From Cellulomonas flavigena DSM 20109 (GTDB lineage Bacteria; Actinomycetota; Actinomycetes; Actinomycetales; Cellulomonadaceae): DNA of 64,000 nucleotides. The notes beneath the pieces are model-generated. The model was not told the origin of the DNA. It made no database searches and saw only the letters and a program-made list of their open reading frames with translations. Each line of letters starts with the position of its first letter. Position 1 is the first letter of the stretch. Position numbers and translations under genes: made by a program. Shown here one piece after another: positions 1-64,000 of this stretch. Location of the stretch: contig NC_014151.1 of NCBI RefSeq assembly GCF_000092865.1, positions 2,108,001 to 2,172,000 on the forward strand, written 5' to 3'.

Positions 1-888
1 GACGAGTTCGGCTGGCGACCCAGCGCGGCCGCGCGCTCGATGCGCAGCGGGCCGCGCGCCGTGGGCCTCGTCGTCGACCGCGGCCTGACCGGTGCCGTCG
101 GCTATGGCGCGCACGTCCTGGAGTTCGTCGTCGCGCTCCAGGACGTGCTGGCGACACGCGGTCTCGCACTCGTGCTGCAGGTCGTCGACGACCTGCCCGC
201 GGCCGTCGCGCTCTACGGCGAGTGGTGGGCGGAGCGGCGCTTCGACGTGATGGTCGTCACGGACGTGCGCACCGAGGACCCGCGGCTCGACGCGCTGCGT
301 CGCCTGCGGATCCCGGCCGTGGTGGTCGGCGCGGGCGACGTGCCGGGCGACGTCGCGAACGTCCGCGTCGACGACGAGCAGGCCGCCGAGCGGGTCGGGC
401 GCTACCTCATCGAGCTCGGGCACCGGCACGTGGGCGCCGTGACCGGCCCCGCCTCGCTGCAGCGCACCCGGTCCCGGGTCGCGGGCCTCGAGAGCGCGCT
501 GGACGCCGGCGGCGCGACGCTCGCGCACGAGCCGACCGGCGGGTCGCCCGAGGAGGCCGCTGCGGCCGCACGCCGGCTCCTCACCGGCGACCGGCCGCCC
601 ACCGCCGTCGTCTTCGACACGGACCACATGGCGGTCGCCGCGCTCGACGTGGCCCGGCGCACGGGGCTGGCCGTGCCGTGGGACGTGTCCGTCGTGGCGC
701 TGTCGGACTCCCCCCTGTGCCGCCTGGCGACGCCGTCGATCACCGCCCTCCCGTCGGTGCAGGCCGACCTCGGCACCGCCGTGGGCGAGTCCGTGCTGAC
801 GATCCTCGACTCCCAGCCCACGCCGCTGCGCCGCATCGAGGTGGGTGGCCTGGCCGTGCGCGGGAGCACGGGACCGCGCTCGCGGTGA
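1..888 (+). CDS. LacI-family transcriptional regulator (5' end cut by window)
   Basis: The frame is open from base 1, so the N-terminal helix-turn-helix and start lie outside the window. What remains is the hinge (R-S-M-R-S-G-P-R-A-V-G-L-V-V) followed by a periplasmic-binding-protein-like effector domain of about 280 residues. Typical LacI features are visible: V-R-V-D-D-E-Q-A near residue 120, G-H-R-H-V-G, and the late V-S-V-V-A-L-S-D-S strand. Such proteins repress sugar-use genes until a sugar binds. It lies directly before the GH6 cellulase, so it may control cellulases, perhaps in response to cellobiose. That role is inferred from position. The effector cannot be read from sequence. Confidence 0.9.
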   Translation, partial: DEFGWRPSAAARSMRSGPRAVGLVVDRGLTGAVGYGAHVLEFVVALQDVLATRGLALVLQVVDDLPAAVALYGEWWAERRFDVMVVTDVRTEDPRLDALRRLRIPAVVVGAGDVPGDVANVRVDDEQAAERVGRYLIELGHRHVGAVTGPASLQRTRSRVAGLESALDAGGATLAHEPTGGSPEEAAAAARRLLTGDRPPTAVVFDTDHMAVAALDVARRTGLAVPWDVSVVALSDSPLCRLATPSITALPSVQADLGTAVGESVLTILDSQPTPLRRIEVGGLAVRGSTGPRSR

Positions 889-900
889 GGGGCGCCCCTC

Positions 901-942
901 CCGGCCCCTGTCCGGCGGCTCGCTTGCCGCCCCAGGGGCCGG
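901..942 (+). terminator. Hairpin after the LacI-type gene
   Basis: Outer arms CCGGCCCCTG (901-910) and CAGGGGCCGG (933-942) are perfect complements. A second GGCGG/CCGCC stem nests inside. It lies 13 bases after the stop codon. There is no long T run, as is common in high-GC actinobacteria, so intrinsic termination is likely but not certain. Confidence 0.6.
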
Positions 943-1011
943 TTGTGGTCGTTCACAACACGCTGACCTGCGATGCGACCGTTCGTGGGAGGTCCGTGAG
1001 AAGGTCACGAT

Positions 1012-1044
1012 TCGATAACGGCGGCTTGCCTAAACGATTATCGA
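1012..1044 (+). promoter_or_regulatory. Inverted repeat and LacI-type operator candidate before the GH6 gene
   Basis: TCGATAA (1012-1018) and TTATCGA (1038-1044) are perfect complements separated by 19 bases. Overlapping the right arm is TAAACGATTA (1031-1040). It has the central CG and flanking A/T of LacI-family operators and is 8/10 palindromic. The core AAACGATT (1032-1039) recurs, inverted, before the GH74 gene. The rest of the 889-1166 gap has no gene. Protein binding is inferred. Confidence 0.45.
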
Positions 1045-1166
1045 GGGTCCCCTGGGTCGCAGCGCGTGATGGATTCCGCTGCAGTCGTCGAGGACTTCGT
1101 CCGCGGTGACTCGTACCCGTCGCCGCCGAGGGCCGGGTACGACCGACCGACCCCCGGAGGACACCC

Positions 1167-3107
1167 GTGTCCACACACGGCAATCGAACGGCCGGGCGGC
1201 GCTTGCGCGCCGTCGCGACCGCTGCGACGGCGACGGCGCTCGTCGCGGTGCCGCTGACGCTCGCGAGCACGACCGCGACCGCGGCCGAAGCCCACGTCGA
1301 CAACCCCTACGCCGGCGCCCGGCAGTACGTGAACCCGAACTGGGCAGCGACGGTTGAGAGCGCTGCCACGCGCGCCGAGAGCTCGACCCTCGCCGCGCAG
1401 ATCCGCACGGTGGCCAAGCAGCCCACCGCCGTCTGGATGGACCGCAGCAGCGCCATCACCGGCAACGCCGACGGCCCCGGCCTGAAGTTCCACCTCGACG
1501 AGGCCGTCAAGCAGAAGGCGGCGGGCAGCACGCCGCTCGTCTTCAACCTCGTCATCTACAACCTGCCGGGCCGCGACTGCTTCGCTCTCGCGTCGAACGG
1601 TGAGCTCCCCGCCACCGACGCCGGCATGGAGCGCTACAAGACCGAGTACATCGACCCCATCGTCGACCTGCTCTCGGACCCGAAGTACGCGGACATCCGG
1701 GTCGCGGCGACGATCGAGCCGGACTCGCTCCCGAACCTCATCACGAACATCTCGGAGAGCACCTGCCAGAAGTCCGCGCCGTACTACCGCGAGGGCGTCA
1801 AGTACGCGCTGGACGAGCTGAAGACGCTCGACAACGTGTACACGTACCTCGACGCGGCCCACTCGGGCTGGCTCGGCTGGGAGTCGAACTCGGGCCCGAC
1901 CGCCAAGCTGTTCGCCGAGGTCGCGAAGAGCACCAAGAAGGGCTTCGCGTCGGTCGACGGCTTCGTCACGAACACGGCGAACACCACGCCGCTGGCCGAG
2001 CCGTTCCTCACGGACCCGACCCTCAACGTCGGTGGCGTGCCGGTCCGCTCGGCCAAGTTCTACGAGTGGAACCCGGACTTCGGTGAGCACGCGTGGACGG
2101 CGCAGCTGCACCGTCTGCTCGTCGCCGAGGGCTTCCCGGCCTCGACCGGCATGCTCATCGACACGTCCCGCAACGGCTGGGGCGGCCCGGACCGTCCGAC
2201 CAAGGCGTCGACGAGCACCAACGTCGACACCTACGTCAACGAGTCGCGCATCGACCGCCGCACCCACCGCGGCGCGTGGTGCAACCCGCTGGGCGCCGGC
2301 ATCGGCGAGCTCCCGCAGGCCACGCCGGCCGGTGCGCCGTCCGCGTCGCACCTCGACGCGTACGTCTGGATCAAGCCCCCGGGCGAGTCCGACGGTGCCT
2401 CGAAGGAGATCCCGAACGACGAGGGCAAGAGCTTCGACCGCATGTGCGACCCGACCTACGTGGCGTCCAAGCTGTCGAACAACCTCACGGGTGCCACGCC
2501 CGACGCGCCGGTCTCCGGCAAGTGGTTCGAGGCGCAGTTCATGACGCTGGTCAAGAACGCGTACCCGGTGATCACCCCGGACAACGGCTCGACGCCCACG
2601 CCCACGCCGACCCCGTCGGTCACGCCGTCGCCGACCCCGTCGGTGACCCCGTCCCCCACGCCGTCGGTCACGCCGTCGCCGACCCCGTCGGTCACGCCGT
2701 CCCCCACGCCGTCGGTGACGCCGTCGCCGACCCCGTCCCCGACGGTCAGCCCGACGCCGTCGCCCACCCCGTCGCCGACCCAGAACCCGGGTGGCGTGTG
2801 CACGGTGAGCTACACGGCCAACGCGTGGAACACCGGCTTCACGGCCTCGGTCCGCGTGACCAACAAGGGCGCGGCCCTGTCCAGCTGGAACCTGACGTTC
2901 GACCTGCCGGCCGGCCAGTCCGTCCAGCAGGGCTGGAGCGCCAAGTGGGCCCAGTCGGGCCAGACCGTGACGGTGAGCAACGAGGCGTGGAACGGCAACC
3001 TGGGTGCCAACGCCACGGTGGACATCGGCTTCAACGGCAGCCACAACGGCAACGGCAACAGCGCCAAGCCGACGCAGTTCAAGCTGAACGGCGCAGCCTG
3101 CTCCTGA
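1167..3107 (+). CDS. Secreted GH6 cellobiohydrolase-like cellulase with C-terminal CBM2
   Basis: GTG start preceded by GGAGG at 1156-1160. The 646-residue product has a basic signal peptide (about residues 1-40), a GH6 catalytic domain (about 45-470), a Pro/Thr/Ser linker (about 475-540) and a family-2 cellulose-binding module (about 543-646) with bounding Cys and conserved Trp. GH6 motifs are clear: L-P-G-R-D-C (Asp137), I-E-P-D-S-L-P-N (Asp186, the catalytic acid position) and [10 protein letters not shown] (Asp409). The long loops resemble bacterial exo-acting GH6 enzymes, so cellobiohydrolase is preferred over endoglucanase. It is secreted and cuts cellulose with inversion. Unlike some C. 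fimi relatives, no fibronectin-III repeats separate the catalytic domain and CBM. A GH5 cellulase follows 120 bases downstream. Confidence 0.93.
2590..2790 (+). repeat. Tandem repeat coding the GH6 linker
   Basis: The DNA coding the Pro-Thr-Pro-Ser linker is built from near-identical units of the form ACGCCGTCGCCGACCCCGTC and GGTGACCCCGTCCCCCACG. They encode T-P-S-P-T-P-S-V repeatedly. The first units code T-P-T-P-T-P instead. Nucleotide-level repetition suggests growth by slippage or unequal exchange. Confidence 0.8.
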
Positions 3108-3149
3108 CGGCTGACGAGCCGGGCGTCCTCGGACGCCTGACATGACGCG

Positions 3150-3182
3150 GGGGCCCTCCTGGACATCGTCCGGGAGGGCCCC
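3150..3182 (+). terminator. Hairpin between the GH6 and GH5 genes
   Basis: GGGGCCCTCC (3150-3159) pairs perfectly with GGAGGGCCCC (3173-3182) across a 13-base loop, then TTCGC follows. It sits 43 bases after the GH6 stop. It could end or attenuate GH6 transcription before the GH5 gene, since no separate GH5 promoter is obvious in the short gap. Confidence 0.65.
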
Positions 3183-3227
3183 TTCGCACCGTCCCTCCCC
3201 CTCCCTCCACGTCCCACCAGGAGAATC

Positions 3228-5021
3228 GTGACCACCTCACGTGTGCGCAGGCTGCGCACCGCGCTCGGCAGCGTCCTCGCCGCCGGCGCCCTGACGCTCC
3301 CCCTCGCCCTGTCCGCGGCGCCTGCACAGGCGGCCGACACGCCCGACTGGCTGCACGTCCAGGGCAACAAGATCGTCGACGCCTCCGGCAAGGAGGTGTG
3401 GCTCACCGGCGTGAACTGGTTCGGGTTCAACGCCGACGAGCGCGTCTTCCACGGCCTGTGGTCCGCGAACATGCGGACGCTCACCAAGGGCATGGCCGAC
3501 CGCGGCCTCAACGTCGTGCGCGTGCCGATCTCCGCCGAGCTGATGCTCGAGTGGAAGGCGGGCACGTTCACCAAGCCGAACGTCAACGAGTTCGCCAACC
3601 CCGAGCTCGCCGGGCTCAACAGCCTGCAGATCTTCGAGAAGTTCCTCGAGATGAGTGACGAGTACGGCCTCAAGGTCTTCCTCGACGTCCACTCCGCCGA
3701 GGCGGACAACTCGGGGCACGTCTACCCCGTGTGGTGGAAGGGCGACATCACCACCGAGCACGTCTACGAGGCGTGGGAGTGGGCGGCGGCCCGCTGGAAG
3801 ACGAACGACACGCTCATCGGCGCCGACCTGAAGAACGAGCCGCACGGCACCCAGGGCCAGACCGAGCGCGCCAAGTGGGACGGGTCGACCGACAAGGACA
3901 ACTTCAAGCACTTCGCCGAGACGGCGGCGAAGAAGGTCCTGGCGATCAACCCGAACTGGCTGATCTTCGTCGAGGGCATCGAGATCTACCCGAAGGACGG
4001 CGTGTCCTGGTCCTCGACAGGTCTGACCGACTACCACAACATGTGGTGGGGCGGGAACCTGCGCGGCGTGCGGGACTTCCCGATCGACCTCGGTGCGAAC
4101 CAGGACCAGCTCGTGTACTCCCCGCACGACTACGGGCCGCTCGTGCACCTGCAGCCGTGGTTCAAGGGTGAGTGGAGCCGCGAGACGCTCGAGCGCGACG
4201 TGTGGGACCCGAACTGGCTGTACCTGCACAAGGAGAACACCGCACCGCTGCTCATCGGCGAGTGGGGCGGCTTCATGGACGGCGGGCCCAACGAGAAGTG
4301 GATGGTCGCGCTGCGCGACCTCATCGTCGACCGGCGCCTGAGCCACACGTTCTGGGTGCTCAACCCGAACTCGGGTGACACCGGGGGCCTGCTCGGCTAC
4401 GACTGGGCCACGTGGGACGAGGAGAAGTACGCGCTGCTCAAGCCGGCGCTGTGGCAGGACGGCGGCAAGTTCGTCGGCCTCGACCACGACGTCCCGCTGG
4501 GCGGCGTGGGCAGCACGACGGGCAAGTCGCTGTCCCAGGTCAACGGCACGTTCCCGTCGCCCACCGCGACGGCGACCCCGACGCCGACCCCCTCGGTCAC
4601 GCCGACGCCCACGCCGTCGGTGACGCCGACCCCGACCCCCTCGGTCACGCCGACGCCGACGCCCAGTGCCACGCCGACACCCACGGCGACGCCGACGAGC
4701 GCCGCAGGTGCGTGCACGGTGACGTTCAGCGGCAACGCCTGGAACTCGGGCATGACCGGCGCCGTGCGGCTGACGAACACCGGCAGCACGCTGTCGGGCT
4801 GGACCTTGACGTTCACGGCGCCCGCGGGTGTGACGGTGACCCAGGGCTGGGGCGGCACGTGGTCGCAGTCCGGCTCCACGGTGACGGTCCGCAACGCGGA
4901 CTGGAACGGCACGCTCGCGACGGGCGGCACGGTCGAGATCGGGTTCAACGCCTCGCACGGCGGCACGACGGGCACGCCCTCGGGCTTCGCCGTCAACGGG
5001 GCGTCCTGCGCCACGGCCTGA
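3228..5021 (+). CDS. Secreted GH5 endoglucanase with C-terminal CBM2
   Basis: GTG start with AGGAGA at 3219-3224. The 597 residues divide into a signal peptide (about 1-35, ending A-P-A-Q-A-A), a GH5 barrel (about 36-440), a Pro/Thr linker (about 445-490) and a CBM2 (about 494-597). The acid/base glutamate is in D-L-K-N-E-P-H-G (Glu204) and the nucleophile in L-I-G-E-W-G-G-F (Glu345). G-V-N-W-F-G-F and the N-terminal V-D-A-S-G-K pattern fit bacterial beta-1,4-endoglucanases. It is a retaining enzyme acting on internal cellulose bonds and would act with the upstream GH6 enzyme. The family also holds mannanases and others, so cellulase is likely but substrate range is open. Confidence 0.92.
   Translation: MTTSRVRRLRTALGSVLAAGALTLPLALSAAPAQAADTPDWLHVQGNKIVDASGKEVWLTGVNWFGFNADERVFHGLWSANMRTLTKGMADRGLNVVRVPISAELMLEWKAGTFTKPNVNEFANPELAGLNSLQIFEKFLEMSDEYGLKVFLDVHSAEADNSGHVYPVWWKGDITTEHVYEAWEWAAARWKTNDTLIGADLKNEPHGTQGQTERAKWDGSTDKDNFKHFAETAAKKVLAINPNWLIFVEGIEIYPKDGVSWSSTGLTDYHNMWWGGNLRGVRDFPIDLGANQDQLVYSPHDYGPLVHLQPWFKGEWSRETLERDVWDPNWLYLHKENTAPLLIGEWGGFMDGGPNEKWMVALRDLIVDRRLSHTFWVLNPNSGDTGGLLGYDWATWDEEKYALLKPALWQDGGKFVGLDHDVPLGGVGSTTGKSLSQVNGTFPSPTATATPTPTPSVTPTPTPSVTPTPTPSVTPTPTPSATPTPTATPTSAAGACTVTFSGNAWNSGMTGAVRLTNTGSTLSGWTLTFTAPAGVTVTQGWGGTWSQSGSTVTVRNADWNGTLATGGTVEIGFNASHGGTTGTPSGFAVNGASCATA
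4560..4705 (+). repeat. Tandem repeat coding the GH5 linker
   Basis: Repeated units read CCCTCGGTCACGCCGACGCC or a close variant and encode T-P-T-P-S-V-T-P. The pattern is similar to, but not identical with, the GH6 linker DNA 2 kb upstream. Confidence 0.75.
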
Positions 5022-5033
5022 CCAGCACGGCAC

Positions 5034-5080
5034 GACACGGCCGCCGCACCCGAGCAGGGGTGCGGCGGCCGCGCCGTGTC
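5034..5080. terminator. Strong hairpin between convergent genes
   Basis: CGGCCGCCGCACCC (5038-5051) pairs with GGGTGCGGCGGCCG (5058-5071), extended by outer GACAC/GTGTC. It lies between the converging GH5 gene and the minus-strand aldolase and can serve both directions. Confidence 0.75.
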
Positions 5081-5085
5081 AGCGG

Positions 5086-6144
5086 TCAGCCGGCGTCCGG
5101 CTCCTCGCGCAGCGCGGTGGCGAGGGCCACGAGCAGGTCGTCGACGTCCTCGTCCGTGGTGTCGAACGCGCACATGAGACGCACGGTGCCGTCCGTGACG
5201 TCCCAGTCGTAGAACCGCCAGCGCCGCCGCAGGGCTGCGGCGACATGGCCGGGAAGCCGGACGAACACCGCGTTGGCCTCGGTGGGCTGCGTGACCTCGA
5301 GGACCCCCAGGGCGTCGATCCCCGCCCGCAGCCGGGCGGCCGCCGCGTTGGCGCGCTGCGCCGAGCGCAGCCACAGGTCGCCCTCGTAGAGGGCGACCAG
5401 CTGCGCGGACACGAACCGCAGCTTCGAGGCGAGCTGCATGTCGGCCTTGCGCAGGTACTCCACACCCGTCACGGCGGCGGGGTCCAGCACCACCACCGCC
5501 TCACCGAGCAGCAGCCCGTTCTTGGTGCCGCCGAGCGAGAGCACGTCGACGCCGCAGTCGGTGGTCAGCGCCCGCAGCGGCAGGCCGAGGTGGGCGGCGG
5601 CGTTGGCGAGCCGCGCACCGTCCAGGTGCACGCGCATCCCGAGCTCGTGCGCCTGGTCGCACAGCGCACGCACCGCCTCGGGCGTGTACACGGTGCCGAG
5701 CTCGGTGGCCTGCGTGATCGACACGACCCCGGGCTGGGCGCGGTGCACGTCACCGAAGCCCCACGCCTGTCGGGCCACGAGCTCGGGGGTGAGCCGCCCG
5801 TCGGCCGCGGGCACGGTGAGCAGCTTCAGGCCCCCGACTCGCTCGGGCGCACCGTTCTCGTCCGTGTGCACGTGCGCGGCCTCGGTGCACACGACGGCGC
5901 CCCAGCGCGGCAGCATCGCCTGGAGCGCGACGACGTTGGCGCCCGTGCCGTTGAGCACCGGGTACGCGACCGCCGTGTCGCCGAGCTGCGCGCGCACGAC
6001 CTCCTGCAGACGCTCGGTCCACGGGTCGTCGCCGTAGGCGGGCACGTGCCCGACGTTGGCGGCGGCGACCGCCTGCAGGACCTCGGGGTGCACCCCGGCG
6101 TAGTTGTCCGAGGCGAAGTGGCGGGAGGGGGCGGGCGTGCTCAC
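5086..6144 (-). CDS. Low-specificity threonine aldolase (beta-eliminating lyase family)
   Basis: The 352-residue protein is a fold-type I PLP enzyme. The PLP lysine is in L-G-G-T-K-N-G. Other family marks are S-D-N-Y-A-G-V-H-P at the N-terminus, G-T-G-A-N-V near residue 65 and H-L-D-G-A-R-L-A-N-A in the middle. It should split threonine or allo-threonine into glycine and acetaldehyde in the cytoplasm. I chose the GTG at 6144 because the family-typical N-terminus begins a few residues after it. The frame runs far upstream only because GC-rich DNA lacks stops. Specificity for L-threonine versus other beta-hydroxy amino acids cannot be settled here. Confidence 0.88.
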   Translation of the reverse strand: MSTPAPSRHFASDNYAGVHPEVLQAVAAANVGHVPAYGDDPWTERLQEVVRAQLGDTAVAYPVLNGTGANVVALQAMLPRWGAVVCTEAAHVHTDENGAPERVGGLKLLTVPAADGRLTPELVARQAWGFGDVHRAQPGVVSITQATELGTVYTPEAVRALCDQAHELGMRVHLDGARLANAAAHLGLPLRALTTDCGVDVLSLGGTKNGLLLGEAVVVLDPAAVTGVEYLRKADMQLASKLRFVSAQLVALYEGDLWLRSAQRANAAAARLRAGIDALGVLEVTQPTEANAVFVRLPGHVAAALRRRWRFYDWDVTDGTVRLMCAFDTTDEDVDDLLVALATALREEPDAG

Positions 6145-6246
6145 TCCCCCAGTCTGGCCGACGACCGGCCTGCTGCCGTCGTTCGTCGTGCAGGACAGCG
6201 CCGGGCCCGGCATGATCCGGGCAGCCGACCGACAGGAGATCCGACG

Positions 6247-6771
6247 ATGGCCCGCACCGACGGCCGAGACGAGACGTTCATCGAGCGCATGGACCGCAAC
6301 TGGGAGGAGCTGCTGCAGGAGCTGCGCGTGACGCAGACCGGGGCGCAGATCCTCACGGGCTTCCTGCTGACCCTGCCGTTCCAGGGCCGGTTCTGGGACC
6401 TGGACGCCTACCAGCAGGACCTGTACCTCGTGCTCGTGGTGCTGGCGGTCCTGGCGACGGTGCTGATCATCGCCCCGGTGAGCCTGCACCGGCTGCTCTT
6501 CCGACGCCGGCTCAAGCCGCAGCTCGTCGACGCGGGCCACTGGTTCGCACGCGCAGGGCTGGCCGCGCTCGCGCTGGTGCTCACGGGGGCGACGATGCTG
6601 CTGTTCGACGTCGTCCTCACGCGCACGGCAGGCGTCGTGGCGGGTGCGACGTCCCTCGTCCTCATCACGCTGATGTGGGTGGTCCTGCCCCACGTGATCG
6701 CGCACCGTGCCGAGCCCGTCGAGGGCAACGAACCTGCCACCGGCGACTCCGGGCGCGGCGCGGCCGACTGA
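6247..6771 (+). CDS. Small membrane protein, DUF6328-like
   Basis: ATG start with AGGAGA just upstream. The 174 residues begin with a charged segment (R-M-D-R-N-W-E-E-L-L-Q-E-L-R-V-T-Q-T-G) followed by four hydrophobic segments near residues 37-50, 60-80, 100-122 and 126-146, and a polar tail. The N-terminal motif and topology match the actinobacterial DUF6328 family as I recall it. No function is known. It stands alone between the aldolase (divergent) and HU (convergent). Confidence 0.75.
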   Translation: MARTDGRDETFIERMDRNWEELLQELRVTQTGAQILTGFLLTLPFQGRFWDLDAYQQDLYLVLVVLAVLATVLIIAPVSLHRLLFRRRLKPQLVDAGHWFARAGLAALALVLTGATMLLFDVVLTRTAGVVAGATSLVLITLMWVVLPHVIAHRAEPVEGNEPATGDSGRGAAD

Positions 6772-6785
6772 CCGCAGGAACGACG

Positions 6786-6826
6786 ACGGCCCCGTGCCGC
6801 ACCCACCGGGTGCGGCACGGGGCCGT
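6786..6826. terminator. Bidirectional terminator hairpin
   Basis: A 19-base perfect inverted repeat: ACGGCCCCGTGCCGCACCC (6786-6804) with its complement at 6808-6826 and a 3-base loop. It separates the converging DUF6328-like gene and the HU gene. Confidence 0.8.
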
Positions 6827-6834
6827 CGGTCGTC

Positions 6835-7116
6835 TCAGCCCTGGACGGCGCGCTTGAGGGCGCTGCCTGCGGTGATCTTCACGCGGTGGCCCGCGGGGAT
6901 CTCGAGCTTCTCGCCCGTCTGCGGGTTCACGCCCGTGCGGGCGGCGCGCTCGGCGCGCGCGACGGCGAGGAAGCCGGGGATGGAGACGCTGCCGCCGGCG
7001 GCGAGCTGCTCGACGACGACCTCCTGCAGAGCCTTGAGTGCCTTGTCGGCGTCGACGTTGGTCAGACCGGCCTTCTCGGCGACGGCCTGGACGAGCTCGG
7101 TGCGGTTGACGCTCAC
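6835..7116 (-). CDS. hup: HU-family DNA-binding protein
   Basis: The 93-residue protein has the full HU/IHF fold: M-S-V-N-R-T-E-L-V at the start, A-D-K-A-L-K-A-L in helix 2, then G-F-L-A-V-A-R-A-E-R-A-A-R-T-G-V-N-P-Q-T-G-E beta-arm region and the closing A-G-S-A-L-K-R-A-V. It compacts the nucleoid as a dimer. It lacks the long lysine-rich C-terminal tail of mycobacterial HupB, so it is the short form. GTG start with AGGAG upstream on the minus strand. A candidate -10 (TAGGGT) lies near 7204-7209 on the minus strand. Confidence 0.95.
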   Translation of the reverse strand: MSVNRTELVQAVAEKAGLTNVDADKALKALQEVVVEQLAAGGSVSIPGFLAVARAERAARTGVNPQTGEKLEIPAGHRVKITAGSALKRAVQG

Positions 7117-7226
7117 GACGGGATGCTCCTCGGTGTTCGGTTCGCTGCCGCGGCACGGTACGTGCGCGGCGGTGCCGCACGCTGCGCGTGCGCACGGTTT
7201 CCGACCCTAACCGCGCCACCCGGGTG

Positions 7227-7246
7227 CGGCGCGCGCAGGCGCGCCG
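7227..7246 (-). terminator. Hairpin after the PHP gene
   Basis: CGGCGCGC (7227-7234) pairs with GCGCGCCG (7239-7246) over a GCAG loop, 9 bases past the PHP stop on the minus strand. It may end the ku-PHP transcript before HU. Confidence 0.5.
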
Positions 7247-7255
7247 TGTCGTGGG

Positions 7256-8299
7256 TCACCGTCGCGCCACTCGCCCCCGCGCGCGGACCTCGCCGGCGCT
7301 GCGGGTCGTCACGACGCGGTCGGGCCCGATGCCGTGCGCGACGGCCCGTTCGCACCCGGCCCGCAGCCAGTCGAGCTGCCCGGGGGCGTGCGCGTCGGAG
7401 TCGATCGTGAAGACGCACCCCGCGTCGACGGCCGCCTGCAGCAGCCGGTGCGGCGGGTCGAGCCGGTCGGGGCGGCAGTTGATCTCGACCGCGACTCCGT
7501 GCTCGGCGCACGCGTCGAACACCGCCCGGGCGTCGAACTCGCTGGGCGGTCGCTGCCGGCCGGTGAGCCGCCGGCCCGTGCAGTGCCCCAGGACGTCCGT
7601 ACGGGGGTTGCGCACGGCCGCCAGCATGCGGCGCGTCATCGCTGCCGCGTCCATGCGGAGCTTCGAGTGCACCGAGGCGACGACGACGTCCAGCTCGTCG
7701 AGAAGGTCGGGCTCCTGGTCGAGCGACCCGTCGTCGAGGATGTCGACCTCGATACCGCTGAGCACGTCGAACGGCGCCAGCGCGGGCCGCAGCGCGGCGA
7801 GGTCGGCGAGCTGTGCCCGCAGCCGGGCGGCGGACAGGCCGTGCGCGACCGTGAGCCGCGGCGAGTGGTCGGTCACGGCGAGGTAGTCGCGGCCGAGGTC
7901 GAGCGCCGTGAGGACCATCTCCTGCACGGGGGCGGCGCCGTCGCTCGCCTCCGTGTGGCTGTGCAGGTCGCCACGCAGCGCGGCGTGCAGCGCGGCCGCC
8001 TCAGGGGACGACGCGGCGGCCGCGGCCGTCTGTGCCTCGAGCTCGTCGAGGGCCGGGACCGGCTCGGCTGCCAGTGCACGCCGAACGACGTCGGCGGTGC
8101 TGCGCCCGACGCCCGGCAGGTCGGTGAGGGCCCCGGCGGCAGCGAGGGTGGCGAGCCGGCCGGGGGCCTGCCGCTCGACCGTGCGAGCCGCCGTCCGGTA
8201 CGCCTCGGACCGGTAGCGCCTCGCCTGGGCACGCTCGAGGAGGAACGCGACCCGTCGCAGCGTCGCGACCGCACGCTCCTGGTCGTCGGCTGCGCTCAC
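7256..8299 (-). CDS. PHP-domain protein, PolX C-terminal-like
   Basis: The 347-residue protein has an N-terminal helical region with a helix-hairpin-helix motif (L-P-G-V-G-R-S-T-A-D, about residue 65) and a PHP phosphoesterase domain (about 110-347). Metal ligands are seen in G-D-L-H-S-H-T, in T-D-H-S, in S-G-I-E-V-D-I-L and in D-S-D-A-H. This resembles the C-terminal half of bacterial PolX without its polymerase palm. Substrate is unknown: related domains cut phosphodiesters in DNA repair or act on small phosphates. Its GTG overlaps the stop of ku by four bases, so it is probably translated with Ku. A DNA end-processing role is inferred from that and from the HhH motif. Confidence 0.8.
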   Translation of the reverse strand: MSAADDQERAVATLRRVAFLLERAQARRYRSEAYRTAARTVERQAPGRLATLAAAGALTDLPGVGRSTADVVRRALAAEPVPALDELEAQTAAAAASSPEAAALHAALRGDLHSHTEASDGAAPVQEMVLTALDLGRDYLAVTDHSPRLTVAHGLSAARLRAQLADLAALRPALAPFDVLSGIEVDILDDGSLDQEPDLLDELDVVVASVHSKLRMDAAAMTRRMLAAVRNPRTDVLGHCTGRRLTGRQRPPSEFDARAVFDACAEHGVAVEINCRPDRLDPPHRLLQAAVDAGCVFTIDSDAHAPGQLDWLRAGCERAVAHGIGPDRVVTTRSAGEVRARGRVARR

Positions 8300-9288
8300 G
8301 ACGCCTTGCTGCGGCGCTTGCTCGCGGGCTCCTCGGACTTCTTGGTGCCCGCCGTGCTCCTCGTCGCGGTGCCCTTCTTCCCGCCGCCGCCCTTCGAGGA
8401 GCCGCCCTTCGAGGTGCCGTCCTTCGAGGAGCCGCCCTTCGAGGTGCTGCTCCTCGTGGGCGCCGGCGGCGCGGCGTCGTCACCGGAGTCCTCGCCACGT
8501 GCGGCCCGCGCCTTCTCGACGGACCGCTGCAGCGCGGCGAGCAGGTCGACGACCTCGCCGCCGCCGTCGGACTCGTCCTCCTGCGGCGCCGCGGGCGGGG
8601 CCTGCGTGTCACCCGACGACACCTTCGCGGCGATGAGCTCCTCGAGCGCCGTGACGTACGCGTCCTCGTACTGCGACGGGTCGAAGTCCCCGGCGAGCGA
8701 CTCGACGAGCGACGACGCCATGGTCAGCTCCTGCGGACGCACGGTGACGTCGTCGTCGAGCACGGGGAAGTCCGCCTCGCGGACCTCGTCCGGCCACAGC
8801 AGGGTCTGCAGCACGATGACCCGGTCGCGGACGCGCAGCACGGCCATCGACTCGCGCTGCCGGATCGCGACCTTCACCACCGCGACACGGTCGGTCTCCT
8901 CGAGCGCACCGCGCAGCAGCGCGTACGGCTTGGCGGCTGCCTTGTCGGGCTCGAGGTAGTACGTCTTCTGCAGCAGGATCGGGTCGACCTGGTCGGCCGG
9001 CACGAACTCCAGCACCTCGATCTCCCGCTCCGTGGACAGCGGGAGCTGCTTGAAGTCCTGGTCGGTGAGCACGACGAGCTCGCCGTCCTGCGTCTCGTAG
9101 CCCTTCGCGATGTCGGACCACTCGACGGGTTCGCCGTCGATCTCGCACACCTTCCGGTACCGGATGCGCCCGCCGTCCTCCCGGTGCACCTGGTGCAGGC
9201 GCACCTCGTGCTCACCGGTGGCCGCGTAGAGCCGCACCGGCACGTTGACGAGGCCGAACGCCACCGCGCCCTTCCAGATCGCCCGCAC
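8296..9288 (-). CDS. ku: Non-homologous end joining protein Ku
   Basis: The 330 residues begin V-R-A-I-W-K-G-A-V-A-F-G-L-V-N-V-P-V, the usual bacterial Ku start, and hold the Ku core to about residue 250 (K-V-C-E-I-D-G, E-F-V-P, Y-Y-L-E-P, L-R-G-A-L). The last 80 residues are a low-complexity Gly/Ser/Lys/Thr tail that may bind DNA. Ku binds double-strand ends as a homodimer and recruits the ligase. GTG start at 9288 has AAGGAGG on the minus strand just before it. The gene diverges from an ATP-dependent ligase 82 bases away. Confidence 0.96.
   Translation of the reverse strand: MRAIWKGAVAFGLVNVPVRLYAATGEHEVRLHQVHREDGGRIRYRKVCEIDGEPVEWSDIAKGYETQDGELVVLTDQDFKQLPLSTEREIEVLEFVPADQVDPILLQKTYYLEPDKAAAKPYALLRGALEETDRVAVVKVAIRQRESMAVLRVRDRVIVLQTLLWPDEVREADFPVLDDDVTVRPQELTMASSLVESLAGDFDPSQYEDAYVTALEELIAAKVSSGDTQAPPAAPQEDESDGGGEVVDLLAALQRSVEKARAARGEDSGDDAAPPAPTRSSTSKGGSSKDGTSKGGSSKGGGGKKGTATRSTAGTKKSEEPASKRRSKAS
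8393..8446 (-). repeat. 30-base direct repeat inside the Ku tail
   Basis: A 24-base block (8393-8416) recurs unchanged at 8423-8446, period 30. It codes the alternating S-K-G-G-S-S-K-D-G-T units of the Ku C-terminus. It may vary in copy number between strains. Confidence 0.8.
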
Positions 9289-9370
9289 GGCGTCCTCCTT
9301 CGTCCTGGCGGAGTCGCCCACACGGCCGCCCCACGCGGCCCGATCCACCGTCCACGGGCAGGATGGACCC

Positions 9371-10306
9371 GTGGAGCCCATGCTCGCCACCCCTGCGCCT
9401 GCCCGTGCGGCGCTTCCGCACGGCCCGGGCTGGGTGTTCGAGGTCAAGTGGGACGGGGTGCGGGTGCTCGCGGACGCCCACGACGACAGCGTGCGCCTGA
9501 GCAGCCGCAACGAGCGGGACGTCACGTCGGCGTACCCCGAGCTGCGCGGTCTGGCGGCGCTCGGCGACGTGCTGCTCGACGGCGAGGTCGTGCTCATGGA
9601 GGCCGGCCGGCCGTCGTTCACGGCGCTCGCGGAGCGGATGCACGTGCGCGACACCCGGCGCGCGGCGGCCCTGGCGGCGGCCCGTCCGGTGACCTATCTG
9701 GTGTTCGACGTGCTGCGGCACGACGGACTCGACCTCACCGCGTTGCCGCTGTCGGAGCGACGCGCGGTGCTCGACGGCCTCGTGCTGCCGGCGCACGTGC
9801 AGGCGTCACCCTGGTACGACGACGGCGACGACCTGTGGCGCGTCACGGCGGGACACGGGCTCGAGGGCGTCGTGGCCAAGCGACGCGACGCGCCGTACCG
9901 ACCCGGACGGCGCTCGCCCGACTGGGTGAAGGCGGCCCACCGCCGAGCCCGCACGGCGGTCGTCGGCGGGTGGCGACCGGAGTCGACCGGTACGGGCCGG
10001 CTGGGGGCCGTGCTGCTGGGCGCACCCGACGCGGCCGGCGGGCTGCGCTACCTGTGCCGCGCGGGTTCCGGGCTCGGCGGCCCCGCCGCGCGGGAGATGC
10101 GCGCCCTGCTCGCGCCGCTCGAGCGTGCCACGAGCCCGTTCCGCGACGACGTCCCCGCCGTCGACGCGCGCGGCACGGTGTGGTGCGACCCCGTCGTGGT
10201 CGTCGAGGCGCTGTACCTGGCGCGCACCCCGACAGGCCGGCTGCGCCAGCCGGTCGTGCGAGGGGTCCGCACCGACACCACCGCCGACCCCTGGGAGCAG
10301 CCGTGA
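9371..10306 (+). CDS. ATP-dependent DNA ligase, LigD ligase-domain type
   Basis: The 311-residue protein is a stand-alone nucleotidyltransferase plus OB fold. The adenylated lysine is Lys26 in F-E-V-K-W-D-G-V-R. Further motifs are L-D-G-E-V-V (motif III), L-V-F-D-V-L (IIIa) and L-E-G-V-V-A-K-R (IV). Motif V reads D-W-V-K-A-A: the usual second lysine is absent. The OB fold covers about 205-311. It should seal DNA ends with Ku. No polymerase or 3'-phosphoesterase domain is fused, so it is closer to LigC-like stand-alone forms. I chose GTG 9371 because the family starts here; an ATG at 9380 is a possible alternative. Confidence 0.88.
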   Translation: MEPMLATPAPARAALPHGPGWVFEVKWDGVRVLADAHDDSVRLSSRNERDVTSAYPELRGLAALGDVLLDGEVVLMEAGRPSFTALAERMHVRDTRRAAALAAARPVTYLVFDVLRHDGLDLTALPLSERRAVLDGLVLPAHVQASPWYDDGDDLWRVTAGHGLEGVVAKRRDAPYRPGRRSPDWVKAAHRRARTAVVGGWRPESTGTGRLGAVLLGAPDAAGGLRYLCRAGSGLGGPAAREMRALLAPLERATSPFRDDVPAVDARGTVWCDPVVVVEALYLARTPTGRLRQPVVRGVRTDTTADPWEQP

Positions 10307-10581
10307 GCGACGGGGTCCGGACCGTCGACGTCGGTGGCGACTGACGCACCTCGACGTGGTCCCCCACCCCACGGCGGGCACCCCCGAGGCCGAGGCCATG
10401 GTCCACCTCGTCCAGGTCGAGCCGCCGACCCTGCGTCACCTGCGTGACCGGCCGGTGACCCGCAGGCGCTCGCGCTCGTGCCGGCGCACCCCCGCTGCTC
10501 CGGTCGCGGCCACCGTGCCGTCCTGGCAGCGTGGACGTCACCGGGTCGCCCGAGCCCGGTCCCGTACGCGAAGGAGTGGTC

Positions 10582-11154
10582 ATGGCCCGTGATCTGCCGA
10601 AGTACACCGTCCCGTCCCTCACCCCCGAGGAGGGCGCGAAGGTGGCGGCGATCCTGCAGGAACGCCTCAACGCGCTCAACGACCTGGCGCTGACGCTCAA
10701 GCACATCCACTGGAACGTGGTCGGCCCGCACTTCATCGCGGTGCACGAGATGATCGACCCGCAGGTCGACGCGGTGCGCGCCATGGTCGACGCGGTGGCG
10801 GAGCGCATCGCGACGTTGGGCGCAGCCCCCGTGGGCACCCCCGGCGCACTGGTCGCCGCCCGGACGTGGGACGACTACTCCATCGGCCGGGCGAGCACGA
10901 GCGAGCACCTCGGTGCGCTCGACGAGGTGTACGTGGGGGTCATCACCGACCACCGCCGCGCCGCCGCCGACGTGGAGGACCTCGACACCGTCACGAACGA
11001 CCTGCTCGTCGGGCACCTGCACGAGCTCGAGCTCTTCCACTGGTTCGTGCGGGCGCACCTGGAGTCCGCGGGCGGTGCGCTGTCGACGGCCGGGGCGTCG
11101 ACCGAGAAGGACGCGGCGAAGGCCGCCGGGGACGCGGCGGCGCACGCGTCGTGA
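10582..11154 (+). CDS. dps: Dps-family DNA starvation / ferritin-like protein
   Basis: ATG start with AAGGAG at 10571-10576. The 190 residues show the Dps four-helix bundle with the ferroxidase-site pattern K-H-I-H-W-N-V-V-G-P-H-F near residue 40 and H-E-M-I-D-P-Q-V-D-A-V. Dps forms a 12-subunit shell that oxidises and stores iron with peroxide and can coat DNA. The C-terminal tail is Ala-rich with few lysines, so DNA binding through the tail is uncertain. The stop overlaps the start of the next gene. The 275-base stretch before it (10307-10581) shows no gene. Confidence 0.93.
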   Translation: MARDLPKYTVPSLTPEEGAKVAAILQERLNALNDLALTLKHIHWNVVGPHFIAVHEMIDPQVDAVRAMVDAVAERIATLGAAPVGTPGALVAARTWDDYSIGRASTSEHLGALDEVYVGVITDHRRAAADVEDLDTVTNDLLVGHLHELELFHWFVRAHLESAGGALSTAGASTEKDAAKAAGDAAAHAS

Positions 11155-12353
11155 GCACCGCGCAGCACGACGGCCCGCGGCCGGACGCGCTCGGCTCACC
11201 CGACGGGGACGGGCTGCGCGCGGGCCGCGTCACGCCTCGCCTCGAGACCTCCGACGGCACACCGGTCGAGCGCCTGCACCTGGCGGCGCGTCTGGAGGAC
11301 CGGTTCGACGCCGCGCTCGCGCAGGTGCTGCGCCGGCGCGGCTGGACCGTGCGGGTCGTGGGGTACGCGGGCTACGGCACGGACGGGCACGTGCGGGTGC
11401 TGGCCCGCACGTTGCTCGCCTCGCCCGCCGTGCGGCAGCGCGACCTGCCCGACGCCGGGGCCGACGCCCAGGCGGGTGAGCGCCCGGCGGACGCGGTGCG
11501 CGGGTGGCGCTCGTTCTTCACCGCGCCCGTGGCCGGTGCACCCGTGGAGATCACCCTCGGTGGGCGCACGCACCGTGTCGAGACCGACCGCGGCGGCTAC
11601 GTCGACGCGTGGCTCGAGGCCGACCTCGCCCCGGGGTGGCACGACGTGACGCTCACGTCCGTGGACGACGCGCGGGCGACCACGCGGGTCGTGGTCGTCG
11701 GCCCGGAGCCGACCGTGGGGATCGTCAGCGACATCGACGACACCGTCATGGTGACGCGCCTGCCGCGTCCGCTCGTGGCGGCGTGGAACGTGTTCGTGCG
11801 GCACGAGAACGCTCGCGAGGCGGTGCCGGGCATGTCGCGCCTGTACCGGGAGATCCGTGCCGCACGGCCGGACTCGCCCGTCGTCTACCTGTCGACCGGC
11901 GCGTGGAACGCGGCCCCGGCCATCGGGCGGTTCCTGCGTCGGCACGACTACCCCGCCGGGCCGCTCCTGCTGACCGACTGGGGGCCGACCAACACGGGCC
12001 TGTTCCGCAGCGGGCAGCGGCACAAGGTCGCGCAGCTGCGCCGCCTGTTCGCCGAGCTCCCGCAGGTGCGGTGGATCCTCGTCGGCGACGACGGGCAGCA
12101 CGACCCGCAGATCTACGCCGGCGCCGTGGCCCGGTTCCCCGAGCGGGTCGAGGCCGTGCTCATCCGGCAGCTCACGGCAGGTGAGCACGTGCTCTCCAGC
12201 GGGCTGCCCGTGACCGCACCGGAGCAGGAGGAGGCCGAGGAGGACGCCGAGGAGGCCCCTGGCGTCGAGGTGCTGCTCGGCGCCGACGGTGAGGAGCTGC
12301 TGCGCCGCGCGCGCCAGAGCGGGCTGGTCGCACCGGCAGGACCCGGCACCTGA
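11151..12353 (+). CDS. APP1-like phosphatase-domain protein (DUF2183)
   Basis: GTG start overlaps the dps stop by four bases. The 400-residue protein has an N-terminal region (about 1-185) with an immunoglobulin-like stretch, then a HAD-like catalytic domain opened by V-S-D-I-D-D-T-V (about 195), the D-x-D-x-T signature of yeast Pah1/App1 phosphatidate phosphatases. Y-L-S-T-G-A-W-N, T-D-W-G-P-T and G-D-D-G-Q-H-D-P complete the fold. The bacterial role is unproven; a lipid phosphatase is the usual guess. No signal peptide is visible. The C-terminus holds an acidic run (E-Q-E-E-A-E-E-D-A-E-E). Confidence 0.85.
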   Translation: MSTAQHDGPRPDALGSPDGDGLRAGRVTPRLETSDGTPVERLHLAARLEDRFDAALAQVLRRRGWTVRVVGYAGYGTDGHVRVLARTLLASPAVRQRDLPDAGADAQAGERPADAVRGWRSFFTAPVAGAPVEITLGGRTHRVETDRGGYVDAWLEADLAPGWHDVTLTSVDDARATTRVVVVGPEPTVGIVSDIDDTVMVTRLPRPLVAAWNVFVRHENAREAVPGMSRLYREIRAARPDSPVVYLSTGAWNAAPAIGRFLRRHDYPAGPLLLTDWGPTNTGLFRSGQRHKVAQLRRLFAELPQVRWILVGDDGQHDPQIYAGAVARFPERVEAVLIRQLTAGEHVLSSGLPVTAPEQEEAEEDAEEAPGVEVLLGADGEELLRRARQSGLVAPAGPGT

Positions 12354-12358
12354 CGCCT

Positions 12359-12397
12359 GCGAGGACGTGCGCGCCGTCCCGGCGGGCACGTCCTCGC
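12359..12397. terminator. Hairpin between convergent genes
   Basis: GCGAGGACGTGC (12359-12370) pairs perfectly with GCACGTCCTCGC (12386-12397). It follows the DUF2183 stop by 5 bases and precedes the minus-strand small gene's stop. Confidence 0.7.
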
Positions 12398-12407
12398 GGG
12401 ACTGCGG

Positions 12408-12620
12408 TCAGAGGCGCTCGGGGTCGTCCCAGTCGTCGCTCGACGCGATCGCCTCGTCGTCCGGCCGGATCTCCACGGCGTGCAGGGACCGCGGGGCGCG
12501 GGCGGCGTCGCCGCCGGAACGCGCGTCGGCGGCGTCGAGCTCCGCCTGGGCGACCTGCGCCTCCGCGAGGCGGTGCGCTGCGAGGTCGGAGGTCAGGTCA
12601 CGCGCGTGCTGGTGGCTCAT
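12408..12620 (-). CDS. Small acidic hypothetical protein (70 aa)
   Basis: ATG at 12620 opens a 70-residue frame rich in Ala, Asp and Glu with no cysteine or membrane segment. It starts M-S-H-Q-H-A-R-D-L and is predicted largely helical in the first half. I do not recognise a family. It lies between a shared terminator and the GH74 promoter region. It could be real because it fills a gap bounded by terminators, but short frames are common by chance at this GC content. Confidence 0.5.
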   Translation of the reverse strand: MSHQHARDLTSDLAAHRLAEAQVAQAELDAADARSGGDAARAPRSLHAVEIRPDDEAIASSDDWDDPERL

Positions 12621-12743
12621 GGACGAGTTCTACCAACACCGGAAGGCCCGCGCACCCGTTGGCGGGGACCTGCTGGAGGGTTCCGCGCGTGCCGCCCGGC
12701 GTGTCGTGCGCGGACGGGACCACGGTCCCGCGGCCCCGGGACG

Positions 12744-12784
12744 AATCGTTTTGTGTCCTAGGCCGGTGTCGAAGCGCATCGATA
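12744..12784 (+). promoter_or_regulatory. Operator-like motifs before the GH74 gene
   Basis: AATCGTTT (12744-12751) is the exact complement of the AAACGATT core before the GH6 gene. ATCGATA (12778-12784) echoes the TCGATA half-site there. The whole gap 12621-12921 has no supported gene, so this is the likely control region of GH74. Binding by a LacI-type protein is inferred. Confidence 0.4.
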
Positions 12785-12921
12785 GCGTGCGGGCCAGACC
12801 CCTCGGCCCCGGCCGCGATCAGGTCGCCCCGCCCGACGGGACGCTCGCCCGCGGGCACGCCCCCGACGCGCGCCGGCACGCTCCCGCCGGTGACCGCGCG
12901 CGCCCCGCCGAAGGAGCCACC

Positions 12922-15671
12922 GTGCGCCCGTCACCCGCCGTCCCGCTCGCCGCCCTCGCGGCAGCCACCGCCCTCACGGTCGGCGCCCTCGCCGGGCTGC
13001 CCGCGCGGCCGCCGCGCCGGCGCCCGCGGCGGAGAACGGCTACACCTGGGACAACGTCCAGATCGGTGGCGGCGGGTTCGTCCCCGGCATCGTCTACAAC
13101 CAGGGCGAGCCCGGGCTCGTCTACGCCCGAACCGACATCGGCGGTGCGTACCGCCTCGACACCGCGACCCGCCGGTGGGTCCCGCTGCTCGACCACGTCG
13201 GGTGGGACGAGTGGGGCCACACCGGTGTGCTCTCGCTGGCCACCGACGCGCTCGATCCCGACCGCGTCTACGCGGCCGTCGGCACCTACACCAACGAGTG
13301 GGACCCGCAGAACGGCGCCGTCCTGCGCTCCACCGACCGTGGCCGGACGTGGGAGCGGACGATGCTCCCGTTCAAGATCGGCGGCAACATGCCCGGCCGC
13401 GGCATGGGCGAGCGTCTGCAGATCGACCCGAACGACAACCGCGTCCTGTACCTGGGCACCGAGAACGGCAACGGCCTGTGGCGCTCCACGGACAGCGGCG
13501 TGACGTGGTCGAACGTCGCGAGCTTCCCCAACGCGGGCACCTACGCCCAGGACCCGACGTCCGCCAACTCGTACCTCACGCAGAACCAGGGTGTCGTGTG
13601 GGTGACGTTCGACCCGACGTCGGGCACCCGCGGCTCGCGCTCGCGGACGATCTACGTGGGCGTGGCGGACAAGGAGAACAACGTCTACCGCTCGACGGAC
13701 GCCGGCGTGACGTGGGAGCGGGTCCCGGGGCAGCCGACGGGGTTCCTGCCGCACAAGGGCGTGTTCGACGGCGAGAGCGGCCAGCTCTACGTCGCGACGT
13801 CCGACACCGGGGGCCCGTACGACGGGGCCAAGGGCCAGGTGCTGCGGTTCGACGCGGGCAGCGGCACGTGGACCGACGTCTCACCGCTCCCCCTGACGTC
13901 CGACGACCTCTACTACGGGTTCTCGGGCCTGACGATCGACCGGCAGGACCCCGACACGATCATGGTCGCCACGCAGGTCGCCTGGTGGCCGGACGTCATC
14001 TTCTTCCGCTCGACCGACCGCGGTGAGACGTGGTCGAGGATCTGGGACTGGGCCGGCTACCCGGGGCGCACGCTGCGGTACACGATGGACATCTCCGCGA
14101 CGCCGTGGATCACCATGGGCAGGACGCAGGCCGTCGACCCCGACCCGCTGGTCAAGCTGGGCTGGATGACGGAGTCGCTGGAGATCGACCCGTTCGACTC
14201 GGACCGCATGATGTACGGCACCGGGGCGACCGTGTGGGGCACGGACAACCTCACCGACTGGGACTCCGGCGGCACGGTCGACCTCACGATCCGTGCCCTC
14301 GGCATCGAGGAGACCGCGGCGCTCGACCTCGCCGCTCCCCCGGGGCCGGTTGAGCTCTACTCGGGCCTCGGCGACCTCGGCGGGTTCGTGCACGACGACA
14401 TCACCCAGGTGCCCGAGACCATCTACACGCAGCCCGTGCACGGGTCGGTGCGTAGCCTGGACTTCGCGGAGAAGGCGCCCGGGACCGTCGTGCGCGTCGG
14501 TGACGGCGTGGACGGTGAGGTGGAGTCGCACATCGGGGTCACGACGACCGCGGGTGCGACGTGGTGGGCCGGGCAGGAGCCGGACGGCGTGACCGGTCCC
14601 GGTACCGTGGCCGTGTCGGCGGACGGCGGCAGGATCGTCTGGAGCCCCGACGGCACCGGCGTGCACGTGTCGACGACGTTCGCGTCCACGTGGACCGCCT
14701 CGACGGGCGTGCCGCCGCAGGCGCGGGTCGAGGCCGACCGCGTCGACCCGACGACGTTCTACGCGTTCGCCGGTGGGACGTTCTTCACGTCGTCCGACGG
14801 CGGCGCGACGTTCGCCGCCACCACAGGGACCGACTTCCCGACCACGGGCAACGTGCGCTTCGGCGCGGCCCCCGGGAACGCCGGCCACGTGTGGCTCGCC
14901 ACCGAGGACGGCCTGTACCGCTCCACCGACGCGGGGGCGAGCTTCACGCGCGTGCCCGGGTTCGAGGACGGGGGCGCGGTCGGCTTCGGCAAGGCGGCCC
15001 CGGGGGCGTCCTACCCGGCGGTCTACACGACGTCGAGGCGTGACGGCGTCCGCGGCTTCTTCCGCTCGACGGACGGCGGGTCGACGTGGGTCCGCATCAA
15101 CGACGACGAGCACCGGTACGCGTGGACCGGTGCCGCGATCACGGGCGACCCCGACGTGTTCGGCCGCGTCTACGTCGCCACGAACGGGCGCGGGATCGTC
15201 GTCGGCGAGCCGGACGGCGCGCTGCCGACGCCCGGCCCCTCCCCCACGGCGACAGCGACGCCCACGGTCTCGCCGACCCCGTCCCCCACACCCACCGCGG
15301 GCCCGACACCGACCGCCGGCCCGACACCCACGCTCACCGCCACGCCCCCGGCCGCTGCGTGCACCGTGCGGTACAGGACGCACGGCTGGAGCACCGGCTT
15401 CACCGCGTCCCTCCTGCTCACGAACGGCGGGCCGGCCACCCTCGACGGCTGGACCCTGACCCTGACGTACGCCGAGGGCCAGCGGCTCGAGCAGGGCTGG
15501 AGCGCGACGTGGTCGCAGGCGGGCGCCGTGGTGACGGCGACGCACGCGCCGTGGAACAGGACGCTCGCCCCCGGCGCCGGGGTGGAGATCGGGTTCAACG
15601 GCACCCACGCCGGGACCGCGGGGGTACCGCTCCTCGCCGCGCTCGACGGACGGCCCTGCACGGTCTCCTGA
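12922..15671 (+). CDS. Secreted GH74 xyloglucanase with CBM2; signal peptide out of frame
   Basis: GTG 12922 (AAGGAG at 12911-12916) opens a clear signal peptide whose frame leaves the catalytic frame at about 12995-13008. One extra base there would give a normal A-rich cleavage region followed by A-E-N-G-Y-T-W-D-N-V. Downstream the frame is open to 15671. The enzyme has two seven-blade propellers (about 700 residues, many S-T-D-x-G-x-T-W Asp-box-like repeats), a Pro/Thr linker and a CBM2. The catalytic aspartate pair of GH74 fits R-T-D-I-G-G (codon at 13137) and G-D-L-G-G-F (codon at 14373). The only in-frame start after the break is 13227, which would lose the first aspartate and the secretion signal. 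Either the sequence has a one-base error or the gene is broken. Confidence 0.88.
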
Positions 15672-15748
15672 CCTGCGGCGACCCGACTCGGCGGCGCCCG
15701 GCGGTCTCGTGCCACCGGACGCCGCGCACGTTCGGGCAGGTCAGGGCC

Positions 15749-15826
15749 GTGATGTGTGACGTAGGTCCCACGAGACAAACATCACATGACTCCGCCGGGA
15801 GAGTTGTCTCGACGTCGACCTAGCAT
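15749..15826 (+). promoter_or_regulatory. Promoter region of mqo with inverted repeat
   Basis: GTGATGT (15749-15755) and ACATCAC (15779-15785) are perfect complements 23 bases apart, each overlapping TGTGA/TCACA-like halves. TAGCAT (15821-15826) fits a TAnnnT -10 and lies 7 bases before GTG 15834, which suggests a leaderless start. No good -35 is seen. Confidence 0.4.
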
Positions 15827-15833
15827 CGCCGAC

Positions 15834-17321
15834 GTGGCAGCGCGAAACCAGGACACCGCAGCCGACGTCGACGTGCTCCTCGTCGGCGGCGGGATCATGA
15901 GCGCGACCCTGGCGTCGCTCATCGGGACGCTCGAGCCGAGCTGGCGCATCGAGGTGCACGAGCGCCTCGACTCCCCGGCGACGGAGAGCTCCAACGCGTG
16001 GAACAACGCCGGCACGGGCCACGCCGCTCTCTGCGAGCTCAACTACACGCCGCAGCGCGCCGACGGCTCCGTCGACGTCACCAAGGCCGTGACGATCAAC
16101 GAGCAGTACGAGCTCTCGCGGGAGCTCTGGCACCACCTCGCCGCCGCCGGCCGCCTGCCCGGGGCCGAGGACGCCGTCACGACGACCCCGCACCTCACGT
16201 TCGTGCGCGGGGCCGAGGACGTCGAGTTCCTGCGCCGGCGCTGGGAGGCGCTGCGCCGGCACCGGCTCTTCGCGGACCTCGAGTTCACCACCGACCGGGC
16301 CGTCATCGCCCGCTGGGCGCCCCTGCTGGTCACCGATCGCCTCGACGACGAGCCCGTCGCCGCGACGCGCGCGACCTGGGGCACCGACGTCGACTTCGGC
16401 TCGCTCACACGCGCCATGCTCGCCGACGCCGTCACGCGCGGCGCGACCGTGCACACCAGCAGCGAGGTCACCCGCCTGCGGCGGCTGCGGGACGGCCGCT
16501 GGCGCGTCACCGTCGCCGACCGCCGCTGGAACGGCAACCCGCCGCGTACGCTCACGGCCCGGTTCGTGTTCGTCGGCGCCGGGGGCGGCGCGCTGCACCT
16601 GCTGCAGCGCTCGCGGATCAAGGAGATCCGCGGCTACGCCGGCTTCCCGATCAGCGGCCAGTTCCTGCGGACCACCAACCCCGGGCTCGTGGCGCAGCAC
16701 CGCGCCAAGGTGTACGGCAAGGCCGCGATCGGTGCCCCGCCGATGTCGGTGCCGCACCTCGACGCACGCGTCGTGGACGGCGACCAGGCACTGATGTTCG
16801 GCCCCTACGCGGGCTGGAGCATGAAGTTCCTCAAGCGGGGCTCGTGGACGGACCTGCTGCGCTCGGTGCGCCCGGGCAACCTCGTGCCGATGATCGCCGT
16901 CGGCCTGCGCAACATGAGCCTGGTCACCTACCTGATCCGTGAGGTCACGGCGGACGACGCCGCGCGCCTGCGGTCGCTGCGGTCGTACATGCCGTCGGCG
17001 GACCCGCGCGACTGGGAGCTCATCACGGCCGGGCAGCGCGTGCAGGTCATCAAGCGCGGCAAGGGCGGCGGCGTGCTCGAGTTCGGCACCGAGCTCGTGA
17101 CCTCGCAGGACGGCTCGATCGCCGGGCTGCTCGGCGCCTCGCCGGGCGCGTCGACCGCGGTCGCCACGATGCTCGACCTCCTGGAGCGGTGCTTCCCCGA
17201 GCGGGCGGACGCGTGGCGGCCCCAGCTCCAGCAGCTCATGCCGAGCATGGGCGGCGGTGCGTGGGACGCAGCGCTCGAGCAGCAGCTCGTGGACGACGGG
17301 ACGCTCACGGGCGGACACTGA
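15834..17321 (+). CDS. mqo: Malate:quinone oxidoreductase
   Basis: FAD-dependent peripheral membrane enzyme oxidising malate to oxaloacetate and passing electrons to quinone. The 495-residue frame begins near V-D-V-L-L-V-G-G-G-I-M-S-A, the FAD-binding fingerprint. Family marks include N-A-W-N-N-A-G-T-G-H-A-A-L-C-E-L-N-Y-T-P, F-G-P-Y-A-G-W-S-M-K and G-A-S-P-G-A-S-T-A-V. An ATG at 15786 is in frame but has no ribosome site and overlaps an inverted repeat, so GTG 15834, seven bases after a -10-like hexamer, is preferred. It works beside the succinate dehydrogenase found at 21884-25367. Confidence 0.95.
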   Translation: MAARNQDTAADVDVLLVGGGIMSATLASLIGTLEPSWRIEVHERLDSPATESSNAWNNAGTGHAALCELNYTPQRADGSVDVTKAVTINEQYELSRELWHHLAAAGRLPGAEDAVTTTPHLTFVRGAEDVEFLRRRWEALRRHRLFADLEFTTDRAVIARWAPLLVTDRLDDEPVAATRATWGTDVDFGSLTRAMLADAVTRGATVHTSSEVTRLRRLRDGRWRVTVADRRWNGNPPRTLTARFVFVGAGGGALHLLQRSRIKEIRGYAGFPISGQFLRTTNPGLVAQHRAKVYGKAAIGAPPMSVPHLDARVVDGDQALMFGPYAGWSMKFLKRGSWTDLLRSVRPGNLVPMIAVGLRNMSLVTYLIREVTADDAARLRSLRSYMPSADPRDWELITAGQRVQVIKRGKGGGVLEFGTELVTSQDGSIAGLLGASPGASTAVATMLDLLERCFPERADAWRPQLQQLMPSMGGGAWDAALEQQLVDDGTLTGGH

Positions 17322-17325
17322 ACCC

Positions 17326-17646
17326 GTGCCGGACGACGAGGAGACCGCGGAGACGACGACCGCACCCGCCGAGGACCTCCCCGTCCCCGTCAGCGCGCCC
17401 ATGCGGCACGCGAAGGTCCGTGCGTACACCGACCACACCACGGTCGGGCAGGTGCTCGTCGACCCCGACGGGTCCGTCACCATCGGGTGCGCGTGCGGCA
17501 TGACGCTGACGAACGGCCCCGGCTGGTCGCTCGACGAGCACATCCGGCTGCACCGAGCCGAGGCTCGCTACCTGGCGCTGTCAGCGGTCGCCCCGGCCGG
17601 CATCCCGCGGCTCGTGCGGGTCCCGCCCGACGCGCCGGACGCCTGA
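17326..17646 (+). CDS. Hypothetical protein (106 aa)
   Basis: GTG 17326 lies 4 bases after the mqo stop, so it is probably in the mqo transcript. The first 25 residues are acidic and Thr-rich. A conserved-looking core follows: V-R-A-Y-T-D-H-T-T-V-G-Q-V-L-V-D-P-D-G and then I-G-C-A-C-G-M. Two cysteines close together could bind metal. I do not recognise the family. No signal or membrane segment is visible. Confidence 0.6.
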   Translation: MPDDEETAETTTAPAEDLPVPVSAPMRHAKVRAYTDHTTVGQVLVDPDGSVTIGCACGMTLTNGPGWSLDEHIRLHRAEARYLALSAVAPAGIPRLVRVPPDAPDA

Positions 17647-17648
17647 GC

Positions 17649-17924
17649 TCAGCCGGCCTCGCGCGCCGCGACGCGCGCCTGGACCTCGGGCCGGCGCAAC
17701 GGCGGCACGGTGGCCGGCGGACGACGCCGTTCAGGCAGCTCGTCGAGCAGGTGCGCAGTGATGTGCGCGATCTCGGCGACGGCCCGCTCGAAGGGCTCGC
17801 GCGTCGCGTCGGTCAGCTGCTGGACGCCCGTGACCTTGCGGACGTACTGGCGCGCAGCTGCCTCGATCTCCTCGGACGTGGCATGCGGCTCCAGGCCGCG
17901 CAGGGTGGTGATGTTCCGGCACAT
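17649..17924 (-). CDS. DUF2277 family protein
   Basis: 91-residue protein beginning M-C-R-N-I-T-T-L-R-G-L-E-P, the hallmark of DUF2277, with A-A-R-Q-Y-V-R-K-V-T-G in the middle and a Pro/Arg-rich end. The family is small, widespread in actinobacteria and of unknown function. Its stop lies three bases from the end of the plus-strand hypothetical gene, so the two converge. It sits 12 bases after the methyltransferase gene and may be the third gene of the sigma-ogt unit. Confidence 0.85.
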   Translation of the reverse strand: MCRNITTLRGLEPHATSEEIEAAARQYVRKVTGVQQLTDATREPFERAVAEIAHITAHLLDELPERRRPPATVPPLRRPEVQARVAAREAG

Positions 17925-17935
17925 GCCTGCCGAAC

Positions 17936-18580
17936 CTACGCCCGGCCGGCGTGCGGGTCGAGGGGTCCGGAGCCGCCCCGCTCCCACGCGATCAGCGCGC
18001 TCTTGGCGTCGTCACCACCCGCGTACCGGCCCGGTGTGCCGTCGGCGCGCACCACCCGGTGGCACGGCAGCAGGACCGGGACGGGGTTGAGCGCGCACGC
18101 GGTGCCCACCGCACGCACCGCGGCCGGTCGCCCGACGCTCGCCGCGACCTGCCCGTACGACGCGGTGGCGCCGTAGCCGACCCGGGGAAGAGCGGCGAGA
18201 ACGTCGCGCCGGAAGCCCCGCGCGAGCCGCAGGTCCAGCGGCACGTCGAACGTGCGCCGGGTCCCGGCGAAGTACTCGTCGAGCTCGCGCAGCACCGGGT
18301 CGAGGCGCGAGCCGCCCTCGAGCACACGGGGGCTGACGCGCGTCGCGAGATCGGCGAGCGCGGCGTCGTGGCCCTGCACCGCGAACGCGACGCGCAGCAC
18401 GCCGCGCTCCCCCGCGGCCACGAGCACGCCACCCAGCGGGGAGTCGACCACGCGGTACGCGACGTCGAGAAGCCCGTCGTGCTGTGCGCGGGCGACCAGC
18501 CGTTCGTGCAGCGCCCGCAGCGTTGCCGTGTCGGGTGCCGCGCCCGCCACGGTCGTGCCCTGCTCCGTCGTGCTCGTCAT
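17936..18580 (-). CDS. ogt: Methylated-DNA--protein-cysteine S-methyltransferase
   Basis: Repairs O6-alkylguanine by moving the alkyl group to its own cysteine. The active site is in V-L-L-P-C-H-R-V-V, with the helix-turn-helix region A-S-Y-G-Q-V-A-A-S-V-G-R-P before it and G-G-D-D-A-K-S-A-L-I-A-W-E after it. The 214-residue length includes a non-conserved N-terminal domain of about 110 residues. Its ATG overlaps the stop of the sigma-factor gene by four bases (ATGA), indicating coupled translation. It is therefore likely controlled with that sigma factor. Confidence 0.93.
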   Translation of the reverse strand: MTSTTEQGTTVAGAAPDTATLRALHERLVARAQHDGLLDVAYRVVDSPLGGVLVAAGERGVLRVAFAVQGHDAALADLATRVSPRVLEGGSRLDPVLRELDEYFAGTRRTFDVPLDLRLARGFRRDVLAALPRVGYGATASYGQVAASVGRPAAVRAVGTACALNPVPVLLPCHRVVRADGTPGRYAGGDDAKSALIAWERGGSGPLDPHAGRA

Positions 18581-19080
18581 GCCGGTACCTCCTCGCCCAC
18601 CTCGCCGTACGTCCGGCGCAGCGCCGCGACGCCGTCCGCCGCGGCCCGCCGCGCCGCGGCACCGGTGCCGCCGACGACCGCGGCGACCTGCGCGTAGGGC
18701 AGACCGCCCAGGTGGTGCAGCACGACGACGCGTCGCTGCTTGTCGGGCAGCGCCGCGACGGCACGCCACAGGTCCAGGTCCCGCGCCCCGGGCAACGGCG
18801 CCGCGCCCACCAGGGGCTCGCCGCCCACGCCCGCCGGGTCGTCCACCGGGGCCGCACGTCGTGCGCGGCGTCGCAGCTCGTCGATGGACCGGCGGCGGGC
18901 GATGGTCACGAGCCACGCCTCGACGTTGGCGTCCGCGGGCAGGTCGGGCCAGGCCCGCAGGGCCGCGAGGAAGGTCTCGGACCACGCGTCGTCGGCGTCG
19001 CGGGTGCCGAGCACGGAGCGGCACACGCGCAGCACCGTGGTGCCGTGCTCGCGCACGACGTCCTCGAACGGCCGGGTCAT
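18577..19080 (-). CDS. ECF-type RNA polymerase sigma factor
   Basis: 167-residue sigma-70-family protein with region 2 (about 5-70: D-A-D-D-A-W-S-E-T-F-L-A-A-L-R-A-W and W-L-V-T-I-A-R-R-R-S-I-D-E-L-R) and region 4 (about 110-160: A-L-P-D-K-Q-R-R-V-V-V-L-H-H-L-G-G-L-P-Y-A-Q-V-A). No anti-sigma gene is adjacent. It is the first gene of an overlapping pair with ogt. The region-4 recognition helix is unusually Ala/Gly-rich. A DNA-damage or alkylation response is inferred only from the partner gene. Confidence 0.88.
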   Translation of the reverse strand: MTRPFEDVVREHGTTVLRVCRSVLGTRDADDAWSETFLAALRAWPDLPADANVEAWLVTIARRRSIDELRRRARRAAPVDDPAGVGGEPLVGAAPLPGARDLDLWRAVAALPDKQRRVVVLHHLGGLPYAQVAAVVGGTGAAARRAAADGVAALRRTYGEVGEEVPA

Positions 19081-19099
19081 CCTCACAGTGTGCAGACGT

Positions 19100-19136
19100 C
19101 GGCCCCGCCGCGGACGTGAGGTCCGCCGCGGGGCCG
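19100..19136. terminator. Hairpin after the aldo/keto reductase gene
   Basis: CGGCCCCGCCGCGGAC (19100-19115) pairs perfectly with its complement at 19121-19136 over a GTGAG loop. It lies 10 bases past the reductase stop on the minus strand and just upstream of the sigma-factor start. Confidence 0.75.
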
Positions 19137-19145
19137 CGTCGCGCG

Positions 19146-19982
19146 TCAGCGCATCTGCGAGAACGCCGCCGTCGCCGGGTCGGCACCCGTGCGCTCGTCG
19201 CTGTCCAGGGCGTCGATCGCCGCGACGTCCTCGGCGCTCAGCTCGAAGGAGAACAGGTCGAGGTTCGAGCGGATCCGCTCGGGCGTCACCGACTTGGGGA
19301 TGACGATGCTCCCGGCCTGCACGTGCCAGCGCAGCACCACCTGGCCCGTCGAGACGCCGAGGCGCTCGGCGACGGACGTGACGGCGTCGGCCTGCAGGTC
19401 CTTGCCGCGCCCCAGGGGCGAGTACGCCTCGACCGCGACACCGTGCGCCGCGGACGCCTCGAGCGTCGCACGCTGCTGGAAGGTCGGGTGCAGCTCGACC
19501 TGGTTGACGGCGGGCACGACGTCCGTCTCGCGGACCAGACGGTCGAGGTGCTCGGGCAGGAAGTTCGACACGCCGATGGCACGCACGGCACCGTCCGCGA
19601 GGAGCTTCTCGAACGCACGCCACGTCTCGACGTACAGGTCCTTGCTCGGCACGGGCCAGTGGACGAGGTAGAGGTCCACGACGTCCAGGCCGAGCTCGCG
19701 GCGGCTGTCCTCGAACGCCTTCAGGGTCCGCTCGTAGCCCTGGTCGCCGTTGCGGAGCTTGGTGGTGACGAAGACCTCGTCACGCGGCAAGCCGCACGCC
19801 CGCACCGCCGCACCCACACCGGCCTCGTTGTAGTACCCCGCCGCCGTGTCGATGTGCCGGTACCCGACCGCGATCGCGTCCTCCACGGTCCGCTGCGTCT
19901 CGTCCGGGTCCACCTGGAAGGTCCCGAACCCCACCTGAGGGATCTCGATGCCGTTGTTGAGCGTGATCGTGGGAGAAGTCAT
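19146..19982 (-). CDS. Aldo/keto reductase
   Basis: 278-residue NADPH-dependent oxidoreductase of the AKR barrel family. The catalytic tetrad is visible: Asp and Tyr in H-I-D-T-A-A-G-Y-Y-N-E, Lys in V-T-T-K-L-R-N-G-D, His in L-V-H-W-P. Cofactor site I-P-K-S-V-T-P-E-R-I-R-S-N is typical of the 2,5-diketo-gluconate reductase-like group. Physiological substrate is unknown. ATG at 19982 has a GGTGGGG ribosome site on the minus strand. Upstream on the same strand lies an MFS gene 60 bases away, so they may share a transcript. Confidence 0.9.
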   Translation of the reverse strand: MTSPTITLNNGIEIPQVGFGTFQVDPDETQRTVEDAIAVGYRHIDTAAGYYNEAGVGAAVRACGLPRDEVFVTTKLRNGDQGYERTLKAFEDSRRELGLDVVDLYLVHWPVPSKDLYVETWRAFEKLLADGAVRAIGVSNFLPEHLDRLVRETDVVPAVNQVELHPTFQQRATLEASAAHGVAVEAYSPLGRGKDLQADAVTSVAERLGVSTGQVVLRWHVQAGSIVIPKSVTPERIRSNLDLFSFELSAEDVAAIDALDSDERTGADPATAAFSQMR

Positions 19983-20042
19983 GTCCCCACCTTCGCACCG
20001 GCCGGCCGAGGGCCGCACCCGGGTGGTGCGCGGAGCGCGCCG

Positions 20043-21344
20043 TCAGCGCGGCAGCAGTGCGCTCGCGTCCGCGACCGGCACCCGGCCGCGGACGACGACG
20101 AGGACCGCCAGCACCCCCGCCACGGTGACGGCACCGGACACCGCGGCCAGGCCGCCGTAGCCGACCACCTCCAGCCACACCCCGGCCAGCGCGCCGCCGC
20201 CGGCACCGGCGAGAGACATCGCCGCGTCGGACAGCCCCTGGACCGCCACGCGCTCGGCGCCGGGCACCGCGGCCGCGACGAGGCTCGAGCCCGCGACCGT
20301 CGCGACCGACCACCCCAGGCCGAGCAGCACGAGGCCGACGGTCACGCGCACGTGGTCACCATGGGCCGTGGCGCACACCGCGCACGCGGCGACGACGACG
20401 GCGAGACCCGCGAGCAGCGCGCGTCCGGCGCCGACCCGGTCGGCGAGGAGGCCGATCAGCGGTGACAACGCGAACATCGCGGCGAGGTGCAGGCTCACCG
20501 TGAGCCCGACGAGCGAGATCGACGCGCCGTGGCCCTCCATGTGGACCGGGGTCGTGGACATCACCGCGATCATCACGCCGTGCGCCACCAGGACGCCGAG
20601 CAGCGCACCCAGGGCCTGGGGGTGCCGCCGTAGCACGGCGACCGCGACACGCAGCGGGACGTGGCGCCGCCGGCCGGTCGCGGCACCCGTACGCCCCGCG
20701 ACGTCGAGCGGGTCAGGGCGCAGGCCGGCCTGCACGACGATCAGCGCGGCCAGCATGCCGAGCGTCGAGACCACGAAGACGGGCGCGTGCTCCGGCAGGC
20801 CCGTGAGGCGGGACACCGGCTCGTTCAGCCCGACGAGGTTCGGCCCGACGACGGCCCCGACGGTGCCCGCCCACACGACGAGCGACAGGTCACGCGCGCG
20901 CGTGGACGGCGTCGACAGGTCCGTGGCGGCGAAGCGCGACTGCAGGTTGACGGCCGACCCGACGCCCAGGAGCACGCCGGCGACCAGCAGCAGCGGAAAG
21001 CTCGCCACGACGGCCGCGACGACGACGCCGGTCGCGCCCGTCGCGGCGAGCGCGAGGCCCGTCGACAGCGCACGACGCCGACCGTGCGCCACCGCCAGAC
21101 GCGCGAGCCCGATCGAGGCGACGGCCGCCCCCAGGGTCGCCGCCGTCGTCACCGACCCCGCCCAGCGGTCCGCGCCGGACAGCTCGACGGCCAGCAGCGA
21201 GCCGACCGAGACGACCGTGCCCGCGGCGAGCCCACCGAGCACCCCGGCGCAGGCGAGCACCGCGACCGTGCGCCGGCGCGCGGCCGCGAACAGCTCGTCG
21301 GGGCCGTCGCTCCGCAGTCGGACGTCATGCGCGGGATCGCTCAC
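20043..21344 (-). CDS. MFS transporter
   Basis: 433-residue integral membrane protein with about twelve hydrophobic segments and the Ala/Gly/Val-rich helices of the major facilitator superfamily. A short basic loop (A-V-A-H-G-R-R-R-A-L-S-T-G) after the third segment matches the family's loop 2-3 motif. A longer polar loop (about residues 205-230) divides the halves. Drug or metabolite export is the usual role, but no substrate can be assigned. GTG start at 21344. It reads toward the aldo/keto reductase. Confidence 0.88.
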   Translation of the reverse strand: MSDPAHDVRLRSDGPDELFAAARRRTVAVLACAGVLGGLAAGTVVSVGSLLAVELSGADRWAGSVTTAATLGAAVASIGLARLAVAHGRRRALSTGLALAATGATGVVVAAVVASFPLLLVAGVLLGVGSAVNLQSRFAATDLSTPSTRARDLSLVVWAGTVGAVVGPNLVGLNEPVSRLTGLPEHAPVFVVSTLGMLAALIVVQAGLRPDPLDVAGRTGAATGRRRHVPLRVAVAVLRRHPQALGALLGVLVAHGVMIAVMSTTPVHMEGHGASISLVGLTVSLHLAAMFALSPLIGLLADRVGAGRALLAGLAVVVAACAVCATAHGDHVRVTVGLVLLGLGWSVATVAGSSLVAAAVPGAERVAVQGLSDAAMSLAGAGGGALAGVWLEVVGYGGLAAVSGAVTVAGVLAVLVVVRGRVPVADASALLPR

Positions 21345-21503
21345 GCCGCCACGCTAGCGGCGACGAGCCGCCGTCCTGTACTCCTCGCGCCGGTCCGCGC
21401 GATCCCACGACGACCTGGGTGCCTGCTCCTGCGCGGGCGAACGTCCCGACCCGCGCGCCTCCGACGGTGGGAGCCTGGGGTCTCCACGACCCAGGAGGCT
21501 GCC

Positions 21504-21854
21504 GTGCGACTGCCGCGCCCCGCCCTGCCCCTCGCGCTCGCGCTCGCCCTCGCGGCGTGCACGGGAGGGACGTCCGCCCTGTCGGACGACACCGTCGTCG
21601 TCGACGTCCGCACCGCCGCCGAGTACGCCGAGGGGCACCTCCAGGGCGCCGTCAACGTGGACGTCCAGGACGCAGGGTTCGCGGACGCGGTCGCCGAGCT
21701 CGACCCCGGCGTGCCGTACGTCGTCTACTGCCGCTCCGGCAACCGGTCGGCTGCGGCGGCGGCGACCATGGTCGCCGCCGGTCTGGAGGTCACCGACGCC
21801 GGGAGCATCTCCGACGCCGCCACGAGCACGGGGCTCGACGTCGTCACCGACTGA
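21504..21854 (+). CDS. Rhodanese-domain lipoprotein
   Basis: GTG start with AGGAG at 21493-21497. The 116-residue product has a lipoprotein signal ending L-A-L-A-A-C, so it should be attached outside the membrane by that cysteine. A single rhodanese domain follows: V-V-V-D-V-R-T-A-A-E-Y-A-E-G-H-L-Q-G-A-V-N and the active-site loop V-Y-C-R-S-G-N-R-S. The loop cysteine would carry sulfane sulfur. Role is likely sulfur transfer or redox signalling at the cell surface. It converges with sdhB, 29 bases away. Confidence 0.88.
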   Translation: MRLPRPALPLALALALAACTGGTSALSDDTVVVDVRTAAEYAEGHLQGAVNVDVQDAGFADAVAELDPGVPYVVYCRSGNRSAAAAATMVAAGLEVTDAGSISDAATSTGLDVVTD

Positions 21855-21883
21855 CGGACCCCGCCGAACCCCGGCTCCGAGCG

Positions 21884-24620
<2,737 letters not shown>

Positions 24621-24624
<4 letters not shown>

Positions 24625-25367
24625 GCCACCACTCCTGTCAGGACCGCGACCGGGATGAGCAGGTTGCCGACGAGGATCAGCAGGCCGGCGACGCCGGCCA
24701 CCGCGGCACCCGTGGCCCGCAGGCGGCGGCCCGTGGCGCCGAGGTCGTTGACGACGCTCCACAGCCCGTGCGCGAGGTGCAGCGTCAGCGTCCCGATGGC
24801 CAGCAGGTAGAACGCCGCGACGGCGGGCCGCTGGAACGACGCGACGACGTTGGCGTACGCCTGACCGGCGACGAACTCGTCGGTGGCCGCCGGCCGCGTA
24901 CCGGTCGTGATGTCCAGCACGTGGAAGACGATGAACAGCAGGAGGACCGTGCCGGTGACGAGCATGCTGCGCGCCTGGAAGGCCCGCAGGCCGCGCAGAC
25001 CGGTGCGCCGGTGCGGGCCGCGGGCCGCTCGCGCGCGCCGCCGGACCACGACCCCGGCAGCGACGTGGGCCAGCAGGCTCGTCAGCATCACGACGCGGAA
25101 GATCCAGATGAACCAGCCGTGCGGCACGAGTGGCGCCAGGAGGTCCTCGTGCAGCCAGTGCGCGTACCCGTCGAGCGCCTCGGGGCCGAGGAAGATCTTG
25201 AGGTTGCCCACGAGGTGCACGACGGCGAACACGACGAGCACGGTGCCCGTCACCGCCATGACGGCTTTGAGTACCCAGGTCGCCGGCCGCGGCGGTGGGT
25301 TCGTGGCGGGACGCGCGACCGCGGGGACGCGGTCGGGGTCGGGGCGCGTGCTGGTCGGGACTGCCAC
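24621..25367 (-). CDS. sdhC: Succinate dehydrogenase cytochrome b subunit
   Basis: 248-residue membrane anchor of the b558 type, one subunit with five hydrophobic segments near residues 32-52, 85-105, 135-155, 185-205 and 220-243. Histidines placed for haem ligation are seen in V-H-L-V-G-N-L-K-I, L-A-H-V-A-A-G, V-F-H-V-L-D and L-A-H-G-L-W-S. There is no separate sdhD, as expected for this class. It is the first gene of the operon, GTG at 25367. Quinone binding is at the cytoplasmic or outer face, not resolved here. Confidence 0.93.
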
Positions 25368-25516
25368 CGCTGGTTGACCTCCGTGTCACGGACGCCGCGC
25401 CGGTGCGGGCGTCCAGCGGCACCGACCCTGCCACCGCGCTCCCCCGTCCTGGTGGGACCGGAGTCCCGCGTCCTGCGAGGTGAGCGCGTCCCCGACGCCG
25501 GGTGGCCGCCGGCCGC

Positions 25517-25542
25517 GGACCCGGCCCGTCAGGGCCGGGTCC
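25517..25542. promoter_or_regulatory. Orphan perfect hairpin between divergent genes
   Basis: GGACCCGGCCC (25517-25527) and GGGCCGGGTCC (25532-25542) pair perfectly over GTCA. The genes on both sides point away, so it is not a terminator for either. The rest of 25368-25693 shows no gene. It could be a regulator site or a leader hairpin. Confidence 0.4.
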
Positions 25543-25693
25543 GTCGTGGTGTGCGTCCCATGTGGCGCACGGTTCCGTTATCGGGGATGCAGGCGATCGG
25601 CCCCGGTGCCGGCTGCCCGGGCGGCCTGAGCAGCCCCGTGCGATGCTCGACGGCGACGAGCACCCGTCGACCTCCGCCCCGGAAGGCCCGCGC

Positions 25694-26308
25694 ATGAGCA
25701 CCGACTCCCCCGTCCCCGCCGCGCTGCGTGCCGCACGGGCGCTCGAGGACTCCCCCGCGCTCGACCCGGCCGTCGACCGCGTCCGACCGTGGGTGGCACA
25801 CCTGCTCGAGCGACGCCCCCGGTTCGCCGCGCTGCTGCACGGCCGGCCGCTGGGGCACGCCCTGCACCCCCTGATGACGGACGCGCCCCTCGGCCTGTGG
25901 ATGTCGGCGACCACGCTCGACCTCCTCGGCGGCGAGCCGGCCCGGCCGCACGCCGACCGCCTGCTGGGTCTCGGCGTCGCCGCCGCGCTGCCGACCTCAC
26001 TGACGGGCCTGGCCGACTGGGCCGTCTCCGGTCGGCGCACGCAGCGCGTCGGTGCCGCGCACGCCGTGCTCAACTCCGCCGCGCTCGCGCTGTACACCAC
26101 CTCGTGGGTCCTGCGCCGCCGCGGCGCACGAGGTGCGGGCGTCACCGCCTCGCTCGCCGCCACCGGCCTGGTCGGCGCGAGCGGCTACCTCGGTGGGCAC
26201 ATGACATCGCGCCTCGGTGCCCCGCCGCGGCGCCACAGCGGTCCCGCGACCACCCGCGCCACGCCCGACTCCGACGAGACGGACCTGCCCGGCGGCACGC
26301 CCGCCTGA
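25694..26308 (+). CDS. DUF2231 membrane protein
   Basis: 204 residues. A polar helix of about 55 residues leads into four hydrophobic segments (about 65-85, 95-115, 123-142, 150-170). H-P-L-M-T-D-A-P-L-G-L-W, G-L-A-D-W and G-Y-L-G-G-H are the motifs of DUF2231, whose histidines suggest haem or metal binding. Function is unknown. In other actinobacteria it is often next to Rieske-type proteins, but none is here. The C-terminal tail is polar and Pro/Thr-rich. Confidence 0.8.
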   Translation: MSTDSPVPAALRAARALEDSPALDPAVDRVRPWVAHLLERRPRFAALLHGRPLGHALHPLMTDAPLGLWMSATTLDLLGGEPARPHADRLLGLGVAAALPTSLTGLADWAVSGRRTQRVGAAHAVLNSAALALYTTSWVLRRRGARGAGVTASLAATGLVGASGYLGGHMTSRLGAPPRRHSGPATTRATPDSDETDLPGGTPA

Positions 26309-26417
26309 GCCGCTCGACCCGCAGCCCGACCGTCACCCGGCAGGGCCCAAGGTCCCTCGCGCACGCCGACCCCCGGACGATGCTGGAGGTGGGCGGGCTC
26401 TCGACGAGGAGGCGGTC

Positions 26418-27296
26418 ATGACCCTGCACGGACCCGTCGTCATCGCGGTGGACGGCGGCGGTCACAGTGACGAGACCCTGCGATGGGGACTGGCCGAGGC
26501 GGACCTGCGCGACGCGGACGTGCTGCTCGTGCGCAGCTGGGAGGAGCCCGTCCAGGTCTCTGCGTGGGGCTGGTACCCGGCGACGGGCGACTGGCGCCCG
26601 GAGGACGACGCGCGCCGATACCTCGAGGACGCGGAACGCCGCGCACGCAGCGACGGCGTCCCGCGCCGGCTCGCGACACGTGTGCTGCACGGCCCGACGG
26701 TGCCCGCGTTGCTCGCCGTGTCGACCGACGCACAGCTCCTGGTCGTGGGGGCGCACTCCTCCGCGGGCACCGCCCGCCTCGGACGCGTGGCCTCCCACGT
26801 CGCTGCTCACGCGCACGCACCCGTCGCCGTGGTGCGCGAGCCGCACCCGACGCCCGCGGGCCCGGTGGTCGTCGGCGTCGACGGCTCGGCGGCGTCGGTG
26901 TGCGCCGCGCGGGACGCCGCCGACGAGGCCGAGCGCCACGGGACGCACCTCGTGGTGCTGCACGCGCGCCCGACGGTGGCCGACCCGTACGGCCTGCAGC
27001 ACGCGGCGGCGATGCCGCTCGTCCCGGTGGGGCAGGACGACCCCTCCCGCGCCGCCACCGAGGCGCTGGCGACGGAGCTGCGGGGCAGGCACCCCGGCCT
27101 GCAGGTCGACGTCGAGGTCGTCGACGACCACCCCGGGCACGCACTGGTCACGCGTTCCCGCTCGGCGGCGCTGGTCGTCGTGGGCTGCCGCGGGCTCGGA
27201 GCGTTCCGCGGGATGCTGCTCGGCTCCGTGAGCCACGACGTGCTGCGTGGCGCCCGCTCGACCGTCCTGGTGGCCCGCGACGAGCACGCCGCCTGA
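26418..27296 (+). CDS. Universal stress protein with two USP domains
   Basis: ATG 26418 with GAGGAGG before it. The 292 residues hold two tandem USP domains (about 1-143 and 150-290). Each starts with a V-V-(I/G)-V-D-G strand. The ATP-binding pattern G-x2-G-x9-G-(S/T) is recognisable in both: V-G-A-H-S-S-A-G-T-A-R-L-G in domain 1 and V-G-C-R-G-L-G-A-F-R-G-M-L-L-G-S-V-S in domain 2, the second being closer to consensus. Such proteins bind ATP and help in hypoxia or starvation. The exact role is not predictable. Confidence 0.93.
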   Translation: MTLHGPVVIAVDGGGHSDETLRWGLAEADLRDADVLLVRSWEEPVQVSAWGWYPATGDWRPEDDARRYLEDAERRARSDGVPRRLATRVLHGPTVPALLAVSTDAQLLVVGAHSSAGTARLGRVASHVAAHAHAPVAVVREPHPTPAGPVVVGVDGSAASVCAARDAADEAERHGTHLVVLHARPTVADPYGLQHAAAMPLVPVGQDDPSRAATEALATELRGRHPGLQVDVEVVDDHPGHALVTRSRSAALVVVGCRGLGAFRGMLLGSVSHDVLRGARSTVLVARDEHAA

Positions 27297-27447
27297 CGCC
27301 CGCCAGCACCCCCACCGAGGAGGCTGGCTGCCGCACGTTCGACCCGTGCCGGGTGTGCGGGCAGGAGAACACCGGCATCGTGACGCCCAGCCAGCACCCC
27401 GCACCGGACCCCGAGGCGCACGAGCACCCGGCGTCCGACGGCCCGGC

Positions 27448-27834
27448 ATGGTGACCGTCGGACTGGTGCTGGCAGGGCTGGCCGCGCTCCTGCACGTGTA
27501 CATCTTCTGGTTGGAGTCCGTCGTGTGGACCACCCCGCGTGCGCAGCGCGTCTTCGGCACGACGCCGCAGGAGGCGGCCGCGACGCGCGGGCTGGCCTAC
27601 AACCAGGGGTTCTACAACCTCTTCCTCGCGGTCGTCGTGGTCGTCAGCATCGTGCTGGTCGCCGTCGGGCACCTCGCGGTCGGGGCGGCCCTGGTGCTCG
27701 CGGGAACGGGGTCCATGCTCGCGGCGGCGCTCGTGCTCGTGCTGTCGGACCGCAGCAGGGCACGCGCCGCCTTCTCGCAGGGGACGCTGCCGGCGCTGAC
27801 GGTCCTCGCACTCGTCCTCGGCCTCCTCGCGTGA
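27448..27834 (+). CDS. DUF1304 membrane protein
   Basis: 128 residues, four hydrophobic segments (about 3-22, 52-70, 74-94, 108-127). The motifs H-V-Y-I-F-W-L-E-S-V-V-W and N-Q-G-F-Y-N-L-F-L-A are characteristic of DUF1304. Function unknown. ATG 27448 is immediately followed by an in-frame GTG, either of which could start it. It follows the USP gene by 151 bases with no terminator seen. Confidence 0.85.
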   Translation: MVTVGLVLAGLAALLHVYIFWLESVVWTTPRAQRVFGTTPQEAAATRGLAYNQGFYNLFLAVVVVVSIVLVAVGHLAVGAALVLAGTGSMLAAALVLVLSDRSRARAAFSQGTLPALTVLALVLGLLA

Positions 27835-27904
27835 CGTCCCGCCGCGGCGGACGGGAGCGCACCACCGGGCGACTCCCCGCTGCCGCGGGAACGGCACGCG
27901 GGGG

Positions 27905-30082
27905 TCATCCGGTACGCCCCGAGCGGTACTCCCACGCGGTCTGCGCCGGGGGCACGTAGCTCGGCGCGTCCGGCTCTCCCCCGCCTCCGGTCACCTCCTG
28001 CACCGGGTCCCCGGCGGCGCGCACCTCGTCGCACAGTGCGGCGACGTGCGGCCAGAACTGCTCCTCGTCGTGCCAGTAACCCGCGTGGCTGACCACCGGC
28101 GGGGCCTGTTGCCCGAGGACGTGCGTGTGCCCGCGAGGGTCGTGCAGCAGCACCTCACGGTCGGCGAGCCGCACCGACGCACGCCCTCCGACCTCCTGGC
28201 CCACGTAGTCCGTCCGGTAGTAGAGGTTGGTCCACCGCACCGCCCCCACCCCGGCGCGCGGCACGTCCGGGCGCGCGAGCGCGTCGAGGAGCTCGTCGCT
28301 CACCACGGCCGGGAAGGCCCACCGGTAGAGCTTGCCCAGCGGGGATCCGAAGGTGACGAGCCCGGTCACGCCCCCGAGGCTCGCGCGCCCCTCGCAGGGC
28401 CGCGCGAGCGCCGCGGCGGCGAGCACGCTGCCCTGCGAGTGCGCCAGCAGCACCACGGCGTCACCGGTGTCCTGCAGGTACCAGACCCGGCGCAGCAGCT
28501 CGGGTACGGCGCGCTCGGTGTACGAGGGCGGCGCGAACGGGTGGAACGCACGCGGAAAGAAGCACCCGACGTCGAACGCGACCCCGAGGCCCCGCCGCAG
28601 CTGCCGCTGCCGGAACGAGACCTGCAGCACGACGAGCAGCGCGAGCGGGAGCAGCGCCGCGATCCGCGAGCCCAGCTCGACGCGAGCCGCGAGCTCGGTG
28701 CCCGCCACGCGGGCGAGCAGCACGAGGACGCCGACGCCGACGCCGAGCACCGCCACGGCGACCACGAGGCCGGCCACGCTGACGACCGCGCCGAGCATGA
28801 CGGTCACCGCGGCGGTCATGGCGACGGCGCTCATCACGACGGGCCCACAGGCCGGGAACACCTTCTGCCGGGAGTGGTGCCCGCGGTGCCGGAGCCATGC
28901 CGCGAGCTGCTCGAGCACGAGCGTCGCAGCGAGCAGCACGCCCCCGACCACGACGACCTGCACGACGTCCTGCAGGACGAGCAGCGGTCCCGGCGGCACG
29001 TCGACCCGCGGGCGCGCGGGGGGGCAGGACGTCCCGCGGCCCGAGCGTCCCGGCCGCCAGGGCCAGCGCCGCACCTGCCACTGCCACCCACAGCAGCAGG
29101 TGGGACGGGGACACGCCGCGGACGCGGTCGTCCGGCGCGGCGTCGGCGTCCCGCGCCCGGACGGGACGACGACGGCCCGAGGCCCGCCGCCGCAGGGCCA
29201 CCCGCCGGGGCACGTCGTCGGAGCAGATCCCCACCAGCACCAGCGCGAGCACTCCCGCACCCACGACGGCGGCGGCGAGCGCGAGGACCGCACCGAGGTC
29301 TGCTGCGGGGCGCTCGCGATGCAGTGCGCGGACCGGCAGCGCGACGACCACGGCAACCACCGCGAGCGCCGCCGACAGGTGGAGATCCGACAGGTGCTCG
29401 TGCCAGCGCGCGCCCGTCCAGAACTGCTCGTGCCGCAGCCCGCCCGGGAGTGCCGCGGGGGTGTGCAGCGCGCCCCCGTCGACGCGTGCCGATCCGACCG
29501 AGGGCGGCTCGACGCTCTCGTACCGGGCACGGGTCGAGCGCGCGAGCAGGTGGAACGTGAGGGCGACGAGACCCGCCAGGGCCCCGCCCACGGCGAGCCG
29601 GGCGCCGGGGCGGTCGACCGGGGCCAGGAACGTCACGACGTCGCCCAGGGGCCTGCGGCCACGCACGCGTCCTGACCCCAGCACTGGTAGGCCAGGACGT
29701 CGACGGTCAGCATGAGGACGAGGGCCGAGGCGACCAGCGTCAGGGCGAGCGCGGTGAGCCGGGCAGCTACGCGGAACGCCCGGGTCGTCGGCGCCCGCGC
29801 GGCCTCTGCGGCCGCGTCGACCTCGGGCAGTCGGCCCATCCAGCCGGCCATGTTCATGAGCATTGAGGGGATCAGCAGGGTCCACAGCGCCCGCGAGCGC
29901 GCCCGGGAGGTCAGCCCGCCCCAGGAGTACGCCTCGCGGTGACGGCCGGCCGTGTCGGAGGTGCGGAAGAACCCCGCGAGCCGGTCCCCGGCGACCTGGA
30001 CCGGTGTCGGGTCGCCCAGCAGAGCCTCCGGCGGGGTGCCGCCCACGCCGTGGATCCGGATCTCGGTGAGTCGGACGGGCAT
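27905..30082 (-). pseudogene. Membrane alpha/beta-hydrolase-like protein with two frameshifts
   Basis: One protein of about 725 residues is spread over three frames. Frame A, ATG 30082 to 29633, gives M-P-V-R-L-T-E-I-R-I-H-G-V-G-G-T-P and a membrane segment. It stops at 29633, but one more C at the four-C run (29648-29651) continues it into frame B (about 29647-29025, hydrophobic segments). Removing one C from the seven-C run (29018-29024) returns it to the first frame, which runs to 27905. The C-terminal part has L-L-A-H-S-Q-G-S-V, a lipase-type G/H-x-S-x-G nucleophile elbow. Several membrane segments precede it. Both breaks lie in homopolymers, so sequence error is as likely as decay. The function of the family is unknown. 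Confidence 0.75.
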
Positions 30083-30137
30083 GTCCCTCCCCCTCCCGCC
30101 CACGGTCTGCCGCGGTGCGGCGGTCGGGTGGGCCCGA

Positions 30138-30199
30138 CCCCGTGGGGATGCTCCACACCGGCCGTCTGCGCCGGCCGGTCGGCGCGCCGCCCCACGGGG
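30138..30199. repeat. Long inverted repeat upstream of the frameshifted hydrolase
   Basis: CCCCGTGGGG (30138-30147) and CCCCACGGGG (30190-30199) are perfect complements; between them CACCGGCCG and CCGGCCGGT also pair. It could fold as a branched hairpin in the 272-base gap between the tRNA and the hydrolase gene. No gene is seen there. Confidence 0.5.
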
Positions 30200-30302
30200 G
30201 TGGATCCAGGCGTACGCGCCGTCGGGACACCGGGTCAAGGGCCGCAGCACCGGTGTGCCTCCCGGGGCAGGCAACGTGCGCGAGGACCCGCACGACGACG
30301 CA

Positions 30303-30338
30303 CGAAGGCCCGCTCCGCGACGGCGGAGCGGGCCTTCG
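30303..30338 (-). terminator. Terminator hairpin of tRNA-Pro
   Basis: CGAAGGCCCGCTCCG (30303-30317) pairs perfectly with CGGAGCGGGCCTTCG (30324-30338). It begins 17 bases past the 3' end of the minus-strand tRNA. The outer end closes with A/T pairs. Confidence 0.75.
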
Positions 30339-30354
30339 TCCCTGCGCGTTCCTG

Positions 30355-30428
<74 letters not shown>

Positions 30429-30503
30429 ATGGCTTCCGCAGAAGCCTCGAAGACTCTACCGCACCCCGCGCGCCTGCTCGGACACCATTGCCGTCGGTCG
30501 TCG

Positions 30504-31571
30504 TCACGCGGACGCGTCACGTTCCTCACGTCGCCGACGCAGCACCTCGAGCTCCGCGCTGACGACACCCAGGACCGCGAGGTCGACCAGGAGCCCCCAC
30601 GACGCGTCCCACTGCGAGAGCCGGAACAGGAAGAACTGCGTGACGAGCAGGCTGACCAGCACGGCGCGGCGGAACCAGCGGTAGCCGTCCTCGGTGTCGT
30701 ACCGGACGCGTGACAGGCCGACACCGGACAGCACGACGCTCGCGACCCCGGCGAGCAGCGCACCCGCGACCACCCAGCCCGGGGAGTCGTCGCCGCCTGC
30801 CCAGCGGGCGACCGCGCTGCCGACGGTGACGCCGGACGTCCCGACGAGCACCGCCACGGCGAGCCAGGGCACGAACCGGGCGCGCACGAGGGTGTGCAGG
30901 ACGTGCACCGTCGCTGACGACACGGCCCCGACGGGGTCGGGCAGCTCGGCGTGGTCGTCCTCGACGCGCCGCAGCAGCGCGCGCGTCTCGGCCGCACCGG
31001 GCACGTCGCCCGCGGTGTCGAGGAACGCCTCGGCGCGTCGCCGGGCGGCGGGTGTGAAGCCGCCCGCGACGCCCGCGACGGCCTCGTCGACCGCGCCCGC
31101 GAGCGCCTCGCGCGGCTCGGGCGCCCGGCGGCCGTGCAGTGCGTCCGCGACGAGGCCCAGGACGACGACCGTGGCGTAGATGATGGCGGCGGTCGGCTCG
31201 TAGAAGTAGTCGTTGTCGGACGTGACGAACTTGCCGACCTCGTCGACGAACAGCCCGAACCCGATGCCGCCGACCAGCGCGCCCAGCGGCCGGAGCGACG
31301 GCCCGGCGAACGACAGCAGCAGGAGGAACGCGAGCGCCATGAGGAGCCCGCCCCAGAGCACGTGCGCGATGTGCAGGCCGTCGCCGCCGAGCTGCGGGTA
31401 GCCGGTCGCGGCGAGCAGCGCGCGTGTGAGCAGCACCGTGGCGGCCGTCGCGACGAGGAACGTCGCGAGGTGCCGCGGCGCGCGCGGGTCACGCGGCAGC
31501 CCCAGGCGCAGCAGGACGTGCGTGGCCGCACGCGCCGCGTCGGGACGTCCGTGGTCCGGCGCTCGGGTCAC
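30504..31571 (-). CDS. Integral membrane protein of unknown function
   Basis: 355 residues. GTG start overlaps the der stop by four bases. About seven hydrophobic segments: four in the first 150 residues and three near 235-340. Between them is a polar helical region (about 150-225, including [16 protein letters not shown]). A recognisable line is [20 protein letters not shown] near residue 107. I do not recognise a characterised family. Linked to der by translation, it could serve the cell envelope, but that is inference. Confidence 0.8.
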
Positions 31572-33115
31572 CGCTTGCGCTTCTCCCGCACCCGCACCGA
31601 GATGGTGACGGGCGTGCCCTCGAACCCGAAGGTCTCGCGCAGGCGACGCTCGATGAAGCGCCGGTACTGCGGCTCGAGGAACCCGCTGGCGAAGATCACG
31701 AAGCGCGGCGGACGCGTCGAGGCCTGCGTCGCGAACAGGATGCGCGGCTGCTTGCCGCCGCGCAGCGGGTGCGGGTGCGCGGCGACGAGCTCGCCGAGGA
31801 ACGCGTTGAGGCGACCGGTGGAGATGCGGGTGTCCCACGAGTCGAGGGACCGCTCCAGGGCAGGCACGAGCCTGTCGGTGTGCCAGCCGGTGCGCGCGGA
31901 GACGTTGACGCGCGGGGCCCACTGCACATGCACCAGCTGCTGCTCGATCTCGCGCTCGAGGTACGGCCGGCGGTCCTCGTCCATCAGGTCCCACTTGTTG
32001 TACGCCACGACCAGGGCGCGGCCGGCGTCGATGACCTGCTGGACGATGCGGATGTCCTGCTCGGTCATCGGCTGCGACGCATCGACGAGGACGACCGCCA
32101 CCTCGGCCTTCTCGATGGCCGCCTGCGTGCGCAGCGACGCGTAGAAGTCGGCGCCGGACGTCTGGTGGACGCGGCGGCGGATGCCGGCGGTGTCGACGAA
32201 CACCCACGGCTTGCCGCCGAGGGCGACGAGCTCGTCGACCGGGTCGCGCGTGGTGCCCGCGAGGTCGTCGACGACGACACGCTCGGAGCCCACCACCTTG
32301 TTGAGCAGCGAGGACTTGCCGACGTTCGGACGGCCCACGAGCGCCACGCGCCGCGGTCCGTCCGGCAGGGGCGTGGCGTGTGCGGACACCGTCGGGAGCG
32401 CACGCATCGCGGCGTCGAGCAGGTCGCCGGTGCCCCGCCCGTGCAGCGCGGAGATCGGGTGCGGCTCCCCCAGCCCCAGCGACCACAGGACGGCCGCGTC
32501 CGCCTCGACCGCAGGCCCGTCGACCTTGTTGGCCACGAGCACGACGGGCTTGCCGGACCGGCGCAGCAGGCGCACGACCTGCTCGTCGGTGTCGGTGGAC
32601 CCGACCGTCGCGTCGACGACGAACAGGACGGCGTCGGCCAGGTCGATCGCGACCTCGGCCTGCTGGGCCACGCGCTTGTCGATACCGGCGACGTCGACCT
32701 CCCACCCGCCGGTGTCGACGAGCGTGAACCGGCGGCCCGACCACTCGGCCGGGTAGCTCACGCGGTCGCGCGTGACCCCGGGGTTGTCCTCGACGACCGC
32801 CTCGCGACGCCCGAGGATGCGGTTGACGAGGGTCGACTTGCCGACGTTCGGGCGTCCGACGACCGCCAGCACGGGCAGCGTCGTCTCGATCTGCAGGTCG
32901 TCGCCGTCGAGCCCGCCGCCCTCCAGCAGCGCCAGGTCCTCGTCACCGAGCTCGTACTCGTCCAGGCCGGCGCGCAGCGCCCGCTCGCGCGCGGCGTCGT
33001 CGGCGTCGTCCGCGAGCGCGTCCCCGTCGTGCGGCCCGGGGGTCGCGGATGTCGCGGTGACGTCGTCGTGGTCGTCGGCCGAGGCGCGCGTGGTCGTGGG
33101 GTCGGGCTGCTCCAT
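31568..33115 (-). CDS. der: Ribosome biogenesis GTPase Der (EngA)
   Basis: 515 residues with two tandem GTPase domains: G1 motifs G-R-P-N-V-G-K-S-T (about 85) and G-R-P-N-V-G-K-S-S (about 260), G3 motifs D-T-G-G and D-T-A-G, G4 motifs N-K-V-D and N-K-W-D, then a KH-like C-terminal domain ending basic (R-E-K-R-K-R). It helps mature the 50S subunit. The first 75 residues form an acidic, low-complexity extension absent from E. coli Der and common in actinobacteria. ATG 33115. The 70-base gap to plsC is the largest in this cluster. Confidence 0.97.
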
Positions 33116-33185
33116 GCCGCCATTCTCCCCTGCCGCGCGCCCGCGTCGGGCCACGGCGCGTCGCCGGGTGGCGGGACCGCGCCCG

Positions 33186-33899
33186 TCAGTCGATCGCGCG
33201 AGGGTCGTCCGCGGGCAGGGAGATGCCTGTGCGCTCCTGCGCGGCGACGACGAGCTCGGCCATCGCGTCCCGGATCGCGACGGCGGCGCGGTCGATCGCC
33301 TCGCGACGCGACAGCCCCTCGACGGTGACGTCGAGCGGCTCACCGAACTCCACGACGAGCCGGCGTCGAGGTCCTGGCAGGCCGTGGGGCGACTCGCCCG
33401 TGCGGCGCGTGCCGAGGATCGCGACCGGGACGACGCGCGCGCCGCCGTGCACGGCGAGCCATGCGGCGCCGGCTCGGACCTGCTCGGCCGTGCCGCGGCC
33501 GCGGGTGCCCTCGGGGAAGATCCCCACCGCGTGGCCGCGGCGCAGCACACCCAGCGCGGACTGCAGGGCCGGTCGCCCCATGGTGCGGTCGACGGGGATC
33601 TGGCCTGCGGCCCGCAGCAGCCACCCCAGGGGGCCGCGGAACATCTCCGCCTTCACGAGGATGTGCAGCGGCCGCGGCGCGACGCCGATGAACAGCGGAC
33701 CGTCGAGCAGCGTGACATGGTTCGCGGCGAGCACGAGCGCGCCGGTGCGTGGGACGCGCTCGGCGCCGACGACACGCGTGTCCCACACCACGCGCGCGAG
33801 GAACCGCCCGATCCATCGCGACCACGCGGGGCCCGCAGCCGACGGCACGTGCGGTGCCGTGGCGTCGCGGGCGCTCGTCGTGCGGCGCACGCCCGTCAT
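33186..33899 (-). CDS. plsC: 1-acyl-glycerol-3-phosphate acyltransferase
   Basis: 237 residues of the PlsC acyltransferase family. N-H-V-T-L-L-D is the N-H-x4-D catalytic box (about residue 60), and F-P-E-G-T-R is the glycerophosphate-binding box. It adds the second acyl chain to lysophosphatidate at the membrane, a step to phospholipids. ATG 33899 overlaps the cmk stop (ATGA); a second ATG at 33911 in frame is also possible. A short hydrophobic stretch follows the N-terminus. Confidence 0.92.
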
Positions 33900-34594
33900 C
33901 GCGCGGCGCACGCCCGCTCGACGACGTCGAGCACCGCGGCCACGGTCTGCTCGAGGTCGAGCTCGGAGGAGTCGACGGTGACGACGCCGTCGGCGGCGAC
34001 CTGGAACTCCACCACCGTGGAGTCGTCACGGTCGCGGCGCACGATCTGGTCGTGCGTGGCGGCGATCGCGACGGCGTCGGCCGTGCCGTGCAGCTCGCGC
34101 GCGCGGCGGGCGAGGCGGGCCCCCTCGGAGGCCGTGAGCAGCACGCGGACGTCGGCGTCGGGGGCGACGACCGTCGTGATGTCCCGGCCCTCGGCGACGA
34201 CCCCGCGCCCACCGGACCAGCCGGCGTGCCGCTCGGCGTCGATGACCGCCCGCTGCCGGCGTCCCAGCTCGGCGCGCGCGTCGAGGTTGGTCGCCACGGC
34301 GCTGACGTGCGACGAGATCTCCGTGGTCCGGATCGCGACACCCACGTCGCGTCCGTCGACCACGAACGTCGGTCCGTCCGGGTCGACGCCCACGACGAGC
34401 GGCAGGTCACGCACCGCGGCCGTGACCGCGGCCGCGTCCGTCAGCGGCACGCCCTGGTCGAGGCACCACCAGGTGGCCGCCCGGTACATCGCGCCCGTGT
34501 CGAGGTACGCCAGCCCCAGCCGGCGTGCGACCCCCCGGGAGACGCTCGACTTGCCGGACCCCGACGGCCCGTCGATCGCCACGACGGTGCTCAA
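33896..34594 (-). CDS. cmk: Cytidylate kinase
   Basis: 232 residues. P-loop G-P-S-G-S-G-K-S-S is near residue 10, followed by L-A-Y-L-D-T-G-A-M-Y-R-A. V-V-A-E-G-R-D-I-T-T-V-V is the substrate loop. It phosphorylates CMP and dCMP with ATP. The start is a rare TTG at 34594 whose TTGA overlaps the tyrA stop. No ATG or GTG fits better, because the P-loop begins within ten residues. Coupled to tyrA and plsC. Confidence 0.93.
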   Translation of the reverse strand: MSTVVAIDGPSGSGKSSVSRGVARRLGLAYLDTGAMYRAATWWCLDQGVPLTDAAAVTAAVRDLPLVVGVDPDGPTFVVDGRDVGVAIRTTEISSHVSAVATNLDARAELGRRQRAVIDAERHAGWSGGRGVVAEGRDITTVVAPDADVRVLLTASEGARLARRARELHGTADAVAIAATHDQIVRRDRDDSTVVEFQVAADGVVTVDSSELDLEQTVAAVLDVVERACAAR

Positions 34595-35700
34595 CTCACC
34601 AACCTCCAACCCCGAGCGGTCAGCTCGGTCTCCAGGTGCTCGGCACGTGCGGGCAGCACGGAGATCGACGCCATGCCGACCGGCCGTCCCGCGGCGTGCT
34701 CGAGCTGCAGGTCCTCCAGGTTCACGCCGGCGGCGCCGACGTCGCCGAGCAGGCGCGCGAGCTCGCCGGGCTGGTCCGGCACGAGCACGGTCACGACGGC
34801 GTACTGCTTGTGCGCGCCGCCGTGCTTGCCGGGGATGCGCGCGACGCCGGTGCCGCCGTCGGCGATGGTCCGTGCGATCGTCGCCAGCGCGCCCAGTTCG
34901 ACGTCCTCGGGGCCGGTGGCCGCGGCGGCCCGGTCCAGGGCCCCGAGGACGACGTCGAGGTCGTCGCGCAGGACGGCCAGGACGTCGCGCACGGCCTCGG
35001 CGTTGGCCGCGAGGATCGACGTCCACAGCGCGGGGTCCGACGCGGCGAGCCGCGTGACGTCACGCAGCCCCTGGCCCGCGAGCGCGAGCGCGGCGTCGTC
35101 GACGCTCCGCAGGCGCGCCGCGACGAGGGACGCCGCGAGCTGCGGCACGTGCGAGACGACCGCGACCGCCGCGTCGTGCTCGTCGGCGTCCATGACCACG
35201 GGCACCGCGCCCAGGTCGACCGCGAGGTGCCGCACCGCGAGCAGCGCGTCGTCGCGCGACGAGCCCGAGTCGGTGAGGACCCACGGGCGGCCGAGGAACA
35301 GGTCGGGGACCGCGGCGGACGGACCCGAGCGCTCGCGGCCGGCCATGGGGTGCGACCCGACGTACCGCGCGAGGTCGGCACCCGCGGTGCGCAGCTCGGC
35401 CAGGACGTGTCCCTTGACGCTCGCGACGTCGGTGACGACGGCGGCGGGGTGCTCCGCGAGCGCGGCGGCGACGGCGTCGGCGGTGACGTCGGGCGGCGCG
35501 GCGACCACGACGAGCGCCGGTGCGGGCGACGCCGCGTCGACTGGCGTGCCGGCGCCCACGTCCCGCGCGAGGGCCAGTGCGGTGCGCGACGGGTCCTGCA
35601 GCTGCACGTCGACGCCGTGCTGCGTCAGCGCGAGGCCGACCGACGCACCCAGGAGCCCGGTGCCCACGACGCGGACCGGGCCGGTGGTGGCGACGTTCAC
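34591..35700 (-). CDS. tyrA: Prephenate dehydrogenase
   Basis: 369 residues. NAD-binding start V-R-V-V-G-T-G-L-L-G-A-S-V-G, then the catalytic core with S-V-K-G-H-V and G-S-H-P-M-A-G-R-E, and a C-terminal ACT domain (about 295-369: V-L-V-P-D-Q-P-G-E-L-A-R-L-L). It oxidises and decarboxylates prephenate to 4-hydroxyphenylpyruvate for tyrosine. The ACT domain suggests feedback by an amino acid. GTG overlaps the rluB stop. Confidence 0.94.
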   Translation of the reverse strand: MNVATTGPVRVVGTGLLGASVGLALTQHGVDVQLQDPSRTALALARDVGAGTPVDAASPAPALVVVAAPPDVTADAVAAALAEHPAAVVTDVASVKGHVLAELRTAGADLARYVGSHPMAGRERSGPSAAVPDLFLGRPWVLTDSGSSRDDALLAVRHLAVDLGAVPVVMDADEHDAAVAVVSHVPQLAASLVAARLRSVDDAALALAGQGLRDVTRLAASDPALWTSILAANAEAVRDVLAVLRDDLDVVLGALDRAAAATGPEDVELGALATIARTIADGGTGVARIPGKHGGAHKQYAVVTVLVPDQPGELARLLGDVGAAGVNLEDLQLEHAAGRPVGMASISVLPARAEHLETELTARGWRLVS

Positions 35701-36617
35701 ATGCCCACCGCCGTCATGAGCGACCCGACCTCCGTCTTCGACAGCACGCGTGTGCGCCCGGGACGCAGGTCACCGAGGCGGATGGGGCCGATGCGGGTGC
35801 GCACGAGACGGTCGACGGGGTGGCCGACCTCGTCGAACAGTCGCCGCACGACCCGGTTGCGTCCTTCGTGCAGCACGACCTCGACGAGCGAGGCGTGGCT
35901 CGCGACCTGGACGACCTTGAACTCGTCGACGCGCACGGTGCCGTCCTCGAGCTCCACGCCCTCCTTGAGCTGCTTGCCCAGCGCGTCGCGCACGCGGCCC
36001 TGCACCTCGACGAGGTACGTCTTGGGGACGCCGTGCGAGGGGTGCGCGAGCCGGTTGGCGAGCTCGCCGTCGTTCGTCAGCAGCAACAGGCCCTCGGAGT
36101 CCGCGTCGAGGCGTCCGACGTGGAAGAGCCGCTCCTCACGGTTCGCGACGTACTGCGCGAGCGACGGGCGCCCCTCGGGGTCGTGCATGGTCGACACGAC
36201 GCCCACCGGCTTGTTCAGCGCGAGCGTGACGACCGAGGAGTCGAGCTGCACGCGCATCCCGTCCAGGTGGATGACGGCGGTGCGCGGGTCGACGCGCACG
36301 CCCAGCTCGGTGACGACCTGCCCGGCCACGGTGACGCGCCCGGCCGCGATGAGCTCCTCGCAGGCGCGTCGCGAGCCCAGCCCGGCCGACGCGAGGACCT
36401 TCTGGAGCCGCACGCCCTCGGGGTCGTGCACGTCGACCGGCTCGGCCGCCGGTGCGGGGCGCCGCTGGGGCCGACGCGGCGTGCCCGTCCCGCGCCCGCC
36501 CGCGCCGCCGCGTCCGCCGGCGCCCGGCCGGCCACCCGTGCCGGGCTTCCCGCCGCTGCGGCCCGCACCGCCTGCGCGTCCGCCACCGCGGTGGCCGCGC
36601 GCTCCCGTGCCGCTCAT
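35697..36617 (-). CDS. rluB: 23S rRNA pseudouridine synthase, RluB-type
   Basis: 306 residues. A Gly/Arg-rich disordered N-terminus (about 1-60) precedes an S4 RNA-binding domain (about 66-110: L-Q-K-V-L-A-S-A-G-L-G-S-R-R) and the synthase fold with the catalytic aspartate in G-R-L-D-A-D-S-E-G-L-L. It modifies a uridine in 23S rRNA, probably at the RluB site, though RluF/RsuA relatives look alike. ATG overlaps the scpB stop by four bases. Confidence 0.92.
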   Translation of the reverse strand: MSGTGARGHRGGGRAGGAGRSGGKPGTGGRPGAGGRGGAGGRGTGTPRRPQRRPAPAAEPVDVHDPEGVRLQKVLASAGLGSRRACEELIAAGRVTVAGQVVTELGVRVDPRTAVIHLDGMRVQLDSSVVTLALNKPVGVVSTMHDPEGRPSLAQYVANREERLFHVGRLDADSEGLLLLTNDGELANRLAHPSHGVPKTYLVEVQGRVRDALGKQLKEGVELEDGTVRVDEFKVVQVASHASLVEVVLHEGRNRVVRRLFDEVGHPVDRLVRTRIGPIRLGDLRPGRTRVLSKTEVGSLMTAVGM

Positions 36618-37288
36618 CGTGATCCCTCTCGTCCGTCGTGCGTGTCGACGCCCTCCAGCTGCTCGATGTCGGGCAGGTAGGGCGCGAGCGGGGGCAGCTC
36701 GTCGAGGCTCGACAGTCCTATCCGCTCCAGGAAGTATCCCGTGGTCCCGTACAGCACCGCACCGCTGGCCGCGTCCTGGCCCACCTCGGCGACGAGTCCA
36801 CGGGTCGTCAGCGTGCGCATGACGCCGTCCACGTTGACGCCGCGCACGGCGGAGACCTGCCCGCGACTGACCGGCTGGCGGTAGGCGACCACGGCGAGCG
36901 TCTCCAGGGCGGCCTGCGTGAGCCGCTGCGTCTGCCCGTCGACGACGAAGCGTCCCACGACGTCGCCGTACGCCGTGGCGGAGTAGATGCGCCAGCCCGC
37001 GCCCGCACGGCGCAGCTCGAAACCGCGCGGCCGGCCGCCGTGCTCGCCGCGGTACTCGGCCGCCAGCTGCGCCAGGAGCCCCTCGACGCGCTCGGTCGGC
37101 AGCGCGAGCGCCGTGGCCAGCCGCACGGCCGGGACCGGTTCGTCGACGACCATGAGGACAGCCTCCAGGGCGGCGAGGGCGCCGCCGGGCAGGGCCCCGA
37201 CGTCGAACGCGAGCTCGTCGGGTGCGGAGGCGTCGCCGGTCGCATCCGGTGCGGCGGGCTCCGGCGTCGTGTCGCTGCTCTCGCTCAT
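36614..37288 (-). CDS. scpB: Segregation and condensation protein B
   Basis: 224 residues with two winged-helix domains. Family marks are L-E-A-V-L-M-V-V-D-E-P-V and L-A-V-V-A-Y-R-Q-P-V-S-R-G-Q-V-S-A-V-R-G-V-N-V (split over about 115-140). ScpB dimerises and binds ScpA, regulating SMC in chromosome compaction. ATG overlaps the scpA stop. Confidence 0.95.
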   Translation of the reverse strand: MSESSDTTPEPAAPDATGDASAPDELAFDVGALPGGALAALEAVLMVVDEPVPAVRLATALALPTERVEGLLAQLAAEYRGEHGGRPRGFELRRAGAGWRIYSATAYGDVVGRFVVDGQTQRLTQAALETLAVVAYRQPVSRGQVSAVRGVNVDGVMRTLTTRGLVAEVGQDAASGAVLYGTTGYFLERIGLSSLDELPPLAPYLPDIEQLEGVDTHDGREGSR

Positions 37289-38268
37289 GGGGCAACCTCC
37301 TCGTCGGCGGGTGCCGTGACGTCCCCGGTGGCCGCTCGGCCGTCGTCGTCGGGCACGGCACCGTCCTCGCGGTCGAAGTCGTCGGACACCGTGATCTCGC
37401 CCTCGTCGCTGCCGGTCCACCGCACGGTCAGGTCGCCCAGCGGCTCGACCTGGTCGAACGCGACCGCGCCCTCCCGGAAGAGCTCGAGCAGCGCGAGGAA
37501 CCGTACGACCACCACGACGGGCTCGTCCGCGTCGGCCGTCAGCGTGCGGAACGACGTGGCTCCGTGCCGGCGCAGCCGCTCGACGAGAACGGCGGCCTGC
37601 TCGCGCACGCTGACCGGTGGCGCGTGCAGGTGGCTGATGTCGACACCGGGGGGCGGCGGCTTGGGGGCCAGCGCCCGGGCGGCGAGCACGGCGAGCTGCT
37701 CGGGGCCCATCTGCCACACGAGCTCCGGCAGCAGTGCCGCGAGGTGCGGCTCGAGCTGGACGTCGCGCGCGTGCCGCCGTGCGCCGGCCTCGAGCTGGGT
37801 GCCGAGGTCCCCCGCGACGACCTTGTAGGCGCGGTACTGCAGCAGGCGCGCGAACAGCAGGTCCCGCGCCTCCAGCAGCTCGAGGTCCTCGGCGTCCTCG
37901 ACGGTCGCCGACGGCAGCAGCCGCGCGGCCTTGAGGTCGAGCAGCGTGGCCGCGACCAGCAGGAACTCGCTGACCTGCGACAGGTCCCAGCCCTTGCCGC
38001 CGTCCGTCGCGGCGCGCTCGGCGGCGCGGATGTGGGCGATGAACTCGTCGGTGACCTTCGCCAGCGCGATCTCGGTGATGTCGAGCTTGTGCTTGGCGAT
38101 CAGGCCCAGCAGCAGGTCGAACGGCCCGCTGAACACGTCGAGGTGGACCTCGAAGCCCGACGACCCGGACGGCGCGCTCTCCCCCGGCGCACCCTCCGGC
38201 GTCCTGGCCTGTCCGGTCGTGTCGTCGGGCGGGCCCTCAGGCGGCGTCGCCACGCGCGACGAGCTCAC
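37285..38268 (-). CDS. scpA: Segregation and condensation protein A
   Basis: 327 residues, the kleisin that joins SMC heads. The N-terminal SMC-binding part F-E-V-H-L-D-V-F-S-G-P-F-D-L-L-L-G-L-I is near residue 40. The C-terminal winged helix is around 220-280. An acidic tail follows. GTG 38268 overlaps parA by 32 bases; an in-frame GTG at 38253 would reduce this to 17. Either start keeps the conserved core. Confidence 0.95.
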   Translation of the reverse strand: MSSSRVATPPEGPPDDTTGQARTPEGAPGESAPSGSSGFEVHLDVFSGPFDLLLGLIAKHKLDITEIALAKVTDEFIAHIRAAERAATDGGKGWDLSQVSEFLLVAATLLDLKAARLLPSATVEDAEDLELLEARDLLFARLLQYRAYKVVAGDLGTQLEAGARRHARDVQLEPHLAALLPELVWQMGPEQLAVLAARALAPKPPPPGVDISHLHAPPVSVREQAAVLVERLRRHGATSFRTLTADADEPVVVVVRFLALLELFREGAVAFDQVEPLGDLTVRWTGSDEGEITVSDDFDREDGAVPDDDGRAATGDVTAPADEEVAP

Positions 38269-39100
38269 GGGCGAGCTGCCGGTAGGCCTCGGCGCCGGCG
38301 TGCGACGGCGCGTACTGCGTGATGGGCTCCGCGGCGACCGTCGCGTCGGGGAACTTCACGGTCCGGCCGATGACGGTGTGCAGGAGGGTGTCGCCGAACG
38401 CCTCGTGGACGCGGGCGACGACCTCGCGCGCGTGCAGCGTGCGCGAGTCGTACATGGTCGCCAGGATCCCGTCGACCTCGAGGCGCGGGTTGAGCCGGTC
38501 GCGCACCTTCTCGATCGTCTCGATGAGCAGCGCCACGCCGCGCAGCGCGAAGAACTCGCACTCCAGCGGGATCAGCACGCCGTGCGACGCGGTCAGCGCG
38601 TTCACCGTGAGCAGGCCGAGCGAGGGCTGGCAGTCGATGAAGATGACGTCGTAGTCGTCCGCCACCGGACGCAGCACGCGCGAGAGCACCGACTCGCGCG
38701 CCACCTCGCCGACGAGCTGCACCTCGGCCGCCGACAGGTCGATGTTCGCCGGCAGCAGGTCGAGCCCGGGCACGGCGGTGCTGCGCACGATCTGGTGGAT
38801 GTCGGCGTCCCGCTCCATCAGCAGGTTGTAGACCGTGCGGTCGAGCTCGTGCGGGCTGATCCCCAGTCCGACCGAGGCCGCGCCCTGCGGGTCGAAGTCG
38901 ACGATGAGCACGCGGCGGCCGTACTCGGCCAACGCCGCGGCGAGGTTGATGGTGGTCGTCGTCTTGCCGACGCCGCCCTTCTGGTTGCACATCGCGATGA
39001 CGCGCGCGGGCCCGTGCGAGGGCAGCGTCGCGGGCACCGGGAATGCGGGCAGCGGGCGTCCCACCGCGTCGAGCACCTGCTCGGTCGTGTCCTGGCTCAT
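38237..39100 (-). CDS. parA: ParA-family ATPase
   Basis: 287 residues. Deviant Walker A is M-C-N-Q-K-G-G-V-G-K-T-T-T (about 38-50), Walker A' V-D-F-D-P-Q-G and Walker B F-I-D-C-Q-P-S-L. No ParB gene is adjacent, so this is the orphan ParA that sits beside scpA in many actinobacteria. It may position chromosomes or other cargo. Its stop lies inside scpA. Upstream, 39134-39163 carries an inverted repeat over a -10-like sequence. Confidence 0.93.
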   Translation of the reverse strand: MSQDTTEQVLDAVGRPLPAFPVPATLPSHGPARVIAMCNQKGGVGKTTTTINLAAALAEYGRRVLIVDFDPQGAASVGLGISPHELDRTVYNLLMERDADIHQIVRSTAVPGLDLLPANIDLSAAEVQLVGEVARESVLSRVLRPVADDYDVIFIDCQPSLGLLTVNALTASHGVLIPLECEFFALRGVALLIETIEKVRDRLNPRLEVDGILATMYDSRTLHAREVVARVHEAFGDTLLHTVIGRTVKFPDATVAAEPITQYAPSHAGAEAYRQLARELVARGDAA

Positions 39101-39133
39101 CGGCTCACCATCTGCTCCCGTCGCCCCTCCGGG

Positions 39134-39163
39134 CCCACCTCGCGGGACAACCTACCCGAGGTG
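39134..39163 (-). promoter_or_regulatory. Inverted repeat over the parA promoter
   Basis: CCACCTCG (39134-39141) and CGAGGTGG (39156-39163) are perfect complements 14 bases apart. On the minus strand the spacer holds TAGGTT, a possible -10, 34 to 63 bases before the parA start. A repressor site or hairpin is possible. Confidence 0.4.
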
Positions 39164-39208
39164 GCCGGTCAGGCAGGTGGCGACAGACCGGTGGGTGCCC
39201 GATCGGTG

Positions 39209-40141
39209 TCATCGGGCACGTGGGTGGCTGGCCGCGTACACCTCGCGCATCGTGTCCGGCGTCACGAGGGTGTAGATCTGCGTGGTCGCCACCGAGGCGT
39301 GCCCCAGCAGCTCCTGCACGACGCGCACGTCGGCACCGCCGGCCAGCAGGTGCGTCGCGAACGAGTGCCGCAGCGTGTGCGGCGACAGGTGGTCCGCGGC
39401 GAGCCCCGCCCGCTCGGCCGCGGTGCGCAGCACCGCCCAGGCGGACTGCCTGCTCAGCCGCGCACCACGGGTGTTGAGGAAGATCGCGGGCGTGCCCCGG
39501 CCGGCGGCCGCGAGCGCGGGACGCCCTCGCACGAGGTACGCGTCGACAGCCTGCGCCGCGTAGGAGCCCACGGGCACCACACGCTCCTTGCCACCCTTGC
39601 CCAGCAGCCGCACGGCACCCCGGTCGGGCGTGAGGTCGAGGTCGTCCACGTCGAGCCCGACGGCCTCGGAGATCCGCGCGCCGGTGGAGTACACGAGCTC
39701 GAGCAGCGCGCGGTCGCGCAGCGGCACCGGGCCGTCGCCGAGACCGGCCGCGTCCAGGAGGCGCGCGACGTCGTCGACCCCGATGGCCTTGGGCAGACGT
39801 CGCGGCTGCGCAGGCGGGCGCAGCTCGGCCGCCGCGTCGGTGGGCGCCAGCCCGTCGAGCGCGAGGAACCGGTGCCAGCCGCGCAGGGCGACGACGCTGC
39901 GGGCGGCGGACGCGGGTGAGAGCACCGCGCGCCCGTCGGAGCCGGTGCGCAGCACGAGGACGTAGTCCTCGGCGTCACGTTCCGTGATCTCCGCGGGCTC
40001 GGTGCGTCCTCGTGCGTGCAGGTGCGCGACGTACCGCGTGAGGTCGCGCCGGTAGGCGGCCAGCGTGTGCGCCGCCAGTCCCCGTTCGACCGCGAGGTGG
40101 GCGAGGTAGCCCTCGAGCGCGGCGGTCAGACGGTCGGCCAC
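39209..40141 (-). CDS. xerD: Site-specific tyrosine recombinase XerD
   Basis: 310 residues. SAM-like N-terminal domain (about 5-95) and catalytic domain with all tyrosine-recombinase residues: Arg in T-G-A-R-I-S-E-A, Lys in G-K-G-G-K-E-R, H-x-L-R in [12 protein letters not shown], His in L-G-H-A-S, Tyr in T-T-Q-I-Y-T. It resolves chromosome dimers with XerC at dif. Position beside parA-scpA supports XerD over a phage integrase. GTG start at 40141. Confidence 0.95.
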
Positions 40142-40151
40142 GGCCGCGCGG

Positions 40152-41180
40152 TCACAGCGGCAGGAAGACGTCGACCGTGACGGCGACGGACAGCAGCGTG
40201 AGGTAGGTGATCGACCCGTGGAACACGGTCATCGCACGCAGCGGCGGGTGCTGCGGGTCGCGGGCACGGCGCAGCAGCCCGACGCACAGCCACAGGAACC
40301 ACAGCCCGAGCGCGGTCGCGACGAGCCCGTAGACCCAGGTCATGCCGCCGACGGGCCACAGCAGGAGCGAGCACGCGATCATCGCGACGGTGTAGGCGAT
40401 CATCTCGCGCGCCACGCGGGTGTCGGCGGCCACGACGGGGAGCATCGGGACTCCCGCGGCGGCGTAGTCGCGCCGGAACTTCATCGACAGCGGCCAGTAG
40501 TGCGGCGGGGTCCAGAAGAACACGACGCCGAACAGCAGGCACGCCTCCCAGGAGATGCCCCCGGTGACCGCCGACCAGCCGATGACCACGGGCATGCAGC
40601 CTGCGGCGCCGCCCCACACGATGTTCTGCGACGTGCGGCGCTTGAGGATCATCGTGTAGCCGACGACGTAGATCAGGACCGCCGATGCGGTCCACAGCGC
40701 GGAGGCCGGGTTGACGGCGAACCACATCCAGGTGAGCGACACGGCACCCAGCACCAGGCCGAACACCAGCGCGGCGCGCGCGGTGACCCTGCCGGTGACG
40801 ATCGGCCGGCGCCGGGTGCGGTTCATCACCGCGTCGATGTCGTGCTCGAGGTACTGGTTGAGCGTGTTGGCCGCCCCGGCCGCGCCCGCCCCGCCGAGCA
40901 GCGTGGCGGCGACCAGGCCCAGCGACGGCATCCCGCGCGCGGCGAGGAACATCGTGGGCACCGTCGTGATGAGCAGCAGCTCGATGACGCGCGGCTTGGT
41001 GAGCGCGACGTAGGCGCCGACCGTGCCGCGCACGGCCGACCAGCCCCGCCTGCGCGGGCGGGCGGGCGCATCCTCCGCCGTCGGCACCTCCTGCGGCGCG
41101 CGGGACGTCGAGGCCGCTGCGGTGACGACGTCGGCACCGGGGCTGCTCGCGTCGACGGACGCGGGGGTGGACAGGCGCAC
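40152..41180 (-). CDS. ctaB: Protohaem IX farnesyltransferase
   Basis: 342-residue UbiA-family membrane enzyme with nine hydrophobic segments. The Asp-rich motif [19 protein letters not shown] and [10 protein letters not shown] are diagnostic. It adds farnesyl to haem B, making haem O for cytochrome aa3 oxidase. The first 40 residues are Ala/Ser-rich and not conserved. GTG 41180 is chosen; upstream in-frame starts exist. The gene diverges from tkt, an arrangement common in actinobacteria. Confidence 0.95.
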
Positions 41181-41301
41181 GCGCTTCGGTCTCCGTTCGT
41201 GGAGGGCGGACGAGGCCGCCGACGACCGCGTGGGCGCTGGCGGAGCGGGACCGAGGTCCCGGGCCCATGGTACGCACCCGGTGCTCGCACGTGGCGCTGC
41301 G

Positions 41302-41342
41302 GTGCGACGCGGCACCTCTCGTGCGCGTGAGATGCGTCGCAC
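41302..41342. repeat. Inverted repeat in the ctaB-tkt gap
   Basis: GTGCGACGC (41302-41310) and GCGTCGCAC (41334-41342) are perfect complements with 23 bases between. They lie nearer the ctaB side of the 391-base divergent gap, which holds no supported gene. Confidence 0.4.
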
Positions 41343-41383
41343 TTCGTGCTGATCAGGTGCGCACCGCGCTCGCCGGGGTGCGC

Positions 41384-41443
41384 GGCAAGCGCTTGCCACC
41401 GGGGATGGACCGCATGCGCGTGTCCCGTCTCGTCCGCTATAGG
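41384..41443 (+). promoter_or_regulatory. Palindromic operator candidate and -10 before tkt
   Basis: GGCAAGCGCTTGCC (41384-41397) is a perfect 14-base palindrome with a central CG, the form of LacI-family operators. TATAGG (41438-41443) is a good -10; the ten bases TATAGGCTCG also occur at the gap promoter. The palindrome lies just upstream of the expected -35. A sugar-responsive regulator is inferred. Confidence 0.5.
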
Positions 41444-41571
41444 CTCGCGGCAGCAGACATCCCCGTCCGACGACGCGACGGGGCCCCAGCCGGACGCGCC
41501 GCTCCCTCGTGGTCGCTGCCCGGAGACGCTCGGAACGACGCCCCGCGCGTGCGGGACGGGAATGAGGTGCG

Positions 41572-43740
41572 GTGAACGCGAAGGCTCCCCTGGCCACCAC
41601 GGTCGGCTGGTCCGACCTGGACCTGCGCGCGGTGGACACCACCCGCGTGCTCGCGGCGGACGCGGTCGAGAAGGTCGGCAACGGCCACCCCGGGACGGCG
41701 ATCAGCCTCGCCCCGGCGGCCTACCTGCTCTACCAGAACGTGCTGCGCCACGACCCGACGGACCCGCAGTGGCTCGGGCGCGACCGCTTCGTCCTGTCGG
41801 CGGGCCACTCCAGCCTGACGCAGTACATCCAGCTCTACCTCGGCGGCTTCGGCCTGGAGCTCGAGGACCTGCAGGCGCTGCGCACCTGGGGCTCCAAGAC
41901 CCCGGGCCACCCGGAGTACCGCCACACGGCCGGCGTCGAGATCACGACCGGCCCGCTGGGCCAGGGCCTGGCCTCGGCCGTCGGCTTCGCGATGGCCGCA
42001 CGCCGCGAGCGCGGTCTGCTCGACCCCGAGGCGGCGCCCGGCGAGAGCCCCTTCGACCACCACGTGTACGTCATCGCCTCCGACGGCGACCTGCAGGAGG
42101 GCGTGACGAGCGAGGCCTCGTCGATCGCCGGCACGCAGGAGCTCGGCAACCTCGTCGTGGTGTGGGACGACAACCACATCTCGATCGAGGGTGACACGTC
42201 GATCGCGTTCACCGAGGACGTGCTCGCGCGCTACGAGTCCTACGGCTGGCACGTGCAGTCCGTCGACTGGACCGCCGGCGGCGAGTACCGCGAGGACGTC
42301 GACGCGCTGCACGCGGCGATCGAGGCCGCCAAGGCCGTCACGGACAAGCCGTCGTTCATCCGCCTGCGCACGCTGATCGCGTGGCCCACACCGGGCAAGA
42401 CCGACGACCACTCGTCGCACGGCTCGAAGCTGGGCGGCGACGCGATCCGCGGCCTCAAGGAGATCCTCGGGTTCGACCCCGAGCAGACCTTCGAGGTCGC
42501 CGACGAGGTCATCGCCCACACGCGCTCGCTCGCCGGGCGCGCCGCGCAGGACCGCGCCGGATGGCAGCAGAAGTTCGACGCGTGGGCCGCGGCGAACCCC
42601 GAGCGCAAGGCGCTGCTGGACCGGCTCCGCGCCGACGAGCTCCCGGAGGGCTGGGCCGAGGCGCTGCCGACGTTCCCCGCCGGCAAGGCGGTCGCCACGC
42701 GTGCCGCGTCCGGCGAGGTGCTCTCGGCGCTGGCCCCGGTGCTGCCCGAGCTGTGGGGTGGCTCCGCCGACCTCGCGGGCTCGAACAACACGACCATGAA
42801 GGGCGAGCCGTCCTTCCTCCCCGCGCACCGCTCGTCGCACGAGTTCGCGGGCGACCAGTACGGTCGCACGCTGCACTTCGGCATCCGCGAGCACGCGATG
42901 GGCTCGATCCTGTCGGGCATCCGGCTGCACGGCCTGACCCGCCCGTACGGCGGCACGTTCTTCACGTTCTCCGACTACATGCGCGGCGCCGTGCGCCTCG
43001 CGGCGCTCATGGGCGTCAACGTCACGTACGTGTGGACGCACGACTCCATCGGCCTCGGCGAGGACGGCCCGACGCACCAGCCGGTCGAGCACCTGACGGC
43101 GGTGCGCGCGATCCCCGGCCTGGCAGTCGTGCGCCCCGCCGACGCCAACGAGACCGCGGCCGCCTGGAAGGCCTCGCTCGAGCGCACCGACGGTCCCGTC
43201 GCGCTCGTGCTGACCCGTCAGAACGTCCCGACGTTCCCGCGCGGCGAGGACGGCTTCGCCACGACCGACGGGGTCGCCAAGGGCGCGTACGTGCTGCTCG
43301 AGGCGTCGTCCGGCACCCCCGACGTCGTGCTGATCGCCACGGGCTCCGAGGTCCAGCTCGCCGTCGAGGCGCGCGCGACCCTCGAGGCCGCGGGCGTCGC
43401 GACGCGCGTCGTGTCGGCGCCCTGCCTCGAGTGGTTCGCAGAGCAGGACGAGGAGTACCGCGAGTCGGTGCTGCCGTCGTCGGTCCGGGCCCGGGTGTCG
43501 GTCGAGGCCGGCATCGCGCTGTCGTGGCACAAGATCGTCGGCGACGCGGGCCGGACCGTCTCGATCGAGCACTACGGTGCGTCGGCCGACTACGAGCGCC
43601 TCTACCGGGAGTTCGGGATCACCGCCGAGGCCGTCGTGGCCGCGGCGCACGAGTCGGTCGCGGCGGCGCGTGGGACGTCGGCGCCGTCCGACCAGCCGGC
43701 CGCCCCGTCGCAGTCCGGCACGGGCGACCTGCCCGCCTGA
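41572..43740 (+). CDS. tkt: Transketolase
   Basis: 722-residue ThDP enzyme moving two-carbon units between sugar phosphates. The ThDP/Mg motif G-D-G-D-L-Q-E-G (about 171) ends in D-N-N-H-I. G-N-G-H-P-G-T-A and H-D-S-I-G-L-G-E-D-G-P-T-H-Q-P are typical. It is the first of a run tkt-tal-zwf-opcA-pgl that covers the pentose phosphate pathway. The C-terminal 20 residues are an extra polar tail. GTG 41572 has GAGG just upstream. Confidence 0.97.
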   Translation: MNAKAPLATTVGWSDLDLRAVDTTRVLAADAVEKVGNGHPGTAISLAPAAYLLYQNVLRHDPTDPQWLGRDRFVLSAGHSSLTQYIQLYLGGFGLELEDLQALRTWGSKTPGHPEYRHTAGVEITTGPLGQGLASAVGFAMAARRERGLLDPEAAPGESPFDHHVYVIASDGDLQEGVTSEASSIAGTQELGNLVVVWDDNHISIEGDTSIAFTEDVLARYESYGWHVQSVDWTAGGEYREDVDALHAAIEAAKAVTDKPSFIRLRTLIAWPTPGKTDDHSSHGSKLGGDAIRGLKEILGFDPEQTFEVADEVIAHTRSLAGRAAQDRAGWQQKFDAWAAANPERKALLDRLRADELPEGWAEALPTFPAGKAVATRAASGEVLSALAPVLPELWGGSADLAGSNNTTMKGEPSFLPAHRSSHEFAGDQYGRTLHFGIREHAMGSILSGIRLHGLTRPYGGTFFTFSDYMRGAVRLAALMGVNVTYVWTHDSIGLGEDGPTHQPVEHLTAVRAIPGLAVVRPADANETAAAWKASLERTDGPVALVLTRQNVPTFPRGEDGFATTDGVAKGAYVLLEASSGTPDVVLIATGSEVQLAVEARATLEAAGVATRVVSAPCLEWFAEQDEEYRESVLPSSVRARVSVEAGIALSWHKIVGDAGRTVSIEHYGASADYERLYREFGITAEAVVAAAHESVAAARGTSAPSDQPAAPSQSGTGDLPA

Positions 43741-43750
43741 CGCACGAACC

Positions 43751-43784
43751 GTGACGGGGCCGGTCCGCGGACCGGCCCCGTCAC
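43751..43784 (+). terminator. Hairpin between tkt and tal
   Basis: Perfect 34-base palindrome, arms GTGACGGGGCCGGTCCG and its complement, 10 bases past the tkt stop. The next gene starts 42 bases on with no clear promoter, so it may only reduce read-through. Confidence 0.65.
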
Positions 43785-43826
43785 GTGCAGGACGCGGATG
43801 ACCTCGTGGGACGAAGGGGAACGACC

Positions 43827-44957
43827 ATGACCTCCAGCACCACCCCCCTGCAGCACCTGCGCGAGGCGGGCGTCGCCGTGTGGCTCGACGACCTCTCGCG
43901 GCAGCGGATCACCTCGGGCGGCCTGGCCGACCTCGTCGCGCGCGGCGTCGTCGGCGTGACCACCAACCCGACGATCTTCGCCTCGGCGCTCGCCTCGGGC
44001 GACGCCTACGACGCCCAGCTGCGGACGCTCGCGGCGCAGGGCGCGAGCGTCGAGGACGCGGTCCTGGCGCTCACGACGGACGACGTGCGCGACGCCTGCG
44101 ACGTCCTGCGACCGGTGTACGACGCGACCGGCGGTGTCGACGGACGCGTGTCGATCGAGGTCGACCCGCGCCTGGCACGCGACACGGCCGCGACCACCGC
44201 GTCGGCACAGACCCTGTGGTCCCGCATCGACCGGCCCAACCTGTACGTCAAGATCCCGGCCACCGTCGAGGGACTGCCGGCGATCACTGCCGCGCTCGCG
44301 CAGGGCATCAGCGTCAACGTGACGCTGATCTTCTCGCTGCAGCGCTACCGGGCCGTGCTCGACGCGTTCGTGGACGGCCTGGAGCAGGCGCACGCCGCGG
44401 GCCGCGACCTCGCTCCGATCGGTTCCGTGGCGTCGTTCTTCGTCTCGCGCGTCGACGCCGCGATCGACCCGCGGCTCGACGAGCTCGGCACCGACGAGGC
44501 CGCCGCGCTGCGCGGCACCGCCGCGATCGCCAACGCCCGCCTCGCGTGGGGCGTCTACCAGGACGTCGTCACGAGCGAGCGCTGGCAGGCGCTCGCCGCC
44601 GCCGGTGCGCACCCGCAGCGGCCGCTGTGGGCGTCGACGGGCGTCAAGGACCCGGCCTACCCGGACACGAGGTACGTCGACGAGCTCGTGGTGGCCGGCA
44701 CCGTCAACACCATGCCGGAGAAGACCCTCGAGGCCGTGGCGGACCACGGTGCCGTGCGTGGGGACACCGTCACGGGCACGCAGGACTCGTCCGCGGCGCT
44801 GCTGGACCGAATCGAGGCCGTCGGGATCTCGGTGGACGAGGTCACCGACCAGCTCGAGACCGAGGGCCTGGCCAAGTTCGAGGCCTCGTGGGCCGAGCTG
44901 CTGGGCACCGTCGAGACGGGGCTGGCCCGCGCCGGTGGCGGCGAGGGCGTCAGGTGA
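43827..44957 (+). CDS. tal: Transaldolase
   Basis: 376 residues, TalA-long type. The Schiff-base lysine is in L-Y-V-K-I-P-A-T (about 143), and G-V-T-T-N-P-T-I-F near residue 43 and [10 protein letters not shown] are conserved. It swaps three-carbon units in the pentose phosphate pathway. ATG 43827 has AAGGGGA upstream. The stop overlaps the zwf start. Confidence 0.96.
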
Positions 44958-46495
44958 CTCCCGCGAAGGTCGGCCCGCAGCAGAACCCGCTCCGCGACAC
45001 CCGTGACCGCCGGCTGCCGCGCATCGCCGGACCGTGCGGCCTGGTGATCTTCGGTGTCACGGGGGACCTCGCGCGCAAGAAGCTCATGCCGGCGGTGTAC
45101 GACCTCACCAACCGCGGTCTGCTGCCTCCGGGCTTCGCGCTGACGGGCTTCGCTCGCCGCGACTGGGAGACGCAGGACTTCGAGCAGGTCGTGCACGACT
45201 CGGTCAAGCAGTACGCGCGCACGCCGTTCCGCGAGGCGACGTGGCGCCAGCTCGCCGAGGGCATCCGCTTCGTGCAGGGCACGTTCGACGACGACGCGGC
45301 TTTCGACGAGCTGAGCCGGACCGTCGAGGAGCTCGACGTGACGCGCGGGACCGGCGGCAACCACGCGTTCTACCTCTCGGTGCCGCCGAGCTCCTTCCCT
45401 GTCGTCTGCGAGCAGCTCGCCCGCTCGGGGCTCTCGCAGCCCAAGGAGGGCACCTGGCGGCGTGTCGTCATCGAGAAGCCGTTCGGGCACGACCTGGAGT
45501 CGGCACGCGAGCTCAACGACATCGTGTCGCAGGTATTCCGGCCCGACGACATCTTCCGCATCGACCACTACCTGGGCAAGGAGACGGTCCAGAACATCCT
45601 GGCGCTGCGCTTCGCGAACCAGCTGTTCGAGCCGATCTGGAACGGCAACTACGTCGACCACGTGCAGATCACGATGGCCGAGGACATCGGCATCGGCGGC
45701 CGCGCCGGGTACTACGACGGCATCGGTGCCGCGCGCGACGTCATCCAGAACCACCTCCTGCAGCTCCTGGCCCTCACCGCCATGGAGGAGCCCGTCTCGT
45801 TCGACGCCGCCTCGCTGCGCGCCGAGAAGACCAAGGTGCTCTCGGCGGTGCGCCTGCCCCGCGACCTCGGTCGCCACACCGCACGCGGGCAGTACACGGC
45901 CGGGTGGCAGGGCGGCGAGAAGGTCGTCGGGTACGCCGACGAGGAGGGGTTCAACCCCGACTCCACGACCGAGACGTACGCCGCGGTCCGCGTCGACATC
46001 GACACGCGCCGCTGGGCCGGCGTGCCGTTCTACCTGCGCACGGGCAAGCGCCTGGGCCGGCGTGTCACCGAGATCGCCGTGGTCTTCAAGAAGGCCCCGC
46101 ACCTGCCGTTCGAGGCCACCTCGGCGGAGGAGCTCGGCAAGAACGCCCTGGTCATCCGCGTGCAGCCCGACGAGGGCGTCACGCTGCGGTTCGGTGCGAA
46201 GGTGCCGGGCACCCAGATGGAGGTCCGCGACGTCACGATGGACTTCGGCTACGGGCACGCGTTCACCGAGTCCTCGCCCGAGGCGTACGAGCGCCTCATC
46301 CTCGACGTCCTGCTCGGCGACCCCCCGCTGTTCCCCCAGCACGAGGAGGTCGAGCTCTCCTGGAAGATCCTCGACCCCGTCACCGCCTACTGGGCCTCGA
46401 AGGGCAAGCCCGACGAGTACCGCGCGGGCACCTGGGGCCCCGCGTCGGCCGACGAGATGATGGCCCGCGACGGGCGTGCCTGGAGGCTGCCGTGA
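44954..46495 (+). CDS. zwf: Glucose-6-phosphate dehydrogenase
   Basis: 513 residues. NADP site [12 protein letters not shown] (about 34), active-site R-I-D-H-Y-L-G-K-E (about 199) and [10 protein letters not shown]. It makes 6-phosphogluconolactone and NADPH. GTG overlaps the tal stop by four bases and its stop overlaps opcA, so tal-zwf-opcA are translationally linked. Confidence 0.97.
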
Positions 46496-47409
46496 TCATC
46501 GACCTGCCCGACACCACGACCCGGGCCATCAACCGACGCCTGGTCAAGGCACGCGACGAGGGCGGCGCGATCGCTCTCGGCCGGGTGCTCACGCTCATCA
46601 TCGACGCCGACTCGCACGACCCCGAGGAGGCCATCGAGGCCGCCAACGCCGCGAGCCGCGAGCACCCGTGCCGCATCATCGTGCTCACCGAGCCCACGGG
46701 CGCACGCACGTCCAGCCTCGACGCGCAGATCCGCCTCGGTGGCGACGCCGGCGCCAGCGAGGTCGTCGTGCTGCGGATCTCGGGCGGCGTCACGCGCCAC
46801 GTCGACACGCTCGTCATGCCGCTGCTGCTGCCGGACGCGCCGATCGTCGTGTGGTGGCCGTACGACGTGCCGTCGAACCCGTCGGAGCACCCGCTGGGCC
46901 AGATGGCCCAGCGCCGTATCACCGACACCACGACGTGCCAGCGCCCGGGCCGCGCACTGCGTGACCTCGCGCGCGTGTACACCGACGGGGACACGGACCT
47001 CGCGTGGACGCGGGCCACGCTGTGGCGCGGCCTCATCGCGGCGACGCTCGACCAGCCGCCGTTCGAGCCCGTGCAGCGCGCCGTCGTGACGGGCGAGAGC
47101 ACGCACCCGTCGGTCGACCTCATGGCCGCCTGGCTCGCGCAGGCCCTGCGCTGCCCCGTCGAGATCGAGCGCGTCCCCGGCGCGCCCGCCATCACGCAGG
47201 TGCGGTTGCAGCGGGCGTCGGGCGACATCGTGCTGGACCGGCCCGACGGCAAGACGGCGTCGCTGCACCAGCCCGACCAGCCCGAGCACCGCATCGCGCT
47301 GCCGATCCGTCAGCTGCGGGAGTGCCTCGTCGAGGAGCTGCGCCGGCTCGACGCCGACGAGGTGTACGGCGAGGTGCTGCAGAAGGGCCTGGCCCGCATC
47401 GACGCGTGA
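46492..47409 (+). CDS. opcA: OpcA, glucose-6-phosphate dehydrogenase assembly protein
   Basis: 305 residues matching the actinobacterial/cyanobacterial OpcA family, with R-V-L-T-L-I-I near the start and the conserved P-I-V-V-W-W-P and G-E-S-T-H-P-S. It activates Zwf in other bacteria, and its place right after zwf agrees. GTG overlaps the zwf stop. In corynebacteria OpcA is also needed for Zwf activity. Confidence 0.94.
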   Translation: MIIDLPDTTTRAINRRLVKARDEGGAIALGRVLTLIIDADSHDPEEAIEAANAASREHPCRIIVLTEPTGARTSSLDAQIRLGGDAGASEVVVLRISGGVTRHVDTLVMPLLLPDAPIVVWWPYDVPSNPSEHPLGQMAQRRITDTTTCQRPGRALRDLARVYTDGDTDLAWTRATLWRGLIAATLDQPPFEPVQRAVVTGESTHPSVDLMAAWLAQALRCPVEIERVPGAPAITQVRLQRASGDIVLDRPDGKTASLHQPDQPEHRIALPIRQLRECLVEELRRLDADEVYGEVLQKGLARIDA

Positions 47410-47484
47410 CCCCGGCCGGGCCCGGCAGGCGCCGGGCCCGGCCTTCCACGACGCCCGGCGGGGGCCGGGACCCGGAGGAGCAGC

Positions 47485-48969
47485 ATGAGCACGCCCACGC
47501 CCGAGATCCTCGTCCACCCCGACGCCGACGTGCTGGCGGCCGCGACCGCGGCCCGGCTGCTGACGCGGCTGGTCGACCTGCAGTCCCACCGCTCACCGGT
47601 GCACGTCGTGCTCACCGGGGGCACCGTCGGGATCGCGACGCTGCGAGCGGTGGCCCAGTCGCCCGTCCGGGACGCCGTCGACTGGTCCGGGGTGCACCTG
47701 TGGTGGGGCGACGAGCGCTTCCTGCCCGACGGCGACCCCGACCGCAACGAGACGCAGGCACGTGCTGCACTCCTCGACGCGCTCGGTGAGGCGCTGCCCG
47801 CGGGCAACGTGCACCCCTTCCCGGCGCCGTGCGCCGACGTGCCCGACGGTGAGACGTCCGCGCGGCGCTATGCCGCCGAGCTGCGCGCGCACGCCGGCGG
47901 CGACGGCCTCGCACCCCGGTTCGACGTGCTGCTGCTCGGCATGGGGCCCGACGGGCACGTCGCGTCCCTCTTCCCCGGGCACGCCGCACTGTTCGAGGCG
48001 AGCTCCCTGGTCGCCGCCGAGCACGACTCCCCCAAGGCGCCGTCGGAGCGTGTGACGCTCACGTTCCCGGTGATCCGTTCCGCCCGCGAGGTCTGGGTGG
48101 TCGCGGCCGGTGCCGAGAAGGCACCGGCAGTGGCCCGCGCCCTCGCGGGCGACGACGTGCGCACGACCCCCGCCGCGGGCGCGACCGGCACCGGGCGCAC
48201 CCTCTGGCTCGTCGACGTCGCGGCGGCAGCGCAGCTGCCGGGTGGTGGGCCGGGATCCGCGCCCGCCCCCGGCTCGTCCGAGGGCCTGCGTCCTCGGAGC
48301 GCATCGAGCGCCGAGCGCGCGTGGGCAGCGGTCGACGCCTTCGTCGCCCCGCTCGTGGACGAGCCCCAGACCGCCCGCGACGTCCAGGCCGCGGCGTCGG
48401 ACGCCGGACTCCCGGACATCGCCGTCAGCGCTGCCCAGGGGCGGCTCCTCGAGCTGCTCGCCCGTTCCGTGGGAGCACGCCGCATCCTGGAGATCGGCAC
48501 GCTCGGCGGGTACAGCACATGGTGGCTCGCCCAGTCGCTGCCGACGGACGGCCGGGTCGTGTCGCTCGAGCTCGAGCCGGACCACGCGGCGGTCGCCTCG
48601 GCCTCCCTCGCGGCCACGGGACTGGGCGACCGCGTCGAGGTGCTCGTCGGCCCCGCGCTCGCGTCGCTCGACGCCCTGGTCGCGGCGGGCAGCGAACCGT
48701 TCGACCTCGTCTTCGTCGACGCCGACAAGCAGCAGCTCGCGGCGTACACCGACCGCGCGATCACGCTGTCGCGTCCCGGGGCGCTCGTCATGGTCGACAA
48801 CGTCGTGCGCGGCGGCGCCGTCACCGACGCGGACCACCCGGACGACCGCGTCCAGGGCGTCCGCACGTTCCTCGCGGCGGCCGCGGCCGACGAGCGTGTC
48901 GACGGCACGGTCGTGCAGACCGTGGGCGAGAAGGGCTACGACGGGTTCGCGCTGCTGCGCGTGCGCTGA
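47485..48969 (+). CDS. pgl: 6-phosphogluconolactonase fused to an O-methyltransferase
   Basis: 494 residues from ATG 47485 (GGAGGAG upstream). Residues 1-252 are a full lactonase: W-W-G-D-E-R-F-L and L-L-G-M-G-P-D-G-H-V-A-S-L-F-P. A 20-residue Gly/Pro/Ser linker follows. Residues about 275-494 are a class I O-methyltransferase of the caffeoyl-CoA type: E-I-G-T-L-G-G-Y-S-T, F-V-D-A-D-K, M-V-D-N-V. Neither other frame has a stop in the linker and no start codon sits in the methyltransferase frame before its first helix, so this is a true fusion and not a simple indel join. The lactonase works with Zwf. The methyltransferase substrate is unknown. Confidence 0.93.
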   Translation: MSTPTPEILVHPDADVLAAATAARLLTRLVDLQSHRSPVHVVLTGGTVGIATLRAVAQSPVRDAVDWSGVHLWWGDERFLPDGDPDRNETQARAALLDALGEALPAGNVHPFPAPCADVPDGETSARRYAAELRAHAGGDGLAPRFDVLLLGMGPDGHVASLFPGHAALFEASSLVAAEHDSPKAPSERVTLTFPVIRSAREVWVVAAGAEKAPAVARALAGDDVRTTPAAGATGTGRTLWLVDVAAAAQLPGGGPGSAPAPGSSEGLRPRSASSAERAWAAVDAFVAPLVDEPQTARDVQAAASDAGLPDIAVSAAQGRLLELLARSVGARRILEIGTLGGYSTWWLAQSLPTDGRVVSLELEPDHAAVASASLAATGLGDRVEVLVGPALASLDALVAAGSEPFDLVFVDADKQQLAAYTDRAITLSRPGALVMVDNVVRGGAVTDADHPDDRVQGVRTFLAAAAADERVDGTVVQTVGEKGYDGFALLRVR

Positions 48970-49042
48970 CGTCGCACACAGCTCGACGCGCACGCAGGCA
49001 GCGGCACCCGGCTCCCGCGCGTGCTCCCTGCCGCGACGAGAG

Positions 49043-49073
49043 CGGCGCCGCCACCCCGGAGGTGGCGGCGCCG
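49043..49073. terminator. Hairpin after the pgl fusion gene
   Basis: CGGCGCCGCCACC (49043-49055) pairs with GGTGGCGGCGCCG (49061-49073). It ends the pentose phosphate operon and faces rbpA, which converges. The rest of 48970-49165 is empty. Confidence 0.75.
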
Positions 49074-49165
49074 TGCTGTGTCTCGTCGTCGGGCCACCGG
49101 CGCGCGGGCCCCGTGCGGCGGGCGACCCGCGTGCCCCTCAGCCCCTGCAGACGTGGCGTGCGTGC

Positions 49166-49513
49166 TCAGCGGCCGCGACGGGCGCGGAGCGCTGCGAGGG
49201 CCTCGTCGAGGATGGCCGCGCCGTCCTCCTCGCTGCGACGCTCCTTCACGTACGCGAGGTGCGTCTTGTACGGCTCGTTCTTCACAGGCGCCGGCGGCGC
49301 CTCCGGGTCCTGTCCCGCGGGGAAGCCGCAGCGCGGGCAGTCCCATGTGGCGGGCGCCTCCTCGGCGGCCTCCTCCGCGAAGCTCGGCCGCGTCTCGTGG
49401 CCGTTCGCGCACCAGTAGGAGATCCACACGCGAGGGGCCGCGTCGCCGCGCTCCGCCTCACCCATCGGGCCGGCCCCGACGCGCGACCCCCTGATCGCAC
49501 TCCCGCTCGCCAT
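49166..49513 (-). CDS. rbpA: RNA polymerase-binding protein RbpA
   Basis: 115 residues. The zinc-site fold has Y-W-C-A-N-G-H and W-D-C-P-R-C-G, followed by K-T-H-L-A-Y-V-K-E-R-R-S-E-E-D, the sigma-interacting helix. RbpA is confined to Actinomycetota and stabilises the promoter open complex with the principal sigma factor. The N-terminal A-I-R-G-S-R-V-G tail is typical. Strong evidence for the phylum. Confidence 0.97.
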   Translation of the reverse strand: MASGSAIRGSRVGAGPMGEAERGDAAPRVWISYWCANGHETRPSFAEEAAEEAPATWDCPRCGFPAGQDPEAPPAPVKNEPYKTHLAYVKERRSEEDGAAILDEALAALRARRGR

Positions 49514-49526
49514 GGCCAGGTCCCCC

Positions 49527-49772
49527 CTACTCCGAGAACTTCTCGATCAGACCGAGGAGGACGATCATCACCGTCCACACCAGGGCGACGCTCACGGTGA
49601 TGCGGTTGAGGTTGCGCTCGGCCACACCGGACGACCCGGCGCCGGCGGTGATACCGCCTCCGAACATGTCCGACAGGCCGCCGCCCTTGCCCTTGTGCAG
49701 CAGCACCAGCGGGACGAGCAGCAGGCTGGCCAGGACCAGCAGCACCTGGAGGGTGATACGCAGGGCAGTCAC
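49527..49772 (-). CDS. secG: Preprotein translocase subunit SecG
   Basis: 81 residues with two membrane segments (about 5-24, 56-76) and the loop H-K-G-K-G-G-G-L-S-D-M-F-G-G-G, the SecG signature. It assists SecYEG secretion. GTG 49772 begins V-T-A-L-R. It lies after the gap-pgk-tpiA run, from which a hairpin separates it, and 13 bases before rbpA. Confidence 0.93.
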   Translation of the reverse strand: MTALRITLQVLLVLASLLLVPLVLLHKGKGGGLSDMFGGGITAGAGSSGVAERNLNRITVSVALVWTVMIVLLGLIEKFSE

Positions 49773-49951
49773 GTCGGTGGGGTTCCTCACTCGGGCGGTT
49801 CGGTGCAGCGGTGCGCCGGGCCGGGATCGGCGTCGGTGCGTGTCGTGCCGGGTGCGGGCCGTGCCGGCGAAGCGCCGTCGTGGTGGCCGCGGTACAGGGT
49901 AGGCGACACAGGGTGGTGCATTCCACCACCCCGGGTCCCGTGGCTCCGGCG

Positions 49952-49990
49952 CCGTCGGGCCGGCCGCGTCGGCGGCGGCCGGCCCGACGG
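49952..49990 (-). terminator. Strong hairpin after tpiA
   Basis: CCGTCGGGCCGGCCGC (49952-49967) is perfectly complementary to 49975-49990 with a 7-base loop. It is 5 bases past the tpiA stop on the minus strand. Confidence 0.8.
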
Positions 49991-49995
49991 ACGCG

Positions 49996-50790
49996 TCAGG
50001 CGACGGTGTGCGCCTGGTAGCGCGCGATCTTCGCGAACTCCTCGGGGTCGAGGCTCGCGCCGCCGACGAGGGCACCGTCGACGTCCGGCTTGTCCATGAT
50101 CGACGCGACGTTCGACGACTTCACCGAGCCGCCGTAGAGCACGCGCACGGCGTCGGCGGTGGCCTGGTCGTACAGCTCGGCGACCTTGACGCGGATCGCG
50201 GCGCAGAGCTCCTGCGCGTCCTCGGGCGTCGCGGTCTTGCCGGTGCCGATCGCCCACACGGGCTCGTAGGCGATGACGAGACCGGCGACCTGCTCGGCCG
50301 TCAGGTCCGCCAGCGCACCCTCGACCTGCGCGAGCGTGTGCGGGACGTGCTCGCCGGCCTCGCGGACCTCGAGAGGCTCACCGACGCAGACGATCGGCAC
50401 GAGGCCCGCACCGAGCGCGGACGTCGTCTTGGCGTTGACGACCGCGTCGTCCTCGGCGTGGTACTGCCGACGCTCGGAGTGCCCGACGGCGACGTACGTG
50501 ACGCCGAGCTTGGCGAGGAACAGCGGCGAGATCTCGCCGGTGTACGCGCCGGACTCGTGCGCCGACACGTCCTGGGCGCCGTAGACCAGCTCGAGCTTGT
50601 CCGCGTCCACGAGCGTCTGCACGCTGCGCAGGTCGGTGAACGGCACGAGCACGGCGACCTCGACGGCTGCGTAGTCGTGCTTGGCGTCCTTGAGCGTCCA
50701 CGCGAGCTTCTGCACGGTGTGCGTCGCCTGGTGGTGGTCGAGGTTCATCTTCCAGTTGCCCGCCATGAGCGGGGTGCGCGTGTTCGCCAC
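49996..50790 (-). CDS. tpiA: Triosephosphate isomerase
   Basis: 264 residues. Catalytic Lys in G-N-W-K-M-N, His in G-H-S-E-R-R and Glu in [11 protein letters not shown]. It interconverts the two triose phosphates. It follows pgk by 3 bases on the minus strand. Confidence 0.98.
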
Positions 50791-50793
50791 GTG

Positions 50794-51981
50794 TCAGTCC
50801 TCCAGGACCGCGATGCCGGGGAGGGTCTTGCCCTCGAGGAGCTCCAGCGACGCGCCGCCGCCGGTGGAGATGTGGCCGAAGCCGGCCTCGTCGAAGCCGA
50901 GCAGCCGCACGGCCGCGGCGGAGTCGCCGCCACCGACGATCGAGAAGCCCTCGGTGTCGACGAGCGCCTGCGCGACGGCCTTGGTGCCCTCGGCGTAGGC
51001 GGGACGCTCGAAGACGCCCATGGGGCCGTTCCACGCGATGGTCCTCGCGCCGAGGATCGCCTCGGCGAACAGCGCGGCGGACCTCGGGCCGATGTCCAGG
51101 CCCATCGTGCCGGCGGGGATCGCGTCCACCGCGACGACCTCGAAGTCGTCCGAGCCGAACTCCGGGGCGACCAGCGTGTCGACGGGCAGGACGATCTCGA
51201 CGCCGGACTCCTGCGCCTGCGCGAGGTAGCCCTTGACGGTCTCGACCTGGTCCTCCTCGAGGAGCGAGGAGCCGACCTCGTGCCCCTGGGCCTTGAGGAA
51301 GGTGAACATCATGCCGCCGCCGATGAGCAGCTTGTCGGCCTTCGTGAGGAGGTTGCCGATGACGCCGAGCTTGTCGGAGACCTTCGCACCGCCGAGCACG
51401 ACGACGTAGGGACGCTCCGGGTCCTCGACCGCCTTGCGCAGGGCCTCGACCTCGGCGAGGACGAGCGTGCCCGCGGCGTGCGGCAGGCGCTGCGCGACGT
51501 CGTAGACCGACGCCTGCTTGCGGTGCACGACGCCGAAGCCGTCGGACACGAACGCGTCCGCGAGAGCCGCGAGCTCGTCGGCGAGCGCGCCGCGCTCCGC
51601 GTCGTCCTTGCTGGTCTCACGCGCGTCGAACCGCACGTTCTCGAGCAGGGCGACCTGCCCGTCCTGCAGCGCGGCGACGGTGGCCTTCGCGGAATCGCCC
51701 ACGAGGTCGTCGGCGAGCGCGACCTCCCGGCCGAGCAGCTCGCCGAGACGCGCGGCGACGGGGGCGAGCGAGTACTTGGCCTCCGGGGCGCCCTTCGGGC
51801 GACCGAGGTGGGCGGTGACGACGACGCGCGCGCCCTGGTCCAGCAGCGCCTCGAGCGTCGGCAGCGCCGCGCGGATGCGGCCGTCGTCGGTGATCGTCGT
51901 GCCGTCGAGCGGCACGTTGAAGTCGGAGCGGACGAGCACACGCTTGCCGCGCAGGTCGCCCAGGTCCTCGATGGTCTTCAT
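50794..51981 (-). CDS. pgk: Phosphoglycerate kinase
   Basis: 395 residues with R-S-D-F-N-V-P-L near residue 20, the nucleotide site [10 protein letters not shown] and G-G-G-D-S-A-A-A near the C-terminus. It makes ATP from 1,3-bisphosphoglycerate. ATG 51981. A hairpin upstream separates it from gap, so it may also have its own promoter. Confidence 0.98.
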
Positions 51982-52079
51982 GCTTCTGTCTCCCTGCCTG
52001 CCGCCGGGGGTCGGCGGCCGTGGTCTGACGCCGCACGGCGGGGCGCGGCGGTCGCGTGCCCGGGGCCGGACACGGCAGC

Positions 52080-52120
52080 GTCCGCGTGCGCCCGGCCGGA
52101 GGGCCGGCGCGCACGCGGAC
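52080..52120 (-). terminator. Hairpin between gap and pgk
   Basis: GTCCGCGTGCGC and CCGGCC in the left half (52080-52097) pair with the right half (52102-52120) with one bulge. It lies 27 bases past the gap stop, so gap may be transcribed partly alone and in greater amount than pgk-tpiA. Confidence 0.7.
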
Positions 52121-52146
52121 GCAAGGGACTGCCTAGCGGTGGGACG

Positions 52147-53403
<1,257 letters not shown>

Positions 53404-54384
53404 TCAGAGGTCCAGCAGGTCGGGGCTGAGCCCCGCCTCGGTGTCGGGGATCCCGAGCTCGGCGGCTCGGCGGTCGGCCGTCGCGAGGAGCCGCCGGATC
53501 CGCCCGGCGACCGCGTCCTTCGTCAGCGGCGGGTCGGCCAGCTTGCCCAGCTCCTCGAGCGAGGCCTCCTTGTGCGCGAGCCGGAGCTCGCCGGCCTGCC
53601 GCAGGTGCTCGGGCAGGTCGTCCGCCAGGATCTCGAACGCCCGCTCGACGCGGGCGCCGGCGGCGACGGCGGCGCGCGCCGAGCGGCGCAGGTTCGCGTC
53701 GTCGAAGTTCGCGAGCCGGTTCGCGGTGCCCCGGACCTCGCGCCGGACGCGCCGCTCCTCCCAGACGAGCACGGCGTCGTGCGCGCCGAGCCGCGTGAGC
53801 ATGACGCCGATCGCGTCACCGTCGCGGATGACGACGCGGTCCACACCGCGCACGTCGCGCGCCTTGGCCGCGACGCCGAGGCGCCGTGCGGCGCCGACGA
53901 GCGCGAGCGCCGCCTCCGGACCGGGACAGGTCACCTCGAGCGCGGACGACCGGCCCGGCTCGGTGAGCGAGCCGTGCGCGAGGAACGCGCCGCGCCACGC
54001 CGCCTCCGCCTCGCCGATCCCCGCGGAGACGACCTGCGGCGGCAGACCCCGCACCGGCCTGCCGCGGTTGTCGAGCAGACCCGTCTGGCGCGCCAACGAC
54101 TCCCCGTCCTTGACGACGCGGACGACGTAGCGGCTCCCCCGGCGCAGCCCCCCGCCGGAGACCACGATGATGTCGCTCTCGTGCCCGTAGATCTCGGTGA
54201 TCGCCTGGCGCAGGCGCCGGGCGGCGATGCCGGTGTCGAGCTCCGCCTCGATGACGATGCGCCCCGAGATGATGTGCAGGCCGCCCGCGAACCGCAGCGT
54301 GGCCGAGATCTCCGCCTTGCGGCAGGACGTCTTGTCCACCTTCAGCCGGGCGAGCTCGTCCTTCACCTGTGCTGTCAGCGCCAT
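53404..54384 (-). CDS. whiA: Sporulation/cell-division regulator WhiA
   Basis: 326 residues with a LAGLIDADG-like N-terminal region (G-A-F-L-A-H-G-S-L near residue 132) and a C-terminal helix-turn-helix ([21 protein letters not shown]). It controls cell division genes. ATG 54384 is usual for the family. It lies after yvcK with a 146-base gap. Confidence 0.96.
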
Positions 54385-54530
54385 GGCGTCATCCTGCCAC
54401 TGCCACCACCCTGGTCGTGACCGGTCCGTGACCCGGGAGGGCACCGCTCACCCGGAAGGTTCCCTCCGTGACTGACGGACCTACGCTTTCCCGAGGGGCG
54501 GGGTGCCGCACGTCGTCCCGGGAGGTGCCC

Positions 54531-55523
54531 TCACCGCCCGGTCGGCGTCCCGACGTCCCCCAGGTAGCCCTCGACCACGTCGCGCAGGGCGGCCGCGAGC
54601 CGCAGGGGGTCGTGCACCGCGCTCCGCCCGCCCCGTCGCACCTGGCGCACGAGCAGGCGCGCACCCGTCGCGCTGCACAGCTCGGCGAGCTCTCCGACGT
54701 CCTCGACCGACGCGGGGTCCGCCACGACCGCGTGGATGCGCAGCTCCGGGGCGTGCGCACGCAGCACCTCCAGGTGGTCGACCGCCCGCATGCCGGCGGT
54801 CTCGTCGTCCGGGGTGAGGTTCAGCGTCACCACCACACGCGCGGTGGTGGTCACCAGCGCCCCGCGCAGCTCGGGCACGAGCAGGTGCGGCAGGACCGAC
54901 GAGTACCAGGAGCCCGGCCCCAGCACGACCCAGTCGGCGTCGCGGATCGCGGCCACCGCCTCGGGGCACGCGGGCGGGTCCGCGGGACGCAGCCGCAGCT
55001 GCTCGATCCGGTGCGGGGTCAGCGCCACCTGCGTCTGCCCCCGCACCACCTCCCGGGTGCCGTCGGCCGTGCGCACGTCCGCCTCGATGCGCAGCGGCAC
55101 CGACGCCATGGGGAGCACGCGCCCCCGCGCACCCAGCAGCCGGCCGACGAGGTCCAGACCTTCGACGGTGTCCCCCAGCAGCTCCCACAGGGCCACGATG
55201 AGCAGGTTGCCGACCGAGTGCCGGTCGAGCGGACCGTCGGTCGAGAATCGGTGCTGCAGCAGGTCGCGCCAGGTACGGCCCCACTCCGAGTCGTCGCACA
55301 GCGCCGACAGCGCCATCCGCAGGTCCCCGGGCGGCAGCACGTCCATCTCGTCGCGCAGTCGGCCCGAGGACCCCCCGTCGTCGGCGACGGTGACGACAGC
55401 CGTGATGCGGTCCGTCATGAGGCGCAGCGCCGACAGGGACGCCGCCAGCCCGTGCCCGCCGCCCAGGGCGACGACCGCCGGGCGGTTCGGGTCACCGAAC
55501 CGGCCCACCGCCGCCGTGCTCAC
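54531..55523 (-). CDS. yvcK: YvcK-family gluconeogenesis factor
   Basis: 330 residues of the CofD-like fold. A-L-G-G-G-H-G-L (about 18), V-A-D-D-G-G-S-S-G-R-L-R and P-G-D-L-R are conserved, as is G-P-G-S-W-Y-S-S-V-L-P. It binds UDP-sugars and is needed for wall synthesis and growth on gluconeogenic carbon in other bacteria. GTG overlaps the rapZ stop by four bases. Confidence 0.94.
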   Translation of the reverse strand: MSTAAVGRFGDPNRPAVVALGGGHGLAASLSALRLMTDRITAVVTVADDGGSSGRLRDEMDVLPPGDLRMALSALCDDSEWGRTWRDLLQHRFSTDGPLDRHSVGNLLIVALWELLGDTVEGLDLVGRLLGARGRVLPMASVPLRIEADVRTADGTREVVRGQTQVALTPHRIEQLRLRPADPPACPEAVAAIRDADWVVLGPGSWYSSVLPHLLVPELRGALVTTTARVVVTLNLTPDDETAGMRAVDHLEVLRAHAPELRIHAVVADPASVEDVGELAELCSATGARLLVRQVRRGGRSAVHDPLRLAAALRDVVEGYLGDVGTPTGR

Positions 55524-56461
55524 TCCTTGCCCAGGTCCCGCGCCGTGACCTGCACCCGGTGCCCCCGCTCGCGCAGGCGGGCGCCGATCGCCTCGCTGAT
55601 CGCGACGGAGCGGTGCTTGCCGCCCGTGCACCCCACCGCGATCGTGGCGTACCGCTTCTCCTCGTGCAGGTAGCCGGCGAGCACCGGCTCGAGCGCGTCG
55701 ACGTAGCGCTCGACGAACGTCACGGCCCCGGGCAGGCCCAGCACGTACTCACGGACGGGGGCGTCCCTGCCGGACAGGTGCCGCAGCTCGGTGATCCAGT
55801 AGGGGTTCGCGAGGAAGCGGACGTCGACGACGTGGTCGGCGTCGAGCGGGATGCCGTACTTGAACCCGAACGACAGCACCGACAGGTGCAGGACGTCGTC
55901 ACCCGGCCCGGAGACGCCCGCGCGCACGACGCGGGCGAGGTCGTGCACGTTGAGCTCCGAGGTGTCGATGACGGTGTCCGCCCGTTCGCGCAGGTCCGAG
56001 AGCAGGCTGCGCTCGTGCCCGATGCCGTCGAGGATCCGACCGTCACCCTGCAGCGGGTGAGGGCAGCGCACCTGCTCGAACCGCCGCACGAGGACCTCGT
56101 CGGACGCGTCGAGGAACAGCAGGCGCAGCTCGACCCCGGTGCCCTGCAGGTGGTCGAGCACACCCGTGAGGGCGGCGAAGTACTCGCGACCGCGCACGTC
56201 GATCACCACGGCCAGCCGCCGGGCGCCGGTTCCGACCGGACCGCTCGTGAGCATGCCCACGAGGTGCGTCAGCATCTGCGCGGGCAGGTTGTCGACGACG
56301 TACCAGCCGAGGTCCTCGAGCACCGCCGCTGCACGCGTGCGCCCGGCTCCCGACATCCCGGTGATGACGAGCACCTGGGGCTGCTCGAGGACGGGCGCCC
56401 CCGTGGCCGCCTCCAGGGCGGGGATGCCCGCCGGGACCGTGGTCGGCGAGGGCTCGCTCAT
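55520..56461 (-). CDS. rapZ: RapZ/YvcJ-family nucleotide-binding protein
   Basis: 313 residues. P-loop G-M-S-G-A-G-R-T-R (about 35; Arg stands where Lys is usual), V-D-N-L-P-A-Q-M-L, and the C-terminal [10 protein letters not shown]. In E. coli RapZ binds a small RNA; the actinobacterial role is unclear. The P-loop lysine is replaced by arginine, so ATP binding should be tested. GTG or ATG at 56461 overlaps uvrC. Confidence 0.93.
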
Positions 56462-58470
56462 GCCCCCAGGATGCCAGGCTCCTGCGCGGGCGTGTCACCG
56501 GACCCGCCGGGCGTCGCGGGCGGTACCGCCAGCGCCGCGACGACCGCCTCGGCCGTGCGTGCTCCCATGCCCGGGATCGTCGCGATCTCCTCCGCGGTCG
56601 CCGCACGCAGCCTCTTGACGGAGCCGAAGTGCCGCAGCAGCGCCGCCTTGCGGGCCGGGCCGAGGCCGGGCACGTCGTCGAGCACGGAGGCGGTCATGCC
56701 CTTGCTGCGCCGCTTGCGATGCGCGGTGATCGCGAAGCGGTGGGCCTCGTCGCGCACACGCTGCAGCAGGTAGAGCCCCTCGGAGGCGCGCCGCAGGATG
56801 ACGGGGTACTCCTCCCCCGGCAGCCAGACCTCCTCGAGCCGCTTGGCGAGCCCGCACAGGGCGACGTCGTCGATGCCGAGCTCGGCCAGCGCGGCGGCCG
56901 CCGCCGCGACCTGCGGGGGGCCGCCGTCGACGACGACGAGGTTCGGCGGGTAGGCGAAGCGCGCGGGCCGACCCGTGCGCTCGTCCACGGGCCCCGTGCG
57001 CGGTGCGTCGTCCTCCTCCGCGTCGCCCAGCTCGGGGTCGTGCGAGTCGGCACGTTCGGCGAGGTAGCGCCGGAAGCGTCGCGTGATGACCTCGTGCATC
57101 GCCGCGGTGTCGTCGCGAGCACCCTGCCCCTCGGGGCCGCGCACGGTGAACAGCCGGTACTCGCTCTTGCGCGCCAGACCGTCCTCGAAGACGACCATCG
57201 AGGCCGACTGGTACGTGCCCTGGTTGTGGGAGACGTCGTAGCACTCGATCCGCAGCGGGGCGCTCGGCAGGTCGAGGGCCTCCTGGATCTCCCGCAGCGC
57301 CATGCTGCGGCTGGTGAGGTCACCGGCGCGGCGGGTGCGGTGCAGCGCGAGCGCGTGCTCGGCGTTGCGCAGCACGGTCGCGGCGAGCTCGCGCTTGTCG
57401 CCGCGCTGCGGGACGCGCACCTGGACGCGGCTGCCGCGCAGGCCGGTCAGCCATGCCTGCACCTGCTCCACGTCGGGCGGCAGCACCGGCACCAGGACCT
57501 CGCGCGGCACCGAGGCGGTCGCGGCCTCGGGGTCCTCGGCGCCGTAGACCTGCTGCAGCAGGTGCTCGACGAGCTCGGCGTCGTCGAGATCCTCGACCTT
57601 CTCGACGACCCAGCCGCGCTGGCCCCGGATGCGCCCGTCGCGGACGTGGAACACCTGGACGGCGGCCTCGAGCTCGTCCCCGGCCAGGGCGAACACGTCG
57701 GCGTCGGTGCCGTCCGAGAGCACGACGGCGTTGCGCTCCGTCGCCTTCTCGAGGGTGCGGACGTCGTCGCGCAGTCGGGCCGCACGCTCGTAGTCCATCT
57801 CGGCGGCAGCGTCCTTCATCGCCCTGGTCAGGCGCCGCGTGAATCGGCCGGTGTCCCCCGCCATGAAGTCGCAGAAGTCCTGCGCGAGCTGGTGGTGCTC
57901 CTCGATGCCGATGCGTCCCACGCACGGCGCCGAGCACTTGTCGATGTACCCGAGGAGACACGGGCGGCCCTGCTGGCGCGCACGCCGGAACACCCCGGCG
58001 GAGCACGTGCGCACCGGGAACACGCGCAGCAGCAGGTCCACGGTCTCGCGGATGGCCCACGCGTGGGCGTACGGGCCGAAGTACCGCGTGCCGCGCCGCT
58101 TGGCCCCGCGCATCACCTGGACGCGCGGGACCTCGTCGGCCATGGTCACCGCGAGGTAGGGGTAGGACTTGTCGTCGCGGTACTTGACGTTGAACCGCGG
58201 GTCGAACTCCTTGATCCACGAGTACTCGAGCGCGAGGGCCTCGACCTCCGTGCCGACGACCGTCCACTGGACGGCGGCGGCCGTCGTCACCATCTGCTGC
58301 GTCCGCGGGTGCAGGTTGGCGAGATCCTGGAAGTAGCTGTTGAGCCGGTTGCGCAGGCTCTTGGCCTTGCCGACGTAGACCACGCGGCCGTGCTCGTCAC
58401 GGAAGCGGTAGACGCCCGGGGCGTCCGGGATCTCCCCCGGGGCGGGACGGTAGGTCGCGGGATCGGCCAT
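56458..58470 (-). CDS. uvrC: Excinuclease ABC subunit C
   Basis: 670 residues: GIY-YIG nuclease (about 15-95, P-G-V-Y-R-F and V-Y-V-G-K-A-K), UvrB-binding region (about 205-240), RNase-H-like endonuclease V-V-D-G-G-P-P-Q, and C-terminal double helix-hairpin-helix. It makes both nicks around a DNA lesion. ATG 58470 is 7 bases after TAGGCT, a -10-like hexamer, so the message may be leaderless. The upstream in-frame start at 58494 would place the promoter inside the gene. Confidence 0.97.
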
Positions 58471-58477
58471 GCGTCCG

Positions 58478-58553
58478 AGCCTAAGTCCGTGCACCGACAG
58501 GCCCGCGCCGTGGGCGCGTGCACCGGCGCGGACGTGACCGGCGCCACTAGGGT
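58478..58553. promoter_or_regulatory. Divergent promoters of uvrC and the OsmC gene
   Basis: On the minus strand TAGGCT (58483-58478) lies 7 bases before the uvrC ATG. On the plus strand TAGGGT (58548-58553) lies 6 bases before the OsmC ATG. Both fit a TAnnnT -10 with initiation at or next to the start codon, i.e. leaderless messages. Confidence 0.5.
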
Positions 58554-58559
58554 CGGGTC

Positions 58560-59069
58560 ATGGCACAGCTGCTGCACCAGTTCTCGGTGGACCTCACGTG
58601 GACGGGGGCACGCGACGTCGGCACGGCGACGTACACGTCGTACGGGCGCGACCACGTCCTGACGGCGGGTGACCGGCCGCCGTTGCCCGGCACGTCCGAC
58701 CCGGGGTTCCGCGGCGACCCCGACCGCTGGTCGCCCGAGGACCTCCTGGTCGGGGCGCTGTCGCAGTGCCACATGCTGTGGTTCCTGCACCTGGCGGCGA
58801 CGACCGGCGTCGTGGTGGTGGGCTACGAGGACGCAGCCTCGGGCACCGTGCGCATCGAGGGGGCCGGCCACGGCCAGTTCACCGAGGTCGTGCTGCGGCC
58901 GCGCGTCACCGTCCGCAACGCCACCCTCGCGGACGGGCGCCCGGTCGACGACGCGCTGCTGGCCGACGTGCACCACCGCGCCCACGAGCACTGCTTCATC
59001 GCGCGGTCGGTGAACTTCGCCGTGCGGCACGAGCCCACGCCCGTGCTCCTGGAGCGGCCCACGGTGTGA
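58560..59069 (+). CDS. OsmC-family peroxidase-like protein
   Basis: 169 residues. The OsmC/Ohr fold is shown by W-S-P-E-D-L-L-V-G-A-L-S-Q-C-H-M-L-W-F (about residues 60-78), with the first cysteine. A second redox cysteine is seen as H-E-H-C-F-I near residue 142. It should reduce organic hydroperoxides, but the subgroup (OsmC or YhfA-like) is open. Confidence 0.87.
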   Translation: MAQLLHQFSVDLTWTGARDVGTATYTSYGRDHVLTAGDRPPLPGTSDPGFRGDPDRWSPEDLLVGALSQCHMLWFLHLAATTGVVVVGYEDAASGTVRIEGAGHGQFTEVVLRPRVTVRNATLADGRPVDDALLADVHHRAHEHCFIARSVNFAVRHEPTPVLLERPTV

Positions 59070-59149
59070 CCGGTGCCCCCAGCACCGCGACGACGCGGCC
59101 TACCCCGCGTCAGGCCGCTCGACGGCTCTCGGGCACCCGCCGACGCGTG

Positions 59150-62023
<2,874 letters not shown>

Positions 62024-62054
62024 GGTCGACGAGTCTACGTGCGGGGTCCGACAG

Positions 62055-62070
62055 TCGCACACGTGTTCGA
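62055..62070 (-). promoter_or_regulatory. LexA/SOS-like box upstream of uvrA
   Basis: On the minus strand the 16 bases TCGAACACGTGTGCGA match the actinobacterial consensus TCGAAC-N4-GTTCGA with one mismatch. The box is 32 bases before the uvrA start, where LexA would block the promoter. It is also 72 bases before the divergent GH15 gene. Confidence 0.7.
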
Positions 62071-62141
62071 CGTGACCTCCGTCGCCCTGCCGACGGCGCC
62101 CGGACGCGCACGCACCGCGGCCGCGCGGCATGCTGGGGCCG

Positions 62142-64000
62142 ATGGACGCCCCGACGCCCTGCCCGCCGGCCGGCGCGCTGCTCGCGCACCAGGTGCCGAT
62201 CGAGGACTACGCCGTGCTGGGTGACGGCCACACCGCCGCGCTCGTCTCGCGACGGGGCTCGGTCGACTGGCTGTGCCTGCCACGGTTCGACTCCGACGCG
62301 TGCTTCGCCGCGCTGCTCGGCACGCCGCGCCACGGTCGCTGGCTGCTCACGGTCCCCGACGCGACGGACGTGACGCGGCACTACCGCGGCGACTCGTTCG
62401 TGCTGGAGACGACGTACCGTGCGCCGCGGGGTGAGGCGCTCGTGACCGAGGCGATGCCGCTCGGCGACGGGCGTGCCGACCTCGTGCGGCGCATCGAGTG
62501 CACGCACGGCGAGGTCGACGTCGAGCACGAGTGGGTCGTGCGGCTCGGCTACGGTGCCGTCGAGCCGTGGGTCCGGCGGGAGCAGGACGCCGACGGGCAC
62601 GAGGCGATCCGGGCGATCGCCGGGCCCGACTCCCTCGTGCTGCGCGGCGACAGGCTCCCGGAAGCCGTCGACCACCGGCACCGGGACCGGTTCACGCTCC
62701 GGGCGGGCCAGGCCGTGGAGCTCTCGCTGACGTGGGTGCACTCGTGGCAGCCCACGCCGTCACGGCTCACCGTGCCGGACCGCGTCGACGCGACCGCCGT
62801 CGCGTGGGGGCTGTGGGCGCGCGGCTGCACGTACGACGGGCCGCACCGCGAGGCCGTGGTGCGGTCGCTGCTCGTCCTGCGTCTGCTGACGGACCTCACC
62901 ACGGGGGGCATCGTCGCGGCCGTCACCACGTCGCTGCCCGAGACGTTCGGCGGCGAGCGCAACTGGGACTACCGCTACTGCTGGCTGCGCGACGCCGCGC
63001 TCACGCTCGAGGCACTCGTCGAGCAGGGCTTCCGCCAGGAGGCGACGCAGTGGCGCGCGTGGCTCGAGCGCGCCGTCGCGGGTGACCCGCGGGACCTGCA
63101 GATCATGTACCGGCTCGACGGCGGACGACGGCTGCCGGAGGTCCTGCTCGAGCACCTGCCGGGGTACGCCGGGTCCCGCCCCGTGCGGGTCGGCAACCTC
63201 GCGGCGGGTCAGGTCCAGCACGACGTGCTCGGCGAGGTGATGTCCGCGCTCGCCGCGGCGCGCGACGCCGGTCTGCCCGAGACGGAGGGCTCGTGGGCGC
63301 TGCAGTGCCGGCTCGTCGACGACCTCGCCGCGTCGTGGCGCACCCCCGACCGGGGCATCTGGGAGATCCGCGGCGAGCCCCAGCACTTCACGCACTCGAA
63401 GGTCATGGCGTGGGCCGCGCTGGACCGGGCGGTGTCCGGCGTCGAGCGGCACGGCCTGCCCGGCCCCGTCGAGCGGTGGCGCCGTGTGCGCGAGGAGATC
63501 CGTGCGGACGTCATGGCGCACGGGTGGTCACCCGAGCGGAGCACGTTCGTCCAGCACTACGGCGCGGAGCACACCGACGCGTCGCTGCTCCAGCTGGTGC
63601 AGGTCGGCTTCGTGCCGGCGGACGGGCCGCACGCGCTTGGCACCCTCGCAGCGGTGCGCGACGAGCTCGAGGTGGCGCCGGGCCTGCTGCTGCGCTACCG
63701 CACCGACCGCACGGACGACGGGCTGGCCGGTGCGGAGGCACCGTTCCTCGCGTGCTCGTTCTGGCTCGCCGACGCGCTCGCACGCGCGGGCGAGGTGGAC
63801 GAGGCGAGCCGCGTGCTCGACGTGCTCGTCCCGCTGGCGAACGATGTCGGGCTGCTCGCCGAGCAGTACGACCCGTACGCAGGGCGCATGGTCGGCAACG
63901 TCCCGCAGGCGCTGTCGCACCTCGCCCTCGTGCGGGCCGCGCACAGCCACGCGCGCGCCGTGCGGCCGGCGTCGGGGACCGGCCCCGACGGCGGCCGGGC
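62142..64000 (+). CDS. GH15-family enzyme, 3' end cut by window
   Basis: The frame runs open to the last base (619 codons seen). N-terminal [12 protein letters not shown] and [13 protein letters not shown] are typical of the actinobacterial GH15 domain; the (alpha/alpha)6 part has [12 protein letters not shown] and [16 protein letters not shown] with the catalytic glutamate. Members include glucoamylases and trehalases. The actinobacterial cytoplasmic type is often a trehalase, so trehalase is plausible; no signal peptide is visible. An in-frame ATG at 62130 is a possible alternative. Confidence 0.88.

Follow-up and report, generated by a model that had tools for sequence, protein, structure and literature searches.

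The locus considered here raises the question of whether a xyloglucanase gene whose signal peptide and catalytic domain are read in different frames is broken in the living bacterium or only in its deposited sequence. It lies in a stretch of 64,000 nucleotides of the Cellulomonas flavigena DSM 20109 chromosome (the window, whose numbering is used unless genome positions are specified). We take ATCC 482, DSM 20109 and 134T to be one strain.

Two reading frames at the 5′ end of a GH74-CBM2 gene

Translation in the frame of the GTG at 12922 yields a putative signal peptide, VRPSPAVPLAALAAATALTVGALAGLPAR, and then arginine- and proline-rich nonsense, which continues to the end of the unshifted product at 13503 (approximately 193 residues in all); this frame has no stop codon in 12600-13400. 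The beginning of the enzyme, AAAPAPAAENGYTWDNV..., is found in the neighbouring frame. There, with codons starting at positions divisible by 3, the translation reads ...AAAAPAPAAENGYTWDNVQIGGGGFVPGIVYNQ...RTDIGG, the last upstream stop lies at 12891, and the frame is open from 12894 to the stop at 15671. Between 12894 and 13227 this catalytic frame contains no ATG, GTG or TTG, the window copy having 51 open upstream codons with 0 starts among them. The switch of frame in third-position G+C falls at about 12985-13015, and a codon HMM that makes no use of homology, its training set being long ORFs from this C. flavigena genome, places the start of catalytic-frame coding at 13004. Because this model labels the short signal peptide N (not coding), it dates only that onset. 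In the deposited sequence, the signal peptide is thus not in frame with the enzyme, the two frames differing by one, with a net shift at the break of -1 modulo 3. Since the relatives differ in length at this point, the alignment does not show precisely where the lesion lies or how large it is.

A division of signal peptide and catalytic domain between two frames was the core of the original prediction, and it is confirmed by the translations, the map of stops and starts, the third-position G+C and the HMM. Equally correct was the assertion that the first start in the catalytic frame, at 13227, would forfeit both the signal peptide and the RTDIGG aspartate, which is encoded upstream at 13134-13136. 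The further proposal that one added base would join the frames holds for the existence and location of the break; a single added base is not the sole arithmetic option, as the shift is known modulo 3.

Beyond the break, the gene is a single open frame, with no internal stops over the 724-residue GH74 region and none of the further lesions expected of a decaying pseudogene. The match to the solved xyloglucanase 5fkr spans the whole catalytic region (E 1.8e-298, residues 10-734), and a domain search of the catalytic-frame protein returned BNR and Sortilin-Vps10 matches. Both aspartate motifs (RTDIGG and LGDxGG) are retained, the position of the second aspartate being D in 5fkr and A in chain 5fkt. 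We take these aspartates to have the catalytic roles assigned to them, and the matched solved chains, which are named xyloglucanase, to be members of GH74. The identification as a Cellulomonas GH74 enzyme, made originally from the letters of the window, was right, and this gene is the only GH74 match in the C. flavigena genome.

Orthologues, flanking sequence and rate of change

A DNA search gave full-length GH74 matches in 27 of 60 genus genomes, that of C. flavigena included, and none in the other 33. From the other 26 matching genomes, 24 loci were fetched (L130-L153), some of the same species as loci in a wider comparison for which 80 of 102 relatives were kept. In every one of the 24 genus orthologues, an ATG that has a ribosome site stands in frame with the enzyme, so that the comparison with other Cellulomonas GH74 genes originally called for returned signal and enzyme in one frame in 24/24 and the two-frame layout in 0/24. 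Among the 80 wider loci, a crude test places a start and a hydrophobic segment in frame ahead of the enzyme in 77; at the remaining three (L009, L011 and L024) the enzyme continues in frame from a long ORF upstream.

The order APP1 - GH74 - Mqo recurs in the genus, with APP1 upstream at 17 of 24 loci and Mqo downstream at 19 of 24, as judged from flanks of only about 1.5 kb and sometimes shorter. Approximately 140 bases before the GH74 start lies the conserved element TCGAAGCGCATCGATA, which has a single exact copy in the genome and one further site at 2 mismatches. No regulon can be derived for an element with one exact genomic copy; it is perhaps a promoter or operator, and maybe specific to this gene. 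The locus is best read as the single, vertically inherited GH74-CBM2 xyloglucanase of C. flavigena 134T, for which activity on xyloglucan is predicted. Elsewhere in the window, at 1167-5021, two cellulase genes, one GH6-CBM2 and one GH5-CBM2, are adjacent to each other some 8 kb upstream of GH74; judging from the part of PMC3377646 available, these are probably its Cfla_1896 and Cfla_1897.

Table 1. Features of the GH74 locus in window coordinates. L001 (strain B6), L003 (C. phragmiteti) and L134 are relatives; P0004 is a metagenome protein.
Feature	Position	Strand	Basis or remark
APP1 phosphatase gene, upstream neighbour, syntenic	10866..12353	+	PF09949
Conserved upstream element TCGAAGCGCATCGATA, near-palindrome	12769..12784	+	5 of 6 aligned rows agree fully, the window among them; L134 differs by one change
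Ribosome-binding site GAAGGAG	12910..12916	+	read in sequence; same motif before ATG in L001 and L003
GTG start of signal peptide	12922..12924	+	matches ATG position of relatives
Putative Sec-type signal peptide, about 28 codons	12922..13005	+	by eye; resembles start of P0004
34-nt G/C-only run, frame changes (net -1)	12999..13032	+	third-position G+C, HMM
GH74-CBM2 xyloglucanase, catalytic frame	13008..15671	+	ORF, domain matches, structure alignment
GH74 catalytic region	13035..15209	+	aligned with solved xyloglucanase 5fkr, query residues 10-734
RTDIGG aspartate, first catalytic Asp	13134..13136	+	sequence, 5fkr alignment
First catalytic-frame ATG/GTG/TTG (GTG)	13227..13229	+	product would lose signal peptide and first Asp
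LGDLGGF aspartate, second catalytic Asp	14373..14375	+	aligned with D of 5fkr
CBM2 cellulose-binding module	15360..15659	+	PF00553, E 1.1e-25
Malate:quinone oxidoreductase (Mqo) gene, downstream neighbour, syntenic	15786..17321	+	PF06039

The closest protein, P0004 (921 aa), is 87% identical to the window protein, and 92% identical over 721 aligned catalytic columns. The protein collection searched listed no copy from C. flavigena, and a control search with the neighbouring GH5 gene likewise gave none by name or at 100% (best 93%), so absence from that collection carries no weight. When the window copy is paired with each of five relatives, dN/dS (0.187-0.244) is slightly higher than among the relatives themselves (0.132-0.219; 0.093 for the close pair L001-L002). 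The window copy also has more private amino-acid changes than the relatives in all 20 tests, with chi2 above 3.84 in 16, these tests sharing sequences and so not being independent. The intact P0004 shows the same excess (chi2 above 3.84 in 9 of 16 tests), and private changes in the window copy and P0004 stand at 21:21 with outgroups L001 and L003. Because P0004 shares the excess and the two are balanced in this way, most of the rate increase seems to be older than the split between them. Compared directly with P0004, the window copy gives chi2 below 1 with 6 of 7 outgroups; with the other, L137, it has 24 private changes against 12 (chi2 4.0). There is thus no clear sign, in the sequences compared, of a speed-up of the window copy since it split from P0004, in a test of relaxed constraint that has no power against a very recent break.

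The G/C-only run and the origin of the break

The break falls in or beside a 34-base run composed only of G and C (12999-13032). A scan of 2.8 of the 4.12 Mb of the genome with the codon HMM yielded 2,271 coding segments of at least 300 nt. Runs of at least 34 nt number 17 in this 2.8 Mb, approximately 0.05% of sampled coding positions are no more than 30 nt away from one, and a mutation with an equal chance of falling anywhere in the 2.75-kb gene would land in the run in about 1.2% of cases, mutational hot spots not being allowed for. The GH74 segment ranks first of the 2,271 for the distance from coding onset to first usable start (223 nt), the next-largest gaps being 220 and 106 nt, and only three segments exceed 100 nt.

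The same scan yielded 969 out-of-frame same-strand neighbours and, among these, 15 candidate internal frame breaks; an earlier, too strict test for frame switches had returned 0/104 and 0/147 pairs without a nearby start. Long G/C-only runs are only weakly over-represented near the 15 candidates (mean 11.6 vs 9.9, resampling p 0.045), and 2 of the 15 have a run of at least 20 nt, against an expectation of 2.3%. As this signal is marginal, we do not claim an assembly-wide habit of error at G/C-only runs. Runs of at least 30 nt occur 37 times in the 2.8 Mb, 22 of them inside one unbroken coding frame, which indicates that such runs are usually read correctly; among the other 15, 12 lie outside or at the edge of the coding signal. 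The assembly is therefore not generally broken at G/C-only runs, and a true mutation stays in play.

Three further sites emerged as possible frame breaks. On the minus strand at about 28995-29030 of the window, a second likely break lies between the open frames 27905-29632 and 28461-30455. The coding signal changes frame there at a G/C-only run of 21 nt that has a C7 homopolymer, and the stop of the upstream frame comes 545 nt later; neither frame has a Pfam match. A frame-switch candidate at genome position ~145834, minus strand (L096), joins a membrane-like N-terminal part to a lipase-like C-terminal part, as labelled by eye. The second-ranked missing start (220 nt), at genome position ~2397359, minus strand (L233), may mark another broken 5′ end.

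The most probable account is, in our judgement, that this is an ordinary GH74 gene and that the net -1 break is an error of the 2010 Sanger/454/Illumina assembly, arising at the 34-nt G/C-only run. The living cell would then read one frame from GTG 12922, the signal peptide would direct the enzyme through Sec and be removed, and the catalytic domain would cut xyloglucan while CBM2 anchors it to cellulose. Occurrence of the break at one of only 17 such runs in 2.8 Mb, together with the lack of any other lesion, points to error, and the retention of the start, ribosome site, upstream element, catalytic motifs and CBM2, the dN/dS values against five relatives, the 21:21 balance with P0004 and the single frame of all 24 genus orthologues count in the same direction. 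The assembly combined 9.1x Sanger and 56x 454 coverage with Illumina polishing, at a stated error rate below 1 in 100,000 (PMC3035266, in the part available), a rate that allows up to about 41 errors. The same part of that report gives the 134T chromosome as 4,123,179 bases with 57 pseudogenes. The good stated quality of this polished assembly is itself an argument against error and for a recent true loss, in which the type strain would carry a short indel where the signal peptide ends and secrete no xyloglucanase, the remainder of the gene not yet having decayed. Such a loss is plausible because GH74 is patchy in the genus, and it is favoured, as error is disfavoured, by the correct reading of most long G/C-only runs and the absence of GH74 from the portion of the culture-fluid study of C. 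flavigena available to us (PMC4780727). The excess of private changes over the relatives, which intact P0004 also shows, favours loss. The weakness of the frame-switch enrichment, the slightly raised dN/dS, the 24:12 count with L137 and a hairpin energy at the junction that matches its composition count against error. Against loss stand the lack of a second lesion, the absence of clear acceleration since P0004, and the position of the lesion, which falls at one of the longest G/C-only runs but at no homopolymer of at least 4. The original prediction had offered sequence error and genuine mutation side by side; both accounts stand, with the G/C-only run and the intact remainder of the gene favouring error. 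We regard loss as a serious but less likely account, the two having been ranked by judgement and not by computation.

The programmed -1 frameshift that had also been proposed fared poorly. Such a ribosomal shift, or transcriptional slippage, could join the frames, given that both are open in the overlap and that a shift anywhere between 12922 and about 13035 gives the joined protein. However, 12915-13060 contains no slippery heptamer of the form X XXY YYZ, 12901-13080 contains no homopolymer of at least 4 except the CCCC at 12903, the unshifted frame runs on through nonsense with no early stop, and the hairpin at the junction has the strength to be expected from its composition (z -0.18; energy -15.8 for the folded segment that starts at 12997). 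An apparently special hairpin was set aside, as the best of 40 offsets at the site (-20.0) had been compared with single segments (83/39,996 as low), a comparison that flatters the site. A shift is, moreover, needed by none of the relatives examined (24/24 genus orthologues in frame, and 77 of the 80 wider loci with an in-frame start by the crude test), and we consider it very improbable. Similarly slender is the prospect that the junction works as a genuine switch, on/off or recoding, in which replication or translation slippage at the G/C-only run would set xyloglucanase export; were it true, a plant-wall enzyme would be secreted in a phase-variable or programmed manner. Least credible of all is an enzyme that begins at GTG 13227, or at another catalytic-frame start, and works inside the cell. 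The 13227 codon is the first ordinary start of the catalytic frame and opens 814 codons, but the product would lack the RTDIGG aspartate, the coding signal begins 223 nt earlier, the largest such gap in the scan, and the peptide encoded upstream in the catalytic frame has, by eye, no hydrophobic core; a start at 13227 was accordingly rejected.

Reported absence of GH74 and comparison with known enzymes

A single GH74-CBM2 xyloglucanase has been described in C. fimi, and likewise one in C. gilvus, 'whereas C. flavigena has none' (PMC3544764, in the text available). In the parts of a second study available, C. flavigena scores 0 for GH74 both in the genome table and in the table of detected enzymes, its secretome spectra having been searched against the complete genome and the NCBI nr of May 2013 (PMC4780727). 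Among the titles listed in a literature search, none was on a C. flavigena GH74. As far as the available text of the two studies permits, it was probably the frame break that led both to credit C. flavigena with no GH74. Since the genome carries a GH74-CBM2 gene complete but for the break, the reported lack may be an artefact, and the contrast in xyloglucan strategy drawn with C. fimi and with C. gilvus might reduce to one short stretch of sequence; the C. flavigena secretome data may hold unassigned GH74 peptides. Were the break real instead, the type strain would have lost a secreted enzyme only recently.

With 5fkr, among the solved GH74 xyloglucanases, the C. flavigena enzyme shares the aligned catalytic region and both aspartate motifs; the solved enzymes are unbroken. 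P0004, known here as a protein alone, starts MRSSPVVPLTALGAAAALTTGALAGLPASAAP, a signal peptide similar to that of the window, and is intact where the window copy is broken. The loci of strain B6 (L001) and C. phragmiteti (L003) have the same catalytic motifs, start site, upstream element and neighbouring genes, and differ in reading signal peptide and enzyme in one frame, where the window copy is split. GH74 enzymes of B6 and C. fimi, cited here by strain and species and not by sequence, have been found in culture fluid (PMC8195749, in the part available).
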